A stretch of DNA of 64,000 nt, taken from assembly GCF_900116535.1 (NCBI RefSeq), contig NZ_FPAU01000006.1, positions 62,001-126,000 of the forward strand, given 5' to 3'. This stretch comes from Kosakonia arachidis (GTDB taxonomy: Bacteria > Pseudomonadota > Gammaproteobacteria > Enterobacterales > Enterobacteriaceae). Made by a program: the position numbers and the translations under genes. The stretch's first letter is position 1. Each line of letters opens with the position of its first letter. The notes below the pieces were generated by a model. That model was given only the letters and a program-made list of their open reading frames with translations. It did not search any database and was not told the DNA's origin. Positions 1 to 64,000 of this stretch are shown here, one piece after another.

Positions 1-3000
1 TCGAACTGGGAGTCGGACACTTTATTAAAAATGGCCGATCTGGTGTACACCGGCCGCTTTGACCTCAATCCGGTGCGCAATACCCGGGAAAAACTGCTAT
101 TGCCGTTAAGCGGTATCCAGCCATTGCAGCAGACCGGCGTCTATGTTGCAGTGATGAATCAAGCCGGGCACTACAACTACAGCAATGCCGCCACGCTGTT
201 CACCCTCAGTAATATCGGCCTCTCGGCGCACCGTTACCATAACCGGCTGGATATTTTCACCCAAGGGCTGGAAAACGGTGCAGCCCTCTCCGGCATTGAT
301 GTGTCGCTACTGAATGAGAAGGGGCAAACCCTGGCGCAGGCGACCAGCGATGCAGATGGGCACGCTACCCTGAGCACCGATAGAGAAGCTGCTCTGGTGC
401 TGGCGCGCAAAGAGGGCGAAACCACACTGCTGGATCTGAAATTACCGGCACTGGATCTGGCCGAGTTCGCCATTGCGGGCGAGCCAGGTTACAGCAAGCA
501 GTTCTTTATGTTTGGCCCGCGCGATCTTTATCGCCCCGGTGAAACGGTGATTCTCAATGGCCTGCTACGCGACAGTGATGGTAAACCGCTGGCGGAGCAG
601 CCGGTCAAACTCGAAGTGGTCAAACCGGACGGTCAGGTGGTTCGCACAGTGGTCAGCCAGCCACAAAATGGCCTGTATCATTTTACTTATTCGCTGGATG
701 CCAGCGCGCAAACGGGAATGTGGCATATCCGCGCCAACACTGGCGATAATCTGCCGCGTGAATGGGGTTTCCACGTTGAAGATTTTATGCCGGAGCGTAT
801 GGCGCTGAACATTACGCCGCAGCCGGTGCCGGTAGATCCGGCCGCAGATGTGGTATTTAACGTTAATGGTCACTACCTCTATGGCGCACCCGCCAGCGGC
901 AATACATTGCAGGGGCAACTGTTCCTGCGTCCTCTGCGCGAAGCGGTAGCTGCGCTGCCAGGTTTCCAGTTCGGTGATATTGCGGAAGAGAACCTGAGCC
1001 GTAGCCTGGATGAAGTACATCTGACGCTGGATAACGAAGGTCAGGGGGCGGTCAGTGTGCCGAGCCAGTGGCAGGAAACCCACTCGCCGTTACAGGTGAT
1101 TTTGCAAGCCAGCCTGCTGGAATCGGGCGGACGCCCGGTTACGCGCCGCGTGGAACAGGCCATCTGGCCTGCGTCATTACTGCCGGGGATCCGTCCGCAA
1201 TTTGCCGCTAAAGCCGTTTACGATTACCGCACCGACACTACCGTCAATCAGCCGATTGTTGATGAAGGCAGCAACGCTGCATTCGACATTGTCTATGCCG
1301 ATGCCGCCGGGACGAAAAAGGCGGTTAGTGATTTGCAGGTGCGCCTGATCCGCGAACGGCGTGACTATTTCTGGAACTGGTCGGAAAGCGAAGGCTGGCA
1401 GTCGCAGTTTAACCAGAAAGATCTGGTGGAAGGTGAGCAGAGCCTCAGCCTCGCAGCGGATGAAACGGGTAAGGTGAGTTTCCCGGTGGACTGGGGTTCT
1501 TACCGCCTGGAAGTGAAAGGGCCAAACGACACTGTCAGCAGCGTGCGTTTCTGGGCTGGTTATAGCTGGCAGGACAACAGCGACGGTGCGGGTGCCTCGC
1601 GGCCTGACCGTGTCACTATGAAGCTGGATAAACCAGGTTATAAACCGGGCGACACCGTGAAATTGCACATCACCGCGCCAGCCGCAGGTAAAGGTTACGC
1701 GATGATCGAATCCAGTGAAGGCCCACTGTGGTGGAAAGAGATTGATGTGCCAGCCGACGGCCTCGATCTGAGTATTCCGCTCGATCAAAAATGGCAGCGT
1801 CACGATCTCTACCTCAGCACGTTGGTGATCCGTCCTGGCGATAAATCGAAATCCGCCACACCAAAACGCGCGGTCGGTTTGCTGCACTTACCGATGGGCG
1901 ATGAAAACCGCCGACTCGACATTGCGCTGGATGCGCCACCAAAAATGCGTCCCAACCAGCCGCTGACTATCAAAGTGAAGGCGACGGTGAAAAACGGCGA
2001 AACCCCGAAACAGGTGAATGTGTTGCTCTCCGCCGTAGATAGCGGTGTGTTGAATATTACCGATTATGTAACGCCAGATCCGTGGCAGGCCTTTTTCGGG
2101 CAGAAACGCTACGGTGCGGATATCTATGATATTTACGGCCAGGTGATTGAAGGCCAAGGGCGTCTTGCTGCGCTGCGCTTCGGCGGCGATGGCGACGAAA
2201 TGAATCGCGGCGGAAAACCACCGGTCAATCACGTCACCATCATTGCCCAGCAGGCGCAGCCGGTGCAACTGGATGAAAATGGCGAAGGAACGGTGACGTT
2301 ACCCATTGGTGATTTCAATGGTGAATTGCGGGTGATGGCGCAGGCATGGACGGCAGAGGATTTTGGTAGCAGCGAAAGCAAAGTAGTGGTGGCCGCACCA
2401 GTAATAGCCGAACTTAACACGCCACGTTTCCTCGGCAGCGGTGACACGTCGCGCCTGACACTGGATCTCACCAACCTGACCGATCGGCCGCAAACACTCA
2501 ATGTGGCTCTGACCGCAGGAGGTTTACTGGCGCTGGAAAGCCAATCGCCGGAGCCGCTCACATTGCCGGCCGGTGAGCGCACCACATTGTTCATTCCGGT
2601 GCGGGCGCTGGACGGCTTTGGCGACGCTGAAATTAACGCGCAAATAAGCGGGCTGACGCTACCGGGCGAAACCTTTGCCCCGCTACAGAAGCAGTGGAAA
2701 ATCGGTGTGCGTCCGCCATTTGCTGCACAAACAGTCAACAGTGGCGCGATGCTTAAACCTGGCGAGAGCTGGCACGCGCCGGAACAACATCTGGCAGGCA
2801 TTGCACCGGCCACGCTTCAGGGACGCCTGCTGTTAAGTGGCAAACCGCCACTCAATATCGCGCGCTATATTCAGGAGCTAAAAGCCTATCCGTACGGCTG
2901 CCTTGAACAGACTACCAGCGGCTTATTCCCGTCGCTTTATACTAATGCTGCGCAGCTTAAAGCGCTCGGTATTAAAGGCGACAGCGACGAACAGCGGCGT

Positions 3001-4299
3001 GCAGCTGTCGATATCGGTATTTCCAGGCTGCTGCAGATGCAGCGCGATGACGGTGGCTTTTCTCTGTGGGATAAGAGCGGGCCGGAAGAGTACTGGCTGA
3101 CGGCATATGTCACCGATTTTCTGGTTAGCGCCTCGGCGCAAGGATACAGCGTTCCGTCGGAGGCGCTGAACAACGCGAACAACCGCCTGCTGCGTTATTT
3201 GCAGGACCCTGCAACAATGGCGGTGCGCTATAGCGACGATCTTCCGGCAACAAAATTTGCAGTGCAAAGCTATGCCGGGCTGGTACTGGCGCGTCAGCAA
3301 AAAGCGCCGCTGGGTGCGCTGCGTGAAATCTGGCAGCGTCACGACCAGGCCAAAGCAGGGTTACCGCTGATGCAGTTGGGTGTGGCGTTAAAACTGATGG
3401 GTGACACGCAGCGTAGCGAACAGGCACTGGCGCTGGCATTGAAAACCCCGCGTGTGAAAGGTAATCACTGGCTGGCAGATTATGGTAGCGAGCTGCGCGA
3501 TAACGCGCTGATGCTGGCGTTGCTGGAAGAAAATACGCTGCTGGAACAGGAGCAGACTCGCCTGCTGGCGACGCTCTCGGAACAGGCTTACGGGCAGCGT
3601 TGGTTATCCACGCAGGAAAGCAATGCCTTATTCATGGCCGGACGTAACCTGCAAAATGCCTCCGGGGCGTGGGAGGCGCAAACTTCGCTGGAGACGGCGG
3701 TGCTCGGTGGTGATAAATCGCAAACCCGCAACCTCGATGCCGATCAACTGGCGGCATTGCAGGTCACCAACAGCGGTAGCTCGCCGTTATGGCTGCGTCT
3801 GGACAGCAGCGGGTATCCGATGCAGGCACCTGTGCCTTCTGACAACGTGCTGCATATTGAACGCACGGTGCTGGGTACTGATGGACGGAGTAAATCGTTC
3901 TCATCACTGAAAAGCGGCGAGCTGGTACTGGTCTGGCTTGAAGTGAGCGCCAGCCAGAATGTCCCGGACGCGCTGGTGGTGGATTTACTGCCTGCCGGTC
4001 TGGAGCTGGAAAACCAGAACCTCGCAAGTAGCAGTGCCAGCCTCCAGGATAGCGGTAGCGAAGTACAGGAACTGCTTAACCGGATGCAGCAAGCTGACAT
4101 TCAGCATATGGAGTTCCGCGACGATCGCTTCGTGGCTGCCGTGTCGGTGAGCGAAGGCCAGCCGGTGACACTGGTCTATCTGGCGCGAGCGGTAACGCCG
4201 GGTACGTATCAGGTGCCAGCGCCACAAGTGGAATCAATGTACGTTCCGCAGTGGCGGGCAATCGGCGAGACCCGCAGCCCGATGATCATTGTCCCGTAA
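1..4299 (+). CDS. yfhM: Alpha-2-macroglobulin family lipoprotein, partial (5' end outside window)
   Basis: The reading frame is open from base 1, so the start codon lies upstream of the window. About 1,430 residues are present, against roughly 1,650 for E. coli YfhM, so the lipoprotein signal and first domains are missing. The thioester motif of the family (GCLEQ, cysteine codon at 2899) is intact, followed by the helical thioester-domain repeats and a C-terminal receptor-binding-like domain. Bacterial alpha-2-macroglobulins are periplasmic lipoproteins thought to trap invading proteases. yfhM is classically paired with the penicillin-binding protein gene pbpC, which starts one base after its stop codon here, so the two are probably translationally coupled and act together in envelope defence and repair. 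Identification is by family motif and conserved gene order. Confidence 0.95.
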   Translation, partial: SNWESDTLLKMADLVYTGRFDLNPVRNTREKLLLPLSGIQPLQQTGVYVAVMNQAGHYNYSNAATLFTLSNIGLSAHRYHNRLDIFTQGLENGAALSGIDVSLLNEKGQTLAQATSDADGHATLSTDREAALVLARKEGETTLLDLKLPALDLAEFAIAGEPGYSKQFFMFGPRDLYRPGETVILNGLLRDSDGKPLAEQPVKLEVVKPDGQVVRTVVSQPQNGLYHFTYSLDASAQTGMWHIRANTGDNLPREWGFHVEDFMPERMALNITPQPVPVDPAADVVFNVNGHYLYGAPASGNTLQGQLFLRPLREAVAALPGFQFGDIAEENLSRSLDEVHLTLDNEGQGAVSVPSQWQETHSPLQVILQASLLESGGRPVTRRVEQAIWPASLLPGIRPQFAAKAVYDYRTDTTVNQPIVDEGSNAAFDIVYADAAGTKKAVSDLQVRLIRERRDYFWNWSESEGWQSQFNQKDLVEGEQSLSLAADETGKVSFPVDWGSYRLEVKGPNDTVSSVRFWAGYSWQDNSDGAGASRPDRVTMKLDKPGYKPGDTVKLHITAPAAGKGYAMIESSEGPLWWKEIDVPADGLDLSIPLDQKWQRHDLYLSTLVIRPGDKSKSATPKRAVGLLHLPMGDENRRLDIALDAPPKMRPNQPLTIKVKATVKNGETPKQVNVLLSAVDSGVLNITDYVTPDPWQAFFGQKRYGADIYDIYGQVIEGQGRLAALRFGGDGDEMNRGGKPPVNHVTIIAQQAQPVQLDENGEGTVTLPIGDFNGELRVMAQAWTAEDFGSSESKVVVAAPVIAELNTPRFLGSGDTSRLTLDLTNLTDRPQTLNVALTAGGLLALESQSPEPLTLPAGERTTLFIPVRALDGFGDAEINAQISGLTLPGETFAPLQKQWKIGVRPPFAAQTVNSGAMLKPGESWHAPEQHLAGIAPATLQGRLLLSGKPPLNIARYIQELKAYPYGCLEQTTSGLFPSLYTNAAQLKALGIKGDSDEQRRAAVDIGISRLLQMQRDDGGFSLWDKSGPEEYWLTAYVTDFLVSASAQGYSVPSEALNNANNRLLRYLQDPATMAVRYSDDLPATKFAVQSYAGLVLARQQKAPLGALREIWQRHDQAKAGLPLMQLGVALKLMGDTQRSEQALALALKTPRVKGNHWLADYGSELRDNALMLALLEENTLLEQEQTRLLATLSEQAYGQRWLSTQESNALFMAGRNLQNASGAWEAQTSLETAVLGGDKSQTRNLDADQLAALQVTNSGSSPLWLRLDSSGYPMQAPVPSDNVLHIERTVLGTDGRSKSFSSLKSGELVLVWLEVSASQNVPDALVVDLLPAGLELENQNLASSSASLQDSGSEVQELLNRMQQADIQHMEFRDDRFVAAVSVSEGQPVTLVYLARAVTPGTYQVPAPQVESMYVPQWRAIGETRSPMIIVP

Positions 4300-4300
4300 T

Positions 4301-6622
4301 GTGAAAAAGCCTCTGTTATATACCCGCTTGCGCTGGCTGGTGGGAGGGATGTTGCTACTGATTCTCGGCGTTATTGCTGCGGACAGAATCTGGCCGTTGC
4401 CGCTGAATGAAGTTGCGCCAGCACGGGTGGTGGTCGCGCAAGAGGGAACGCCGTTATGGCGTTTTGCCGACGCGGAAGGTATCTGGCGCTATCCGGTGAC
4501 CATCGAAGAGGTTTCGCCGCACTATTTACAGGCGCTCATTCAATATGAAGATCGCTGGTTCTGGGCGCATCCTGGCGTTAATCCGTTTTCCGTTTTGCGG
4601 GCCGCCTGGCAGGATTTGCGTGCCGGGCGCGTGGTATCTGGCGGTAGCACACTGACCATGCAGGTCGCCAGGTTGCTGGATCCGCACCCGCGTACTTTTG
4701 GCGGTAAAATCCGCCAGCTATGGCGAGCGGTACAACTGGAGTGGCACCTTTCCAAACGCGAGATCCTCACGCTGTATCTTAATCGCGCACCGTTTGGTGG
4801 CACATTACAGGGGGTTGGCGCGGCGAGCTGGACTTATCTGGGTAAATCACCGGCGAAACTCAGCTATTCCGAAGCGGCGTTGTTGGCCGTTTTGCCGCAG
4901 GCACCCAGCCGTTTGCGGCCGGATCGCTGGCCGCAACGCGCGCAGGCCGCACGTGACAAAGTGCTGGATCGCATGGTGGCGCAAAAAGTGTGGCCTGCCT
5001 CGCAGATGAAAGAGTCACGCGAAGAGCCGGTATGGCTGGCTCCGCGGCAGATGCCGCAACTGGCACCGTTATTTGCCAGGCGTATGCTTGCATCCAGTAA
5101 AGCCCTGAAGATAACAACCACGCTTGATGCCAGCCTGCAACGGCAACTGGAAGAAATGGCTCTGAGCATAAAATCGCGTTTACCGCTACGCAGTTCGCTG
5201 GCGATAATTGTTGTTGATCACACCAACATGAAGGTGCGTGGCTGGGTCGGATCGGTGGATATTAATGATGACAGCCGTTTTAGCCATGTTGATATGGTCA
5301 GCGCTGTCCGTTCGCCAGGGTCGGTATTAAAACCCTTTATTTATGGTCTGGCGCTTGATAACGGTCTGATTCATCCGGCCTCGTTATTGCAGGATGTTCC
5401 GCGCCGGGTGGGAGATTATCGTCCAGGTAATTTCGACAGTGGTTTTCATGGCCCGGTGAGTGTGAGTGAAGCGCTGGTAAGATCACTCAATTTGCCTGCG
5501 GTGCAGGTGCTGGAAGCCTATGGCCCGAAAACCTTTGCCGCTAACTTGCGCAATGCCGGTCTACCGTTGATTCTGCCTGTCGGTGCGGAACCCAATCTGG
5601 CGTTGATTCTCGGTGGCGCAGGGGCGCGGCTGGAGGACATCGCTGCAGCCTACAGCGCCTTTGCCCGTCATGGCAATGTGGGAAGATTACGTATGACGCC
5701 GGATGCTCCGCTTGAAGAACGTCGGTTGATGTCGCCGGGCGCTGCGTGGATCATTCGCCGTATTCTGGCAGGCGAAGCGCAGCCGGTACCGGATGAGGCG
5801 TTGCCGCAGGTGGTGCCGCTGGCATGGAAAACCGGTACTAGCTATGGCTACCGCGATGCGTGGGCGATAGGTATTAATGCCCGCTATGTAATCGGTATCT
5901 GGACCGGGCGACCAGACGGTACACCCGTTGCCGGTCAGTTTGGTTTCGCCAGCGCTGTGCCGCTGTTGAATCAGGTTAACAACCTGCTGCAACCGCGCTC
6001 GGCAATAGAACAATCCCGCCTGCCACGCGACCCGCGACCCGCGTCTGTAAGTAGTGGCATCATCTGCTGGCCTGGGGGGCAGAGCCTGCCTGAGGGAGAC
6101 AGCAATTGTCGCCGCCGTCTGGCAACGTGGTTACTGGATGGCAGTCAGCCGCCAACGCTGTTGATGCCGGAGCAGGAGGGGTTGCACGGCATTCGCTTTC
6201 CGCTGTGGTTAAACAGTGCAGGGCACAGAGTGGCGGCGGATTGTCCGGATGCGCAGCAGAAAACCTGGATTGTCTGGCCGCGACCCCTGGAACCCTGGTT
6301 GCCCGCCAGTGAACGTCGCGCTGTGCGCTTGCCTGCCGCCGATCCCCGTTGTCCACCGCGTGATGACAACGCACCGCCACCGCTGTTACTAAGTGGCGTG
6401 CGGGAAGGCGCCGTGATTAAGCGCGTTCCGGGACAAGGGTTTGCATTGCTGCCGTTGCAAAGCAGTGGCGGAGAAGGGGAGCGCTGGTGGTTTTTAAATG
6501 GTGAGCCGTTAACGATGCATACGAGTTTATTGAATCTGCGGCTTGATAAAACTGGTGAATATCAGTTATTGGTTATGGATGAGACGGGACAGGTGGCGAC
6601 AGTGCAGTTTACTGTGCAATAA
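4301..6622 (+). CDS. pbpC: Penicillin-binding protein 1C
   Basis: Bifunctional class A peptidoglycan synthase of about 773 residues. Visible in order are an N-terminal membrane anchor, a glycosyltransferase domain (EDRWFW followed by HPGVNP; later GGSTLTMQ), a transpeptidase domain with the SPGSVLKP active-site serine/lysine box and the KTGTSYG box, and the C-terminal BiPBP_C domain typical of PBP1C. The proposed start is the GTG at 4301, directly after the yfhM stop. A TTG at 4289, overlapping yfhM by 11 bases, is the alternative; no in-frame ATG exists nearby. The arrangement implies co-transcription with yfhM. The product acts at the outer face of the inner membrane. Confidence 0.93.
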   Translation: MKKPLLYTRLRWLVGGMLLLILGVIAADRIWPLPLNEVAPARVVVAQEGTPLWRFADAEGIWRYPVTIEEVSPHYLQALIQYEDRWFWAHPGVNPFSVLRAAWQDLRAGRVVSGGSTLTMQVARLLDPHPRTFGGKIRQLWRAVQLEWHLSKREILTLYLNRAPFGGTLQGVGAASWTYLGKSPAKLSYSEAALLAVLPQAPSRLRPDRWPQRAQAARDKVLDRMVAQKVWPASQMKESREEPVWLAPRQMPQLAPLFARRMLASSKALKITTTLDASLQRQLEEMALSIKSRLPLRSSLAIIVVDHTNMKVRGWVGSVDINDDSRFSHVDMVSAVRSPGSVLKPFIYGLALDNGLIHPASLLQDVPRRVGDYRPGNFDSGFHGPVSVSEALVRSLNLPAVQVLEAYGPKTFAANLRNAGLPLILPVGAEPNLALILGGAGARLEDIAAAYSAFARHGNVGRLRMTPDAPLEERRLMSPGAAWIIRRILAGEAQPVPDEALPQVVPLAWKTGTSYGYRDAWAIGINARYVIGIWTGRPDGTPVAGQFGFASAVPLLNQVNNLLQPRSAIEQSRLPRDPRPASVSSGIICWPGGQSLPEGDSNCRRRLATWLLDGSQPPTLLMPEQEGLHGIRFPLWLNSAGHRVAADCPDAQQKTWIVWPRPLEPWLPASERRAVRLPAADPRCPPRDDNAPPPLLLSGVREGAVIKRVPGQGFALLPLQSSGGEGERWWFLNGEPLTMHTSLLNLRLDKTGEYQLLVMDETGQVATVQFTVQ

Positions 6623-6696
6623 ACGCACAAATGGCGAGTTTGGTGAACGGTGTTGCTAAAACTAGTCTCATTTTAAAAAAATGTTACCTTCATCCA

Positions 6697-6725
6697 TAGG
6701 CAACGCCTTCGTTGCTCTTTATAAT
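6697..6725 (+). promoter_or_regulatory. Likely sigma-70 promoter of ndk
   Basis: A perfect TATAAT lies at 6720-6725 with TAGGCA (4 of 6 matches to TTGACA) at 6697-6702 and a 17-base spacer. It is about 48 bases upstream of the ndk start codon. Assigned by eye only. Confidence 0.6.
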
Positions 6726-6772
6726 CCGCGCCACACCTATACAGGGCAACAGAACAACTTACAGAGGTAAAC

Positions 6773-7204
6773 ATGGCTATTGAACGTACTTTTTCCATCA
6801 TTAAACCGAATGCGGTGGCAAAAAACGTTATTGGCAGCATCTTCTCTCGCTTCGAAGCGGCTGGTTTCAAAATCGTTGGCACCAAAATGCTGCACCTGAC
6901 CGTTGAGCAGGCTCGCGGTTTCTACGCTGAGCATGAAGGCCGCCCGTTTTTTGACGGTTTGGTTGAATTCATGACGTCTGGTCCGATCGTGGTTTCTGTC
7001 CTGGAAGGTGAAAATGCCGTGCAACGTCACCGCGATCTGCTGGGCGCAACCAACCCGGCGAACGCACTGGCTGGTACTTTGCGCGCTGACTATGCAGACA
7101 GCTTCACCGAAAACGGTACGCACGGTTCCGATTCCGTAGAATCTGCGGCCCGCGAAATCGCTTTCTTCTTTGCTGAAGGCGAAGTTTGCCCACGTACGCG
7201 CTGA
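6773..7204 (+). CDS. ndk: Nucleoside diphosphate kinase
   Basis: 143 residues, the exact length of E. coli Ndk and nearly identical to it. It transfers the gamma phosphate of ATP to nucleoside diphosphates through a phosphohistidine; the active-site histidine is in NGTHGSDS near residue 117. Start ATG is preceded by AGAGG. It is followed by a strong rho-independent terminator, so it is probably monocistronic. Cytoplasmic housekeeping enzyme balancing NTP and dNTP pools. Confidence 0.98.
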
Positions 7205-7286
7205 TCGTGTAACGAGTTTTACACTTTTCTTTGGCAAATGCCGCGTGCAAACGTGGTATCTGCGCGTCAGAATTTGTACAATACCG

Positions 7287-7326
7287 CGCCCCAGGATGAG
7301 CAGACGCTTGCCTGGGGCGTTTCTTT
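7287..7326 (+). terminator. Rho-independent terminator after ndk
   Basis: A 9-bp perfect stem, CGCCCCAGG at 7287-7295 with CCTGGGGCG at 7311-7319, is followed by a T-rich tail (TTTCTTTT). Confidence 0.85.
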
Positions 7327-7374
7327 TCAACCCTCCATGGGCCATAACGTGTAATAACGAGGCCGGAATAAAAT

Positions 7375-8541
7375 ATGTCTGAACAAATTGCCATGCCTGA
7401 GAACGATGCTCTCACGGTTCCAAACAGAGACGCAAAAATTAACCTGCTGGATTTAAACCGTCAGCAGATGCGTGAATTTTTCAAAAACTTAGGTGAAAAA
7501 CCCTTCCGCGCCGATCAGGTGATGAAGTGGATGTATCACTACTGCAGCGACGACTTTGATGAGATGACCGACATCAACAAAGTTCTGCGCAACAAATTAA
7601 AAGAAGTGGCTGAAATTCGCGCCCCTGAAGTTGTGGAAGAACAACGTTCTTCCGATGGCACCATCAAATGGGCGATTGCCGTTGGGGATCAGCGCGTTGA
7701 AACCGTTTATATCCCGGAAGAAGACCGTGCAACGCTCTGTGTCTCTTCACAGGTGGGATGTGCGCTGGAGTGTAAATTCTGCTCTACTGCGCAACAGGGT
7801 TTTAACCGCAACCTGCGCGTTTCCGAAATCATTGGTCAGGTGTGGCGTGCGGCGAAAATTATCGGCGCAGCGAAAGTCACCGGCAGTCGCCCGATCACCA
7901 ACGTGGTGATGATGGGCATGGGCGAGCCGCTGCTCAACCTGACGAATGTGGTGCCGGCAATGGAGATTATGCTGGATGATTTTGGTTTTGGTCTTTCTAA
8001 ACGTCGCGTTACGCTCTCGACTTCAGGTGTAGTCCCGGCGCTGGATAAGCTGGGCGATATGATTGACGTTGCGCTGGCTATCTCCCTGCACGCGCCAAAC
8101 GATGAAATCCGTGATGAAATTGTACCGATCAACAAGAAGTACAATATCGAAACCTTCCTCAGCGCAGTTCGTCGTTACATTGGAAAATCCAACGCCAACC
8201 AGGGTCGTGTGACCATTGAATATGTGATGCTGGACCATGTAAACGATGGCACGGAGCATGCACATGAACTGGCTGAGCTATTAAAAGATACACCGTGCAA
8301 AATCAACCTGATTCCGTGGAATCCGTTCCCAGGCGCGCCGTATGGTCGTAGCTCTAATAGCCGTATCGATCGTTTCTGCAAGGTGCTGATGAGTTATGGC
8401 TTCACCACCATCGTGCGTAAAACGCGCGGCGATGATATCGATGCCGCTTGTGGTCAGTTGGCGGGTGATGTGATCGACCGTACCAAGCGTACAATGCGTA
8501 AGCGTATGCAGGGCGAAACGATCGCGGTGAAGGCGCTGTAA
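7375..8541 (+). CDS. rlmN: Dual-specificity 23S rRNA (A2503-C2)/tRNA (A37-C2) methyltransferase, radical SAM
   Basis: 388 residues, close to the 384 of E. coli RlmN. It methylates C2 of adenine 2503 in 23S rRNA and adenine 37 in several tRNAs. The radical-SAM CxxxCxxC iron-sulfur motif is seen as CALECKFC at residues 129-136, and the SAM-binding GMGEPL is present. The C-terminal region carries the [12 protein letters not shown] stretch with the conserved second catalytic cysteine. The N-terminus is a little more variable than the rest. It lies between ndk and rodZ as in E. coli. Confidence 0.98.
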
Positions 8542-8833
8542 GGCTGCTATGCAGCGCGAAGAATGTGCTGCATTTTATACAAATGTCGAATATTTGGCCT
8601 GTACGTATGTAGGGTCATAATAATTACGGTGCGTTTCTCCTGACTTTAAGGCAGTATGTAGTGATGGAACAAAGGCTTAGCAAAAAGTGCCTAAAGCTGT
8701 TCTGTTATGACGAGCCTGACAGTCTTATACTGTGGGTCTAAGTTTAACTGACCCGGTTATTTCGTGGCGCGTGTGGGCATTATGGCTACACGCGCCTGAA
8801 TGTTTACTTTTCACGTACCAGTAGTTGTAGCGA
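8542..8833. other. rlmN-rodZ intergenic region, probable rodZ promoter
   Basis: About 290 bases without a gene. A TATACT box at 8726-8731 sits about 100 bases before the rodZ start and is the best -10 candidate; its -35 is poor. A stem-forming stretch (CGCGTGTG ... TACACGCG, about 8768-8798) lies in the probable 5' leader of rodZ. Nothing else recognised. Confidence 0.35.
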
Positions 8834-9844
8834 ATGAATACTGAAGCCACTCAAGACCAAAACGAAGTACAAACCACAGGCGTTCGTCTGCGTAGCGCCC
8901 GTGAACAACTTGGACTCAGCCAACAGACGGTTGCAGAACGCTTGTGTCTGAAGGTCTCCACGGTACGCGATATCGAAGAGGATCGATCGCCTGCCGATCT
9001 GGCATCGACGTTTGTGCGTGGTTATATCCGCTCATATGCCCGCCTGGTGCACATTCCCGAAGAAGAATTACTGCCGATGATCGAGAAGCAAGCGCCGGTC
9101 AGAGCAGCGAAAGTTGCTCCGATGCAGACCTTTGCTTTAGGCAAACCGCGCAAAAAACGCGATGGTTGGTTGATGAGTTTTACCTGGCTGGTGCTGTTTG
9201 TAGTGATAGGATTGACGGGGGCCTGGTGGTGGCAGAACCATAAAGCGCAGCAGGAGGAGATCAGCACGATGGCCGATCAATCCTCTGCGGAACTTAATGC
9301 CAGCAACAGCAGTAATAACGCGCAAAGCGTACCGCTGAACAACGATCCTGCCACTGCCTCTGCGGCGGATGATAACTCTTCAACGCCGATTGAACCCCCG
9401 GCTCCGGCTACCACCGCTCAGGCGCCTGATGCCGCGCAGCAGGCACCGGAGAATACCGCCAACCAGAACCCGGTTGTCTCTCCGTCTCAGGCAAATGTTG
9501 GATCAACGCAGCAGCCTGCGGCAACCGCGAGCAGTGGGCAACTGCCTACCGAGCAGGCTGGTGTCGCTGGCGCTGTCGCCGATACCAATGCGTTAGTGAT
9601 GAGCTTTAAAGCTGACTGCTGGCTCGAAGTGAGCGATGCGACCGGCAAAAAACTGTTTAGCGGCCTGCAACGTAAAGATGCCACGCTGAATCTGAACGGT
9701 AAGGCGCCTTATAAACTGAAAATTGGCGCGCCGTCAGCGGTACAGATCCAGTATCAGGGGAAACCTGTCGATCTGAGTCGTTTTATCAGAACTAACCAGG
9801 TTGCGCGTCTGACCCTCAATGCCGAACAATCAGCAATACAGTAA
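8834..9844 (+). CDS. rodZ: Cytoskeleton protein RodZ
   Basis: 336 residues, matching E. coli RodZ (337). It links the MreB cytoskeleton to the cell-wall elongation machinery and helps set rod shape. The layout is textbook: an N-terminal helix-turn-helix of the Cro/CI type (roughly residues 15-85) that binds MreB rather than DNA, a basic juxtamembrane stretch (KPRKKR), one membrane helix around residues 112-134, a long Ala/Pro/Gln/Thr-rich periplasmic linker, and a C-terminal DUF4115 domain from about residue 255. It is followed 26 bases later by ispG, with which it is likely co-transcribed. Confidence 0.97.
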
Positions 9845-9870
9845 CAGACGGGCAACGCGGGAGATTTTTC

Positions 9871-10989
9871 ATGCATAACCAGGCCCCGATTCAACGTCGG
9901 AAATCGAAACGGATTTACGTTGGGAACGTGCCGATCGGCGATGGGGCTCCCATTGCTGTGCAATCAATGACCAACACGCGAACCACGGATGTCGAAGCGA
10001 CGGTCAATCAAATCAAGGCGCTGGAGCGCGTCGGCGCGGATATTGTCCGTGTCTCCGTCCCCACCATGGATGCGGCAGAAGCGTTCAAATTTATCAAACA
10101 GCAAGTGAGTGTTCCGCTGGTGGCGGACATCCATTTTGACTACCGCATCGCGCTGAAAGTGGCCGAATACGGCGTTGACTGTTTGCGCATCAACCCCGGC
10201 AACATCGGTAACGAAGAACGTATCCGCACGGTAGTTGATTGCGCCCGCGATAAAAATATTCCAATCCGCATCGGCGTTAACGCCGGTTCGCTGGAGAAAG
10301 ATCTGCAGGAAAAGTACGGCGAACCGACGCCGCAGGCGCTGCTTGAATCGGCAATGCGCCATGTGGATCACCTCGATCGTCTTAACTTCGATCAATTCAA
10401 AGTCAGCGTAAAAGCCTCTGATGTATTCCTCGCCGTTGAATCCTATCGTCTGCTGGCCAGGCAGATCGATCAGCCGCTGCATCTCGGGATCACCGAAGCT
10501 GGCGGCGCCCGCGCAGGTGCGGTGAAATCCGCTATCGGTCTTGGTTTACTACTCTCTGAAGGCATTGGCGATACGCTGCGCATTTCGCTGGCCGCCGATC
10601 CGGTGGAAGAGATCAAAGTCGGTTTTGATATTCTGAAATCACTGCGTATTCGTTCCCGGGGGATCAACTTTATCGCCTGTCCGACCTGCTCCCGCCAGGA
10701 ATTCGACGTGATTGGTACGGTTAACGCGCTAGAGCAACGGCTGGAAGATATCATTACGCCGATGGATGTCTCCATTATCGGTTGTGTGGTGAATGGCCCA
10801 GGCGAAGCGCTGGTCTCTACACTCGGTGTGACGGGCGGTAATAAGAAAAGTGGCCTGTATGAAGACGGTGTACGCAAAGATCGTCTTGATAATGCAGATA
10901 TGATTGCCCAGCTAGAGGCCCGTATCCGGGCAAAAGCGTCGATCCTTGATGAAGCGCGCCGCATCGACGTGCAACAGGTAGAAAAATAA
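9871..10989 (+). CDS. ispG: 4-hydroxy-3-methylbut-2-enyl diphosphate synthase (GcpE)
   Basis: 372 residues, identical in length to E. coli IspG. It converts methylerythritol cyclodiphosphate to HMBPP in the MEP isoprenoid pathway using a [4Fe-4S] cluster. The cluster ligands are visible as CPTC around residues 270-273, a third cysteine in [12 protein letters not shown], and the conserved glutamate in the same motif. The N-terminal TIM-barrel features such as ADIHFDYR are present. Start ATG follows GGGAG. The gene sits between rodZ and hisS as in E. coli. Confidence 0.98.
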
Positions 10990-11023
10990 CGTAGCTGGGA
11001 AGCGGCTGGCTTCCCGTGTATGA

Positions 11024-11076
11024 TGAACCCGCCCGGCACGGCCCTGACTCGTCGCTGCCCTGAGGGTTCATTTTTT
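11024..11076 (+). terminator. Hairpin with T-tract between ispG and hisS
   Basis: TGAACCC at 11024-11030 pairs with GGGTTCA at 11064-11070, enclosing a GC-rich loop that can fold further, and a run of six T follows. It can act as a partial terminator or as a leader element that modulates hisS expression. Confidence 0.6.
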
Positions 11077-11097
11077 GTATTCATAAAGAGAATAAAC

Positions 11098-12372
11098 GTG
11101 GCAAAGAATATTCAAGCCATTCGCGGCATGAACGATTATCTGCCTGGCGAAACCGCCATCTGGCAGCGCATTGAAAGCACCCTGAAAAACGTGCTCGGCA
11201 GCTACGGTTACAGTGAAATCCGTTTGCCGATTGTAGAGCAGACCCCGTTATTCAAACGCGCGATCGGCGAAGTGACCGACGTGGTTGAAAAAGAGATGTA
11301 TACCTTTGACGATCGCAACGGCGACAGCCTGACGTTGCGTCCTGAAGGTACGGCGGGCTGTGTACGCGCCGGCATCGAGCATGGTCTTCTGTACAATCAG
11401 GAACAGCGCTTGTGGTACGTTGGGCCGATGTTCCGCTACGAGCGTCCGCAGAAAGGGCGCTATCGCCAGTTCCATCAGTTGGGTGTCGAAGTGTTTGGTC
11501 TGCAAGGGCCGGATATTGATGCGGAGCTGATTATGCTTACCGCCCGCTGGTGGCGTGAGCTGGGCATTGCGTCTCACGTTGCCCTTGAACTCAACTCTAT
11601 TGGTTCGCTGGAAGCGCGCGCAACTTACCGCGATGCGCTGGTCGCATTCCTTGAACAGCATAAAGATAAGCTGGACGAAGATTGTCTGCGCCGCATGTAT
11701 ACCAACCCGCTGCGCGTGCTGGATACTAAAAACCAGGACATCCAGACGCTATTGAACGATGCGCCGAAACTGGGTGATTACCTTGACGACGAATCCCGCG
11801 AACATTTCGCCGGGCTGTGCGCTTTCCTTGATGACGCCGGTATCGCGTATACCGTTAACCAGCGTCTGGTGCGCGGTCTTGACTACTATAACCGCACCGT
11901 TTTCGAATGGGTGACAACCAGCCTTGGCGCGCAGGGAACCGTCTGTGCAGGCGGCCGTTATGATGGTCTGGTTGAGCAACTTGGTGGTCGCGCGACCCCG
12001 GCGGTTGGCTTTGCGATGGGTCTTGAGCGACTTGTTTTGTTGGTTCAGGCAGTTAATCCGGAATTTAAAGCAGAATCCGTTGTCGATATATACCTGGTGG
12101 CGTCTGGCGCCAATACGCAGTCCGCTGCAATGCAGTTGGGTGAACAGGTGCGCGATGCGTTGCCTGGTGTGAGGCTGATGATGAACCACGGCGGCGGCAA
12201 TTTCAAAAAGCAATTCGCCCGTGCAGATAAGTGGGGCGCTCGCGTCGCACTGGTGCTCGGCGAGTCTGAAATCGCCGACGGTAATGTGGTGGTGAAGGAT
12301 TTACGCTCTGGTGAACAGAGTACGCTAACGCAGGATAGCGTTGCAGCGCATTTGCGCGCACTACTGGGCTAA
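11098..12372 (+). CDS. hisS: Histidine-tRNA ligase
   Basis: 424 residues, the exact E. coli HisRS length, when the GTG at 11098 is taken as start; AAAGAG lies about seven bases upstream. Class II synthetase motif 2 is seen in [14 protein letters not shown], the histidine-specific HisA motif as [14 protein letters not shown] and the HisB motif as AGGRYDGL. The C-terminal anticodon-binding domain begins near residue 325. Upstream in-frame codons exist back to 11020 but would add a non-conserved 26-residue tail. Confidence 0.97.
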
Positions 12373-12408
12373 TCACGCCGGTGAATTATCGTTAAGGAGA
12401 AGGACTGC

Positions 12409-13029
12409 GTGGAAATTTACGAGAACGAAAACGACCAGGTTGACGCTATCAAGCGCTTCTTTGCCGAAAATGGCAAAGCGCTGGCTGTTGGCGTTGTTTT
12501 GGGTATTGGCGCGCTGATGGGCTGGCGTTACTGGAACGGCCATCAGGCAGATACGGCGAGAGCTTCATCGCAGGCCTATGAAAACGCGATTTCCGCGCTT
12601 CAGGCTGATAAGCCAGAGTCGTTCACAGCGGCGGAGAAATTTGCCGCTGATAACAAAAACACTTATGGCGCGCTGGCTTCACTGGAACTGGCACAGCAAT
12701 ACGTAGAAAAAAATGAACTGGATAAAGCAGCCGCGCAATTGCAACAAGGGCTTGCCGCGACCAGTGATGAAAATCTGCAATCGATGATCAACGTCCGTCT
12801 GGCGCGTGTTCAGGTGCAGCAGAAGCAGCAAGACGCTGCGCTCAAAACGCTGGATGCCGTTAAAGGCGAAAGCTGGTCGGCCATTGTTGCCGATCTGCGC
12901 GGTGAAGCGCTGCTGAGCAAAGGCGACAAACAAGGTGCGCGCACCGCATGGGAAAATGGCATTAAAAACAATGCTTCTCCTGCGCTTAGCGAAATGATGC
13001 AGATGAAAATCAATAATTTGTCCATCTAA
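12409..13029 (+). CDS. yfgM: Ancillary SecYEG translocon subunit YfgM
   Basis: 206 residues, the same length as E. coli YfgM. It is a single-pass inner-membrane protein (membrane helix about residues 22-44) with a large periplasmic TPR-like domain. The family protein associates with PpiD at the SecYEG translocon and aids periplasmic chaperoning. The start is a GTG with AAGGAGAAGG upstream. It lies between hisS and bamB, 10 bases before the latter, indicating one transcription unit. Confidence 0.95.
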   Translation: MEIYENENDQVDAIKRFFAENGKALAVGVVLGIGALMGWRYWNGHQADTARASSQAYENAISALQADKPESFTAAEKFAADNKNTYGALASLELAQQYVEKNELDKAAAQLQQGLAATSDENLQSMINVRLARVQVQQKQQDAALKTLDAVKGESWSAIVADLRGEALLSKGDKQGARTAWENGIKNNASPALSEMMQMKINNLSI

Positions 13030-13039
13030 GAGGGACCCG

Positions 13040-14218
13040 ATGCAATTGCGTAAATTACTTCTGCCAGGGCTGCTTTCCGTGATGTTATTAAGCGGCTGTT
13101 CCCTGTTTAATAGCGAAGAAGATGTTGTCAAAATGTCCCCGCTGCCAGTGGTTGAAAATCAGTTCACCCCGACAACCGCATGGCACACTTCCGTCGGCAA
13201 CGGTATCGGCGATTTCTATTCTAACCTGCACCCGGCATTTGCTGATGGCGTAGTGTATGCCGCCGATCGCCACGGTGTGGTGAAAGCGGTCAGTATTGAA
13301 GACGGCCATGAAATCTGGTCGGTTAATCTGGCAGAGAAAGACGGCTGGTTCTCCACGAGCCCTGCGCTGCTTTCCGGTGGTGTCACCGTTGCTGGCGGCC
13401 ATGTTTACGTGGGGACTGAAAAAGCGAAGGTTTATGCCCTGAATACCAGCGATGGTTCGCAGGCCTGGCAGGCGAAAGTTGCTGGTGAAGCACTTTCCCG
13501 CCCGGTTGTAAGCGATGGCCTGGTACTGATTCATACCAGTAACGGCCAGTTGCAGGCGCTGAATGAAAGCGACGGTGCGGTGAAATGGACGGTCAACCTG
13601 GATATGCCTGCGCTCTCTCTGCGCGGTGAATCTGCCCCGACCACCGCCTTTGGCGCTGCGATTGTTGGCGGTGATAACGGTCGTGTGAGCGCGGTACTGA
13701 TGCAACAGGGCCAGATGATTTGGCAGCAGCGTATCTCTCAGGCGAACGGCCCGACCGAAATTGATCGCCTGAGCGATGTAGATACTACGCCGGTTGTGGT
13801 TGATAACATCGTTTACGCACTGGCTTACAATGGCAACCTGACGGCGCTGGATCTGCGCAGCGGCCAGATCATGTGGAAACGTGAGCTGGGCTCGGTGAGC
13901 GACTTCATTGTTGACGGTAATCGCATCTACATTATCGATCAGAATGACCGCGTTCTGGCACTGACCACCGACGGTGGTGTGACCCTGTGGACGCAAAGCG
14001 ATCTGCTGCACCGTAACCTTACCGCTCCTGCGTTGTATAATGGTTACATCGTGACAGGCGATAGCGAAGGTTATGTTCACTGGATCAACGTTGAAGACGG
14101 TCGCTTCGTTGCGCAGCAGAAAGTCGACAGCTCTGGTTTCCTTACCGATCCTGTCGTTGCTGGCGGCAAGTTGCTGATCCAGGCGAAAGACGGCACGCTG
14201 TACGCACTCTCGCGCTAA
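13040..14218 (+). CDS. bamB: Outer membrane assembly lipoprotein BamB
   Basis: 392 residues, as in E. coli. The signal peptide ends in a clear lipobox (LLSGC, acylated cysteine at residue 20). The mature part is an eight-bladed beta-propeller with repeated GxVYALN/G-type blades (VYALNTSDG, LTALDLRSG, LYALSR). It is the BamB subunit of the beta-barrel assembly machine, anchored at the inner leaflet of the outer membrane. AGAGGGA precedes the ATG. A terminator follows. Confidence 0.98.
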   Translation: MQLRKLLLPGLLSVMLLSGCSLFNSEEDVVKMSPLPVVENQFTPTTAWHTSVGNGIGDFYSNLHPAFADGVVYAADRHGVVKAVSIEDGHEIWSVNLAEKDGWFSTSPALLSGGVTVAGGHVYVGTEKAKVYALNTSDGSQAWQAKVAGEALSRPVVSDGLVLIHTSNGQLQALNESDGAVKWTVNLDMPALSLRGESAPTTAFGAAIVGGDNGRVSAVLMQQGQMIWQQRISQANGPTEIDRLSDVDTTPVVVDNIVYALAYNGNLTALDLRSGQIMWKRELGSVSDFIVDGNRIYIIDQNDRVLALTTDGGVTLWTQSDLLHRNLTAPALYNGYIVTGDSEGYVHWINVEDGRFVAQQKVDSSGFLTDPVVAGGKLLIQAKDGTLYALSR

Positions 14219-14245
14219 CTGCGCTGGAATTGTCGCTCCTGAAGA

Positions 14246-14270
14246 CGGCTCCTGTTGCAGGAGCCGTTTT
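14246..14270 (+). terminator. Rho-independent terminator after bamB
   Basis: CGGCTCCTG at 14246-14254 pairs with CAGGAGCCG at 14258-14266 and is followed by TTTT. Confidence 0.85.
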
Positions 14271-14338
14271 CCTGTTTTTAAAACGCCGCGTCAATTGCGC
14301 CGTTTTGCTAATGAATTTTCTGTAATGAGGCTTTAAAC

Positions 14339-15814
14339 ATGGTACCTGTGGTCGCGCTTGTCGGGCGCCCTAACGTTGGAAAATCCACGCTATTTAACCG
14401 CTTAACACGCACACGTGATGCGCTGGTGGCCGATTTCCCGGGTCTGACTCGTGACCGTAAGTACGGTCGTGCTGAAGTAGAAGGCCGAGAATTCATCTGT
14501 ATCGATACCGGCGGTATTGATGGCACTGAAGATGGCGTGGAAACGCGCATGGCGGAACAGTCGCTGCTGGCGATTGAAGAAGCTGATGTCGTGCTGTTTA
14601 TGGTTGATGCCCGCGCGGGTTTGATGCCAGCGGATACAGCTATTGCTAAACACCTGCGTTCACGCGAAAAACCGACTTTCCTCGTTGCTAACAAAACGGA
14701 CGGTCTGGATCCGGATCAGGCAACGGCGGATTTCTACGCGCTGGGCCTGGGGGAAATTTATGCTATCGCCGCGTCTCATGGGCGCGGTGTCACCAGCCTG
14801 CTGGAACACGTGCTGATGCCGTGGATGGACGAACTGAATCCGCCGGAAGAGGTGGATGAAGACGCCGAATACTGGGCGAAGTTTGAAGCCAGTAAAAATG
14901 GCGAAGAAGAAGAGCCGGAAGAGGAATTTAACCCGCAGGATCTGCCAATCAAGCTGGCGATTGTCGGTCGTCCGAACGTCGGTAAGTCCACACTCACTAA
15001 CCGCATCCTCGGTGAAGACCGTGTGGTCGTTTACGACATGCCGGGCACCACGCGCGACAGTATCTATATTCCGATGCAGCGCGATGAACGTGAGTACGTA
15101 CTTATCGACACTGCCGGTGTACGTAAGCGCGGTAAAATCACTGATGTGGTGGAGAAATTCTCCGTTATCAAAACCCTGCAAGCGATTGAAGACGCCAACG
15201 TCGTATTGCTGGTGATTGATGCCCGCGAAGGTATCTCCGACCAGGATCTGTCGCTGCTGGGCTTTATCCTCAACAGTGGCCGCTCGCTGGTGATTGTCGT
15301 CAACAAGTGGGACGGTCTGAGCCAGGAAGTGAAAGAGCAGGTGAAAGAGACGCTGGATTACCGCCTCGGCTTTATCGACTTTGCCCGCGTGCATTTTATC
15401 TCTGCACTGCATGGCAGCGGCGTTGGCAACCTGTTCGAATCTGTACGCGAAGCCTATGACAGCTCTACCCGCCGTGTCAGCACCGCGCTGTTGACACGCA
15501 TTATGAATATGGCGGCGGAAGATCATCAGCCCCCGCTGGTACGTGGTCGCCGCGTGAAGCTGAAATATGCCCACGCTGGTGGTTATAACCCGCCGATTGT
15601 GGTGATCCACGGCAACCAGGTGAAAGACCTGCCGGATTCCTACAAACGCTATCTCATGAACTACTTCCGCAAATCACTGGATGTAATGGGTACGCCGATC
15701 CGTATTCAGTTCAAAGAAGGGGAGAACCCGTTTGCGGATAAACGCAATACCCTCACGCCGAACCAGCTGCGTAAGCGTAAGCGTCTGATTAAACACATTA
15801 AGAAAAGCAAATGA
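14339..15814 (+). CDS. der: Ribosome biogenesis GTPase Der (EngA)
   Basis: 491 residues (E. coli 490). Two tandem GTPase domains are present. Each has its own Walker A: GRPNVGKS at about residue 9 and again at about residue 209, joined by an acidic linker rich in glutamate. DTGG/DTAG switch-II and NKTD/NKWD specificity motifs follow in each. A C-terminal KH-like domain ends in a basic tail ([14 protein letters not shown]). It acts in 50S ribosomal subunit maturation. In E. coli the next gene is yfgJ; here a 5.3-kb insertion intervenes. Confidence 0.98.
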
Positions 15815-15863
15815 CGATTCACTGAAAATCATCTGCTCTCTAAAAATCCAGAAGCCCAAATTG

Positions 15864-16146
15864 TGAACTGCACCCCAAACGTTGGACACCCAACTGACTA
15901 AGGTGCAGTTTTTTTATGCGTAGTCGTATTGAGCTACGGCTTGATGCCGTACAACATTACCTTTCCGGTAAGGATGGTTTTCGTGAGGCCGCCGCACATT
16001 TTGGTGTTGGACGGACGGCCTTGTGCAGATGGGGTGCCGCTTAGGAGCTTCATGGCCCTGATGGGCTGACCTGGAAGGCCGATCAATTTTCGCACGAATT
16101 CACGCTCCGTGTTGTTATGGCTACCATCAGAGATAAACTCTCGTAG
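15864..16146 (+). mobile_element. IS3-family (IS150-like) left-end remnant with broken orfA
   Basis: TGAACTGCACCC at 15864 looks like the terminal repeat of IS150-group elements, which begin TGTACTGCACCC. From 15916 there is an orfA-like frame: 42 residues beginning MRSRIELRLDAVQHYL and including an HTH-type EAAAHFGVGRTALCRW, then an in-frame TAG at 16042, then a further 33 codons in the same frame (GPDGLTWKADQFS resembles OrfA of this group) to a second stop at 16144. No orfB or right end was found. It is therefore a dead fragment that marks the left border of the insertion after der. Confidence 0.7.
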
Positions 16147-16630
16147 GGTGAAATTTCCCTGGTAAATGCCATATAGATTGCGAAAGAACTATCTGCCCGA
16201 GTGACGTTAGGTTATGACGTTACCGGTGAACAGCAGGAGGGAAAGGCGATAATAATGCTTCCCGGCCTCACAGAATGCGAGAGCTCACATAGGCACGAGG
16301 CTGGGAGGGAATCAAAAAGTGTGACGGTAAATACCCTGCACCTGGCAGTGAAGATGATTTGATGAACGCCGTTGCCGCTACCATGAGTTGGGCTATGAGG
16401 TGGAGTTTCTGGATAATGGGGCGTTTGTCTTGATACGCAGAATGCTGAATTATTTACAGGGTCGAACCTAACGGTTCCTAAAACCATCGAGCAACGGATA
16501 ACTGTGAATCATCGAGTGTATTCAGCTTGGTGATCGGTAGCCATTGCATAAAGTCAGACATTTAATATGGTGTGATGAAAAATTGATCTCTACTATAGTC
16601 CGTTATTTTAATGTGGCTATAGGGAGTTCT
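16147..16630. other. Gene-free stretch between IS remnant and T6SS effector
   Basis: No convincing reading frame. Short frames such as one on the minus strand at 16212-16487 have no family features. The sequence looks like worn insertion-element or island debris. The last ~90 bases are AT-richer and presumably hold the promoter of the effector gene, but no clear -35/-10 pair was found. Confidence 0.4.
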
Positions 16631-17146
16631 ATGGCTTTACACGGAAAGTTTGTAATCAATGATGCGGATTACTCGCCGCTCAGTTTTCCCGGTGTTGGCA
16701 CCTTCCTGGCTTTTTCTGGGGATGGTGCTTACCGTAATCGCGGTGGTTGTGGAATGATCCCCAAAAAAGGGCCGATACCAGCGGGAAAATACTGGATTGT
16801 CGATCGACCTGAGGGAGGGATTAAATCTCAGCTTAATGCAAGTATGAGGGATGTTTACAACCACGTAGTAAAAGGGGCCACATTCAGGCATACCGAATGG
16901 TTTGCCCTATGGCGGGATGATGGGGGTATCGACGATTACACTTGGATTGAAGGTGTAAAACGCGGCAATTTCCGTCTGCATCCCGGCGCGTTGTCAGAAG
17001 GCTGCATCACCCTTCCCCATGATTCTGATTTCGCCATGTTGCGCAATGCACTTCTCAGAACCCAGAAGATAGATGTCCCCTGCATGAGAAAACTACAGGC
17101 ATACGGTACGATTGAGGTGATCGCCAATGGCAAAACATGCCCTTAG
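16631..17146 (+). CDS. Tlde1-like (DUF2778) L,D-transpeptidase-fold T6SS effector
   Basis: 171 residues from ATG 16631, which has AGGGAG just upstream; a longer in-frame start at 16544 adds a non-conserved tail. The N-terminus (FSGDGAYRNRGGCGMIPKKGPIPAGKYWIVDRP) has the layout of DUF2778 proteins. The C-terminal part has the L,D-transpeptidase signature, RLHPGALSEGCITL, giving the catalytic histidine and cysteine. Family members such as Salmonella Tlde1 are T6SS toxins that attack or misprocess tetrapeptide stems of target-cell peptidoglycan. The frame overlaps the next, multi-pass membrane gene by 20 bases, and an hcp gene follows, so this reads as effector, immunity and carrier. No signal peptide is seen, consistent with T6SS export. 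The function is inferred from family and context. Confidence 0.85.
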   Translation: MALHGKFVINDADYSPLSFPGVGTFLAFSGDGAYRNRGGCGMIPKKGPIPAGKYWIVDRPEGGIKSQLNASMRDVYNHVVKGATFRHTEWFALWRDDGGIDDYTWIEGVKRGNFRLHPGALSEGCITLPHDSDFAMLRNALLRTQKIDVPCMRKLQAYGTIEVIANGKTCP

Positions 17147-17645
17147 TTTATTCATCAAGATAGCGCTTTTCACTGCGGTTATGCTTATTGTTGCTAAGGT
17201 TATTCCGTATGATGGATTGGTTGATTCTATTACAGGGCTTTTCGATTTCCATAGTGCCAGCAAATTTACCCGTTTCATTTTGGGTGAGCCAGATTTGGAA
17301 GTTTGGGAATCGTTAGGCGACTATTTTAGCATTCTGATCAATACGCTAATCAGCGTACCTATAACGAGTGTTGTTATCACTGCGTACAGAGCAGTGACAC
17401 GCAAAGTTAGCCTGATAAATATCTTCAGAGAGTGGGTCGGCTCTACACGGCGGCGTTTTGCTAAAATCTTCGGGTTCACCTTCTTGTTTTGGGCTCTGTT
17501 TCGCTTGTTGCCTTACCAGTCCATTTTCCCTGATCAAACATATTCAGATTTCACTATAGCGGCGATTGTGGGCTTTCAGTTGCTATTAACGATTGTTTGC
17601 TACTGGTTCATCGTGAAGAAAATCATAACCAAAAGGAGTTTGTAA
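17127..17645 (+). CDS. Probable inner-membrane immunity protein to the Tlde1-like effector
   Basis: 172 residues with three to four hydrophobic segments (about residues 8-25, 66-86, 110-126 and 143-163), separated by short charged loops including RRRFAK. I do not recognise a named family. Its start overlaps the end of the effector gene by 20 bases and hcp starts one base after its stop, so it is translationally tied to both. Small membrane proteins in this position normally protect the producer against the adjacent effector. The immunity role is inferred from position alone. A periplasm-acting toxin would fit a membrane-embedded or periplasm-facing antitoxin. Confidence 0.65.
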   Translation: MAKHALSLFIKIALFTAVMLIVAKVIPYDGLVDSITGLFDFHSASKFTRFILGEPDLEVWESLGDYFSILINTLISVPITSVVITAYRAVTRKVSLINIFREWVGSTRRRFAKIFGFTFLFWALFRLLPYQSIFPDQTYSDFTIAAIVGFQLLLTIVCYWFIVKKIITKRSL

Positions 17646-17646
17646 A

Positions 17647-18132
17647 ATGCCTATTCCGGCGTACATGTGGCTTAAAGACGATGGTGGCGCAGACATTAAA
17701 GGGTCTGTAGACGTTCAGGATCGTGAAGGGAGTATTGAGATTGTTGGATTTAGTCACGGTTTGAACATTCCGGTAGACAGTGCCAACGGTAAGATTACGG
17801 GCAAGCGTTCGCACTCACCGATGATGCTTGAAAAAGAGTTCGATAGCTCCAGCCCATATCTGTACAAAGCCGTTGCCACAGGGCAAACGTTGAAGAGTGC
17901 AGAAATCCGTTGGTACCGCATAAACCATGCGGGACAGGAGGAGTGCTATTTTGTCATGGCCATTGAAGGCGTTAAGGTGACAGGTATTAATCCTGGTATG
18001 CCAAACGCTAAGATGTCCGGTAATTCACAGGTCAATCATATGGAATCAGTTTCCCTGATGTACGACAAAATCACCTGGCGATATGTTGATGGGAACGTAC
18101 AGTATACAGACGACTGGAATGTTAGAGCCTGA
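17647..18132 (+). CDS. hcp: Hcp-family type VI secretion tube protein (orphan)
   Basis: 161 residues with the Hcp1 fold signature: N-terminal MPIPAYMWLKDDGGADIKG, a central SANGKITGKRSHSPMMLEKEFDSSSPYL-like segment, and a C-terminal MYDKITWRYVDGNV. Start ATG has AAGGAG eight bases upstream. Hcp hexamers stack to form the T6SS inner tube and carry small effectors in their lumen. At about 19 kDa, the neighbouring effector is small enough for this. No other T6SS structural genes (tss, vgrG, clpV) are in the window, so this copy would have to work with an apparatus encoded elsewhere. Confidence 0.93.
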   Translation: MPIPAYMWLKDDGGADIKGSVDVQDREGSIEIVGFSHGLNIPVDSANGKITGKRSHSPMMLEKEFDSSSPYLYKAVATGQTLKSAEIRWYRINHAGQEECYFVMAIEGVKVTGINPGMPNAKMSGNSQVNHMESVSLMYDKITWRYVDGNVQYTDDWNVRA

Positions 18133-18141
18133 TAGTGAATT

Positions 18142-18164
18142 AGGGGGAGTCTTGCCCCTTTTTT
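18142..18164 (+). terminator. Likely terminator of the effector-immunity-hcp operon
   Basis: AGGGG at 18142-18146 can pair with CCCCT at 18155-18159, followed directly by a run of six T. The stem is short but the T-tract is strong. Confidence 0.55.
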
Positions 18165-18817
18165 GTTCATTTCGTCCGTAAATAGACTTAGCAAAGGGGT
18201 GTAGTGGTTTAATGAATTTGGCCATCTGAATACAAAGACAAGGTGGTCAAATTGCTATGTAATGGCCTACGTTGCCACAATGTACCCCGATACGCCGGGT
18301 GACTGGAGCAAAACAGGATTAAGGGCGCTCTGTCTGCTGGACGGTGAAAAACTGTAAACCCCCAGCCCCTCAAACTTGACACTTTTTCGCGAGAAACAGG
18401 GAAAAGTGTCAACCCAACCTAACGGATCCTGACGCCCACGAACAGCAGCTGCGGCCAAAGTGTAAAAGGCTGATGCGAAGCAGGGCCGGTGTCGGCCTGT
18501 TATGGTTTGTTATGCCTTACCAGGGGGAACTGTCAACCGCTCCCCCTTTAGAAAACTTCAGGTACAGCTCGTTGGATGCACCTGTCAAAACTTGTCACCC
18601 ACCGGCACCGCCAGCGGGGATTTTTGTCTACACGCGCTCTAAGTTACAGTTGCTTCAAACTGCCAAATAATGAATGAAATGTACTTCGCTCTACTGAATA
18701 ATACAAAATCATTATGATATTATTGAAAAAGTCATCATCCTTATAATGTCATAATTATACATATAGTGATTATTATGTAATCTAATGATTTTAAACAACT
18801 TTAACTGATGGTGCAGG
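18165..18817. other. Gene-free stretch downstream of hcp
   Basis: No supportable gene. The first ~500 bases have the base composition of the backbone and only short unlikely frames; the rest is AT-rich and leads into the minus-strand genes. It contains the 11-bp inverted repeat listed separately. It is probably a decayed junction between two separately acquired pieces. Confidence 0.4.
18376..18412. repeat. 11-bp perfect inverted repeat
   Basis: TTGACACTTTT at 18376-18386 and AAAAGTGTCAA at 18402-18412 are exact complements separated by 15 bases. No T-tract follows, so it is unlikely to be a terminator. It could be an operator or the joined ends of a lost small element. Confidence 0.6.
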
Positions 18818-18842
18818 ATGCCTCTGAAAAAAACAGAGGCAT
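18818..18842 (-). terminator. Hairpin downstream of the minus-strand HEPN-like gene
   Basis: ATGCCTCTG at 18818-18826 pairs exactly with CAGAGGCAT at 18834-18842 around a seven-base loop of A (T on the transcribed strand). It lies a few bases after the stop of the minus-strand gene. There is no U-tail on the minus strand, so strength is uncertain. Confidence 0.5.
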
Positions 18843-18850
18843 GCAAAATT

Positions 18851-19658
18851 TTAAGTTTGTATGAGTTTTCTTAATGTTGGCATTGCCGTATATCTTAAAA
18901 ATGATGATTTATTTATGTCATTGATTTCGAGTAACATATCCTTCATCAATGAAATTATAATTGCACAAGTTTCGGTAAAATCCACTTTCTCTTTAATTGA
19001 GTTAGTGAAAAGTTCATTAGAACAAGTTTTAATCCATTTTTGAGATGATAATTTGATATTGTTGGTGTCGGATATTTTTTCTGTTTGATAAGAACTCCAA
19101 CAAAACATAGCATGATTATAATTTATCTCATTTCTTACAATAGATAAAAAAGATTTGTTATTCCCTCTGCTAATTCTCTTTTTTAATTCTGAGAGGAAGG
19201 TTACGCATTCATTTTTTTGTTCTGTTGTAAATACTGTGGTTATTGATATGGAATTTTCTAAATTTGTTAAAAGGTCATAGAAGCAATCCCATAAACCAGC
19301 ATGGCTGGAATCAATATCATGGGCATCTAAATGTATACCTCCAATTTGCTTGGAAAGCTTGATAATATAGTTCCCTTTTTTTATCGGCACCCCTCCGGGC
19401 AATTGTTTTCGCAAGGTTTTATTCATTGCATTAACTGAATCATTATTCAGATATGAGCAACTTTTCCCGAAAATTCTAAGCAAGCAGTGAGCGGCAAAAA
19501 AAAGCACTGTAATATACTCTTATAGACATCCATCCATTTGATTTAGGAAATAGAGGATCACTCTCAATATTAGTTATACTTTCAAGAGAAGAGTTCGCAA
19601 ATCTAGCAATGTCATGGCAAAGAGGTTTAATTACATCTTCAGGGTTTGTCGTGCTCAA
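18851..19658 (-). pseudogene. Frameshifted gene, HEPN-like helical protein
   Basis: Two minus-strand frames fit together as one protein. The upstream one (19658 down to 19476) runs from a TTG through MSIRVYYSAFF, and the downstream one (19507 to 18851) continues FFAAHCLLRIFGKSCSYL to LRKLIQT. The break falls in a run of eight A at 19496-19503; removing one base joins the frames as YYSAFFAAHCLLRIFG. The YYSAFFAAH-type stretch resembles the helical core of HEPN proteins, but the diagnostic RxxxxH is not evident. The frame stays open upstream to about 19746 without an ATG, so the true N-terminus may be lost. AT-rich, unlike the backbone. It follows the DGQHR gene on the same strand. Confidence 0.6.
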
Positions 19659-19756
19659 TGAAAAAACTTTACCTGAAGGGGAGGAAATGAAAGAGTAGTT
19701 TCCACCTTCTATCCACCATTTGAAGTTATGGTTAGATTTATAGATTTAGGTGAAGA

Positions 19757-19780
19757 ACTCAGGCCGAAAAAGGCCTGAGT
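19757..19780 (-). terminator. Hairpin between the DGQHR and HEPN-like genes
   Basis: ACTCAGGCC at 19757-19765 pairs exactly with GGCCTGAGT at 19772-19780 around six bases. On the minus strand the loop is T-rich and the sequence after the stem is only weakly T-rich. It may separate the two genes or stabilise the upstream message. Confidence 0.55.
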
Positions 19781-19806
19781 GCGTAAAACTTGAGAAACTG
19801 GTCCAA

Positions 19807-20787
19807 TCATAGTTCAAAGTCCGTTTTGAAACAATCGGTTATATGTTTTGATAAAAGTTTATATGATGTCCCTTGATTTTTAAATCTCGTTGGGGACAAT
19901 TTTGAAAACATACCTTTCATTATATCTGTAAAATCGTCTACGCTGTAAGTTTGACCATGCTTCATTTTAGTTGCGATAGCAATTTCAACAAACGAGTTCA
20001 TTATAGACTTGAAAACAATAGCATTAGTTAATTGCTCCTCAAGATTATTTTGTTTCATCCATCCATTATAAAAAGAGGATATGTAATTGTTTAGTATTCT
20101 ATAGATTTCTTCAGGTTCTTTACTCCCAAATGTTTTTAAAGCACTGGACATTTAACCATTAAAAGTCACTCTGCTGATTTTGTTTTTTGATTTTTCTCTA
20201 GGGCTGAGTTTACCTAGTAAAATACTATCAGATGATTCATCAAACGTGTCAAAAATATCTCTTAAAATCTGCTCTACACTGCCTTCTCTTTCTGCCATGC
20301 GTTTAATATCAAGCAGTAATTCAGTCGGGACGCTTTTTTGCTTTGAATTCACATCTATAAAGAGTATTGCTTCCTCTTTTTTTGTTAATCCGGTATAAAT
20401 GATTACGGGAATTCGAAGAGTTGATTTAGCAAGGGAAAATCCATACACCCTATGCTGACCATCAATTATTAAAAAAGATTTTGGATTAATTGTGAATTCA
20501 ATTGTTCTTCCTTTACCTATAACTTCGACATCCGCAACTTCTTGTGCAGAAAGAATAACCGCTGATGGTATAGTGCCTCCTTCTTCATCAATGTAATGTG
20601 CTATTTGCATAGCCCTTTTCTTATCAAGTACTCGTTGAAAACCCTCAATGGGATCTTCTTCTCTGGGCGTTGCGTAACAACACTTTGACAAAACTTCCAT
20701 TGGAACAGATAAACTATAGAATCGCTTCTTGTTTTGAGTGATGTTGCTTGCTGTGTATCTTACGCGGTTAGGTTTTTCATTTTCCAT
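19807..20787 (-). pseudogene. DGQHR-domain protein interrupted by an in-frame stop
   Basis: The frame starts at ATG 20787 and runs 211 codons to a TAA at 20154-20152. Without a frame change it then continues from ATG 20151 for 114 codons to 19807. The first part has the DGQHR hallmark (FLIIDGQHRVYGF, about residues 106-118) and a FIDVNSKQKSVPTELLLD segment typical of DndB-like and related proteins. The join reads SRVTFNG, stop, MSSALKTFG, where family members are continuous, so this is probably a nonsense mutation. The alternative is two separate polypeptides, as an ATG directly follows the stop. DGQHR proteins are often found near phosphorothioation or other defence genes; that role is inference here. 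Confidence 0.65.
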
Positions 20788-21194
20788 TTATAGAATCCTT
20801 CCAAATCATTGTAAAAAAAGAAAATATGTCCATGCCTAATTCGTGAATGAAAATCAATCTATCAGTAACTAATCGATTAAATCAGTTTACGTTTAAGAAG
20901 GGACTAGATTAAGAAACGCTATATACGATGATCAGCGTGTATGTTGTATGGAGTTTAGTAGCATTTAATCAATAACATCAAGGCTTTTCCAATACTTTAG
21001 GTTACCATTATTCCTACTAAATGCCGATCGTCTTGTTCTTGCTTTTAAGTGTACCCAAGGGTGTACACAAAAATTAATATATAGTTATTATTGTTTATTT
21101 TGCAGTTTGTTAAGTATTTAAGTGTCTTTCACATTAAAATTACTCGTCTGAAACCCCGTCGCCATGAAGTGAACATATGACCGAGGAGAGCTTT
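20788..21194. other. AT-rich intergenic region, right edge of the post-der insertion
   Basis: About 400 bases with no gene. It must hold the promoter of the DGQHR gene. GTGTACCC and GTGTACAC occur close together at about 21050-21069 (GTGTAC direct repeat with a partial dyad). The last ~60 bases regain backbone composition before yfgJ, so the insertion border lies near 21100-21150. Confidence 0.4.
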
Positions 21195-21410
21195 ATGGAT
21201 CTCAAATGTCCGACCTGCCACAACCCACTGGAACTGGTGGGAACACATGCGCATTGCCACGACTGTGACAACGATATTGAAGTACAGGCTAAGTGCCCGG
21301 AGTGCCATCAGCCTCTGGAAGTATTAAAAGCCTGCGGCGCGGTGGATTTTTTCTGCCAGCACGGCCACGGATTGATCTCTAAAAAACGCGTTGAGTTTAC
21401 CCCACTCTAA
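21195..21410 (+). CDS. yfgJ: Zinc-ribbon protein YfgJ
   Basis: 71-72 residues from ATG 21195 (GAGGAG just upstream); an ATG 18 bases earlier is less likely. Four CxxC pairs are present (CPTC, CHDC, CPEC and a final CGAVDFFCQHGH), the double zinc-ribbon of DUF1407/YfgJ. The C-terminus QHGHGLISKKRVEF matches E. coli YfgJ. Function is unknown. In E. coli it directly follows der, so its presence here marks the return to backbone. It converges with the emfourin gene, their ends overlapping by four bases. Confidence 0.92.
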   Translation: MDLKCPTCHNPLELVGTHAHCHDCDNDIEVQAKCPECHQPLEVLKACGAVDFFCQHGHGLISKKRVEFTPL

Positions 21411-21748
21411 GGCTTGCAGATGCAGGCTTCGCCATCGCGCCACAGTTCCACCAGTGACGGGGGGGCTTTACTTTCCGGGATCAGCAACAGCACATCGGTT
21501 TGCCGCGTGGTCCAGGTTATCTGCAAACGGTAAAATCGCTGATCGCCGCGCCCCGGCGAATCCGGCTGCCCGGGCGGTTGCCCGAGCGGCAGGGTCTGAT
21601 GCAGGATACTGACCAGGCGCTGGCGCTGTTCCGCGTTAAGCTGAGCAATCACGATTTTTCGCGTGCCGCTCAGCTTCGGAATATAAGCCAGCCCGCCTTC
21701 GCGGGCGACTTCGACCACAGCATCATCGGTCAATTCGGGTTCGTTCAT
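21407..21748 (-). CDS. Emfourin, protein inhibitor of the M4 protease protealysin
   Basis: 113 residues without a signal peptide. It begins MNEPELTDDAVVEVAREGGLAYIPKLSG and has the size and position of emfourin, the M4in family inhibitor encoded next to protealysin-like proteases in Serratia and relatives. Its ATG overlaps the stop of the protease gene (TAATG), so the two are translationally coupled with the protease first. The family protein binds and blocks the mature enzyme, which would protect the cell from its own intracellular protealysin. Identification rests on context and general similarity. Confidence 0.82.
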   Translation of the reverse strand: MNEPELTDDAVVEVAREGGLAYIPKLSGTRKIVIAQLNAEQRQRLVSILHQTLPLGQPPGQPDSPGRGDQRFYRLQITWTTRQTDVLLLIPESKAPPSLVELWRDGEACICKP

Positions 21749-22773
21749 TACAACACTCCAACCTCTTTCCAGGCTTTCTCGATAGCGTCTGCAACCTGCT
21801 GGCCTGAACGTTTTTCACCGTGCAGAATGGTCAGTTTCGCAAAGGCGGCGAAATCGGCATTTTGCGCCAGTGCCTTATCGCAAACGGTATCATACCAGGC
21901 GTGACCGGCTTTCTCCCAGGCATAGCCGCCAATCGCCATCGCAGCAAGGTAAAACGCGCGGTTGGGGATACCGGAATTCAGATGCACGCCGCCGTTATCT
22001 TCACGGGTTTTCACAAAATCTTTCATGTGTGCAGGTTGCGGATCTTTACCCAGTAGCGGGTCATCATAGGCGGTGCCAGGGTGAGACATCGACCGCAGGC
22101 CTTTGCCATGAATTCCTTTTGCCAGCAACCCTTCCCCGATGATCCAGTCGGCCTGATCCGCGGTTTGCTGCTTGTGGTACTGCTTCACCAGTGAACCAAA
22201 AACATCCGATAACGACTCATTAAGTGCGCCTGACTGTTCAAAATAGATCAGCGCGGCTTCCGTTTCTGTGACGCCGTGGCTGAGTTCATGCGCCACCACA
22301 TCAATCGCGATGGTAAAGCGATTGAAAATTTCACCGTCGCCGTCGCCAAACACCATTTGCTGACCATTCCAGAAAGCGTTCTGATATTGCTGACCATAAT
22401 GCACGGTGCCGTTCAGCACCATTCCCTTATTATCCAGCGAGTTGCGCTGTAAAACTTGCCAGAAAAAATCGTGGGTAACGCCGAGATAGTCGTAAGCTTC
22501 ATCCACGGCCACATCACCATTCGACGGCTGGCCTTCGTAGCGCACCTGCTTACCGGGCAGACTCTCTTTCTGCTGCGCATCATAGATATCGCGTACTAGT
22601 TCGCCGGGTGAGGTGACCAGCGGCGCGCTGGGTTTGCCGTGGCTGTGTGCCATCAACGTTTGCACATGGGTTAATGTTTGTTGTGCGCAGCGCTGCTGAA
22701 CTTCTGAACCATGGTCGATAATGCGGCGAAGAATATAGGGCGGGATAACGCTGCTAAACGGGCGTGTTTTCAT
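21748..22773 (-). CDS. Protealysin-like M4 (thermolysin-family) metalloprotease
   Basis: 341 residues from ATG 22773, the same length as Serratia protealysin precursor; an upstream in-frame start at 22803 is less likely because GGAGAG precedes 22773. It has the short protealysin-type propeptide with the PPYILRRI motif instead of a long thermolysin FTP/PepSY propeptide. The zinc site is VVAHELSHGVTE (HELSH), followed by the third-ligand motif GALNESLSDVFG and the catalytic-histidine region. There is no signal peptide. Known members act on bacterial and host cytoskeletal proteins. The gene is not at this locus in E. coli. Coupled to emfourin downstream. Confidence 0.93.
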   Translation of the reverse strand: MKTRPFSSVIPPYILRRIIDHGSEVQQRCAQQTLTHVQTLMAHSHGKPSAPLVTSPGELVRDIYDAQQKESLPGKQVRYEGQPSNGDVAVDEAYDYLGVTHDFFWQVLQRNSLDNKGMVLNGTVHYGQQYQNAFWNGQQMVFGDGDGEIFNRFTIAIDVVAHELSHGVTETEAALIYFEQSGALNESLSDVFGSLVKQYHKQQTADQADWIIGEGLLAKGIHGKGLRSMSHPGTAYDDPLLGKDPQPAHMKDFVKTREDNGGVHLNSGIPNRAFYLAAMAIGGYAWEKAGHAWYDTVCDKALAQNADFAAFAKLTILHGEKRSGQQVADAIEKAWKEVGVL

Positions 22774-22839
22774 GTCGCTCTCCTTGATGAAAAAGAACAA
22801 CAAAAAGTATAGGGGCCGGTGGTAGGTTAATTGTACAAA

Positions 22840-24213
22840 TTAGGATGATTTACGCTGGCGCGGTTTTTTTACGGGCGTCACGCTGCTGACTTCACTCTCC
22901 ACCCAGCCGTCATTCAGGCGAGTAGTGAGCTTATCGCCGACTTTTACCTGGCGGGTTTTTTTCAGAACATCGCCAGCCGGAGAGGTGGTCACGCTGTAAC
23001 CGCGGGCCAGCGTCGCCAGCGGGCTGACGGCTTCCAGATGTGTAATAGCCGTACTAAACCGTTCGCGTGTGGCACTTAAACGGTCGCGAACGTTCTGGCT
23101 CAGACGATATTCCAGCTGCTGCACGCGGCTTTGCGCTCGATGAATACGCGGCTGTGGGTTTTGCTGATTCAGACGTTGCATCACACGCTGCTGACGGGCA
23201 GAAGCGCGTTTTAACTGCGCATCCAGCGCGTTTTGCATGCGCTGTTGCAGACGCTCCAGCACGGTTTGCTGACGCGCCAGCCGTAACTGTGGGTGCTGCT
23301 GTTGCAGGCGATGGTTCAATAGGGCGAAGCGGCGGTTGCGGCCAGCCAGATAGTAATCCATCGACATCTCTAAGCGCTGCTGCATTGCCTGTACCTGGCG
23401 CAACAGTTCAAGCTGGTTGCGGCTGACAATTTCCGCTGCGGCCGAAGGCGTTGGCGCGCGCAGATCGGCAACAAAATCGGCAATCGTGACATCTGTTTCA
23501 TGGCCGACGGCGCTGACCACCGGAATGCGGCTTGCGAAAATAGCGCGTGCGACGCGTTCGTCGTTAAAACTCCAGAGATCTTCCAGCGAGCCGCCGCCGC
23601 GACCAACAATCAGCACATCACATTCCTGACGTGCATTCGCCAGCTCAATAGCACGCACGATTTGCCCCGGTGCATCTTCGCCTTGCACCGCCGTCGGGTA
23701 GATGACTATCGGCAGAGACGGGTCCCGACGTTTCAGCACATGCAGAATATCGTGCAGCGCCGCGCCAGTTTTCGATGTGATCACACCCACGCAGTGCGCA
23801 GGTGAGGGCAGCGGTTGTTTAAATTGCTGATCGAACACCCCTTCGGCAGTGAGTTTGGCTTTTAGCTGCTCATACTTCTGCTGCAACAAGCCTTCACCGG
23901 CCGGTTGCATGCTTTCGACGATAATCTGGTATTCCCCGCGTGGTTCATACAGCGTGATATTGGCGCGAACCAGCACCTGCTGGCCATGCTGCGGGCGAAA
24001 CGTAACGCGGCGGTTGCTGTTGCGGAACATCGCGCAGCGCACCTGAGCGGTATCGTCTTTTAAGGTGAAGTACCAGTGACCGGAAGCGGGCTGGGTAAAA
24101 TTGGAGATTTCGCCGCTGATCCACACCTGACCAAGTTCGCGTTCCAGCAGTAAGCGCACCGACTGGTTCAGGCGGCTGACAGTATAAATGGAGGGGGATT
24201 GGAACGACGACAT
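22840..24213 (-). CDS. xseA: Exodeoxyribonuclease VII large subunit
   Basis: 457 residues (E. coli 456). The N-terminal OB-fold ([10 protein letters not shown]) is followed by the nuclease domain with [15 protein letters not shown] and [12 protein letters not shown], then long coiled coils rich in Arg/Gln (about residues 270-380) and a C-terminal domain ending in a basic tail. Together with XseB it degrades single-stranded DNA into oligonucleotides. It is divergent from guaB across a shared ~150-base promoter region, as in E. coli. Confidence 0.97.
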
Positions 24214-24304
24214 GTGAGCCAGATCAAATTCTAAATCAGCAAGTTATTCAGTCGATAGTAACCCGATACGAGGAGATGGCAAGTTTTTTATCAAAAAAGT
24301 GTGG

Positions 24305-24330
24305 ATGCAATCGGTTACGCTCTGTATAAT
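24305..24330 (+). promoter_or_regulatory. PurR operator and -10 box of the guaBA promoter
   Basis: ATGCAATCGGTTACGC at 24305-24320 fits the PurR consensus ACGCAAACGTTTGCGT and matches the known E. coli guaB operator in position. A perfect TATAAT follows at 24325-24330. The operator therefore overlaps the promoter, consistent with purine repression of guaBA. Confidence 0.8.
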
Positions 24331-24371
24331 GCCACGGCAATATTTAACCCCCCAGGTCAGAGATATTGCCC

Positions 24372-25838
24372 ATGCTACGTATTGCTAAAGAAGCACTGAC
24401 GTTTGACGACGTCCTCCTCGTTCCCGCTCATTCCACCGTTCTGCCGAATACTGCTGACTTAAGCACGCAGCTCACCAAAACCATTCGCCTGAACATTCCT
24501 ATGCTCTCTGCGGCGATGGATACCGTGACTGAAGCGCGCCTCGCGATTGCGTTGGCACAGGAAGGCGGCATTGGCTTTATTCACAAAAACATGTCTATTG
24601 AGCGTCAGGCGGAAGAAGTTCGCCGCGTGAAGAAACATGAGTCCGGCGTGGTTAAAGATCCGCAGACTGTTCTGCCGACCACCACCCTGCGCGAAGTGAA
24701 AGAACTGACCGAACGTAACGGCTTTGCCGGTTATCCTGTCGTTAACGGCGACAACGAACTGGTGGGTATCATCACCGGGCGTGATGTGCGTTTCGTCACC
24801 GATCTGAGCCAGCCGGTCAGCGTTTATATGACGCCGAAAGAGCGTCTGGTGACTGTTCGCGAAGGGGAATCCCGCGAAGTCGTGTTCGCTAAAATGCACG
24901 AAAAACGCGTTGAAAAAGCGCTGGTTGTCGATGACAGCTTCCATCTGCGCGGCATGATCACCGTGAAAGACTTCCAGAAAGCAGAACGTAAACCAAACGC
25001 CTGTAAAGATGCGCAGGGTCAGTTACGCGTTGGTGCGGCAGTTGGTGCTGGCGCCGGTAACGAAGAGCGCGTTGACGCGCTGGTTGCCGCAGGCGTTGAC
25101 GTACTGCTGATCGACTCCTCTCACGGCCATTCCGAAGGCGTGTTGCAGCGCATTCGCGAAACCCGTGCTAAATACCCGGATCTGCAAATCATCGGCGGTA
25201 ACGTTGCCACTGGCGCAGGTGCTCGTGCCCTGGCGGAAGCGGGCGTGAGCGCAGTGAAAGTCGGTATCGGCCCTGGCTCCATCTGTACGACTCGTATCGT
25301 GACAGGCGTGGGTGTTCCGCAGATCACTGCCGTTTCCGACGCGGTTGAAGCGCTGGAAGGCACGGGTATTCCGGTTATCGCTGACGGCGGTATCCGTTTC
25401 TCCGGCGACATCGCCAAAGCCATCGCCGCAGGCGCTGCCGCAGTAATGGTCGGCTCTATGCTGGCGGGTACTGAAGAATCCCCGGGCGAAATCGAACTCT
25501 ACCAGGGCCGTTCTTACAAATCTTACCGCGGTATGGGCTCTCTGGGCGCGATGTCCAAAGGCTCTTCCGACCGTTACTTCCAGAGCGATAACGCAGCCGA
25601 CAAACTGGTGCCGGAAGGGATCGAAGGCCGCGTTGCCTATAAAGGCCGCCTGAAGGAGATCATTCACCAGCAGATGGGCGGCCTGCGCTCCTGTATGGGG
25701 CTGACTGGCTGTGGTACCATCGACGACCTGCGTACCAAAGCGGAATTTGTACGCATCAGCGGTGCCGGTATCCAGGAAAGCCACGTTCACGACGTGACTA
25801 TCACCAAGGAATCTCCGAACTACCGCATGGGTTCTTAA
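24372..25838 (+). CDS. guaB: Inosine-5'-monophosphate dehydrogenase
   Basis: 488 residues from ATG 24372, the E. coli length. It oxidises IMP to XMP with NAD, the committed step to GMP. The catalytic cysteine loop is visible as [11 protein letters not shown], the two CBS domains lie at about residues 95-205 ([19 protein letters not shown] and similar), and the flap RGMGSLGAM is present. It is followed by guaA after 113 bases containing a hairpin, and the two form the guaBA operon under PurR control. Confidence 0.98.
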
Positions 25839-25846
25839 TGATTTCT

Positions 25847-25870
25847 GCGCCCGGTGTTTTCACCGGGCGC
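25847..25870 (+). other. Intercistronic hairpin between guaB and guaA
   Basis: GCGCCCGGTG at 25847-25856 pairs exactly with CACCGGGCGC at 25861-25870 around a TTTT loop. No T-tract follows, so it looks like an mRNA-stabilising or processing stem rather than a terminator. Confidence 0.7.
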
Positions 25871-25951
25871 TGACTTTCATACTCTCTGTTCAGGTTTCAG
25901 CCTGCAAGACGACGAGTATATTCATTGCCACTTGCCTCGGAAGTAACGTCA

Positions 25952-27529
25952 ATGACGGACAATATTCATAAACATCGTATTCTTATCCTCGACTTCGGTT
26001 CTCAGTACACGCAACTGGTTGCACGCCGCGTGCGTGAGCTGGGCGTCTACTGCGAACTGTGGGCGTGGGATGTCACCGAAGCGCAGATCCGCGACTTCAA
26101 CCCAAGCGGCATCATCCTTTCCGGTGGCCCGGAAAGCACCACCGAAGAGAACAGCCCGCGTGCACCGCAGTATGTGTTCGAAGCGGGTGTTCCGGTACTT
26201 GGCGTGTGCTATGGCATGCAGACCATGGCGATGCAGCTTGGTGGCCACGTTGAAGGTTCTAACGAGCGTGAATTCGGTTACGCACAGGTTGAAGTGCAGA
26301 CTGACAGCGCGCTGGTTCGCGGCATTGAAGATTCCCTGACCGCTGAAGGCAAAGTGCTGCTAGACGTGTGGATGAGCCACGGCGACAAAGTGACGGCCAT
26401 TCCGTCTGATTTCGTGACCGTTGCCAGCACCGAAAGTTGCCCGTTCGCCATCATGGCAAATGAAGAAAAACGCTTCTACGGCGTGCAGTTCCACCCCGAA
26501 GTGACCCACACCCGTCAGGGCTTGCGTTTGCTGGAGCGCTTTGTGCGCGATATTTGCGAATGTGAAGCGCTGTGGACGCCCGCAAAAATCATCGACGATG
26601 CGGTTGAACGCATTCGTAAACAGGTTGGCGATGATAAAGTGATCCTCGGCCTTTCCGGTGGCGTGGACTCTTCTGTCACTGCGATGCTGCTGCACCGTGC
26701 CATCGGCACAAAACTGACCTGCGTATTCGTTGATAATGGCCTGCTGCGCCTGAACGAAGCTGCACAGGTGATGGACATGTTTGGCGATCATTTTGGTCTG
26801 AATATCGTTCACGTTCCGGCAGAAGATCGCTTCCTTTCAGCATTGGCTGGCGAGAACGATCCGGAAGCAAAACGCAAAATCATTGGCCGCGTATTCGTGG
26901 AAGTGTTCGACGAAGAAGCCCTGAAGCTGGAAGACGTGAAGTGGCTGGCGCAGGGTACCATCTACCCGGACGTGATCGAATCTGCCGCATCTGCAACCGG
27001 TAAAGCGCACGTTATTAAATCTCACCACAACGTGGGCGGCCTGCCGAAAGAGATGAAGATGGGCCTGGTTGAGCCGCTGAAAGAGCTGTTCAAAGACGAA
27101 GTGCGTAAAATTGGTCTGGAACTCGGCCTGCCGTACGATATGCTCTACCGTCACCCGTTCCCGGGCCCTGGCCTCGGTGTTCGTGTGCTGGGCGAAGTGA
27201 AGAAAGAGTACTGTGACCTGCTACGTCGCGCTGATGCGATCTTTATTGAAGAGCTGCATAGAGCTGACCTCTACAACAAAGTAAGCCAGGCCTTCACCGT
27301 GTTCCTGCCGGTCCGTTCCGTTGGCGTGATGGGTGATGGTCGTAAATACGACTGGGTTGTCTCTCTGCGTGCAGTCGAAACCATCGACTTTATGACCGCA
27401 CACTGGGCGCACCTGCCGTACGATTTCCTCGGACGCGTTTCCAACCGCATCATCAATGAAGTCAACGGTATTTCCCGCGTGGTGTATGACATCAGCGGCA
27501 AACCACCAGCTACCATTGAGTGGGAATGA
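25952..27529 (+). CDS. guaA: GMP synthase (glutamine-hydrolysing)
   Basis: 525 residues from ATG 25952, the E. coli length. The N-terminal class I glutamine amidotransferase domain has the nucleophile motif GVCYGMQ and the HPEV histidine; the ATP-pyrophosphatase domain has the P-loop LSGGVDSSV, and the C-terminal dimerisation domain ends KPPATIEWE. It converts XMP to GMP. The 3' end of guaA is a well-known integration site for mobile elements in bacteria, and here accessory DNA starts immediately at its stop codon. Confidence 0.98.
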
Positions 27530-27744
27530 TTTCCCAAAAGGAAACGTCTTGCACTAACAGGCACTAGAGCAAACTTAAGTCCGCGTAACAGCGGACTTTT
27601 TTGTTCTCACCCTTAAACCATCTCATGGGGAGGTGGTGATTGATTCTGTAAGGCGATAGCCTGAAGAATGCCCATGCCGGAATATCTCTGCTTACCCACC
27701 ACAAGTAAAAGGAGACAAACCGTGGCCAGCTTTTGTTGACCACT
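27528..27744 (+). repeat. Direct repeat copy 1 (217 bp), starting at the guaA stop
   Basis: This segment is repeated almost identically, in the same orientation, at 30530-30751. The differences seen by eye are a few point changes and a five-base insertion (GATGG) in the second copy. It starts within the guaA stop codon and includes the guaA terminator. It ends with GTGGCCAGC and a TTGACCAC, preceded by AAAAGGAG. The repeats bracket the FIST-chemoreceptor gene. Confidence 0.9.
27577..27604 (+). terminator. guaA terminator
   Basis: AAGTCCGC at 27577-27584 pairs with GCGGACTT at 27591-27598, followed by a T-run. It lies about 48 bases after the guaA stop and is duplicated as part of the direct repeat. 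Confidence 0.85.
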
Positions 27745-27748
27745 ACAA

Positions 27749-27852
27749 TCAGAAATGCCGCTGTTTGCGGCTGACCTCTGGCTCCGGTGTCCCCAGATCG
27801 GCCTGCTTCAGGGTAAAGACCATCTGCTCTTCGGTGAATCGTGATTTTTCAC
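27749..27852 (-). pseudogene. N-terminal fragment of an IS3-family orfA transposase
   Basis: On the minus strand the codons read KSRFTEEQMVFTLKQADLGTPEPEVSRKQ, which is the start of IS3-family OrfA proteins (KSRFTEEQ...FALKQAE). A GTG-like start at 27852 is out of frame by one base in an A-run, and the frame stops after about 33 codons at 27749. It is a dead scrap just inside repeat copy 1 and suggests that an insertion sequence took part in building this region. Confidence 0.65.
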
Positions 27853-28322
27853 TGGTCCCCCCTCCGTTCAGGGAGTGTAGATCATGCAGGTATTCTGTTT
27901 CTGAATGGTGCAAGATTTCTGGTCAGGGTGATCAAAGTAAACTGTTACCTTAAGGTAAAGTTAAGGGGCATGCAGGTCTGAAAATATATAGGCTTAATTA
28001 CAAGGATAGCGATACACCATATTTTGAGGCCTATCACATAATTGGTATATATTTTTCACGGATGATATATCGATAGTCTGCTATGCGCCGTTATACACTG
28101 ATTATTTTGACTATTTCAATAATTGCCGCGCGTTTCTGCCGATAAAAATAATTAAACATTTAACCCACCAAGGCGATAAGAGATAAGTAATCAATGCACT
28201 TTTTCTAAATTGTATCTGGTGCTTCTTTTGATGTATGTAATGAAAGCAAAATATATAGCCTCATAAATTCGTCCTAACTTTAGACTCCGTAAAAAATTTA
28301 GTTTTTCAAAAACGGTGAGGAT
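27853..28322. other. AT-rich leader region of the FIST-chemoreceptor gene
   Basis: No gene. It contains a perfect 14-bp palindrome (TTACCTTAAGGTAA, 27945-27958) that could be a regulator site, and a FliA-type promoter candidate near 28119-28145. The stretch is clearly AT-richer than guaA. Confidence 0.4.
28119..28145 (+). promoter_or_regulatory. Candidate sigma-28 (FliA) promoter
   Basis: GCCGATAA at 28138-28145 is an exact match to the FliA -10 consensus. The -35 at the consensus spacing, ATAATTGC, is weak (consensus TAAAGTTT). It is 178 bases upstream of a chemotaxis transducer-like gene, the kind of gene FliA usually transcribes. Confidence 0.45.
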
Positions 28323-30293
28323 ATGTCATATATGTCGATAAAAAGCTTGTTAGCCGCAGCATTGCGCCGGAGTCGTTCCCGGCCAGCGAATGGTATTTAT
28401 GATTGCCGGAATATGCCCAGGTCGTTATCGGCAGCAGGCTTAAGTAATAAATCCCGTGGGATCCTGATGACATTTGTTCCGCCTAATGCCGATTATTCAA
28501 ACGTCAGTCGGGCATGGCAACAATTATCCTCTCCCGACTTAACCGTGCTCACCCTTTCTTCCAGTGGCGTGTTGAGTAGCAGCGGCCGCGAAACGACTTA
28601 TTGTGACGGCGCTGGGCAACAGGGCAGTTGGCTGTTACTGCCCGAATCACTGGTTGCACAGCACGAAGTACATATCGTTGATTTACATGTGAAAGATATG
28701 CATACCGCTCCGGATCGAATCAAGGCGATTCAGCTGGAGCTCGAAAGGTTGCAGGTACGTATGCCGCTCTCCTCAGAGAAAACTTTCGCTATGGTTTACT
28801 GTGACGGGCTCTCTGCATCAGAAGGCTTTTTGATGCAGGCCTGGTATAACTGCGGTCGTTTCCCCTGCCTTGCTATTGGCGGTTCGGCAGGAGGAAAACT
28901 AGCTTTCGATGGTACCTGGATAAGCGTGGGCGGTGAGGTAATGCAGGGAAAAGCAGTGATTATCTTTTGCACCATGTCGAGAGGGAAATCATTCGCTCCT
29001 TTCAAAAGCCAGAATTTTAAACCGTGCACTAAAAGCTGGCTGATTGCTCAGGCGGATCCGGTCGCCCGAACCGTCACGTCCGTGTTTAACGAACAGGGTC
29101 AGCAGATTCATTTTACGAGCGCGCTGGCAGAACATTTACGCTGTAATGAGCAACAATTAACCGAAAAACTTAAAGGGCTCACCTTCGGCGTGAAAGTAGG
29201 AGATGAATACTTCATTCGCTCTGTCTCGGCCATTGACAGTAACGGTGTGCACTTTTTTTGCGACCTTGAATTTGGTGATCGCCTGCATTTGCTCGAAGAA
29301 ACTGATTTTAAACAGGCGACACAGCAGGACTGGAATCATTTCATTACGGGGCTTGGTAAACCTGCGGCCGTCCTGATGAACGACTGTATTCTGCGTCGTC
29401 TGGGCAGTGAGTCTCATCTGCATAACGCACACTTTTTTAAAGGCTTACCTGCTGCAGGATTTTCCAGCTTTGGGGAAATTCTTGGGGTGCCAATTAACCA
29501 GACGTTATCCGCATTGGTTTTTTTCAACCATGATGTGAAAGCAATGACGAATTTCCCGGTGGAATATGCCAGCTATGCGGGGCACTATGCCCAGCGTGCG
29601 CTTCGTCGTTGGGAAGCGCTGAATGATTTCCAGAGTGGTGTAATTTCTCGCGTGGTCGCTTATCAACAAAAACTGGGCCCGCTAATGACGGCATTACCGA
29701 TGCTCGAAGCAGCGACCCAGACGCAGAATGAAACCTTGGGGATGGCGGAAAACAGTATTCGCTCTATCAGCGATATTGCTATCCAAAGCCAACAGGCGCA
29801 GAACCGTTTAGTTGAAGGGTTGGACGATCTGGAGAAAATATCTGCAGGTATTAATGAAATTACCAGTGGTATCAGTAACATTGCATTTCAGACAAACTTA
29901 CTGGCGCTCAATGCCGCTGTAGAAGCTGCGCGGGCTGGTGACGCCGGGCGTGGTTTTGCCGTTGTTGCAAGCGAAGTGCGGCGGTTGGCACGTTCTTCGA
30001 AAGAACAGGCGGATGCCACCGCCGCAAACATTAATCAGGCGGTCACCACGATTTCACGCATCCGCAACGTTGCGAACAATACCGTGGAAACGGCCAGCAA
30101 CATGGCACAGCACTCAATTTCCGCAGCTGATACGATTGCGACTATGAGCAGTAAAACCAATGATGAACGGGAAAGAATCGCCACACATCTAAGCAGCCTG
30201 CATGCCCTGACCGCAGGTATGGATGCCATGCAAGAAGCGGTTGCGCAACTGACAGTATTGCAGAAACTCTCCACCCGACACGACCATCACTGA
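28323..30293 (+). CDS. Cytoplasmic chemoreceptor-like protein: FIST sensory domain plus MCP signalling domain
   Basis: 656 residues. The first ~70 residues are variable. A FIST N-terminal domain follows (about residues 70-280, with the glycine-rich [14 protein letters not shown]), then a FIST C-terminal domain (about 290-430, including [18 protein letters not shown]). The C-terminal ~220 residues form a methyl-accepting signalling coiled coil with the hairpin tip [37 protein letters not shown] around residue 520-556. No transmembrane helix or signal peptide is visible, so it is probably soluble. No C-terminal NWETF-type CheR tether is seen. FIST domains are thought to bind small ligands such as amino acids. 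GGTGAGGAT precedes the ATG. The gene is bracketed by the direct repeats. Confidence 0.88.
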
Positions 30294-30298
30294 AGGTC

Positions 30299-30330
30299 AA
30301 GCTCTGCTGATAAATCAGCAGAGCTTCTCT
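30299..30330 (+). terminator. Terminator-like hairpin after the FIST-chemoreceptor gene
   Basis: AAGCTCTGCTGA at 30299-30310 pairs with TCAGCAGAGCTT at 30315-30326 around TAAA. The tail (CTCT) is weakly T-rich. Confidence 0.7.
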
Positions 30331-30529
30331 AATCGATTCTTATTGTTACCGCAAAGTTTAACACCCGGAAAGTGTCACGCGGTACGCCCTGGCTGATCAT
30401 AATTTGCTCGCTGGGCATGTAACTGATGGTCTATACGCGTAGCAATTTAATGCTGGGAACATCGAAGAGATGAGAAAATAAATTCACTGTTTAAGCTGGG
30501 TAGGATCAGTCTGCTTAGAAAGCATTTGG
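30331..30529. other. Gene-free spacer before repeat copy 2
   Basis: No gene. On the minus strand one frame reads YMPSEQIMISQGVPRDTFRVLNFAV across about 30345-30421, which looks like a short piece of a lost protein-coding gene of unknown identity. Part of the ~610-base gap between the chemoreceptor gene and the toxin-antitoxin pair. Confidence 0.3.
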
Positions 30530-30751
30530 GATTTCCCAAAAGGGAACGTCTTGCACTAACAGGCACTAGAGCAAACTTAAGTCCGCGTAAGAGCGGACTT
30601 TTTTGTTCTCACCCTTAAACCATTTCATGGGATGGGGAGGTGGTGATTGATCCTGTAAGGCGATAGCCTGAAGAATGCCCATGCCGGAATATCTCTGCTT
30701 ACCCACCACAAGTAAAAGGAGACAAACCGTGGCCAGCTTTTGTTGACCACT
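30530..30751 (+). repeat. Direct repeat copy 2 (222 bp)
   Basis: Near-identical to 27528-27744, including a second copy of the guaA terminator stem (AAGTCCGC 30579-30586, GCGGACTT 30593-30600, then T-run) although no gene ends just upstream. The copy has a five-base insertion (GATGG) and a few substitutions. It marks the far end of the segment carrying the chemoreceptor gene. Confidence 0.9.
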
Positions 30752-30849
30752 TCAGCTAAAGTCGTGGCGATTTCGAGTGAGTCAACCATTCTGTTAGTAT
30801 CCTGGCCAAACGAGATTGTTTAATATTAATACCGAGAGAGCGGCCATTC

Positions 30850-30878
30850 TTGACCGTATCTCGAATGAGATACATACT
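30850..30878 (+). promoter_or_regulatory. Promoter and palindromic operator of the RelBE-like pair
   Basis: TTGACC (30850-30855) and CATACT (30873-30878) are spaced by 17 bases. The spacer holds a perfect palindrome, GTATCTC-GAAT-GAGATAC (30856-30873). This is the usual layout for toxin-antitoxin autorepression by the antitoxin/toxin complex. Confidence 0.65.
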
Positions 30879-30907
30879 TAAGGAGAACTGACACCAGGAG
30901 GAATACG

Positions 30908-31207
30908 ATGGCTGCTCAAACATCCATGCTACACATCCGTGTAGACGACAAGCTGAAGGCCGATGCGACCGAAAAGCTCGCTAATGTTGGTTTATCCGTC
31001 TCGGATGCCGTGCGAATTTTCCTGACTCGCGTCACTAAAGAAGGCGGTTTGCCTGCGGGACTGACAACTGACCCGGAAGCCCATGACAAATGGTTCCGCG
31101 CTAAGGTGCTTGAAGCTTTGACGGACAGCCAGCCAGGAGTGCCACATCAGCAGGTAATGGACGAGGCGCAAGCCCTTATCGACAGGAAGCGCCGTGCCCG
31201 AGGTTGA
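30908..31207 (+). CDS. RelB/DinJ-family antitoxin
   Basis: 99 residues. The N-terminal ribbon-helix-helix reads MLHIRVDDKLKADATEKLANVGLSVSDAVRIFL, typical of RelB/DinJ antitoxins; the C-terminal half is charged and would wrap the toxin. AGGAGGAAT precedes the ATG. It overlaps the downstream toxin gene by 14 bases and should repress its own promoter through the palindrome at 30856-30873. First gene after repeat copy 2. Confidence 0.9.
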   Translation: MAAQTSMLHIRVDDKLKADATEKLANVGLSVSDAVRIFLTRVTKEGGLPAGLTTDPEAHDKWFRAKVLEALTDSQPGVPHQQVMDEAQALIDRKRRARG

Positions 31208-31481
31208 ATGGTCGCAATCGGCCCGAGCTGACCTATTGGCAATCGTCGATTATATCTCAGATGACAATCCTGATGCCGCTCAATGGCTGAAAGATGATAT
31301 CGAGGCCAGGGTAGCCAAGCTTCCGGAACATCAGAAGCTCTATCGAGGAGGTCGGATAGAGGGCACGCGGGAAATGGTCGTCCGGACAAACTACATTGTT
31401 GTATACACGGAAGACTCTTTTGCTGTGCGTATCCTGCGTGTGCTGCACGCAGCGCAACAGTGGCCACCAGCTCAGGAGTGA
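31194..31481 (+). CDS. RelE/ParE-family toxin
   Basis: 95 residues, starting at GTG 31194 inside the antitoxin gene. It has the ParE/RelE pattern: VEWSQSARADLLAIVDYISDDNPDAA, then RGGRIEGTREMVVRTNYIVVY and a final VRILRVLHAAQQWP. ParE toxins inhibit gyrase and RelE toxins cleave mRNA on the ribosome; the RVLHAAQQWP ending is seen in ParE-type members, so the target cannot be settled from sequence alone. The frame is intact and the toxin is presumably active but neutralised by the upstream antitoxin. Confidence 0.9.
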   Translation: MPEVEWSQSARADLLAIVDYISDDNPDAAQWLKDDIEARVAKLPEHQKLYRGGRIEGTREMVVRTNYIVVYTEDSFAVRILRVLHAAQQWPPAQE

Positions 31482-31517
31482 GAGGCATGATCATGTTGAT
31501 CTTATTAGCAAAAACGA

Positions 31518-31748
31518 TCAGCCGGGTTCATTAAATATGAACAATGAGGTGAGTTCGATGTGCAGGGCGGTGGCGAGGGTATAAAGCACTTCCAGTGTTG
31601 GGTTGCGGGTGCCACGTTCGATGCCGCTGATATAAGTGCGATCAAGCCCGCATTTGTCGGCAAAACTTTCCTGCGAAAGCCCTGCCTCCATGCGCAGCGT
31701 TCTAACACGTTGTCCCAGCAGAACTTTGATATCTTCGGTATTTTTCAT
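31518..31748 (-). CDS. Orphan controller (C) protein-like XRE-family regulator
   Basis: 76 residues, nearly all one helix-turn-helix domain: VRTLRMEAGLSQESFADKCGLDRTYISGIERGTRNPTLEVLYTLATAL. The length and the LDRTYISGIERG-RNPT recognition region are like the small C proteins that time expression of type II restriction-modification systems (C.AhdI, C.Esp1396I). The operators between this gene and the divergent regulator also look like C-boxes. No restriction endonuclease or methyltransferase gene is near, so it is either an orphan from a lost system or a domesticated regulator. It may simply be a generic XRE regulator; the C-protein reading rests on protein plus operator together. Confidence 0.75.
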   Translation of the reverse strand: MKNTEDIKVLLGQRVRTLRMEAGLSQESFADKCGLDRTYISGIERGTRNPTLEVLYTLATALHIELTSLFIFNEPG

Positions 31749-31769
31749 ACCTACAGCATTATTTTTTGA

Positions 31770-31841
31770 TGACTATAAGTCCACGGACTATTAGTCACAA
31801 TTCTAAAGTGTTGTGCTATCATGTGACTTATAGTCAACATG
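31770..31841. promoter_or_regulatory. C-box-like operators between the divergent regulators
   Basis: Box 1 at 31770-31797 holds two GACT-N3-AGTC-type half sites around CCACGG (TGACTATAAGTC and GGACTATTAGTCA). Box 2 at 31824-31836 is TGACTTATAGTCA, within a larger dyad CATG...CATG (31819-31841). These match the GACTTATAGTC-like C-boxes recognised by restriction-modification controller proteins. A TATCAT (31817-31822) just before box 2 is a good -10 for the rightward gene, so box 2 would lie over its start site. Confidence 0.7.
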
Positions 31842-31856
31842 AAAAGGAGAATCACC

Positions 31857-32105
31857 ATGGAATATCAGGACTGGCATAAAGCAGATATCATTGCGGGTTT
31901 AAGGAAAAAGGGAACATCGTTGGCGGCGCTTTCTCGTGAGTCGGGGCTGGCTTCATCCACGCTCGCCAATGCCTTAACCCGGCACTGGCCGAAAGGGGAG
32001 CGGTTAATTGCCGAAGCGTTGGAGACTTGGCCAGAAGCAATCTGGCCGTCGCGTTATCAGAAGCTTAGAGCCAGGGAGTGTGCGCGCGAAGAGCAGGGCA
32101 CATAA
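31857..32105 (+). CDS. Ner/Nlp-family DNA-binding regulator
   Basis: 82 residues from ATG 31857, which has AAAAGGAGA just upstream; an in-frame ATG at 31839 is less likely. The sequence MEYQDWHKADIIAGLRKKGTSLAALSRESGL followed by STLANALTRHWPKGERLIAEAL is that of Ner/SfsB/Nlp small helix-turn-helix proteins related to phage Mu Ner. It is divergently transcribed from the C-like regulator and probably controlled by it through the boxes between them. Its targets are unknown. Confidence 0.88.
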   Translation: MEYQDWHKADIIAGLRKKGTSLAALSRESGLASSTLANALTRHWPKGERLIAEALETWPEAIWPSRYQKLRARECAREEQGT

Positions 32106-32155
32106 ACGGTGAAGCGTTAAACGGTAGTGACCCGTTTCAGGTCATTACCGTTTAC

Positions 32156-32257
32156 TCAATACATCCATTTCTCAATGTTGTTATCGCGCAGGTTGTCGCT
32201 GATGCTGGCATTGCCGCTGTATTCATATGCCTGAAGTTCGCCGATGGTAGTGGTCAA
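32156..32257 (-). pseudogene. C-terminal fragment of an unidentified gene
   Basis: A 33-codon minus-strand frame ends at 32156 and reads GELQAYEYSGNASISDNLRDNNIEKWMY. It looks like genuine coding sequence with a natural ending but has no start, and the upstream frame runs into unrelated sequence. I do not recognise the family. It lies in the gap between nlp and the immunity lipoprotein gene. Confidence 0.35.
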
Positions 32258-32357
32258 TAAACTGCGACATAAACCCGTGCTTTATGAATCGTATGCTGAT
32301 AAACACTTGCAACGGTTCTGGATAAACTAACCCGCACAGAGTAAGAGCGGGATAGTT

Positions 32358-32783
32358 TTATTTATGAACTGTTTGAATAATATCGAAGCTGTCGCCTTTT
32401 TGTACGACCTGGAAGGCTGAGACATAGGCTTTTCGTGTGGTTTTTTTATCCTCACCATCTACTCTTATATTCACTTCGATCTGAGTCAGATACTCTTGGC
32501 CCGTTTTAAACTTAAATTCACTTGGTAGAATACAAAAAAGCCCAGATTCTGGTTGCTTGTCAGAGGGATAAATGACCTGTTCTAAGGGTTTTTCAGTGTT
32601 ATAAGTGATTGCTGAAACCACAGTTTCATTAATATGGATTGGTAAGGAAAGGCATACATCGTTATTTCTCATATGAGCAGGAACAACTGTTTCTTTAGTA
32701 TATCTATGCTCCAGGTTGTCACCCAGCGTGCAACCGCTCAGAAGAATGATTAATGAGATTACGGATTTGTTTAATATGGTCAT
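32358..32783 (-). CDS. Putative T6SS immunity lipoprotein
   Basis: 141 residues with a lipoprotein signal (SLIILLSGCTLGD; acylated cysteine at about residue 18). The mature part contains two predicted beta-rich halves and no catalytic motif. Its ATG overlaps the stop of the metalloprotease-like effector gene (ATGA at 32780-32783). Small periplasmic lipoproteins placed directly after metallopeptidase-type T6SS effectors are commonly annotated as their immunity proteins; that role is inferred from position. The lipoprotein frame itself is intact although the effector is broken. Confidence 0.72.
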   Translation of the reverse strand: MTILNKSVISLIILLSGCTLGDNLEHRYTKETVVPAHMRNNDVCLSLPIHINETVVSAITYNTEKPLEQVIYPSDKQPESGLFCILPSEFKFKTGQEYLTQIEVNIRVDGEDKKTTRKAYVSAFQVVQKGDSFDIIQTVHK

Positions 32784-33322
32784 TTGAATGGAAACCCTTC
32801 AAGAACTTTTTGATAATTTGCATTAAGCTGATCGTCTATCGGCCCCACATAGGAAACTTCACGATCTTCACCTCTTCTTCCCAACCAAAGCTTAAGCCCG
32901 AATTTACACAGTAAAAAGTAATCAGCGATGATCTGTGCTTGCTGTTCTAATCTGTAGTCAAGTAGCTTTTTATTGTTCTCAAACGAATATTCGTAGCTAA
33001 TAAAACCACTGACAAGACCTCTCATTCTGACCTATACACCGCTTTGATACTGCCAGACATGTGACATTTCATGGATAAAAAGATGTTGATATTGAAATGA
33101 ATTGGTCGAAAAATCTTCACAATACCAGTCCCGGAAATAAAGTTCGCCGTTAGGACTCATCGCAGTATTCCTTCCCTGAAGCTTGAATGGAAAGTAACTG
33201 GCATGGTGGATCCAGACGCGTGGATAAGCTATGGAGCTTCCGAAAATCGTTCTCGCTAACGCTATTTCTCCAGGGGTCAGGAGCCTTAAACTACCTTCAG
33301 TATCACTCACGTATTCCTCCAT
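32780..33322 (-). pseudogene. Zinc-metallopeptidase-type T6SS effector interrupted by an amber stop
   Basis: The frame starts at ATG 33322 and reads ...TPGEIALARTIFGSSIAYPRVWIHH, then LFIHEMSHVWQYQSGV, where HEMSH is a zinc-protease HExxH motif. A TAG at 33034-33032 stops it at 96 codons. The same frame then continues (RMRGLVSGF, later EQQAQIIADYFLL) to 32780 and would total about 180 residues, the usual size of these effectors, which also conserve the EQQA..IADYF segment. One nonsense change therefore splits an otherwise good gene. It may be inactive, or made only by suppression. The lipoprotein immunity gene follows with a four-base overlap. Confidence 0.72.
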
Positions 33323-33747
33323 GATTATTTCACTTTCAATGTGTTATGGAAAATTTTTTGGTCCAGACTGTTACTGGGGAAACATATCTGTATGTTTAAA
33401 CACCATAGATTTTAGCAAAAATAAAAAATTTGCACTCTGGATGACCGGCTCTCTGACATCTATGTCTATGGGTTGTGCCAGAACGATGGGCACGGGGTGT
33501 TCAAGGTAGGCCTCTACGCAGGCGCGCCACCACGCTAGTGGTGGAAATTAGCTGTTAATTACGCGGATCGGTCAAGAACATAACATCACGATTGAGCACT
33601 ACGTAAAAGAAATCCTGAAACGTCTCGCTACGAGCTGAGCGAGCCCCTAAGACTCTGAGCTTCGGAAAAGGCTGTTTGAAATCTGGAAAGCTGATCGCGT
33701 ATTTCTCTCAATGCGAATGGTAGTCACAACAGATGATGCTTTAATGG
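33323..33747. other. Gene-free stretch between the effector and the Phd/ParE pair
   Basis: About 425 bases with no supportable gene. A plus-strand stretch at about 33570-33639 reads EHNITIEHYVKEILKRLATS before a stop and may be debris of a lost gene. The left part holds the promoter of the minus-strand effector. A dyad CCACCAC-GCTA-GTGGTGG lies at about 33521-33538. Confidence 0.35.
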
Positions 33748-33794
33748 GTGACGTTTTATTGTTCGATATCTATAATGAACGAATCGAACGATTC
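33748..33794 (+). promoter_or_regulatory. Promoter and palindrome upstream of the Phd-type antitoxin
   Basis: GTGACG (33748-33753) and a perfect TATAAT (33771-33776) are 17 bases apart. A palindrome GAATCG-AA-CGATTC (33781-33794) lies at the expected start of transcription, suitable for autorepression. Confidence 0.6.
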
Positions 33795-33814
33795 AGACGA
33801 AAAGGATGATAGTG

Positions 33815-34075
33815 ATGTACTCATTGACCGCGAACGAAGCAAAAACCCAATTTGGTGACATGCTATTAAAAGCGCAGCGAGAACCCGTGCAGATCAGTCG
33901 CAACGGTAAGCCGGTGGCGGTGGTCGTCTCAGCAGAAGACTACCAGGAAATTGAAGCGATGAAGTTGCAATTGTTGCAGGCGAAAATTCAACGTGCTCGC
34001 AGTGACATTACCATTGGCAATACTGTTGATGGTGACGCGTTTTTCGCTGAATTGCTGGATACGGATAAAGACTAA
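33815..34075 (+). CDS. Phd/YefM-family antitoxin
   Basis: About 86 residues from ATG 33815, with AAAGGA nine bases upstream; an ATG at 33806 adds three residues. The N-terminus MYSLTANEAKTQFGDMLLKAQREPVQISRNGKPVAVVVSAEDYQEIE is a standard Phd/YefM DNA-binding domain. The C-terminal tail is charged and would bind the toxin. The toxin gene follows after 23 bases. It is the second toxin-antitoxin pair in this accessory block. Confidence 0.92.
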   Translation: MYSLTANEAKTQFGDMLLKAQREPVQISRNGKPVAVVVSAEDYQEIEAMKLQLLQAKIQRARSDITIGNTVDGDAFFAELLDTDKD

Positions 34076-34098
34076 TAGACTAATGGGATAGGCCCTAA

Positions 34099-34416
34099 AT
34101 GGCAGCATACAAGCTCACGGATGAGGCTCAGCGTGATCTGCGAGAGATCCGCGATTACACGCTCAGTAACTTTGGCAAACAACAGTCCCGGGATTACCTG
34201 GCAAATATGCGGCAGATGCTGGAAAAAATAGCCGGAATGCCAACGATGGGTCAAAAAAGAGAAGAAGAACCTGGTGGCGGTATCTACAGTTTTCCCTGTG
34301 ACAGCCATATGATTTATTACATTGTCGATCGCCAGGGCATCGTTGTTCTTGCTGTATTACATCAAAGCCGGGTTCCCGTTCATCATTTGGCTGAAAGACT
34401 ATCGAAATCCCTCTGA
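34099..34416 (+). CDS. ParE/RelE-family toxin
   Basis: 105 residues. The opening YKLTDEAQRDLREIRDYTLSNFGKQQSRDYLANM and the closing GIYSFPCDSHMIYYIVDRQGIVVLAVLHQSRVP match the ParE toxin family. It is intact and preceded by its Phd-type antitoxin, a common mixed pairing (Phd/YefM antitoxin with ParE-like toxin). The likely target is DNA gyrase, by family only. Confidence 0.92.
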   Translation: MAAYKLTDEAQRDLREIRDYTLSNFGKQQSRDYLANMRQMLEKIAGMPTMGQKREEEPGGGIYSFPCDSHMIYYIVDRQGIVVLAVLHQSRVPVHHLAERLSKSL

Positions 34417-34531
34417 ATTCATCTATTTCCCTCACTAACCCCTCGTATTTAGTGGCTTTTCTTTGGTCGAGGTAAGGGGTAATGTCTGGGCTGATACCGC
34501 CAAAAAACCACCAACCGACAAGGCAAACGCC

Positions 34532-36541
34532 ATGTTTAAACGTCTCCTTTCTGCCATTAGCGGCAAAAAAACGCCGGAAGCCGAAGCCCATGCAGCTGAA
34601 CCACCGCAACATGACGAGCTGATCGTGGCGTACGATGCCTACGGACGTGAGTTGCAGATCCCGCGCAGTGAGTGGCGTGAGAAGGTTTTCCTGCCGTCGC
34701 TGGAAGAGAAACGCAATGATCCCGCCGAACTCTATCAGGCGATTCTCGGCGGTCTGAACGATGGTTTTGCAGCGGATTTGATCCCCGCCGCCGAACGTCT
34801 GGTGGAGATTGACGATATTCCCGAGCGCAGCCACACCCTTCAGGGTATCGTGCTGATGAAAAATGGCGAGCTGGCGGCGGCGGAAAATACGCTGCGGGCG
34901 GGCATCGCCAAAGTGGGCGAAACCGGCACATTGCTGACCAATTTAGCCAAAGTATTTGCCGGGCGCGGTGAAGAGCAGCGTGCGGAAGAGACATTGTGGC
35001 AGGCGATTCAGGCCGATCCGAATCAGGACAACGGCCTGTTATGGTGGGTGAGCATTCAAGAGGAGCGTGGCGGCGAAAACGCCTATGTTGCAGCGCTGAA
35101 AACCGCATCGGCATTGCCCGGTAGCTGGCGCGCGCAGTTATGGCTGGCGCGTTATTATCTGGAACACCAGGATATTGCCGCTGCCCGTGCGCTCTACGAG
35201 CAAGTACTCAGTACCGGTCTGTATGACGGCAGCGCGCTGATGATGATTTCCGGCGATCTCGGCAATAACGGGCAGATCGCGCTGATCGCCGAACTGGTAG
35301 CTCCGGTGTATGACGAACAGCGCCACGAGCCGATGGTCGGTCTTAATCTGCTGCGTGCCTGGCAGGCGCTGGGCAATGTCGAGGAGGGCGAAAAGCTGCT
35401 GGCGCGGATGTACGCGCTGGGGTATATGCCGCTGAAGCAGCATCTTGATGAATTCGCCAAAGCCTTTCAGGAGATGCAGAAGCACGCTGCTACCCCGACG
35501 CCTGCTGATGTTTCCGAACTGAAGTTCAGCACACAGTCGCTTACTCAACCGATCTGGCATTACGGCCTCTGCAATGCCAACTGGCTGTTTGTGCAGAAGC
35601 CGGAAGAGTCGCCGACTGTCGGTTTCTTTGCAATGTCGAAACGCGACGATGGCCCGGAGCGCAGCGAAGCACAACGCGAGGATGATATTGGCCGTCTGGC
35701 GCGGGCGATCCCGCTCTATCTTGCCGAAGCAGCGCACTACTGGAGCGACTATGCCAGTCGTTTCTATGTACAGGTGGTGGAAGGCGGCGGGCCGGTACTG
35801 ATTGGTGGTGAAATGGACGGCAACGCGCTGTTCGATATCGTCCCACCAGCCATGAACTACTTTGTTACGGGGACTGTGGGTTGCAGCGGGGAAGGGGAAC
35901 AGCGCGAGTGGCACATCACGTTGAGCCTCTGGGACTGCGCAACGCGCACGAAAAAAGTCAGCGAAGCGGGCCGCAGCAAACAGGCTGAACTGGGCACGCG
36001 GGTGCTCGATCTTGAACAGCGTCTGCTCGCTGCGATCGGTCTGACGCGCCAGCAACCGCTGGATGGGTTTTATCTGCGCCCGTCTGCGGAGGAGATGGAT
36101 ATTTATCTGGGCGAACTGGCGCAGGCGTTCACGCTAACGCTGGTGGTAAATAAAACCACACCGCGCGAGGCGATGTGGGGCGAGCGGGCGATGCTTGACT
36201 GGCCGCTGCATATGGCGCTTCAGTGGCCACAGGTTGAGGTGCCAAAGCTGATGTATCTCTCCGGGCTGGGAAAAGCGTTTGATTATCACTCGGAGGCGCT
36301 GGCCGAGTACCAAAGCCGCACGCTGGAGTTGCTGCGCGAAGCCGAACGCAATAACAGCCCGGCTGCGCTTCTTGCACCGCTGGTGTGGAAAATCTTCGGC
36401 ATGGACGAGAAATTTGCCGCGCACCGGAAAAATTTGTCCGCAGACGAGGGGAGTGCGTATCGCGACTGGCTGGCGCGTGTCGCGGAGAAGCCGTTATTTG
36501 CGGCAGTCTCGGAAGGCGTTGAGAAATCTAAGGGGCAATAA
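34532..36541 (+). CDS. TPR protein of unknown function, partner of the DUF4062-SIR2 protein
   Basis: 669 residues from ATG 34532 (MFKRLLSAISGKK); longer TTG-initiated versions are less likely. There is no signal peptide. A short basic N-terminus and acidic linker precede several TPR-like helical repeats (about residues 70-330, for example LLTNLAKVFAGRGEEQRAEETLWQAIQADP). A segment at about residues 441-500 (YFVTGTVGCSG...WHITLSLWDCATRTKKV) resembles the TolB/FlgO-type beta domain often fused to TPRs in sensory proteins. The C-terminal ~180 residues are helical and unrecognised. It ends one base before the DUF4062-SIR2 gene, so the two form an operon and probably a complex. Base composition is backbone-like. 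No function is known to me. Confidence 0.8.
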   Translation: MFKRLLSAISGKKTPEAEAHAAEPPQHDELIVAYDAYGRELQIPRSEWREKVFLPSLEEKRNDPAELYQAILGGLNDGFAADLIPAAERLVEIDDIPERSHTLQGIVLMKNGELAAAENTLRAGIAKVGETGTLLTNLAKVFAGRGEEQRAEETLWQAIQADPNQDNGLLWWVSIQEERGGENAYVAALKTASALPGSWRAQLWLARYYLEHQDIAAARALYEQVLSTGLYDGSALMMISGDLGNNGQIALIAELVAPVYDEQRHEPMVGLNLLRAWQALGNVEEGEKLLARMYALGYMPLKQHLDEFAKAFQEMQKHAATPTPADVSELKFSTQSLTQPIWHYGLCNANWLFVQKPEESPTVGFFAMSKRDDGPERSEAQREDDIGRLARAIPLYLAEAAHYWSDYASRFYVQVVEGGGPVLIGGEMDGNALFDIVPPAMNYFVTGTVGCSGEGEQREWHITLSLWDCATRTKKVSEAGRSKQAELGTRVLDLEQRLLAAIGLTRQQPLDGFYLRPSAEEMDIYLGELAQAFTLTLVVNKTTPREAMWGERAMLDWPLHMALQWPQVEVPKLMYLSGLGKAFDYHSEALAEYQSRTLELLREAERNNSPAALLAPLVWKIFGMDEKFAAHRKNLSADEGSAYRDWLARVAEKPLFAAVSEGVEKSKGQ

Positions 36542-37819
36542 ATGGCCAATAAATTACGCGTGTTCATTAGCAGCACGATGAAGGATCTGCGCAACGAGCG
36601 GCAGGAAGTGGTCGATCGGTTAAATTTTCTCGGTTTTGAGCCAGTGAATGCCGAAGAGTTTAGCCCAAACGGGCAGACCAGTTGGGAAGTGATTGAGCCG
36701 AAAATCCGCGATTGTCACCTGTTTGTTCTGCTGCTTGGCGACAGTTACGGTTGGGAGCCTGACAGCGGTTATGGCGGTGGTGAGGGGAAATCCGTCACGC
36801 ATCTTGAATATGATGCTGCTCGCGCGCTGAATATTCCCGTGTTGCCCTTTATGAAAAAGCTGGACTATGGCAGTAAAGAGGACAAGCTGCGGGATGCATT
36901 TCGCACGGCGGTGGCTGCGTGGGATGGGGGGCATTTTCGCGCTGAGTTTGATTTGGCGAAGGATCTTGCTGATAAAGTGGCGAAGGCACTGGTAGCTTTC
37001 TGTTCCGAGACTGCACTGAAAGAGCTGCTGAGCCTGCGCGATGGACAGTTAACGCCGCCCCATGCCGCTGTGCAATCAGCCGAACCACTGCCAGTGCATG
37101 ACGATGATAAATGGGTGCTTCTCGGCGGTGCAGGGCTGTCGATATCTGCTGGTTACCCGACTGCGAACCTGATTATCAGTAGCCTTGCTGCGCAACTCTG
37201 GCCAGATGTTGCAGCCAGTGATATTTACACCCGCTATTCGTTTGACGAAGTGGCAGGGTATTACGAAAGCCAGCGCGGGCGCGATGCGTTGCTGCAGGAT
37301 GTTAAAGCCTTACTCGACACGCCGCAGAAGGTCTGGCCGACCGAGGCTCATTTTGAAGCAGTGAAGAAGTTCAAAACTATCCTCACCACCAACTACGATC
37401 AACTCTTCGAACTTGCCTGCATGACAAGTGGTATTCCGTATGTGGTGATCACGCCGTCCGATCCGAAACCGCCGGAAAAGGGCAAAGTCTCGATCATTAA
37501 GCTAAGTGGCACTATCTCCGAACTGGAAAGTCTGCGGCTTACGGCGAAGGATCTCCAGGAAGTGATGGCCAATGAGGCATTCTTTAGGATGCTCAAACAG
37601 AGCCTCGCGGGTCGCAAAGTCGTGGTTGTCGGACATGCTTTGCGCGATGCTCATGTGTTAAAGGCGCTGACCGAATCCGGAATCTCCGGACCAGGCCTCT
37701 ACGTGAGCCCTAATCCGGGACCTGCGGCGGATATCACTCTGCACCGCTTTAACCTGCAAGTGAAACCCCAGAAAGCCGATGCGTTTCTTGCCAGCTTCAA
37801 TCCCGACGTCGTGATGTAA
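36542..37819 (+). CDS. DUF4062 plus SIR2-like domain protein
   Basis: 425 residues; AAGGGG precedes the ATG. Residues 5-150 form a DUF4062 domain, a TIR/nucleoside-deoxyribosyltransferase-like fold: VFISSTMKDLRNER, IRDCHLFVLLLGDSYGW and SVTHLEYDAARALNIPV. Residues 190-420 form a SIR2-like NAD-binding domain: GGAGLSISAGYP at 195-206, TTNYD at 282-286 with N284, and GHALRDAHV at 364-372. The position that is normally the catalytic histidine in KLHG reads KLSG (S322). SIR2 and TIR-like domains in bacterial immunity consume NAD or sense nucleotide signals, so with its TPR partner this may be a defence module; that is inference. A terminator follows directly. Confidence 0.85.
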   Translation: MANKLRVFISSTMKDLRNERQEVVDRLNFLGFEPVNAEEFSPNGQTSWEVIEPKIRDCHLFVLLLGDSYGWEPDSGYGGGEGKSVTHLEYDAARALNIPVLPFMKKLDYGSKEDKLRDAFRTAVAAWDGGHFRAEFDLAKDLADKVAKALVAFCSETALKELLSLRDGQLTPPHAAVQSAEPLPVHDDDKWVLLGGAGLSISAGYPTANLIISSLAAQLWPDVAASDIYTRYSFDEVAGYYESQRGRDALLQDVKALLDTPQKVWPTEAHFEAVKKFKTILTTNYDQLFELACMTSGIPYVVITPSDPKPPEKGKVSIIKLSGTISELESLRLTAKDLQEVMANEAFFRMLKQSLAGRKVVVVGHALRDAHVLKALTESGISGPGLYVSPNPGPAADITLHRFNLQVKPQKADAFLASFNPDVVM

Positions 37820-37846
37820 ACGCCATAAGGCGTAATGTGTCCCTTT

Positions 37847-37885
37847 ATCGTCAGCAATATTCACCGATTTGCTGGCGATTTTTTT
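37847..37885 (+). terminator. Terminator of the TPR/DUF4062-SIR2 operon
   Basis: ATCGTCAGCAA at 37847-37857 pairs (one G-T) with TTGCTGGCGAT at 37869-37879, followed by a run of T to 37885. Confidence 0.85.
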
Positions 37886-37949
37886 GCAGCGTCTAAAGGA
37901 CATGCAAAAGCCCACGCGTCTGAGCGTGTACAAAAAAACGGGTTAAATC

Positions 37950-38141
37950 TTAGCGTTGTGCGGTGGGATCGATAGTCTGGCTGATTTGTTGCGACTGGAC
38001 TTTATCCTGATGATGATACCAGGCACCAATGGTGGAATAGATGAAACGGCCGAAGAAAAAGAGAAAGCTGATGAGAAGTACGATACGGGTCATGCGACTG
38101 TCAAATCGATGTCGTTTTCGCATACTGGTTGCCTGACTCAC
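37950..38141 (-). CDS. yfgG: Small membrane protein YfgG
   Basis: 63 residues, the length of E. coli YfgG, beginning MSQATSMRKRHRFDSRMTR. One membrane helix (IVLLISFLFFFGRFIYSTIGAW, about residues 20-41) has a positively charged N-terminus, suggesting N-in topology. The E. coli protein is reported to affect nickel/cobalt stress and biofilm behaviour, but its biochemical role is unknown. It marks the right border of the accessory block, being backbone in E. coli next to yfgF. Confidence 0.9.
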   Translation of the reverse strand: MSQATSMRKRHRFDSRMTRIVLLISFLFFFGRFIYSTIGAWYHHQDKVQSQQISQTIDPTAQR

Positions 38142-38414
38142 TGTGGTTCCTTTAGGAATACCCGATTAACGGGCGACAAGGCTATTAAGGCACAGTCTCC
38201 GGGGAAGGTCAAATAAGCCTGCAGTTCGTAAAAATATGATTTTATTTATATATTAAAAATCAAATGGTTACGTTGAAAATATAAAATCAAAAATACAGAT
38301 AAATTACATAGAAATAAAACTCGCTGATGTATTTTTTGATTTATATCAATTTTTACTGGCCGTGCAAAACGAAAATTTCTCCCTGTTATTCAACGGGTGT
38401 TTTCCCCTTGTGCC
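38142..38414. other. AT-rich gap between yfgG and the yfgF remnant
   Basis: No gene is seen. The right part (38220-38380) is very AT-rich. It includes the yfgG promoter region and whatever remains after loss of yfgF. Confidence 0.4.
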
Positions 38415-38578
38415 TTATTGAAAGTGAAGAGATACCCAGCACGGCTGTCGCGCTGGGTATCGATTATCTACAGGGTTATATGATGGGTAAACCCGCTCCG
38501 CTGGTGACGCTGGCCGAAGAGTCAGCGGAGGGCGGCTCAGGCCGCCACTTCCGGAGCCTGTTCTTCTTCGATTTTTAA
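38415..38578 (+). pseudogene. yfgF: C-terminal remnant of the EAL-domain phosphodiesterase gene yfgF
   Basis: The frame reads IESEEIPSTAVALGIDYLQGYMMGKPAPLV, which is the last ~30 residues of an EAL domain (ESVET...LGxDYxQGYxxGKPxPL). Upstream of it there is only AT-rich non-coding sequence. yfgF lies convergent with ppx in E. coli at exactly this place, so almost the whole gene has been deleted. The scrap overlaps the 3' end of ppx and contains a 10-bp perfect stem (38431-38440 with 38452-38461). Confidence 0.75.
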
Positions 38579-40078
38579 CCGCCAGCCCGTGACCGCTTCC
38601 CAGTATTCCTGCTCTTTTTCCAGATCCAGCAATACCAACGCATTCTGGTTGAACCAGCCATGCGGGAAGCGCAGCGTCCAGTGATTCTCATCGGTTTTCA
38701 GAAACAGCGTCGGCGGAGTCGTAGTCGCCTGACGCTGATTATTCAGTAGCACGCCGAGGCGCAGTAACTGAACCAGCGGCAAAAATTGCTTCTTCTTGAA
38801 GAGCGTAAAACGCGGCAGCTCGTCCAGTTTGATCGCTTTACGATGATAGCGAACCAGGGTCGCCATCATCAGTTGCTGTTCCTGATTGAAACCGGGCAAG
38901 TTGCTGTTTTGCAGAATGTAGGCCGAATGGCGATGCAGACCGCTGTGGTTGATGTTCAGCCCTACTTCATGCAGCATCGCCGCCCACTTCAGCAACGCCG
39001 CCAGTTGCGGGTTGTTGAGCCTGGGATTTTGCGCCTGCCACTGATCATACATCTGCGTGGTGGTTTCCAGCACGCGACGCGCCTGCTCGCGGTCAATATT
39101 GTACTGGCTGGCGAGGCTTTGCGCCGTACGGCTGCGAATGTCCTGATGACGGAAGCGGCCTTCCATTTCATACAGCACGCCTTCACGCAGCGCGCCGTCG
39201 GAGAGACGCAGCTCGCGGATCGCCAGCGCATCAAACACGCCGCACAGAATCGCGAGACCCGGCACGAACACCGCTTTACGCTCCTCAGAAAGCCCTGGCA
39301 GGCTCAGTTCGCTGAAGTTTTTATACTTCAGCACTTCATCGACCAGTTTTTCCAGCCGCTCCGGAGTAATAAACCCGTCTTTCTCGCCTGAGGCGATCAG
39401 CACTTCATTCGCCGCTTTGATACTGCCAGAGGCACCCAGTGCCACATTCCAGCCCTGGATGCGGAACTGCCAGGCCAGCGACTCCAGTTTTTGTGTGGCA
39501 GAAATGCGCGCCCGGCGGAAGTTTTCACCATTGATGGTGCCACCGGGGAAGTATATCTGTGCAAAGCTGACGCAGCCCATGCGACGGCTTTCAACCAGCT
39601 TCGGTTCGAAATCTTCACCGATGACCAGCTCCGTTGAACCGCCACCGATATCGATCACCAGCTTGCGGCCTTTCTCCGGCTGTGTATGCTCCACGCCCAT
39701 AAAAATCAGTCGCGCTTCTTCGTTGCCCGGAATGATTTCAATAGGGTAGGGGATCACTTTTTCGGCGCGTTTGAGAAACTCCGCGGCGTTCAGCGCCTGG
39801 CGTAACGTATGCGTGCCTACGATGCAGACGCTGGAGGGATCGAACCCTTGCAGGCGCTCGGCAAACAGCGACAGGCAGGCCAGCCCGCGCTCCATTGCCT
39901 CTTCGCTCAGCATGTTATTGCTGTCCAGACCATCCGCCAGATGCACACGCTGCTTTAGGCGGCCGATGATTTGCATCGCCCCGTCCACCACGCGTGCAAT
40001 CACCATATGGAAACTGTTGGAACCCAGGTCGACCGCGGCGAACTCCTCCGGTCGGGGCATCTTTTCTTGTATCGGCAT
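38537..40078 (-). CDS. ppx: Exopolyphosphatase
   Basis: 513 residues, as in E. coli. An actin-like ATPase-fold phosphatase with [10 protein letters not shown] near the N-terminus and [12 protein letters not shown] near residue 140; the C-terminal half is the HD-like domain ([17 protein letters not shown]). It removes terminal phosphates from polyphosphate and also hydrolyses pppGpp to ppGpp. It follows ppk by three bases in one operon, so synthesis and degradation of polyphosphate are co-expressed. Confidence 0.98.
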
Positions 40079-40081
40079 AGA

Positions 40082-42142
40082 TTAATCTGGCTGCTCGAGT
40101 GATTTGATGTAATCGTAAATCGCCAACTGTGCACGTACTTTGCGACGATTGCCGCGCGGCACGTAGCGATTGCTCAGTTCTTTATCAATGTACCGGGCTT
40201 TTACCGTATCACTGAACAGAATGTCAATAATATCCAGAACGCGTTGTTTCAGCCGGGGATCGAGCAGCGGTGCCGCCACTTCGATACGGTAATCGATATT
40301 ACGGGTCATCCAGTCAGCGGAAGAGAGCCAGACTCGCTTATCACCGCCGTTCTCAAAAATATAGATGCGATCGTGCTCAAGGTAACGGTCAACGATACTA
40401 GTTACGCGAATATTTTCGCTGATGCCTTCAAGCTCCGGGATCAACGAACACATACCACGCACCAGCAGATTCACCGGCACGCCGGAACTGGAAGCAGCAT
40501 AGAGGCGATCCACCAGCCCTTTGTCCACCAGGTTGTTCAGCTTCAGCGTAATGCCGGAAGGCTGTCCATTCTGCGCGTTGGCGATCTCGGCATCGATCAT
40601 GTCATACAGCAGGCGGCGCGAGTTTTGCGGCGACACCAGCAGGTAATCGAAATTCACCGGGCGATACGGGTTCTCAATAAAGTTAAACACCCGGCGCACT
40701 TCATTGGTAATGCGCGCATCGGCCGTAATTAGCGAGTAGTCAGTATACAGCCGCGCGGTTTTCTCGTTAAAGTTGCCGGTACCGATGTGCGCATAGCGCA
40801 CCACTTCTTCACCTTCCATGCGGGAGATGAGGAACAGCTTGGCGTGAATTTTTAATCCCGGAGCCGAGAAGATCACCTGCACGCCCGCTTCCGTCAGCCG
40901 TTTCGCCCAGTGGATGTTGGCTTCTTCATCGAAACGCGCTTGCAACTCCACCACCACGGTCACTTTTTTGCCGTTATGCGCCGCATGGATCATCGAATCA
41001 ATAATGCGTGAATCTTTCGCTACGCGATAAATATTGATTTTAATCGCCAGTACGCTCGGGTCGAACGACGCCTGACGCAGCAGTTCCAGTACGTGCTCAA
41101 AGGTATGATAGGGGTAATAGAGCAGCACATCGCGTTCGCGAACAGCATCGAAACCGTTGCGGAATTTGTCAAACGAGAGATGGCGCAGACGCGGCAGTGG
41201 TTTGTTGACGAGGTTGGCTTTGCCGACATTCGGGAAGCCAATAAAGTCCTTAAAGTTGTGGTAACGCCCGCCGGGAATAATAGAGTCATAACGGGAAATA
41301 TTCAGCTTTTCGCGCAGCGTTTCCACCATGGCATCGGGCATATCGCGCTGGTAAACAAAGCGCACCGGTTCGGCGGTCAGACGCTGTTTCAGGCTCGACG
41401 ACATCAGCTCCATCAGGCTCGATTCCATCTCATGCACCAGATCGTATTCGGCATCACGGGTCATCTTCATCGAATAGGCATTTAGCGAATCGTAATCGAA
41501 GAAGCCTTTAAAGATGTCATCCAGGCAGTAGCGCAGAATGTTATCCAGCAAGATCATCGGCTTACGGCGACGTGGCGCTTCCGGCGGCAGATTCACGAAA
41601 CGCGGTACTTTGTCCGATGGGATCTCCAGCAAGGCGTAACGAGTATCGTTACCACGGATGATCTCGACTGCCAGATAGGTGTAATCGTCTTTTAAGAACC
41701 GCACCAGGTTGGTTTCGCGGTTTATCAACGTCGGTGTAATGTGCTGGCGCAGATACTGCTTGAAGTAGTTGCGTAGCCAGACTTGCTGATTTTGCGACAG
41801 TTGCCGCTCGTTGATCAGAAAGATTTGGTTGCGCGCCATCTCCAGCAGCAGTTCGTTATACAGGCTGTCGAACTCCTGGTCGGCCTTCAGTACGCGGGCC
41901 TGAATTTTGCCCAGCAGATAACGTGAGTTGGTGGTGGTGCCTTGCTCTTCGCTGATGATCAACCGGCGTTTCAGCTCGGCAAAACGCACTTTATAAAATT
42001 CATCGAGGTTATTGGAATAGATACCCAAAAAACGCATGCGCTCGATTAACGGGTTACTTTTGTCTGCCGCTTCCTGGAGAACACGTTCGTTGAAGCACAA
42101 CCAGCTTAGTTCTTTTTCGAGATATAACTTTTCCTGACCCAT
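40082..42142 (-). CDS. ppk: Polyphosphate kinase 1
   Basis: 686 residues (E. coli 688). It reversibly polymerises the gamma phosphate of ATP into polyphosphate at the membrane. The phosphohistidine region is seen in [17 protein letters not shown], with the second conserved histidine near [14 protein letters not shown]. The N-terminal [17 protein letters not shown] is characteristic. First gene of the ppk-ppx operon. Confidence 0.98.
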
Positions 42143-42272
42143 TCCTGTTTACACTCCGGTTCTTACTCGGGACACAGCAATGCCTTCTCGCTCTTACGGT
42201 ATCCGCGCCTGACAGGTGAACGTTGCTGGCGTTCCATCGCATAACACAACTTATTATGGCGAGCTTAGCCCT

Positions 42273-42305
42273 AAGATGTCCAACTGTGCCAAAAAAGTAT
42301 GACAG
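42273..42305 (-). promoter_or_regulatory. Pho-box-like repeats upstream of ppk
   Basis: Read on the minus strand from 42305, three 11-base units occur: CTGTCATACTT, TTTTGGCACAG, TTGGACATCTT. The first seven bases are an exact PhoB half-site (CTGTCAT); the others are degraded. PhoB control of ppk is established in Klebsiella aerogenes. Weak evidence. Confidence 0.35.
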
Positions 42306-42370
42306 TAATCTTTTTTTCGACTTAAGGTGATGAAAATACTGTGGGGATCAGAATACATTGGCGCGTTTGA

Positions 42371-42398
42371 CGCCGGATAAGCATCGCGCCATCCGGCA
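42371..42398. repeat. REP element between ppk and purN
   Basis: GCCGGAT ... ATCCGGC dyad (42372-42397) of the repetitive extragenic palindrome type, located in the ~280-base gap between the ppk start and the purN stop. Confidence 0.75.
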
Positions 42399-42420
42399 GC
42401 AGAATAACAGATGGGGATGA

Positions 42421-44198
<1,778 letters not shown>

Positions 44199-44331
44199 CT
44201 AAGTTCCGATATACTATTTTCCAGCCTGATTGATCGCGATCAAGCGGCTATCTGTAGCGCAATGGAAAAAAAGCGGTATAATCCGGCGATTTTTTTTGTG
44301 GCTGCCACCTGTCAGGGGAAAGGAGAAGAGT

Positions 44332-44958
44332 ATGAAGGTCGTGGAAGTTAAACATCCACTCGTCAAACACAAGCTTGGTTTGATGCGTGAAAACGATATC
44401 AGCACCAAACGCTTTCGTGAACTCGCCTCAGAAGTGGGCAGCCTGCTGACCTATGAAGCAACGGCTGACCTCGAAACCGAAAAAGTGACCATCGAAGGCT
44501 GGAACGGCCCGGTACAGGTTGATCAGATCAAAGGTAAAAAAATTACCGTGGTGCCTATTCTGCGTGCCGGGTTGGGCATGATGGACGGTGTGCTGGAGCA
44601 TGTGCCGAGTGCGCGCATCAGCGTGGTGGGTATCTACCGTGATGAAAAAACGCTGGAGCCGGTGCCGTACTTCCAGAAACTGGTGTCCAACATCGACGAG
44701 CGCATGGCACTGGTGGTTGACCCGATGCTGGCGACCGGTGGTTCAATGATCGCCACTATCGATTTGCTGAAAAAAGCGGGCTGCCACAGTATCAAAGTTC
44801 TGGTGCTGGTTGCTGCGCCGGAAGGTCTGGCGGCACTGGAGAAAGCTCATCCGGACGTCGAGCTGTATACCGCGGCAATCGATAAGGGCCTCAATGAGCA
44901 CGGCTACATTATTCCGGGCCTCGGCGACGCTGGCGACAAAATCTTTGGTACGAAATAA
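44332..44958 (+). CDS. upp: Uracil phosphoribosyltransferase
   Basis: 208 residues from ATG 44332, with GGAGAAGAG upstream; the frame is open further 5' but not conserved. It converts uracil and PRPP to UMP. The PRPP-binding loop is [16 protein letters not shown], and the C-terminal uracil-binding [17 protein letters not shown] is intact. A TATAAT at 44277-44282 is a likely -10. It precedes the uracil permease gene uraA, separated by a terminator-like hairpin. Confidence 0.98.
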
Positions 44959-44972
44959 CGCATTACAAATCG

Positions 44973-45003
44973 AAAGCCGACTTTGATAGTCGGCTTTTTT
45001 TTG
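44973..45003 (+). terminator. Terminator/attenuator between upp and uraA
   Basis: AAAGCCGACT at 44973-44982 pairs with AGTCGGCTTT at 44988-44997, followed by a long T-run. As uraA follows in the same direction without an obvious promoter, it probably allows partial read-through. Confidence 0.85.
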
Positions 45004-45067
45004 GATTCATAAACTGCCCGCCGCAAAGGTCGGGGAGATAAAAAACAACACTCAGAGGAAAAACATT

Positions 45068-46357
45068 ATGACGCGCCGTGCTATCGGGGTGAGTGAAAGA
45101 CCGCCGCTTTTGCAGACGATCCCGCTTAGTTTGCAGCACCTGTTTGCCATGTTTGGCGCGACCGTGCTGGTGCCAATCCTGTTTCACATTAACCCGGCCA
45201 CCGTGCTGCTGTTTAATGGTATCGGGACGCTGATTTATCTCTTCATCTGTAAGGGGAAAATTCCGGCTTATCTCGGTTCCAGCTTTGCGTTTATCTCGCC
45301 GGTGTTGCTGCTGTTGCCGCTCGGCTATGAAGTGGCGCTGGGTGGTTTCATTATGTGCGGGGTGTTGTTCTGTATCGTCTCTTTTATTGTTAAGAAAGCC
45401 GGTACCGGCTGGCTGGATGTGATGTTCCCGCCTGCGGCAATGGGCGCTATCGTGGCGGTTATCGGTCTGGAACTGGCGGGTGTGGCAGCGAATATGGCTG
45501 GTCTGCTGCCCGCTGACGGCCAGAACGCGGATAGCAAAACGGTGATCATTTCGATGGTCACGCTGGGCGTAACGGTGTTTGGTTCGGTGCTATTCCGTGG
45601 CTTTATGGCGATTATCCCGATCCTCATCGGCGTGCTCGCGGGCTATGCGCTCTCCTTCGTCATGGGCGTTGTGGATACCACGCCGATCGCGCAGGCACAT
45701 TGGTTTGCGTTACCGACTTTCTATACTCCGCGTTTCGAATGGTTTGCGATTTTCACCATTCTGCCCGCGGCGCTGGTGGTTATTGCTGAGCATGTGGGAC
45801 ATCTGGTGGTAACAGCGAATATCATCAAAAAAGATCTGATCCGCGATCCGGGCCTGCATCGTTCGATGTTTGCTAACGGTTTCTCAACGATTATTTCCGG
45901 CTTCTTTGGTTCCACGCCGAATACCACGTACGGTGAAAACATCGGTGTAATGGCCATTACCCGCGTTTACAGCACCTGGGTTATTGGCGGCGCGGCTATC
46001 ATCGCGATCCTGCTCTCCTGCGTCGGTAAACTTGCTGCGGCGATCCAGATAATCCCGGTTCCGGTCATGGGCGGCGTATCATTACTGCTGTACGGCGTGA
46101 TTGGCGCATCCGGTATTCGCGTATTGATTGAATCGAAAGTCGATTACAGCAAAGCGCAAAACCTGATCCTCACTTCCGTTATCCTGATCATCGGCGTCAG
46201 TGGCGCGAAAGTGCATATCGGCGCGGCGGAACTGAAAGGCATGGCGCTGGCGACCATCGTTGGCGTCTGTCTGAGCCTGATCTTCAAACTGATTAGCGTA
46301 CTGCGCCCGGAAGAAGTAGTGCTGGACGCGCAGGATAACGACGCTGCGAAAGGTTAA
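45068..46357 (+). CDS. uraA: Uracil:H+ symporter
   Basis: 429 residues, as in E. coli UraA. NCS2-family inner-membrane transporter with about 14 membrane segments; the substrate-site regions around VVIAEHVGHLVVTANI (helix 8) and GSTPNTTYGENIGVMAITRVYS (helix 10, with its conserved glutamate) are present. AGAGGAAAAA precedes the ATG. It supplies uracil to the Upp enzyme encoded just upstream. Confidence 0.98.
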   Translation: MTRRAIGVSERPPLLQTIPLSLQHLFAMFGATVLVPILFHINPATVLLFNGIGTLIYLFICKGKIPAYLGSSFAFISPVLLLLPLGYEVALGGFIMCGVLFCIVSFIVKKAGTGWLDVMFPPAAMGAIVAVIGLELAGVAANMAGLLPADGQNADSKTVIISMVTLGVTVFGSVLFRGFMAIIPILIGVLAGYALSFVMGVVDTTPIAQAHWFALPTFYTPRFEWFAIFTILPAALVVIAEHVGHLVVTANIIKKDLIRDPGLHRSMFANGFSTIISGFFGSTPNTTYGENIGVMAITRVYSTWVIGGAAIIAILLSCVGKLAAAIQIIPVPVMGGVSLLLYGVIGASGIRVLIESKVDYSKAQNLILTSVILIIGVSGAKVHIGAAELKGMALATIVGVCLSLIFKLISVLRPEEVVLDAQDNDAAKG

Positions 46358-46365
46358 TGCCTGCC

Positions 46366-46396
46366 GTTTGAACCGGGTTTCGCGCCCGGTTCAAAC
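46366..46396 (+). other. Long hairpin between uraA and hda
   Basis: GTTTGAACCGGG at 46366-46377 pairs exactly with CCCGGTTCAAAC at 46385-46396. No T-tract follows, so it is either a rho-assisted 3' end or a stabilising stem of the uraA message. Confidence 0.7.
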
Positions 46397-46453
46397 CTTG
46401 CCATATTTTATGGTAAACTCACTGTGTTTTTTGTAAGCCCTGTTGAGGTCCCT

Positions 46454-47155
46454 CTGAACACACCGGCACAGCTCTCTTTGCCATTATATTTACCCGATGA
46501 TGAAACCTTCGCGAGTTTCTGGCCGGGTGATAACCCCTCTTTACTGGCGGCGTTGCAAAACGTTCTGCGCCAGGCACACAGCGGATACATCTATTTCTGG
46601 TCGCGTGAAGGCGCCGGGCGCAGCCATTTGCTGCATGCCGCCTGCGCGGAGCTCTCCAGGCGCGGTGATGCCGTTGGCTATGTGCCGCTGGATAAGCGCA
46701 CCTGGTTTGTACCGGAAGTACTGGAGGGCATGGAGCAGCTCTCGCTGGTGTGTATCGATAATATCGAGTGCATTGCCGGTGACGAGCCGTGGGAGATGGC
46801 GATCTTCAACCTCTATAACCGTATTCTCGAACAAGGTAAAACCCGTCTGCTGATCACCGGCGATCGTCCGCCGCGCCAGTTAAATCTTGGGTTACCTGAT
46901 CTTGCTTCGCGGCTGGACTGGGGACAGATCTACAAACTGCAACCGCTCTCCGATGAAGACAAGTTACAGGCGCTGCAACTGCGTGCGCGCATTCGTGGTT
47001 TTGAGTTGCCGGAAGATGTGTGCCGTTTTCTGCTCAAACGGCTGGACAGAGAAATGCGTACGCTGTTTGATACTCTCGATGTGTTGGATCACGCATCCAT
47101 TACCGCCCAGCGCAAGCTGACCATCCCGTTTGTGAAAGATATTCTCAAGTTATAA
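46454..47155 (+). CDS. hda: DnaA regulatory inactivator Hda
   Basis: 233 residues if translation starts at the CTG at 46454, which has GAGG five bases upstream and gives exactly the E. coli Hda length ([18 protein letters not shown]). No ATG lies near; a GTG at 46424 would add ten residues. The protein carries the sliding-clamp-binding motif QLSLPL at the N-terminus and an AAA+ domain with [10 protein letters not shown] (Walker A), VCIDNIEC (Walker B) and RLDWG (sensor region). It stimulates ATP hydrolysis by DnaA after initiation. The low-efficiency start presumably keeps Hda scarce. Confidence 0.95.
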
Positions 47156-47160
47156 ATCAT

Positions 47161-47232
47161 GGCCGGATGGCGGCGACTTCTTATCCGGTTCGTGCGGTTT
47201 TGTCGGCCCGGTAAGCGTAGCGCCACCGGGCA
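47161..47232. repeat. REP/BIME cluster after hda
   Basis: Two REP-like dyads in tandem: GCCGGATGGCGGCG ... TTATCCGG (47162-47188) and CGGCCCGGTAAGCG ... CGCCACCGGGC (47203-47231). It fills the space between the convergent hda and yfgD genes. Confidence 0.75.
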
Positions 47233-47239
47233 ATCAAAT

Positions 47240-47599
47240 TTAACCGATAATTTCTAAAACCTGCTCTGGCGGACGGCCAATCCGTGCCTGGCCGTTGGTC
47301 ATCACAATCGGGCGCTCAATCAACTTCGGGTTATCCACCAGCGCCTGCACCAATTCCTGTTCGGTTAATTTGTTATCACCGAGATTCAGAGATTTATACA
47401 GATCCTCTTTCGTGCGCATCAGTTCCCGCGCACTGGACATGCCGAGCATTTGCAATAGTTGTTTGATAGTTGCCGCATCCGGCGGCGTCTCCAGATAGAG
47501 CACCACCTGCGGCTCAATGCCGTTCTCTTTCAGCAAGTTCAGGGTTTCACGGCTCTTTGAGCAGCGAGGGTTGTGGTAGATTTGCACCGTGTCTGACAT
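47240..47599 (-). CDS. yfgD: ArsC-family thioredoxin-fold reductase YfgD
   Basis: 119 residues, the E. coli YfgD length. The ArsC signature is present at the N-terminus (IYHNPRCSKSRETLNLL, with the single catalytic cysteine at residue 13), as are the VDNPKLIERPIV arginine region and the C-terminal IGRPPEQVLEI. True arsenate reduction has not been shown for this paralogue. It lies 12 bases after bepA on the same strand and is probably co-transcribed. Confidence 0.95.
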   Translation of the reverse strand: MSDTVQIYHNPRCSKSRETLNLLKENGIEPQVVLYLETPPDAATIKQLLQMLGMSSARELMRTKEDLYKSLNLGDNKLTEQELVQALVDNPKLIERPIVMTNGQARIGRPPEQVLEIIG

Positions 47600-47611
47600 C
47601 TCTTCTCCTTG

Positions 47612-49075
47612 TTACATCTTCTGATACGGTTTGAAGATCTGCTGCAACTGGCGCAGTTGATCAATACGCGCATCATAACGCGCCTGTTGCAGGCTGCCGA
47701 GTTTCACCTGCGAACTGGCGCTGCTCAACAGAGTGATGGCTTGATCCAGTTTGCCTACCAGCGCCAGACCCTCCGCACGGGCGGCCAGCTCCTGGTCGCG
47801 ATTGCCGAGCCTGGCTTCCGCCTGCGCCAGCAGATCCCAGCCATTAACATCATCTTTATAGGTAAAGGTGTAGCGGTTGAGGATCCTCGCTGTTTCCGCT
47901 GGTTGTCCGCCTTCCAGGTAGGCGTTCGCCAGGTTGAGCTGCAACACCGGGTTGGTTTTTAGTTCGCTGGCGGCGTTCAGGCGCTTAATCGCATCGGCGC
48001 TTTTGTTCTGCCCCAAATCGATATCGGTCGCCAGGTCGAGATACCAGGCGTTATTCGGATCAGCGCTCAGCAACGGTTGCAACGCTTTCGCCGCTTCAGG
48101 GAATTTTTTCGCTTCCATTGCCTGCAAGGCGCGACCATATTGTGCGGCACGCTGTTCGCGCACATTACCTTTAGACCAGCCATCCAGCAGATCATCGGTC
48201 AGTTGGTTACGCCCGGAGTTATACATGCCGAGTGCTCTGACTTTCGCCATATAGAACGCTTCCGAGGACTGAACCACCACTGGTCGCATCTGGTTGGCGC
48301 GGTTACGTGCATCGGCAAGGCGGCTTTCCGGTAACGGGTGCGTCAGCAGCATTTCTGGCGGACGTGTCGAATAGCGCGACTGATCGAGCAGTTTTTCGAG
48401 GAACGTCGGCATCGCCTGCGGGTCGAAACCGGAACGTTGCAGCACCTGGATACCGATACGATCCGCTTCCTGTTCATTCTGTTGGGTAAAGCTGATCAGG
48501 CCTTGTTGCGTACCCGCGAGCGTCCCGGTAAGCGCCGCCATCCCTGCCTGCGGGCTGGCCATTGCTAACAGGATTGAACCCAGGGCGCCAGCCCAGGTGA
48601 GCGGAGCGCTGCGTTTTTGATCTTCCATCGCGCGTGCCAGGTGGCGCTGCGTGACGTGGGAAATTTCGTGCGCCATCACCGAGGCGAGCTGGCTCTCGTT
48701 ATCCGTGTAACGGAAAAGCGCAGAGTGCAACACGACATTGCCGCCGAAAAAGGCGAAGGCGTTGATTTCGTCGTTATTGACGAGATAAAAGTGAAACGGG
48801 GTTTTTACGGAGTAAGCATGCGCCACCAGCCGCATGCCCAGCGCATTAATGTACTGCACCAGCAGTGGATCGTTAATCAGCGGAGCACTGCCGCGCAGCT
48901 GGCGCACATAGTAGTCGCCCATTTGCATCTCCTGACCAATGGAGAGCGTACTGCCAGCGGACGTGCCCATGTCTGGCAGGTTATCTGCCGAATCGGCCCA
49001 TGCCGGAATAACCGTACCTGCCGCCAGTGTAGCGATAAGGGTTGCGACCAGCGTTCGTTTCAACTGCCTGAACAT
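47612..49075 (-). CDS. bepA: Periplasmic chaperone/metalloprotease BepA
   Basis: 487 residues (E. coli YfgC/BepA 487). A cleavable signal peptide ends near IPAWA (about residue 27). The M48 zinc-protease domain has [11 protein letters not shown] (HExxH, about residues 135-145) and the downstream NEQEADRIG glutamate. The C-terminal third is a TPR domain that binds LptD/BAM. It promotes LptD assembly and degrades misassembled LptD. In E. coli it belongs to the sigma-E regulon. Confidence 0.97.
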
Positions 49076-49297
49076 AACCTCACCTGTATATTTGGAAACA
49101 CTTGTATGAGCAGATTTTTTCTTGCTTCATTTCGGTAAACGCCTGGCAAGTTTAGCGGTCTTCGCCACGAAAAAACATCCCAAACGGTCGCATGTTATGT
49201 TTCTCGTAAAGCGTACGAAAAGCGAAGTCTTTTTTGTGACATTTAGATACAATTCCACTTCTTGCCCCTTAGCCCACAAGGCTCATGAAGGAATGTT

Positions 49298-50359
49298 ATG
49301 CTTGAAATGTTGATGCAGTGGTATCGCCGTCGCTTCAGCGACCCGGAGGCGATTGCGCTGCTGGTCATTCTGCTCGCCGGATTCTGTATCCTCTTCTTTT
49401 TTAGCGGTCTGCTTGCGCCGTTGCTGGTGGCGCTGGTTATTGCTTACCTACTGGAGTGGCCAACCGTTCGCCTGGAAAGAGTCGGCTGTTCGCGCAATTG
49501 GGCGGCGTCGATTGTGCTGGTGTTGTTTGTCGGCATTCTGCTGGTGATGGCCTTTGTGGTGATGCCAGTGGCCTGGCAGCAGGGGATTTACCTGATCCGC
49601 GACATGCCCGGCATGTTGAGCAAACTCTCTGATTTCGCCGCCACGCTGCCACGTCGTTATCCGGCGCTAATGGATGCAGGCATCATTGATGCGATGGCGG
49701 AAAATATGCGCTCGCGCATGCAGACAATGGGCGACTCGGTGGTGAAATATTCCCTCGCTTCACTGGTCGGGCTATTGACGCTGGCGGTCTATCTGGTGCT
49801 GGTGCCGCTGATGGTCTTTTTCCTCGTCAAAGATAAAGAGCAGATGCTTAACGCCGTGCGCCGCGTCTTGCCGCGCAATCGCGGGCTGGCCGGGCAGGTG
49901 TGGAAGGAGATGAACCAGCAGATCACTAACTATATTCGCGGCAAAGTGCTGGAGATGATTGTCGTCGGCATCGCTACCTGGATTGGTTTCATTCTGTTTG
50001 GCCTTAACTATTCGCTGTTGATGGCGGTGTTGGTCGGTTTCTCGGTGCTGATCCCTTACATTGGCGCTTTTGTTGTTACCATTCCGGTGGTCGGCGTGGC
50101 GCTGTTCCAGTTTGGCCTCGGCACTGAGTTCTGGAGCTGCTTTGCGGTATATCTGATTATTCAGGCGCTGGACGGCAACTTGCTGGTGCCGGTGCTGTTC
50201 TCCGAGGCGGTAAACCTGCACCCGCTGGTGATCATTCTGTCGGTGATTATTTTCGGCGGGCTATGGGGTTTTTGGGGCGTTTTCTTTGCCATTCCGCTCG
50301 CCACGCTGATTCAGGCGGTGATCCATGCCTGGCCGGATTCGCCTGCCATTGAAGAGTAG
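49298..50359 (+). CDS. perM: AI-2E family permease PerM
   Basis: 353 residues, as in E. coli YfgO/PerM. About eight membrane helices, with the family's conserved C-terminal region (PYIGAFVVTIPVVGVALFQFG, LDGNLLVPVLFSEAVNLHP, GGLWGFWGVFFAIPLATL). Despite the family name, the substrate of PerM is not established. AAGGAATGTT precedes the ATG. It is divergent from bepA across about 220 bases. Confidence 0.96.
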   Translation: MLEMLMQWYRRRFSDPEAIALLVILLAGFCILFFFSGLLAPLLVALVIAYLLEWPTVRLERVGCSRNWAASIVLVLFVGILLVMAFVVMPVAWQQGIYLIRDMPGMLSKLSDFAATLPRRYPALMDAGIIDAMAENMRSRMQTMGDSVVKYSLASLVGLLTLAVYLVLVPLMVFFLVKDKEQMLNAVRRVLPRNRGLAGQVWKEMNQQITNYIRGKVLEMIVVGIATWIGFILFGLNYSLLMAVLVGFSVLIPYIGAFVVTIPVVGVALFQFGLGTEFWSCFAVYLIIQALDGNLLVPVLFSEAVNLHPLVIILSVIIFGGLWGFWGVFFAIPLATLIQAVIHAWPDSPAIEE

Positions 50360-50360
50360 C

Positions 50361-50396
50361 GCCACCGGGCGGCGCACGCGCTGCCGCCCGGCATCT
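50361..50396. repeat. REP element between perM and the formate channel gene
   Basis: GCCACCGGGCGGC ... GCTGCCGCCCGGC dyad starting two bases after the perM stop, between two convergent genes. Confidence 0.75.
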
Positions 50397-50399
50397 GGC

Positions 50400-51257
50400 T
50401 TAATGACCGGCACAGTCATTACGCAGATAGATAATCCAGTACGTTACGCCGACCAACACCCCGCCGCCAATGATATTGCCAATCGTGACCGGAATCAGGT
50501 TATCGGTAAACACCTTGCTGAAAGTTAACGCCGGGAAGTTATCCGGTGAACTGTGCACTGCCGCCCAGAAACTTGCCGGGGCGAAATCGCGGATAATGAC
50601 CGCCAGCGGCAGCAGAAACATATTGGCAATGCTGTGTTCAAAACCGCTGGCGACAAACATGCCGATCGGCAGCAGCATCGCCATAATCTTGTCCGTCAGG
50701 GTATGGCCGGAATAACTGAGCCACACCGCCAGACAGACCATCAGATTACACAGCGTCCCCAGACACACGGCCTCTATGAAGGTGTGATGCATTTTATGAT
50801 CGGCGGTTTGCAGCACGTTCAGTCCCCACAGGCCATTGCTGTTCATCGTCTGCCCGGCAAACCAAATCAGCGCGACAAAAAACAGCGCACCGACCAGATT
50901 ACCGAGATAAACAATGATCCAATTGCCGATCAGTTGCCGCCAGCTTATCAGGCCGCTGGCTTTTGCCATCACGGTCAGCACGGTTGAGGTAAACAGATCC
51001 GCGCCGCACACCACCACCAGAATAAGTCCCAGCGAGAAACAGATGCCGCCCACCAGTTTTACCAGCGCGGTGGCAGGCGCAGGCCCACTGGTGACGGTGA
51101 TATAAAAGACAAAAGCAATCGAGATAAATACGCCCGCCGTTACGGCGAGAAAGAACGACAACTCTTTCTTTTTACTGACTTTATATAAACCTGACTGTTC
51201 GGCGACTTTTGCCATTTCCGCAGGAAGTCGCAGATCAAACACGTTGCCGGTATCCAT
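50400..51257 (-). CDS. focB: FocA-like formate channel in the focB position
   Basis: 285 residues from ATG 51257 (AGGAGAA upstream), the length of E. coli FocA. Six membrane helices of the formate/nitrite transporter family are visible, with the pore motifs KLVGGICFSLGLILVVVCGADLFTS (omega-loop helix 2) and GNIIGGGVLVGVTYWIIYLR at the end; the conserved pore histidine is in ASGFEHSIANMF. The N-terminus VFDLRLPAEMAKVAEQSG is closer to FocA than to E. coli FocB, but the position after hyfR is that of focB. It should supply formate to the hydrogenase-4 complex. It has its own sigma-54-type promoter. Confidence 0.93.
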   Translation of the reverse strand: MDTGNVFDLRLPAEMAKVAEQSGLYKVSKKKELSFFLAVTAGVFISIAFVFYITVTSGPAPATALVKLVGGICFSLGLILVVVCGADLFTSTVLTVMAKASGLISWRQLIGNWIIVYLGNLVGALFFVALIWFAGQTMNSNGLWGLNVLQTADHKMHHTFIEAVCLGTLCNLMVCLAVWLSYSGHTLTDKIMAMLLPIGMFVASGFEHSIANMFLLPLAVIIRDFAPASFWAAVHSSPDNFPALTFSKVFTDNLIPVTIGNIIGGGVLVGVTYWIIYLRNDCAGH

Positions 51258-51314
51258 TTGATTCTCCTGATGCAATGTCAATGAAGGCGTGGCTTCAGGC
51301 CACTTGCCGTTATA

Positions 51315-51330
51315 TGCATAGCCTGTACCA
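51315..51330 (-). promoter_or_regulatory. Sigma-54 promoter of the formate channel gene
   Basis: On the minus strand TGGTAC-AGGCT-ATGCA matches the -24/-12 consensus TGGCAC-N5-TTGCA with exact GG-N10-GC spacing. It lies in the gap after hyfR, about 58 bases before the start codon. The adjacent HyfR is a sigma-54 activator. Confidence 0.65.
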
Positions 51331-51380
51331 GCTGCGGCAGGAGAATCAGTGGGGAAGTGTCAACCCGTTCACAGAAATGA

Positions 51381-53330
51381 TCACAGCACTTCGCGTACCG
51401 CAATACCGAGGCGCTGCATGCGCGATAACAGCGTGGTGCGCTTCATGCCAAGCCTCGCCGCTGCACCGCGAGGGCCAGCAACGATACCGTTGGTTTCGCG
51501 CAGTACCTGAATGATACGCGCCCGCTCCTCTTCGTCATTTTCCGGCGGTTCGGGGTGCATCATCTCCGCCACTTTCGGCAGCGGGAAGGGGAAAGGATCG
51601 TGAATCACTGGCTGCACCATGCTGACTGGCTGCGTATTTAGATGCAGATTCAGGGTGTTATCGCGAGAGAGCAGCACCGCGCGCTCAATCACGTTCTCCA
51701 GCTCACGCACGTTGCCTGGCCATTCGTAGCGCATTAACTGGCGAAGAGTATCCGCCGGGATAGTATCAATGGTGCGGTTTAGTCGACGTGCCAGTTTCTG
51801 CGTGAAATAGCGCGCCAGCAGTGGAATATCATCCGGGCGTTCGCGCAGCGGCGGCAGCACCAGCGGGAAGACATTCAGGCGATAAAAGAGATCGTTGCGA
51901 AACTCGCGGTCGATCACCATCTGGCGCAGATCGCGGTTGGTGGCGGCGATCACCCGCACATTCACCGGAATAGTTCGGTTGCCACCGATACGTTCAATTT
52001 CGCGTTCCTGCAATACGCGCAGCAGCTTGGGTTGTAGTTCAAGCGGCATATCGCCGATCTCATCGAGGAACAGCGTACCCTCATCGGCCATTTCAAAGCG
52101 TCCGCGATGCGTGTTAATCGCACCGGTAAAGGCGCCTTTATCGTGACCAAACAGTTCGCTTTCCAGCAGGCTGGAGGGGATCGCGGCACAGTTGATTTTC
52201 ACCAGCGGTTTATCTTTACGCGGGCTCATCTGATGCAATGCGCGGGCGATGATCTCTTTCCCTGTGCCGGTTTCGCCGAGGATCAGTACCGTACTGTCGC
52301 TCAGTGCGACAATGTTGACCTGCTGGAGCACGTCGTGCATCGCATCACTCTGGTAAATAATGTCGCCGAAACTCTGGTTGGAAGCGATCTGCTCATTGAG
52401 CTGGCGGTTTTCGCTGTTCAGATTCTCTTTCAGGTGGATAACTTTGCGGTACGCGTCGGCATTATCGACGGCGATACCAATTCTGTCGGCGATCTGCTGT
52501 AGCAATCGACAATTTTGTTCGGTAAAAATGGCTGCATCGTGGTGCGCCAGTAGCAGCACGCCCGTTGACTGATGACTGTAGGCAAGCGGCAAAATAAACA
52601 CCGTGTTCAGCCCCTGCAACGCCAGTTGACTGAGCAGCGCATCGGTGTGCCACAGCGCCGCATCCTGATCCTGCTGGAGCAGCGCGGTGTGGTGCTTGTT
52701 CAGCGCGGCCAGCAACACCGGGCTTTCACTGCGTAGCGGGAATCGCTCCGTCTCTGGCGGGCAACCGGGAAAATGAGAAACATGGCAGATCAACTGGTTT
52801 GAATGCAGCGTATCGCGTAGCACCATGCGAATATTATCGATGCCGAAAAAACGATGGATCTCCTGCGAAACATCCGCCACCAGATCGTCAAGATCGAGGT
52901 GCGAGAGTACCGAGTTAGTGATGTCCACCAGCACCCGATGGTGATCGCGCTCTTCCCTGAGGGCCGTTACCGACTGGCGGAGTTTTTCACTCGCCAGCAT
53001 CTCCTCCAGCGCCTGCGTCGCCAGCCGCGTCAGCCAGGCAAACTGTGCATTCTCTTGGGGGCTGAAAGTGCCACTGTCGGTGCGCACAAAGCGCAGTTCC
53101 ACCACATCGCTGCCTTCCAGCAGAACCACATGTAGAGAGCTGTCGCTGATTGTGCCGTCGTATTCCGCCGTGCAAAACGCCGCGCTGCCGTCATCAAAAC
53201 AGCGCCAGAAAGGGGCGTTATTGCGACGTAACTCAATAAACTGCACGGGGCTGAAGGGAGGAGGCAGGGGGATAAACGCCTGAAGAAGTGAAGCCTTATC
53301 ATTCTGTTCCAGCAACTGCTGTAAGATCAT
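51381..53330 (-). CDS. hyfR: Sigma-54-dependent activator HyfR
   Basis: 649 residues from ATG 53330 (MILQQLLEQNDKASLLQAFIPLPP); the frame stays open further upstream without conservation. E. coli HyfR is 670. FhlA-type layout: an N-terminal sensory region and GAF domain (DITNSVLSHLDLDDLVADV, about residues 145-310), an AAA+ domain with ILGETGTGKE (Walker A) and GHDKGAFTGAI (sigma-54 contact), and a C-terminal Fis-type helix-turn-helix (RLGMKRTTLLSRMQRLGI). By homology with FhlA it likely responds to formate and activates the hyf and formate-channel promoters. Confidence 0.95.
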   Translation of the reverse strand: MILQQLLEQNDKASLLQAFIPLPPPFSPVQFIELRRNNAPFWRCFDDGSAAFCTAEYDGTISDSSLHVVLLEGSDVVELRFVRTDSGTFSPQENAQFAWLTRLATQALEEMLASEKLRQSVTALREERDHHRVLVDITNSVLSHLDLDDLVADVSQEIHRFFGIDNIRMVLRDTLHSNQLICHVSHFPGCPPETERFPLRSESPVLLAALNKHHTALLQQDQDAALWHTDALLSQLALQGLNTVFILPLAYSHQSTGVLLLAHHDAAIFTEQNCRLLQQIADRIGIAVDNADAYRKVIHLKENLNSENRQLNEQIASNQSFGDIIYQSDAMHDVLQQVNIVALSDSTVLILGETGTGKEIIARALHQMSPRKDKPLVKINCAAIPSSLLESELFGHDKGAFTGAINTHRGRFEMADEGTLFLDEIGDMPLELQPKLLRVLQEREIERIGGNRTIPVNVRVIAATNRDLRQMVIDREFRNDLFYRLNVFPLVLPPLRERPDDIPLLARYFTQKLARRLNRTIDTIPADTLRQLMRYEWPGNVRELENVIERAVLLSRDNTLNLHLNTQPVSMVQPVIHDPFPFPLPKVAEMMHPEPPENDEEERARIIQVLRETNGIVAGPRGAAARLGMKRTTLLSRMQRLGIAVREVL

Positions 53331-53608
53331 GGATACGTCGCCCTTCCAGATTTTGCTAGCGTCATTTAAGCCGCAGGTGCGTTGCTTGTCCTTGCATATC
53401 TCAGTGATTGGCTGATGCCAGATTTGCTGAACTTTCCCCTGACTGCAACCTGAATGACTTGCTAAAAGCATGCAAATAAACGCAGTTTTCTCACCAGTTA
53501 ACCGGTTTTCACTATTGTTATGTCGTCGGACATAAAAACCAGCACTAGAGTACAATACCCCTCTCATTTGTAATGTTACAGGCTTCACGTATAAACAGGT
53601 GAATGAAA

Positions 53609-54022
53609 TTAATCCACTCGTCGTACCATTAAATAGAGTGCCGGTTCGTGCGCCATATCCTGTAAGTGTTGTAATAGCTGGCGGCTCCAGTCGCGCCAGG
53701 GTTCTGCCGCCGTTTTGGCCAGCCGGGCGAAGTCGGGAGCCAGCAGATTGACATGACTGGCATCGATGACGATTTCGCCGAAGGTGAGCAGGCCCTGCAT
53801 TTTTCGCCGCGCGTCAGCGGCTTCCATCAGCAACAGCCACTGTTGATAGGCGTCCAGCGGGCAGCTCAGCGCGACGTTGAGGCAATCGATCACCCCAACG
53901 TGATGACCAATAGCCAGCGAGTAATACATCACCTGGCGGCTTTTCTCCTCCAGTTCAACGCTGTCATCGACAAACTTTTGCCGCAGCGCCCAGAACATCA
54001 CTTGCGCGTTCTGCTCAGGCAT
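53609..54022 (-). CDS. hyfJ: Hydrogenase-4 maturation/assembly protein HyfJ (HycH-like)
   Basis: 137 residues from ATG 54022 (GGAGCG upstream), or 143 from 54040. It has the HycH/HyfJ core ([43 protein letters not shown]). HycH is needed for formation of the active formate hydrogenlyase. It overlaps the end of hyfI by eight bases. A ~280-base gap separates it from hyfR. Confidence 0.9.
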
Positions 54023-54791
54023 GGTGGCGCTCCAGTTCATTCATTAATTGCTGTACGATCACCGTCAGCCGTGGATCTGCGGCCTGTTGCAGCCATGCAT
54101 TCACCCGTGATGTGCGCTGGCTGATCTCGCCTTCGCTTAGCAAAGCAAAAAGATGATCGACGATTTCGCGCCCCTGGCGATAACCTGCCAGCTGACGCGC
54201 CTTGCGCTCAAGGGTAACGCGCAGCGCCAGCGGTAGAGCAGGCCAGTTGACGCTGGCCGTTTCGTTAGGTGTCTGGAGATGGTCAACCGCGTGCAGTTTC
54301 TGCTCCAGCAGGCCCAGCGCTACCGCGAAACCATGAATGGTGGCTGCAGGCGTCGGCGGACAGCCGGGGATCCAGACATCAATCGGCACGATGGTGTCGC
54401 TGCCGCCCCACACACAGTAGAGATCGTGGAAAATCCCGCCACCTACGCCGCATGCGCCATAGGATATAGCAATTTTATGATCGGGCGCGGCATCCCAGGC
54501 GCGTAAGGCGGGCATACGCATTGCGCGGGTTACCGCGCCGGTAAACAACAAAATATCGGCGTGACGCGGCGAAGCCACCACTTTGATGCCAAAGCGCTCG
54601 GCGTCGAACAGCGGCGTAATGGCAGCGAAAATCTCGATTTCACAGCCGTTGCAGCCGCCGCAGTCCACGCGGTAAACATAAGCAGAACGCTGGATATCGC
54701 GCAGCAGAAGCTGTTTGATTTTTTGCGCTGACTCATCAAGTTGCACCGGCTGGCTGACATGCTGCGACAATATCTTCAGGTCGGAACTCAT
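54015..54791 (-). CDS. hyfI: Hydrogenase-4 small subunit
   Basis: 258 residues (E. coli HyfI 252). It is the NiFe-hydrogenase small subunit homologous to HycG and complex I NuoB. Iron-sulfur ligands of the proximal [4Fe-4S] cluster are seen in [27 protein letters not shown] and PGCPPTP. There is no Tat signal, consistent with a cytoplasm-facing enzyme. Its start overlaps hyfH by four bases. Confidence 0.96.
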
Positions 54792-55336
54792 GCTTGCTCC
54801 TCAAGATAGTAATGAATGTTGGTGCTGTTGTGGTGTTCCAGCACGGCGCGCCGCCGGCAGGCCGGGCAGATGCACGCTTGCGCGCGCAGGGAATCTACCA
54901 GTTCCGGGTTGTTCTGGCTGAGTGCCAGCAATTCAACCGCCAGTGTGACCGATTTTTCCGGCGCGAAAGGGACGCCGCATTCGGTGCAGTGCTGCAAACG
55001 AAATGTCGCGCGCACATACAAATCGGCTTTGCGGGTGACCGCCAGTTCAAACTCTTCTGACAAGTGGATCGCCCGCGTCGGGCACACCTCTTCGCAACGG
55101 CCACAGTAAATGCATCGGCCAATAAACAACTGCCAGACGCGGCGGTTTTCCTCTGGCGTGGTCTCCATGGTCAGCGCATTCGCCGGGCAGGCGGTGGTAC
55201 AGGCGCCGCAGGCAATACATTGCAACGGATCCAGTTCGGGTTTACCGCGAAAACCGGGGCACACCTCCAGCGGCGCAAACGGATATTTCACCGTGGGTTC
55301 GCCCGCCCTGAGAATGGTCTTCAACAATTTCAGCAT
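54788..55336 (-). CDS. hyfH: Hydrogenase-4 iron-sulfur subunit HyfH
   Basis: 182 residues (E. coli 181). Two [4Fe-4S] ferredoxin motifs are present: [12 protein letters not shown] and [12 protein letters not shown]. Additional cysteine pairs (CTEC, CPAC) lie in the C-terminal half. Homologous to HycF and complex I NuoI, it relays electrons between the catalytic and formate-dehydrogenase modules. Confidence 0.96.
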
Positions 55337-55347
55337 CGTTTCTTTCC

Positions 55348-57081
55348 TTACTTCAGCGGCGAGTGACGACGTTCAATGCCGTAACGTTCGATCTCTTTAT
55401 AGGGCACGGTCGTCGATTTACGTTTACGCACGTCAACCAGCGTGACGCGGTCTGTACACGAGTAGCAGGGATCGAGGCTGCCAATAATCAGTGGCGCGTC
55501 GGAGACGGTGTTGCCGCGCAGCATATAGCGCAGTACCGGCCAGTTGGCATAGGTGGCCGCACGGCAGCGCCAACGGTAGAGCTTCTGATTGTCGCCGAGC
55601 ATGCTCCAGTGCACATCTTCCCCGCGTGGTGCTTCAACATAACCGAGAGCGAATTTATGCGGCTGATAGCTGAAGCCTTCGGTTAGCAACGGGGTATCCG
55701 GCAGGTTATCGAGGGCAAACTCAATCATCGCCAGCGAATCAAACACCTCTTTTACCCGCACCATCACGCGCGAGAAGACGTCGCCATCCGGCCAGGTGAA
55801 CAGGGTTTTCGGCAGGTTGCCATAGTCGGCGTAAGGGTGATCGAAGCGCAGATCGCGGGCAAAACCGCTGCCGCGAATCAGAGGCCCCACCGGGCTAAAA
55901 TCGCGCGCGATCTGGCGGTCAAGAATGCCGACGCCCTGGGTGCGCTGCGCCATGTTCGGGGTCGAGAGCAGCATATCCACCAGTTGCGTCACTTCGGCAC
56001 GCATCTCTTTCACCAGTTGGATGGTCTTCACGCGTTGCTCTTTCAGGATGTCACGGCGGATACCACCAATAAGATTCAGACCATAGGTTTTGCGCGAGCC
56101 AGTCAGCAGTTCTGCCATGGTCATTGATTTCTCGCGAATACGAAAAAACTGCATAAACCCGGTGTCGAAACCGACAAAGTGACTGGAAAGACCAATGTTA
56201 AGCAGGTGGCTGTGAAGCCGCTCCACTTCCAGTAATACCGAGCGGATAGTGTGTGCACGCTGTGGCACCACAATTCCCAGTGCATTCTCCACTGACGTGG
56301 TGTAGGCGACGCTGTGGGCAAAACCACAAATACCGCAGACCCGATCCGAAAGGAAGGTGACTTCGTTATAACCCATACGGGTTTCCGCCAGCTTCTCCAT
56401 GCCGCGATGTACATAGAACAGACGGTAATCGGCGTCGATAATCCGCTCCCCATCGACAAACAGACGGAAGTGACCTGGTTCATCAGAAGTGATATGCAGC
56501 GGGCCAATCGGCACGATGCGCGCAGAATTGCCGCCATCGTTGATAAAAGTGTAATTCTCCGTGTCGCTGGTCGGCTCCGGGCGCAGGCGATAATCCATAG
56601 TATCTTTTCGCAGCGGATGCAGATCGTCCGGCCAGTCGTCCGGTAATACCAGCCGACGTTGATCCGGCAGGCCGACCGGGATCAGCCCGTACATATCGCG
56701 GATCTCTCGTTCGCCCCACACGGCAGCGGGCACGCGAGGCGTCACAGACGGGAATTCCCGCGTCTCAGCGTCAACCAGTGCTTTCACCACAATCCAGCAC
56801 TTTTCCGCCCCTTCCATCGACAGCGCGTAATAGACCGCGTAATGGCCATTCAGGCTGCGCTCGTCGTTGCCAAACAGTACCGGTAGCCAGCCGTCATGCT
56901 GGTAATAGAGATAGTGAACAATGTCCGGTAACTGGTTAATTTTCACCGTAATGGTGACCTGTTCGAAAGTCTGACGTTCTTCTTCCAGCACCGCGCCGGG
57001 AAACTGTACTTTCAACGCCGCAAGGCAGGCATTGCCGCGCGGCTGCTGGTGGTTCACGCTTGCTAAATAACTCACTTTCAC
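55348..57081 (-). CDS. hyfG: Hydrogenase-4 large (catalytic) subunit
   Basis: 577 residues. The N-terminal ~170 residues are the NuoC-like part ([28 protein letters not shown]) and the rest is the NiFe-hydrogenase large-subunit/NuoD-like domain. The four nickel-iron ligands are in [10 protein letters not shown] and [15 protein letters not shown] ~30-residue tail follows the last cysteine motif, the part normally removed by a maturation protease. It overlaps hyfF by four bases. Confidence 0.97.
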
Positions 57082-58661
57082 TCTCCCTGGACGTGCGATG
57101 GTGTTGCCGACGTGGCGGTAATCTCAAACGTGGCCCACAGCCAGTTCAGCCGGGTGGGGCGCTCATGGTCTCCGGACAGCACGATGCTTGAGGCACCGGC
57201 CAGCAAACGGCTGACTGGCTGCGGAATATGGGTGCCCATCACCAGCATCATCACCAGTAATAACACCATCGGAACGGTGGTCAGCCAGCCCAGTTCGCCG
57301 CGGGCAACCTGCTGCGGCGGCGTGGCGAACAGCACTTTGGCGACCATGCGTACCAGCCCGCCAAGTACCAGTGTCAGCAGCAACAGCAGTACCAGGGTTA
57401 CGACCAGGTGCTCAGCTGCCAGCCCGGCGGTGACAGTCATAAATTCACTGAGGAAGATGTTGAATGGCGGCATACCGCCGAGCGCCAGCGCACCGCCGCC
57501 GAGCAGCACTGCGGTCAGCGGCATGACTTTCAACATGCCGCACACCACATCCATATTACGGGTGCCGTACTTCAGCAGCACATTGCCAGAGCCACAGAAC
57601 AGCAGCGTTTTAGCGAGACTGTGATTCAGGGTGTGCAGCAACGCGGCGAAGATACCGAGCGGTCCGCCGATACCGAGCGCCACCGCCACCAATCCCATAT
57701 TTTCCACGCTGGAGTAGGCCAGCAGGCGTTTCATATCCTGCTGTACCAGGATGAAGAAGGCGGCAACGCCAACCGACAGCATGCCGAACACCAGCAGTAG
57801 CGTATTCGGGAAGCTGTCACCAATGGCGTGACAAATAATGATGTAGTAACGAATCAGTACCAGCAGCGCGCAGTTGAGCAGCACCGCCGAGAGCAGGGCG
57901 CTCACCGGGCTGGGGGCTTCGCTGTGCGCATCCGGCAGCCAGGCGTGCATCGGGAAGAGGCCGGTTTTCGTCCCAAAACCGATCAGCACAAAGACAAAAG
58001 CCAGCACCATTAATGTCGGGTCGAGTTTGCTGCTCTCTTTCAGCACTTCCGTCCAGAAAATAGCGTGATCCGGCTCGGTCATAAAGCTGGCAGCATTGGC
58101 GTACACCAGCACAGTGCCGAACAGACCAAACGCCACGCCAACGGTACAGATAATGATGTATTTCCACGCCGCTTCCAGCGAGGAGCGCTGGCCGTAAATA
58201 CCCACCAGAAACGCTGAACTTAGCGTGGTGGCTTCAATTGCCGCCCACATCACAATCAGGTTGTTGCTGGTCACAACCAATAACATGGTAAACAGGAACA
58301 GATGAAAGAAACCGTAGTAGTAACAGAGCGTGGATACGCTGATTTCCCCGTGATCGACTTCATGGCGCATATAGCCAATCGAATACACCCCGGTGAGAAA
58401 ACCTATAATCCCCAGCAGCGACAAAAATAAACCGCTGAGGCTATCAATGTGCAGCCAACGGTGCGCGCCGAAAATTTCTCCTGCCTGCACTGCTTCCGTC
58501 ACCGTCCACAATGCGACAATCAGTAACAGCGTAATGCCCAGTGAGTGCACCACCGTGACCAGCGTCCGCGCCGCATTCCCGCTCAACCGGCAGGCAAAAC
58601 AGAGCACAGAGACGACCAGCGGCGTCAACAGCAACAGCGTGAACATCAATGCATGACTCAT
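57078..58661 (-). CDS. hyfF: Hydrogenase-4 membrane subunit HyfF (NuoN/M/L-like)
   Basis: 527 residues (E. coli 526) with about 14 membrane helices. The proton-channel family features include the conserved lysine and histidine segments [29 protein letters not shown] and [14 protein letters not shown]. It is one of three complex-I-like antiporter subunits (with HyfB and HyfD) that distinguish hydrogenase-4 from hydrogenase-3 and suggest energy coupling by proton translocation. Confidence 0.96.
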
Positions 58662-58665
58662 GGTA

Positions 58666-59316
58666 TTACCCCTTCAGCGCCGTAAGGTTGTTAACATCCA
58701 GCGTGCCGTGGGTGCGCCAGATTTTCCTTGCCAGCAGCGCCATCACAATCACGGCGAAAATGGCATCCGTCGCGATACCGATTTCAACCAGTTCCGGCGC
58801 ACGCCAGGCGAGCAACGCCAGCACCAGATGCGAGCCGTTTTCCATCAGGCAGTAACCGAACACCTGGCGCAAGATATTGCGCTGGCTGATGATGCACAGC
58901 AGACCCAGCAGGAAGTGACCGAGGGCAACAGCGAGCGCCGGTTTAAGCTGGGCGACCATCGGTAGTTGTACCGGACGGACGACAAACCAGCACAGCAGCA
59001 CAATGGCGGCGGCCATCAGCACCAGTGTCGCCGGGCCAAACAGACGTTCCCCTGTGCCATCGGGGGCCATCTTGCGAAACGCGTAGCCCATAATCAGCGG
59101 CACCAGCAGTACCTTGGTAAAGAAGGCGCTGAACGACCACATCAGTAATTGTTCCGCATTCAGCAACTGCGATAGCGTGAAAAAGATAGAGACCAGCACC
59201 AGTGATTGCAGGGCATACAACCAGCAGGAGACGGAGTAGCGTCTGGCGCAGGTGACCAGCAGCGAGGTGAACATCATCAGCCCCGCCAGATTGTTAACAA
59301 GCAAAGTTCCCGTCAT
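58666..59316 (-). CDS. hyfE: Hydrogenase-4 membrane subunit HyfE (NuoK-like region)
   Basis: 216 residues from ATG 59316, the E. coli length, with GGGAG upstream; the ATG three bases earlier is also possible and a still longer frame is not conserved. Six to seven membrane helices. The C-terminal half ([31 protein letters not shown]) is nearly identical to E. coli HyfE and corresponds to NuoK of complex I. Confidence 0.95.
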
Positions 59317-59327
59317 CATCGACTCCC

Positions 59328-60767
59328 TTATCCAAGCCACGCCGCAGCAATCACGCTTGAGCACAGCGACATCACAATCAAAATGACCAGCACCAGTTTC
59401 ATCGCCCACGGCAACGGTGCGGCCTGCGCGACCTCTTCACTTGCTTCGCCCGGTACGACACGGCCAAACCAGTAGATAAACCAGCCGAAGCTGGCGACCG
59501 ATTCCACCAGCGCCAGCACCATCACCGGCAGCAGGATCGGGTAGCTATTCGAGAGCGCAAAACCGGCAGCGAAGAGGGGAAACTTGCTGAAGAAACCGTT
59601 AAACGGCGGAACACCAGTGATGGCCAGCGCGGCAACGCAAAAGCCGATACCTGCCAGCGGTAGCGTGCGCATTACCCCGCGCAAACGTGGCAGCAGGCGA
59701 GTGCCGCAGCTGTAGCTCAGCGCACCGGCGACGAGGAAGAACAGGCTCTTGGCGAAAGCATGGTTGAAGATGTAAACGATCCCCGCTTTGAAGGCCAGCG
59801 GCGAGCCAAAGGTGGAGAGCGACAGCGCGAGGAAGATCCACGCCAGTTGCGAAATGGTCGACCATGCCAATAGCCGTTTCATATCTTTTTGCGGCAGGTA
59901 CATCAAAAAGCCGTAGACCATCGTTATCGTTGCCATCGTCACGCCGACCCAGCCGATGATATGCGGTATCTGGCCGCCTTCGGCGATGGCACGGGCGAAA
60001 ATATAGACACCAACTTTCACCATTGACGCGGCGTGTAAGTAAGCGCTCACCGGGGTTGGCGCTTCCATGGCATCCGGCAGCCAGGCCTGTAACGGTAACT
60101 GGGCCGATTTTCCCCATGCGGCAAACAGAATGCCGCCATACACCAGCCAGCTTGGTGTACCGTGCAACTGGCTGATGGCGCTCAGGGCAAAGGTGCCGGT
60201 ATTAAGGAATAGCGTGGCAGCGGCCAAATAAAGGCCCAGCGAACCGACATGGGTAATCAGCAGTGCTTTCATGGCCGCACGCTGTGATTTTTCGCTCTGG
60301 TAATAGCTGATCAGCGCCCAGGAACAACCCCCGGTAATTTCAAAAAACAGCAGTTGTCCCAGCAATGTTGAAGAGAGCACCAGCCCGGACATTGCGCCGA
60401 TAAAAATCAGCAAAAACGCGTAGTAGCGGTTGCTACCCTCGTGCGGATGCTCGCGGTTGCCGCGCGTCAGATAGCCGGTTGAGTAGAGCGCCACCAGCAG
60501 GCCGAGGAACACCACCACAAACAGGATCAGCGTGCTGATACGATCGACCATAAGACCAAACAGCGCTATCTGGCCTGCCGACAGCAGCGGAATATCCACC
60601 GCTTCGCGCCCGGCATTATAGAAACTGAGCGCCAGCGACAGCGTCGCCGCCGTCGCCAGCAGAGCAAACAGCGTGGCGAGCTGCGGGGCGGTTCGCCGGG
60701 GAGCCAGTGAGACGATCAGTGCGCCAATAAAGGGCAGCAGCAGCGTCGTCAAAGCAAGAGTTTCCAT
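59328..60767 (-). CDS. hyfD: Hydrogenase-4 membrane subunit HyfD (NuoL/N-like)
   Basis: 479 residues, the E. coli length, about 14 membrane helices. The antiporter core is visible (AWGKSAQLPLQAWLPDAMEAPTPVSAYLHAASMVKVGVYIFAR and MKRLLAWSTISQLAWIF), including the conserved lysines and histidines. It lies between hyfC and hyfE with gaps of 16 and 11 bases. Confidence 0.96.
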   Translation of the reverse strand: METLALTTLLLPFIGALIVSLAPRRTAPQLATLFALLATAATLSLALSFYNAGREAVDIPLLSAGQIALFGLMVDRISTLILFVVVFLGLLVALYSTGYLTRGNREHPHEGSNRYYAFLLIFIGAMSGLVLSSTLLGQLLFFEITGGCSWALISYYQSEKSQRAAMKALLITHVGSLGLYLAAATLFLNTGTFALSAISQLHGTPSWLVYGGILFAAWGKSAQLPLQAWLPDAMEAPTPVSAYLHAASMVKVGVYIFARAIAEGGQIPHIIGWVGVTMATITMVYGFLMYLPQKDMKRLLAWSTISQLAWIFLALSLSTFGSPLAFKAGIVYIFNHAFAKSLFFLVAGALSYSCGTRLLPRLRGVMRTLPLAGIGFCVAALAITGVPPFNGFFSKFPLFAAGFALSNSYPILLPVMVLALVESVASFGWFIYWFGRVVPGEASEEVAQAAPLPWAMKLVLVILIVMSLCSSVIAAAWLG

Positions 60768-60783
60768 TGTTTTCCTGTGCTCC

Positions 60784-61731
60784 TTACAGACCGGTTAACC
60801 AGAGAACATACGACAGCGCAGCCAGACTGAAGCCGAGCCAGGTAAGGTGATGCGTCAGCAAAAATCGTCCGCGTGCCAGCGAGTTCTCCACCAGCGACGC
60901 CAGAACGAACACCACCAGCAATTTAATAAGCGTGATAACCAGCGACAGCGCCATCGCGCCGATGCTCAGGCTGGCGGCATTGCCAAAGGGGAAAAACAGC
61001 GCCAGAAACAGTGCGGCCATCACCACCTGTTTCAGCCCGACGCCCCATTTCACCAGCGCCAGACCCGCGCCGGAGTATTCAGTCAGTGGCCCTTCCTGCA
61101 ACTCCTGTTCGGCTTCTGCAACATCGAAGGGGATTTTTCCCATTTCAATAAAACAGGCGAACCCGCAGGCGAGTAATGCCAACAGAGTGGCGACCGGGGA
61201 GATCCAGCCTGATGCCAGTGTGTTGCTGATGGCGCTGATATTGGTGGAACCGGCCAGCAGCGCCAGCACCAGCAATGAGAGGATCAGCATTGGCTCCACC
61301 AGAATCCCCAACGTCAGTTCGCGGCTGGCGCCCAGGCCGGAGAAGGGGCTGCCGGTATCAAGGCCGGAAAGGGCAAAGAAAAAGCGGAACAGTGCAAAGA
61401 GATAAATCAGGGTGATCAGATCGCCTGCGCCAGCGAAGGGTGAGGTGCGAATAAACAGCGGTAATGTCATCGCCACCAGCAACATGCTGCTGAGCAGTAC
61501 CCACGGCATCACGCGGAACATCAGCCCGGAAGAGGCGGGCGCGACCGCCTGGCGTTTTAAAAGTTTTTGCAGGTCGCGGTAATCCTGCCAGATCCCCGGC
61601 CCGCGTCTTGAGTGCATGCGGGCGCGGATCTGGCGTGAAATACCCGTAAACAGTGGCGTCAGCGCCAGTAGCAGGGCAGCCTGGCAAAGCGCAAACAGCC
61701 CCAGTGACCACGCAGAAGTCTGTTCTAACAT
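60784..61731 (-). CDS. hyfC: Hydrogenase-4 membrane subunit HyfC (NuoH/HycD-like)
   Basis: 315 residues from ATG 61731, the E. coli length; AGGAGG lies eight bases upstream, better spaced than for the in-frame ATG at 61737. Eight membrane helices. The hallmark loops of the NuoH family are present: MHSRRGPGIWQDYRDLQKL and EMGKIPFDVAEAEQELQEGPLTEYSG. It anchors the catalytic arm to the membrane arm. Confidence 0.95.
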   Translation of the reverse strand: MLEQTSAWSLGLFALCQAALLLALTPLFTGISRQIRARMHSRRGPGIWQDYRDLQKLLKRQAVAPASSGLMFRVMPWVLLSSMLLVAMTLPLFIRTSPFAGAGDLITLIYLFALFRFFFALSGLDTGSPFSGLGASRELTLGILVEPMLILSLLVLALLAGSTNISAISNTLASGWISPVATLLALLACGFACFIEMGKIPFDVAEAEQELQEGPLTEYSGAGLALVKWGVGLKQVVMAALFLALFFPFGNAASLSIGAMALSLVITLIKLLVVFVLASLVENSLARGRFLLTHHLTWLGFSLAALSYVLWLTGL

Positions 61732-61744
61732 CGTCATTCCCTCC

Positions 61745-63766
61745 TCACAGCGCAATCGTCAGCAGCAGGATCACCAGCGCGGCAATCACATACAGGCAAT
61801 AGAGACGGAAATCCCCGCTTTGCAGGTACTGCACCAGACGGGCAATACGCTGAGTCATGCTGACCAGCGGGCGGATAATTTTATCGTCCCAGAAGGGTTC
61901 GGTACGGCTGGCTATCTGCGTAATACCCCCAAGGCTTTGTTGCAGAGGCGTGGTGGGATCGAGCTGTTTACGCAGCCGATACAGCGGGCCGAACATCACG
62001 CGCAGTGGCTGAGTAAAGCTGCCTGCTGAAGGTGCCATGCCTTTCTCCCATACATAACCGCAGGCCCAGGCATCGCCGCTGCGGCGGTATGTGCCTCGCG
62101 TCTGGCGGTTGATGTACCACAACACACCAGGCAACAGTGGCAGTGCGATCAGCAGCAGGAACAGGGTGGAGGGCGTCAACATAGCCTGTTGCGCGTCGCC
62201 GGGAACCAGCGTTGCACCCTGAGTGACGGCAACAGATGTGGTGGCGGTAAGTGAAAGCGCAACCTGCAACAGGTGCGGCGCGATAACACTGGCGCCGACG
62301 CCACACAAAATGCAGAGTAGCGCCAGCGCCAGCATGGCGGCGATCATTGGCCATGGCACTTCCTGCGCCTGATCGGCTTTTTCACTGCGCGGATTACCGC
62401 AGAAGCTAATGCCGTAGACTTTGACGAAGCACATCGCGGCCAGCGCCCCGGTGATCGCCAGCATTACCATCGCGACGGGGCCTGCGAGGCGTGGAATGAT
62501 GGCGTCGATACGCGTAAGGGAGAAGAGCGACTGGTAGGTATACCACTCGCTGATGAAACCGTTGAGCGGCGGCATGGCGGAAATGGCGAGGCAGCCAACA
62601 AGGAATGCGCCCGCTGTCCACGGCATCCGTTTCGCCAGCGCGCCCATTTTTTCCATATCGCGGCTGTGCAGACGGTAGATAATCGCCCCGGCACCGAGAA
62701 ACAGCAGCCCTTTAAACAACGCATGATTGAGCAGGTGGAATAGCGCACCCAGCAGACCAATGGCAGCGATCACCGGCTGGTGTAACGCTATCCCCGCCAT
62801 GCCGACGCCGACGCCCATCAAAATGATGCCGATGTTTTCCACCGTGTGCCACGCCAGCAGGCGTTTGATGTCGTGCTCGGCCAAAGCATATAGCACGCCG
62901 AGTACCGAAGAGACCGCACCAAAAGCCAGCACCACCACGCCCCACCACAGCGGAATACCGCTATGACCGAGCAGGTCGATGCCGACTTTGATAATGCCGA
63001 AGATACCGATTTTCACCATCACGCCCGACATCAATGCCGAGGCGTGGGACGGTGCTGCCGGGTGAGCGCGTGGCAGCCAACTGTGCAGCGGCAGCATCCC
63101 GGCTTTGGCGCCAAACCCGAAGAAGGCGAGCAGGAATACCGCCGAGGCGGTGCCCGGCGACAGTGACAGGGTGCGGAAGCTGGCGAAATCCAGACTACCG
63201 CTTTGCCGCCACATCAGGAAGAAGGCGATCATGATCAGCACAGAACCGGCGTGAGCAATAAAAAAGTAGAGCATCCCGGCGCGGATCGATTCGTCATCCT
63301 GGTCGGTGATAACCAAAAACCACGAGGCCAGCGACATCATCTCGAACAGCACAATGAACCAGAAGGCATTGTCCATCACCACCAGCCCGACCATTGAGGC
63401 GATAAACAGATTCATAAAGAATCCCATCGCACCTGGCCCTTTGCCGAGGTATTCGCGGACATAGGCCAGCGAATAGAGTCCGCACAGTGTTACCAGCAGG
63501 GAAATCACCAGCAGCATAAAGGCGCTCAGACTATCCAGCCGCACCATAAAATGGGCGAAATAAAACGGTCCGGCAGCCTGCCAGGTGAGTGTTTCGCCGC
63601 CGCCAAGTGCGACAAGTGCACTTGCAATGCCTAATAACCCGCCGATCATTGCCGAGATTCCAGCGACGTTGATGGCCAGAATTTGCTGACGGGAAAGCAA
63701 CAGCGAGGCTATGCCGCCGGCAACATACAGCACGATTGACCACATCAATAATTGCAGGGCATCCAT
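61745..63766 (-). CDS. hyfB: Hydrogenase-4 membrane subunit HyfB (NuoL/HycC-like)
   Basis: 673 residues (E. coli 672), about 16 membrane helices. The proton-antiporter signature is present (GAKAGMLPLHSWLPRAHPAAPSHASALMSGVMVKIGIFGI and IKRLLAWHTVENIGIILMG), with a C-terminal amphipathic extension. Its start overlaps the hyfA stop. Confidence 0.97.
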   Translation of the reverse strand: MDALQLLMWSIVLYVAGGIASLLLSRQQILAINVAGISAMIGGLLGIASALVALGGGETLTWQAAGPFYFAHFMVRLDSLSAFMLLVISLLVTLCGLYSLAYVREYLGKGPGAMGFFMNLFIASMVGLVVMDNAFWFIVLFEMMSLASWFLVITDQDDESIRAGMLYFFIAHAGSVLIMIAFFLMWRQSGSLDFASFRTLSLSPGTASAVFLLAFFGFGAKAGMLPLHSWLPRAHPAAPSHASALMSGVMVKIGIFGIIKVGIDLLGHSGIPLWWGVVVLAFGAVSSVLGVLYALAEHDIKRLLAWHTVENIGIILMGVGVGMAGIALHQPVIAAIGLLGALFHLLNHALFKGLLFLGAGAIIYRLHSRDMEKMGALAKRMPWTAGAFLVGCLAISAMPPLNGFISEWYTYQSLFSLTRIDAIIPRLAGPVAMVMLAITGALAAMCFVKVYGISFCGNPRSEKADQAQEVPWPMIAAMLALALLCILCGVGASVIAPHLLQVALSLTATTSVAVTQGATLVPGDAQQAMLTPSTLFLLLIALPLLPGVLWYINRQTRGTYRRSGDAWACGYVWEKGMAPSAGSFTQPLRVMFGPLYRLRKQLDPTTPLQQSLGGITQIASRTEPFWDDKIIRPLVSMTQRIARLVQYLQSGDFRLYCLYVIAALVILLLTIAL

Positions 63767-64000
63767 TAGCGTTGCTCCGACGAAGGGGAAACGACCGCGA
63801 AAGTGATCTCTGTCGAACTCAGGGCGGCCAGCTCTCGGCGATTTTTTAACTGCTTATGCATGGCGGAATCTGTCACCAGATGCAGGGCGTTGGTCGGGCA
63901 GGCCCGCACGCAGGATGGCCCTTCCGGCAGGAAGTAGCAGAGATCGCACTTCACTGCGATGGTCTGCACGCCCGCATTCCAACGCAAAAAAGGGTGGTCA
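63766..64000 (-). CDS. hyfA: Hydrogenase-4 iron-sulfur subunit HyfA, partial (5' end outside window)
   Basis: Only the C-terminal ~78 codons are in the window; the frame is open through base 64000. The segment has the last ferredoxin-type cysteine motif (KCDLC ... CVRACP), as in E. coli HyfA, a four-cluster electron-transfer subunit (HycB-like). It is the first gene of the hyf operon, so the operon promoter lies beyond the right edge. Confidence 0.93.
   Translation of the reverse strand, partial: DHPFLRWNAGVQTIAVKCDLCYFLPEGPSCVRACPTNALHLVTDSAMHKQLKNRRELAALSSTEITFAVVSPSSEQR

Follow-up and report, generated by a model that had tools for sequence, protein, structure and literature searches.

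We favour the reading that a 425-residue protein encoded in the window (the whole 64,000-nucleotide stretch of Kosakonia arachidis DNA analysed here) is a functional unit on its own, in which the DUF4062 half is a TIR-like NADase, the SIR2 half is probably non-catalytic and regulatory, and the TPR gene in front is a mere neighbour. The earlier note on this DNA had cast the TPR protein as the sensor and the SIR2 protein as the executioner. This assignment is not supported, as the TPR gene is mostly found without its partner and the partner is also found where there is no TPR gene. The SIR2 half, in turn, has no NADase His. Because of this last point the DUF4062 half is the likelier executor, and the division of labour is probably the reverse of that proposed.

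The DUF4062 half and its genomic setting

The DUF4062-SIR2 gene has the following features:
36542..37819, + strand: DUF4062-SIR2 protein, 425 aa, predicted TIR-like NADase followed in one chain by a degenerate SIR2 domain
36557..36820, + strand: DUF4062 (TIR-like) domain, residues 6-93, by Pfam
36806..36808, + strand: codon of E89, candidate catalytic Glu, opposite an Ala when aligned to the deposited KpSwz chain
37097..37810, + strand: SIR2-like domain, residues 186-423, by Pfam SIR2_2 and structure alignment
37391..37393, + strand: codon of N284 (TTNYD), SIR2 catalytic Asn position, invariant in 16/16 rows
37505..37507, + strand: codon of S322 (KLSG), His in KomC, ThsA and three homologs

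Both open reading frames described earlier were confirmed, the first encoding the 669-residue TPR protein and the second, from ATG 36542, the 425-residue protein. The reported fusion of DUF4062 to a SIR2-like domain was likewise borne out by Pfam (DUF4062: E 3.6e-23, residues 6-93; SIR2_2: E 5.7e-17, residues 279-378), and the DUF4062 match (PF13271) scored 82 bits against a curated cut-off of 24.7. According to a preprint, DUF4062 is a TIR-like NADase and anti-phage family, and the DUF4062 proteins tested act as NADases in defence (PMC13174449). The homolog alignment and tree comprised 16 rows, of which five came from Kosakonia, three from rhizobial plasmids and eight from other genomes (L052 was excluded as broken), and E89 was invariant throughout. 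The deposited chains of KpSwz, a Swarozyc protein, were matched by a profile built from ten homologs (E 1.2e-18), with E89 aligned to an Ala that, judging from the numbering, would be KpSwz residue 97 (E97A). The solved KpSwz construct is E97A, and E97 is needed for both defence and NADase activity, as stated in the same preprint (PMC13174449).

KpSwz resembles the window protein in its N-terminal DUF4062 domain, catalytic Glu position, apparently one-protein organisation, location near defence genes and patchy distribution, but its C-terminal half is an HTH/winged-helix, portal-binding auxiliary domain, whereas that of the window protein has a SIR2 fold (PMC13174449). Because the auxiliary domain of the solved Swarozyc is a winged helix and not SIR2, its trigger cannot be carried over. 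Additional enzymatic domains are mentioned only in general in the portion of the paper available (PMC13174449). Our literature search returned no match for 'TIR-SIR2' and found no reported activity of a DUF4062-SIR2 protein; the Swarozyc supplement may show such a member.

The DUF4062-SIR2 gene was detected in 1/392 family genomes (E <= 1e-20) and in 1/369 genomes of the class-wide draws (E <= 1e-40), in each case only the window's own, and genus-mate G398 carries a copy of the protein with 94% identity. A scan of the species-representative collection yielded 25 loci, ten of which align over the whole protein and one of which (L052) aligns in two pieces. This last gene, from Mesorhizobium (L052:8001-9277), is split over two frames and lies beside an intact-looking SIR2-HerA pair. 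The three rhizobial plasmids carrying the gene were all typed as conjugative. Among IMG/VR viral contigs there was one match, on a 41,989-base contig taken to be that of L045, whose genome copy apparently lies on a contig classed as viral.

Five of the 12 non-Kosakonia loci lie near a known multi-gene system (DarTG at L002, Lamassu at L003, SIR2-HerA at L052, Hachiman at L053 and SIR2-HerA homologs at L071; carrier loci only), and the other seven showed no clear multi-gene system among the proteins tested. The neighbour scan pooled 56 chosen proteins from the 122 non-self ORFs of nine carrier loci, with ten also searched singly; six proteins from L002, L003 and L020, the last a locus without the gene, were searched separately. 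The pooled and single searches gave broad-model matches only at L049 (caspase-like) and L050 (kinase), no defence match for the single neighbours tested at L047 and L048, and methyltransferase models at L045 among the matches listed (best 25 of 119 families); L045, L046 and L051 were covered by the pooled scan only. When 194 ORFs of at least 80 aa from 13 loci (the 12 plus the Kosakonia genome G400) were compared, some of them with little flanking DNA (the L049 contig measures 5.2 kb), only DUF4062-SIR2 occurred in more than two loci, and SIR2-HerA homologs recurred in two (L052 and L071).

A role outside phage defence, with the protein sensing NAD+ or ADP-ribose levels and arresting stressed cells or acting as a toxin-like selfish gene, is unlikely: a Phd/ParE pair lies nearby in the window and the phage record collection contained no DUF4062-SIR2 match, but the gene follows the pattern of defence genes, being rare and patchy, carried on conjugative plasmids and close to known defence genes, and no possible antitoxin neighbour recurs in the 13 loci (ORFs of at least 80 aa). 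The defence role put forward for the pair survives in part. For the second protein it is well founded, since DUF4062 is a described anti-phage family and genes of DarTG, Lamassu, Hachiman and SIR2-HerA occur close to relatives; for a two-gene system it is not supported.

The SIR2 half

The C-terminal half aligned with SIR2 structures over about 230 residues and keeps the SIR2 fold together with GAG and the Asn at the catalytic position. The catalytic His column (KomC H146, DSR2 H171) contains Ser in 5/5 Kosakonia copies and His in 3/16 homologs (Desulfomonile, a Chloroflexi MAG and Minicystis). The window protein thus shares the fold, GAG and catalytic Asn with ThsA (Thoeris), KomC (which we take to be the Kongming system) and DSR2, but in these SIR2 is the executor with its catalytic His, whereas the window protein has Ser and a TIR-like domain fused in front. 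In Thoeris, TIR makes the signal and SIR2 executes; the window protein also combines TIR-like and SIR2-like parts, but as one fused protein with likely reversed roles.

Replacement of the His by Asp or Ser does not alone prove loss of NADase activity, and H365 after the VVG motif, common among the His-lacking rows, could in principle compensate. Judged from these residues, the SIR2 half has probably lost its NADase chemistry, and the window protein is likely a DUF4062 NADase whose SIR2 half has degenerated. In the comparison of the window with G400, dS was near-saturated (1.8 in the SIR2 half). The His-keeping L048, L049 and L051 belong to other phyla, as does L047, which has Asp and lies in the same branch; the first ORF of L052, read alone, also has Asp in this column.

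It is quite unlikely that both halves of the window protein are active NADases, each consuming NAD+. Because three homologs keep the SIR2 His, their branch may be a double enzyme, and these proteins together with the Asp-bearing L047 are possible double NADases, but the window protein and all five Kosakonia copies carry Ser, and changing the His to Ala in DSR2 decreased its NADase activity.

The TPR gene and the interval behind it

The TPR gene and its surroundings have the following features:
34532..36541, + strand: TPR protein, 669 aa, probably an older resident of the interval and thought dispensable for the proposed system
36491..36538, + strand: 16-residue C-terminal tail of the TPR protein, which arose by loss of a stop present there in two relatives
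36491..37846, + strand: insert of about 1.36 kb bearing the DUF4062-SIR2 gene, with the TPR stop position to its left and the terminator to its right; right border from one outgroup (L020)
37847..37885, + strand: intrinsic terminator, like the hairpin 3' of the TPR gene in L020

The TPR ORF gives 669 aa from ATG 34532, or 692 aa from an alternative upstream TTG, and stops at 36539-36541. Pfam found TPR repeats only (best E 6.4e-7; TPR_19 and TPR_14 exceed their cut-offs), and the TolB-like segment claimed earlier was not recovered, with no TolB family at E <= 1 in Pfam searches of 12 TPR homologs. About 655 residues are conserved in the family, and the C-terminal 350 or so have no Pfam match in the window protein. 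In the predicted structure, residues 44-300 alone were modelled well (mean pLDDT 48.6), and PDB searches returned mainly TPR chains over the repeat part, with weak antibody light-chain matches in a single-sequence search.

The earlier description of the two ORFs as abutting is correct for the window, where TAA and ATG are adjacent, but does not extend to all Kosakonia carriers. In L039 and L040 the TPR protein stops at residue 653, 46-49 bp before the second ATG, and the stop codon at this position is lost in the window and L041, indicating that the abutting junction results from stop-codon loss. The sequence AAGGGGC preceding the second ATG is common to all four pair carriers (window, L039, L040 and L041). 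The TPR genes of these four are under purifying selection (dN/dS 0.13-0.14), as is the DUF4062-SIR2 gene.

The terminator said to close the operon is real: it has a T run and an 11-bp stem (37847-37879) closed by an 11-nt loop, and scores -15.1 kcal/mol with z -4.2; a separate scan with a loop limit of 8 does not list it, given its 11-nt loop. Comparing the window with L020 by BLAST revealed that DNA homology ends at the TPR stop position (36489) and resumes at 37906. L020 lacks the DUF4062-SIR2 gene, and a counterpart of the terminator stands directly 3' of its TPR gene (sequences read by eye). The break in homology and this counterpart together indicate a one-gene segment of about 1.36 kb in between. 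Outside the pair carriers, an exact search for the hairpin matched only L020 (same genome as L008), so that a single outgroup defines the right border. That the TPR gene lies next to the DUF4062-SIR2 gene is a matter of history, and the two are probably co-transcribed.

In fetched stretches, ppx and ppk lie downstream of the TPR gene in 5/10 relatives with a near-full-length copy, and also in L043; yfgG is directly 3' of it in L020 and L043. In the window, ppx and ppk were identified by Pfam (yfgG, pdeF and ppx are named as in E. coli), and two further genes are, judging from their sequences, presumably guaA and guaB. The genes behind the TPR gene were typed in 4/10 relatives: HTH plus HipA-like (L019), an AraC-type regulator (L021, with a homolog in L023), an MFS transporter encoded on the opposite strand (L025) and no family (L018). 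Modular effectors behind the TPR gene were considered and rejected, as the listed ORFs of the ten near-full-length loci share no widespread downstream family.

In G400 (L042), a DUF4062-SIR2 gene with 66.6% identity precedes yfgG without a TPR gene and adjoins a 1277-aa protein, which is 74% identical to an L020 protein scoring 1666.7 bits against the PADLOC PD-Lambda-4_A model. These PD-Lambda-4_A-like proteins (1276-1277 aa) occupy the same interval in two Kosakonia genomes, which suggests that within the genus this interval takes up defence genes as cargo.

Three side observations concern other parts of the window. At 38224-38578, a deletion has left only a stub of pdeF (yfgF), which in L039-L043 encodes about 740 aa and lies between yfgG and ppx; at window 38418, homology to L039 skips from 14038 to 16211. 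A direct repeat of about 225 bp (27528-27747 and 30530-30754; 97-98% identical, reported as two adjacent families) begins at the end of the guaA-like ORF and flanks a 656-aa FIST/chemotaxis-receptor gene (28323-30293), as if this gene had come by an integration that duplicated the site. An ORF at 20155-20787 partly matches DndB, a family associated with DNA sulfur modification (E 6.2e-17, roughly half the model covered).

The joint search did not reveal conserved adjacency of the pair. TPR matches (E <= 1e-10) occurred in 13/392 family genomes, two of them partial, and only the window's genome has both genes; the class-wide draws gave TPR in 1/274, again the window's own. Among 15 Kosakonia genomes, seven carry the TPR gene and five the DUF4062-SIR2 gene (both in four, only DUF4062-SIR2 in one, neither in seven), and these four were the only genomes in which adjacency was seen. 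In the genome draws the TPR family was confined to Enterobacteriaceae, and plasmids gave one weak partial TPR match (Paraburkholderia, 11% of the query, E 9e-6).

That the pair forms a two-gene defence, with the TPR protein sensing infection, the DUF4062-SIR2 protein executing and translation coupled via the TAA-ATG junction, is very unlikely: the genes are adjacent on one strand before one terminator, stand side by side in 4/15 Kosakonia genomes and are both under purifying selection, but the TPR gene lacks the partner in 12/13 matched family genomes and 3/7 in the genus, the partner lacks the TPR gene in 1/5 genus carriers and in the searched flanks of the loci outside Kosakonia, the two genes are weakly associated in the genus (Fisher p 0.12, uncorrected for relatedness), the abutting junction is not conserved, and the TPR gene is followed in other genomes by hipA-like, AraC-type or different genes.

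Proposed mechanism and its meaning

For the DUF4062-SIR2 protein acting alone, we infer the activity and the trigger as follows, with the SIR2 half serving as sensor or scaffold. The DUF4062 half would be a TIR-like NADase that is inactive before infection and, upon infection, would deplete NAD+ and so abort phage growth. The SIR2 half, as the likely regulator, would bind a phage protein, NAD+ or a nucleotide related to it and align protomers, whereby the TIR-like halves would switch on.

More tentatively, and with slightly less than an even chance, a former SIR2 NADase has turned into a regulator of the fused TIR-like NADase. The steps may be visible in sister branches, from His kept (a possible double NADase) through Asp to Ser/Ala (a dead enzyme serving as a polymerising scaffold or as a sensor gated by NAD); this direction is our reading of an unrooted tree.

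The locus would illustrate how one cargo gene, by landing behind a resident gene, can give the appearance of a two-gene defence operon. If the proposed mechanism is true, an immune NADase domain would have been demoted to a sensor or scaffold that selection keeps, in a family whose sisters still look catalytic, and the His, Asp and Ser/Ala series could be used to test SIR2 gating of TIR-like NADases. The DUF4062 defence family would then gain a new architecture.
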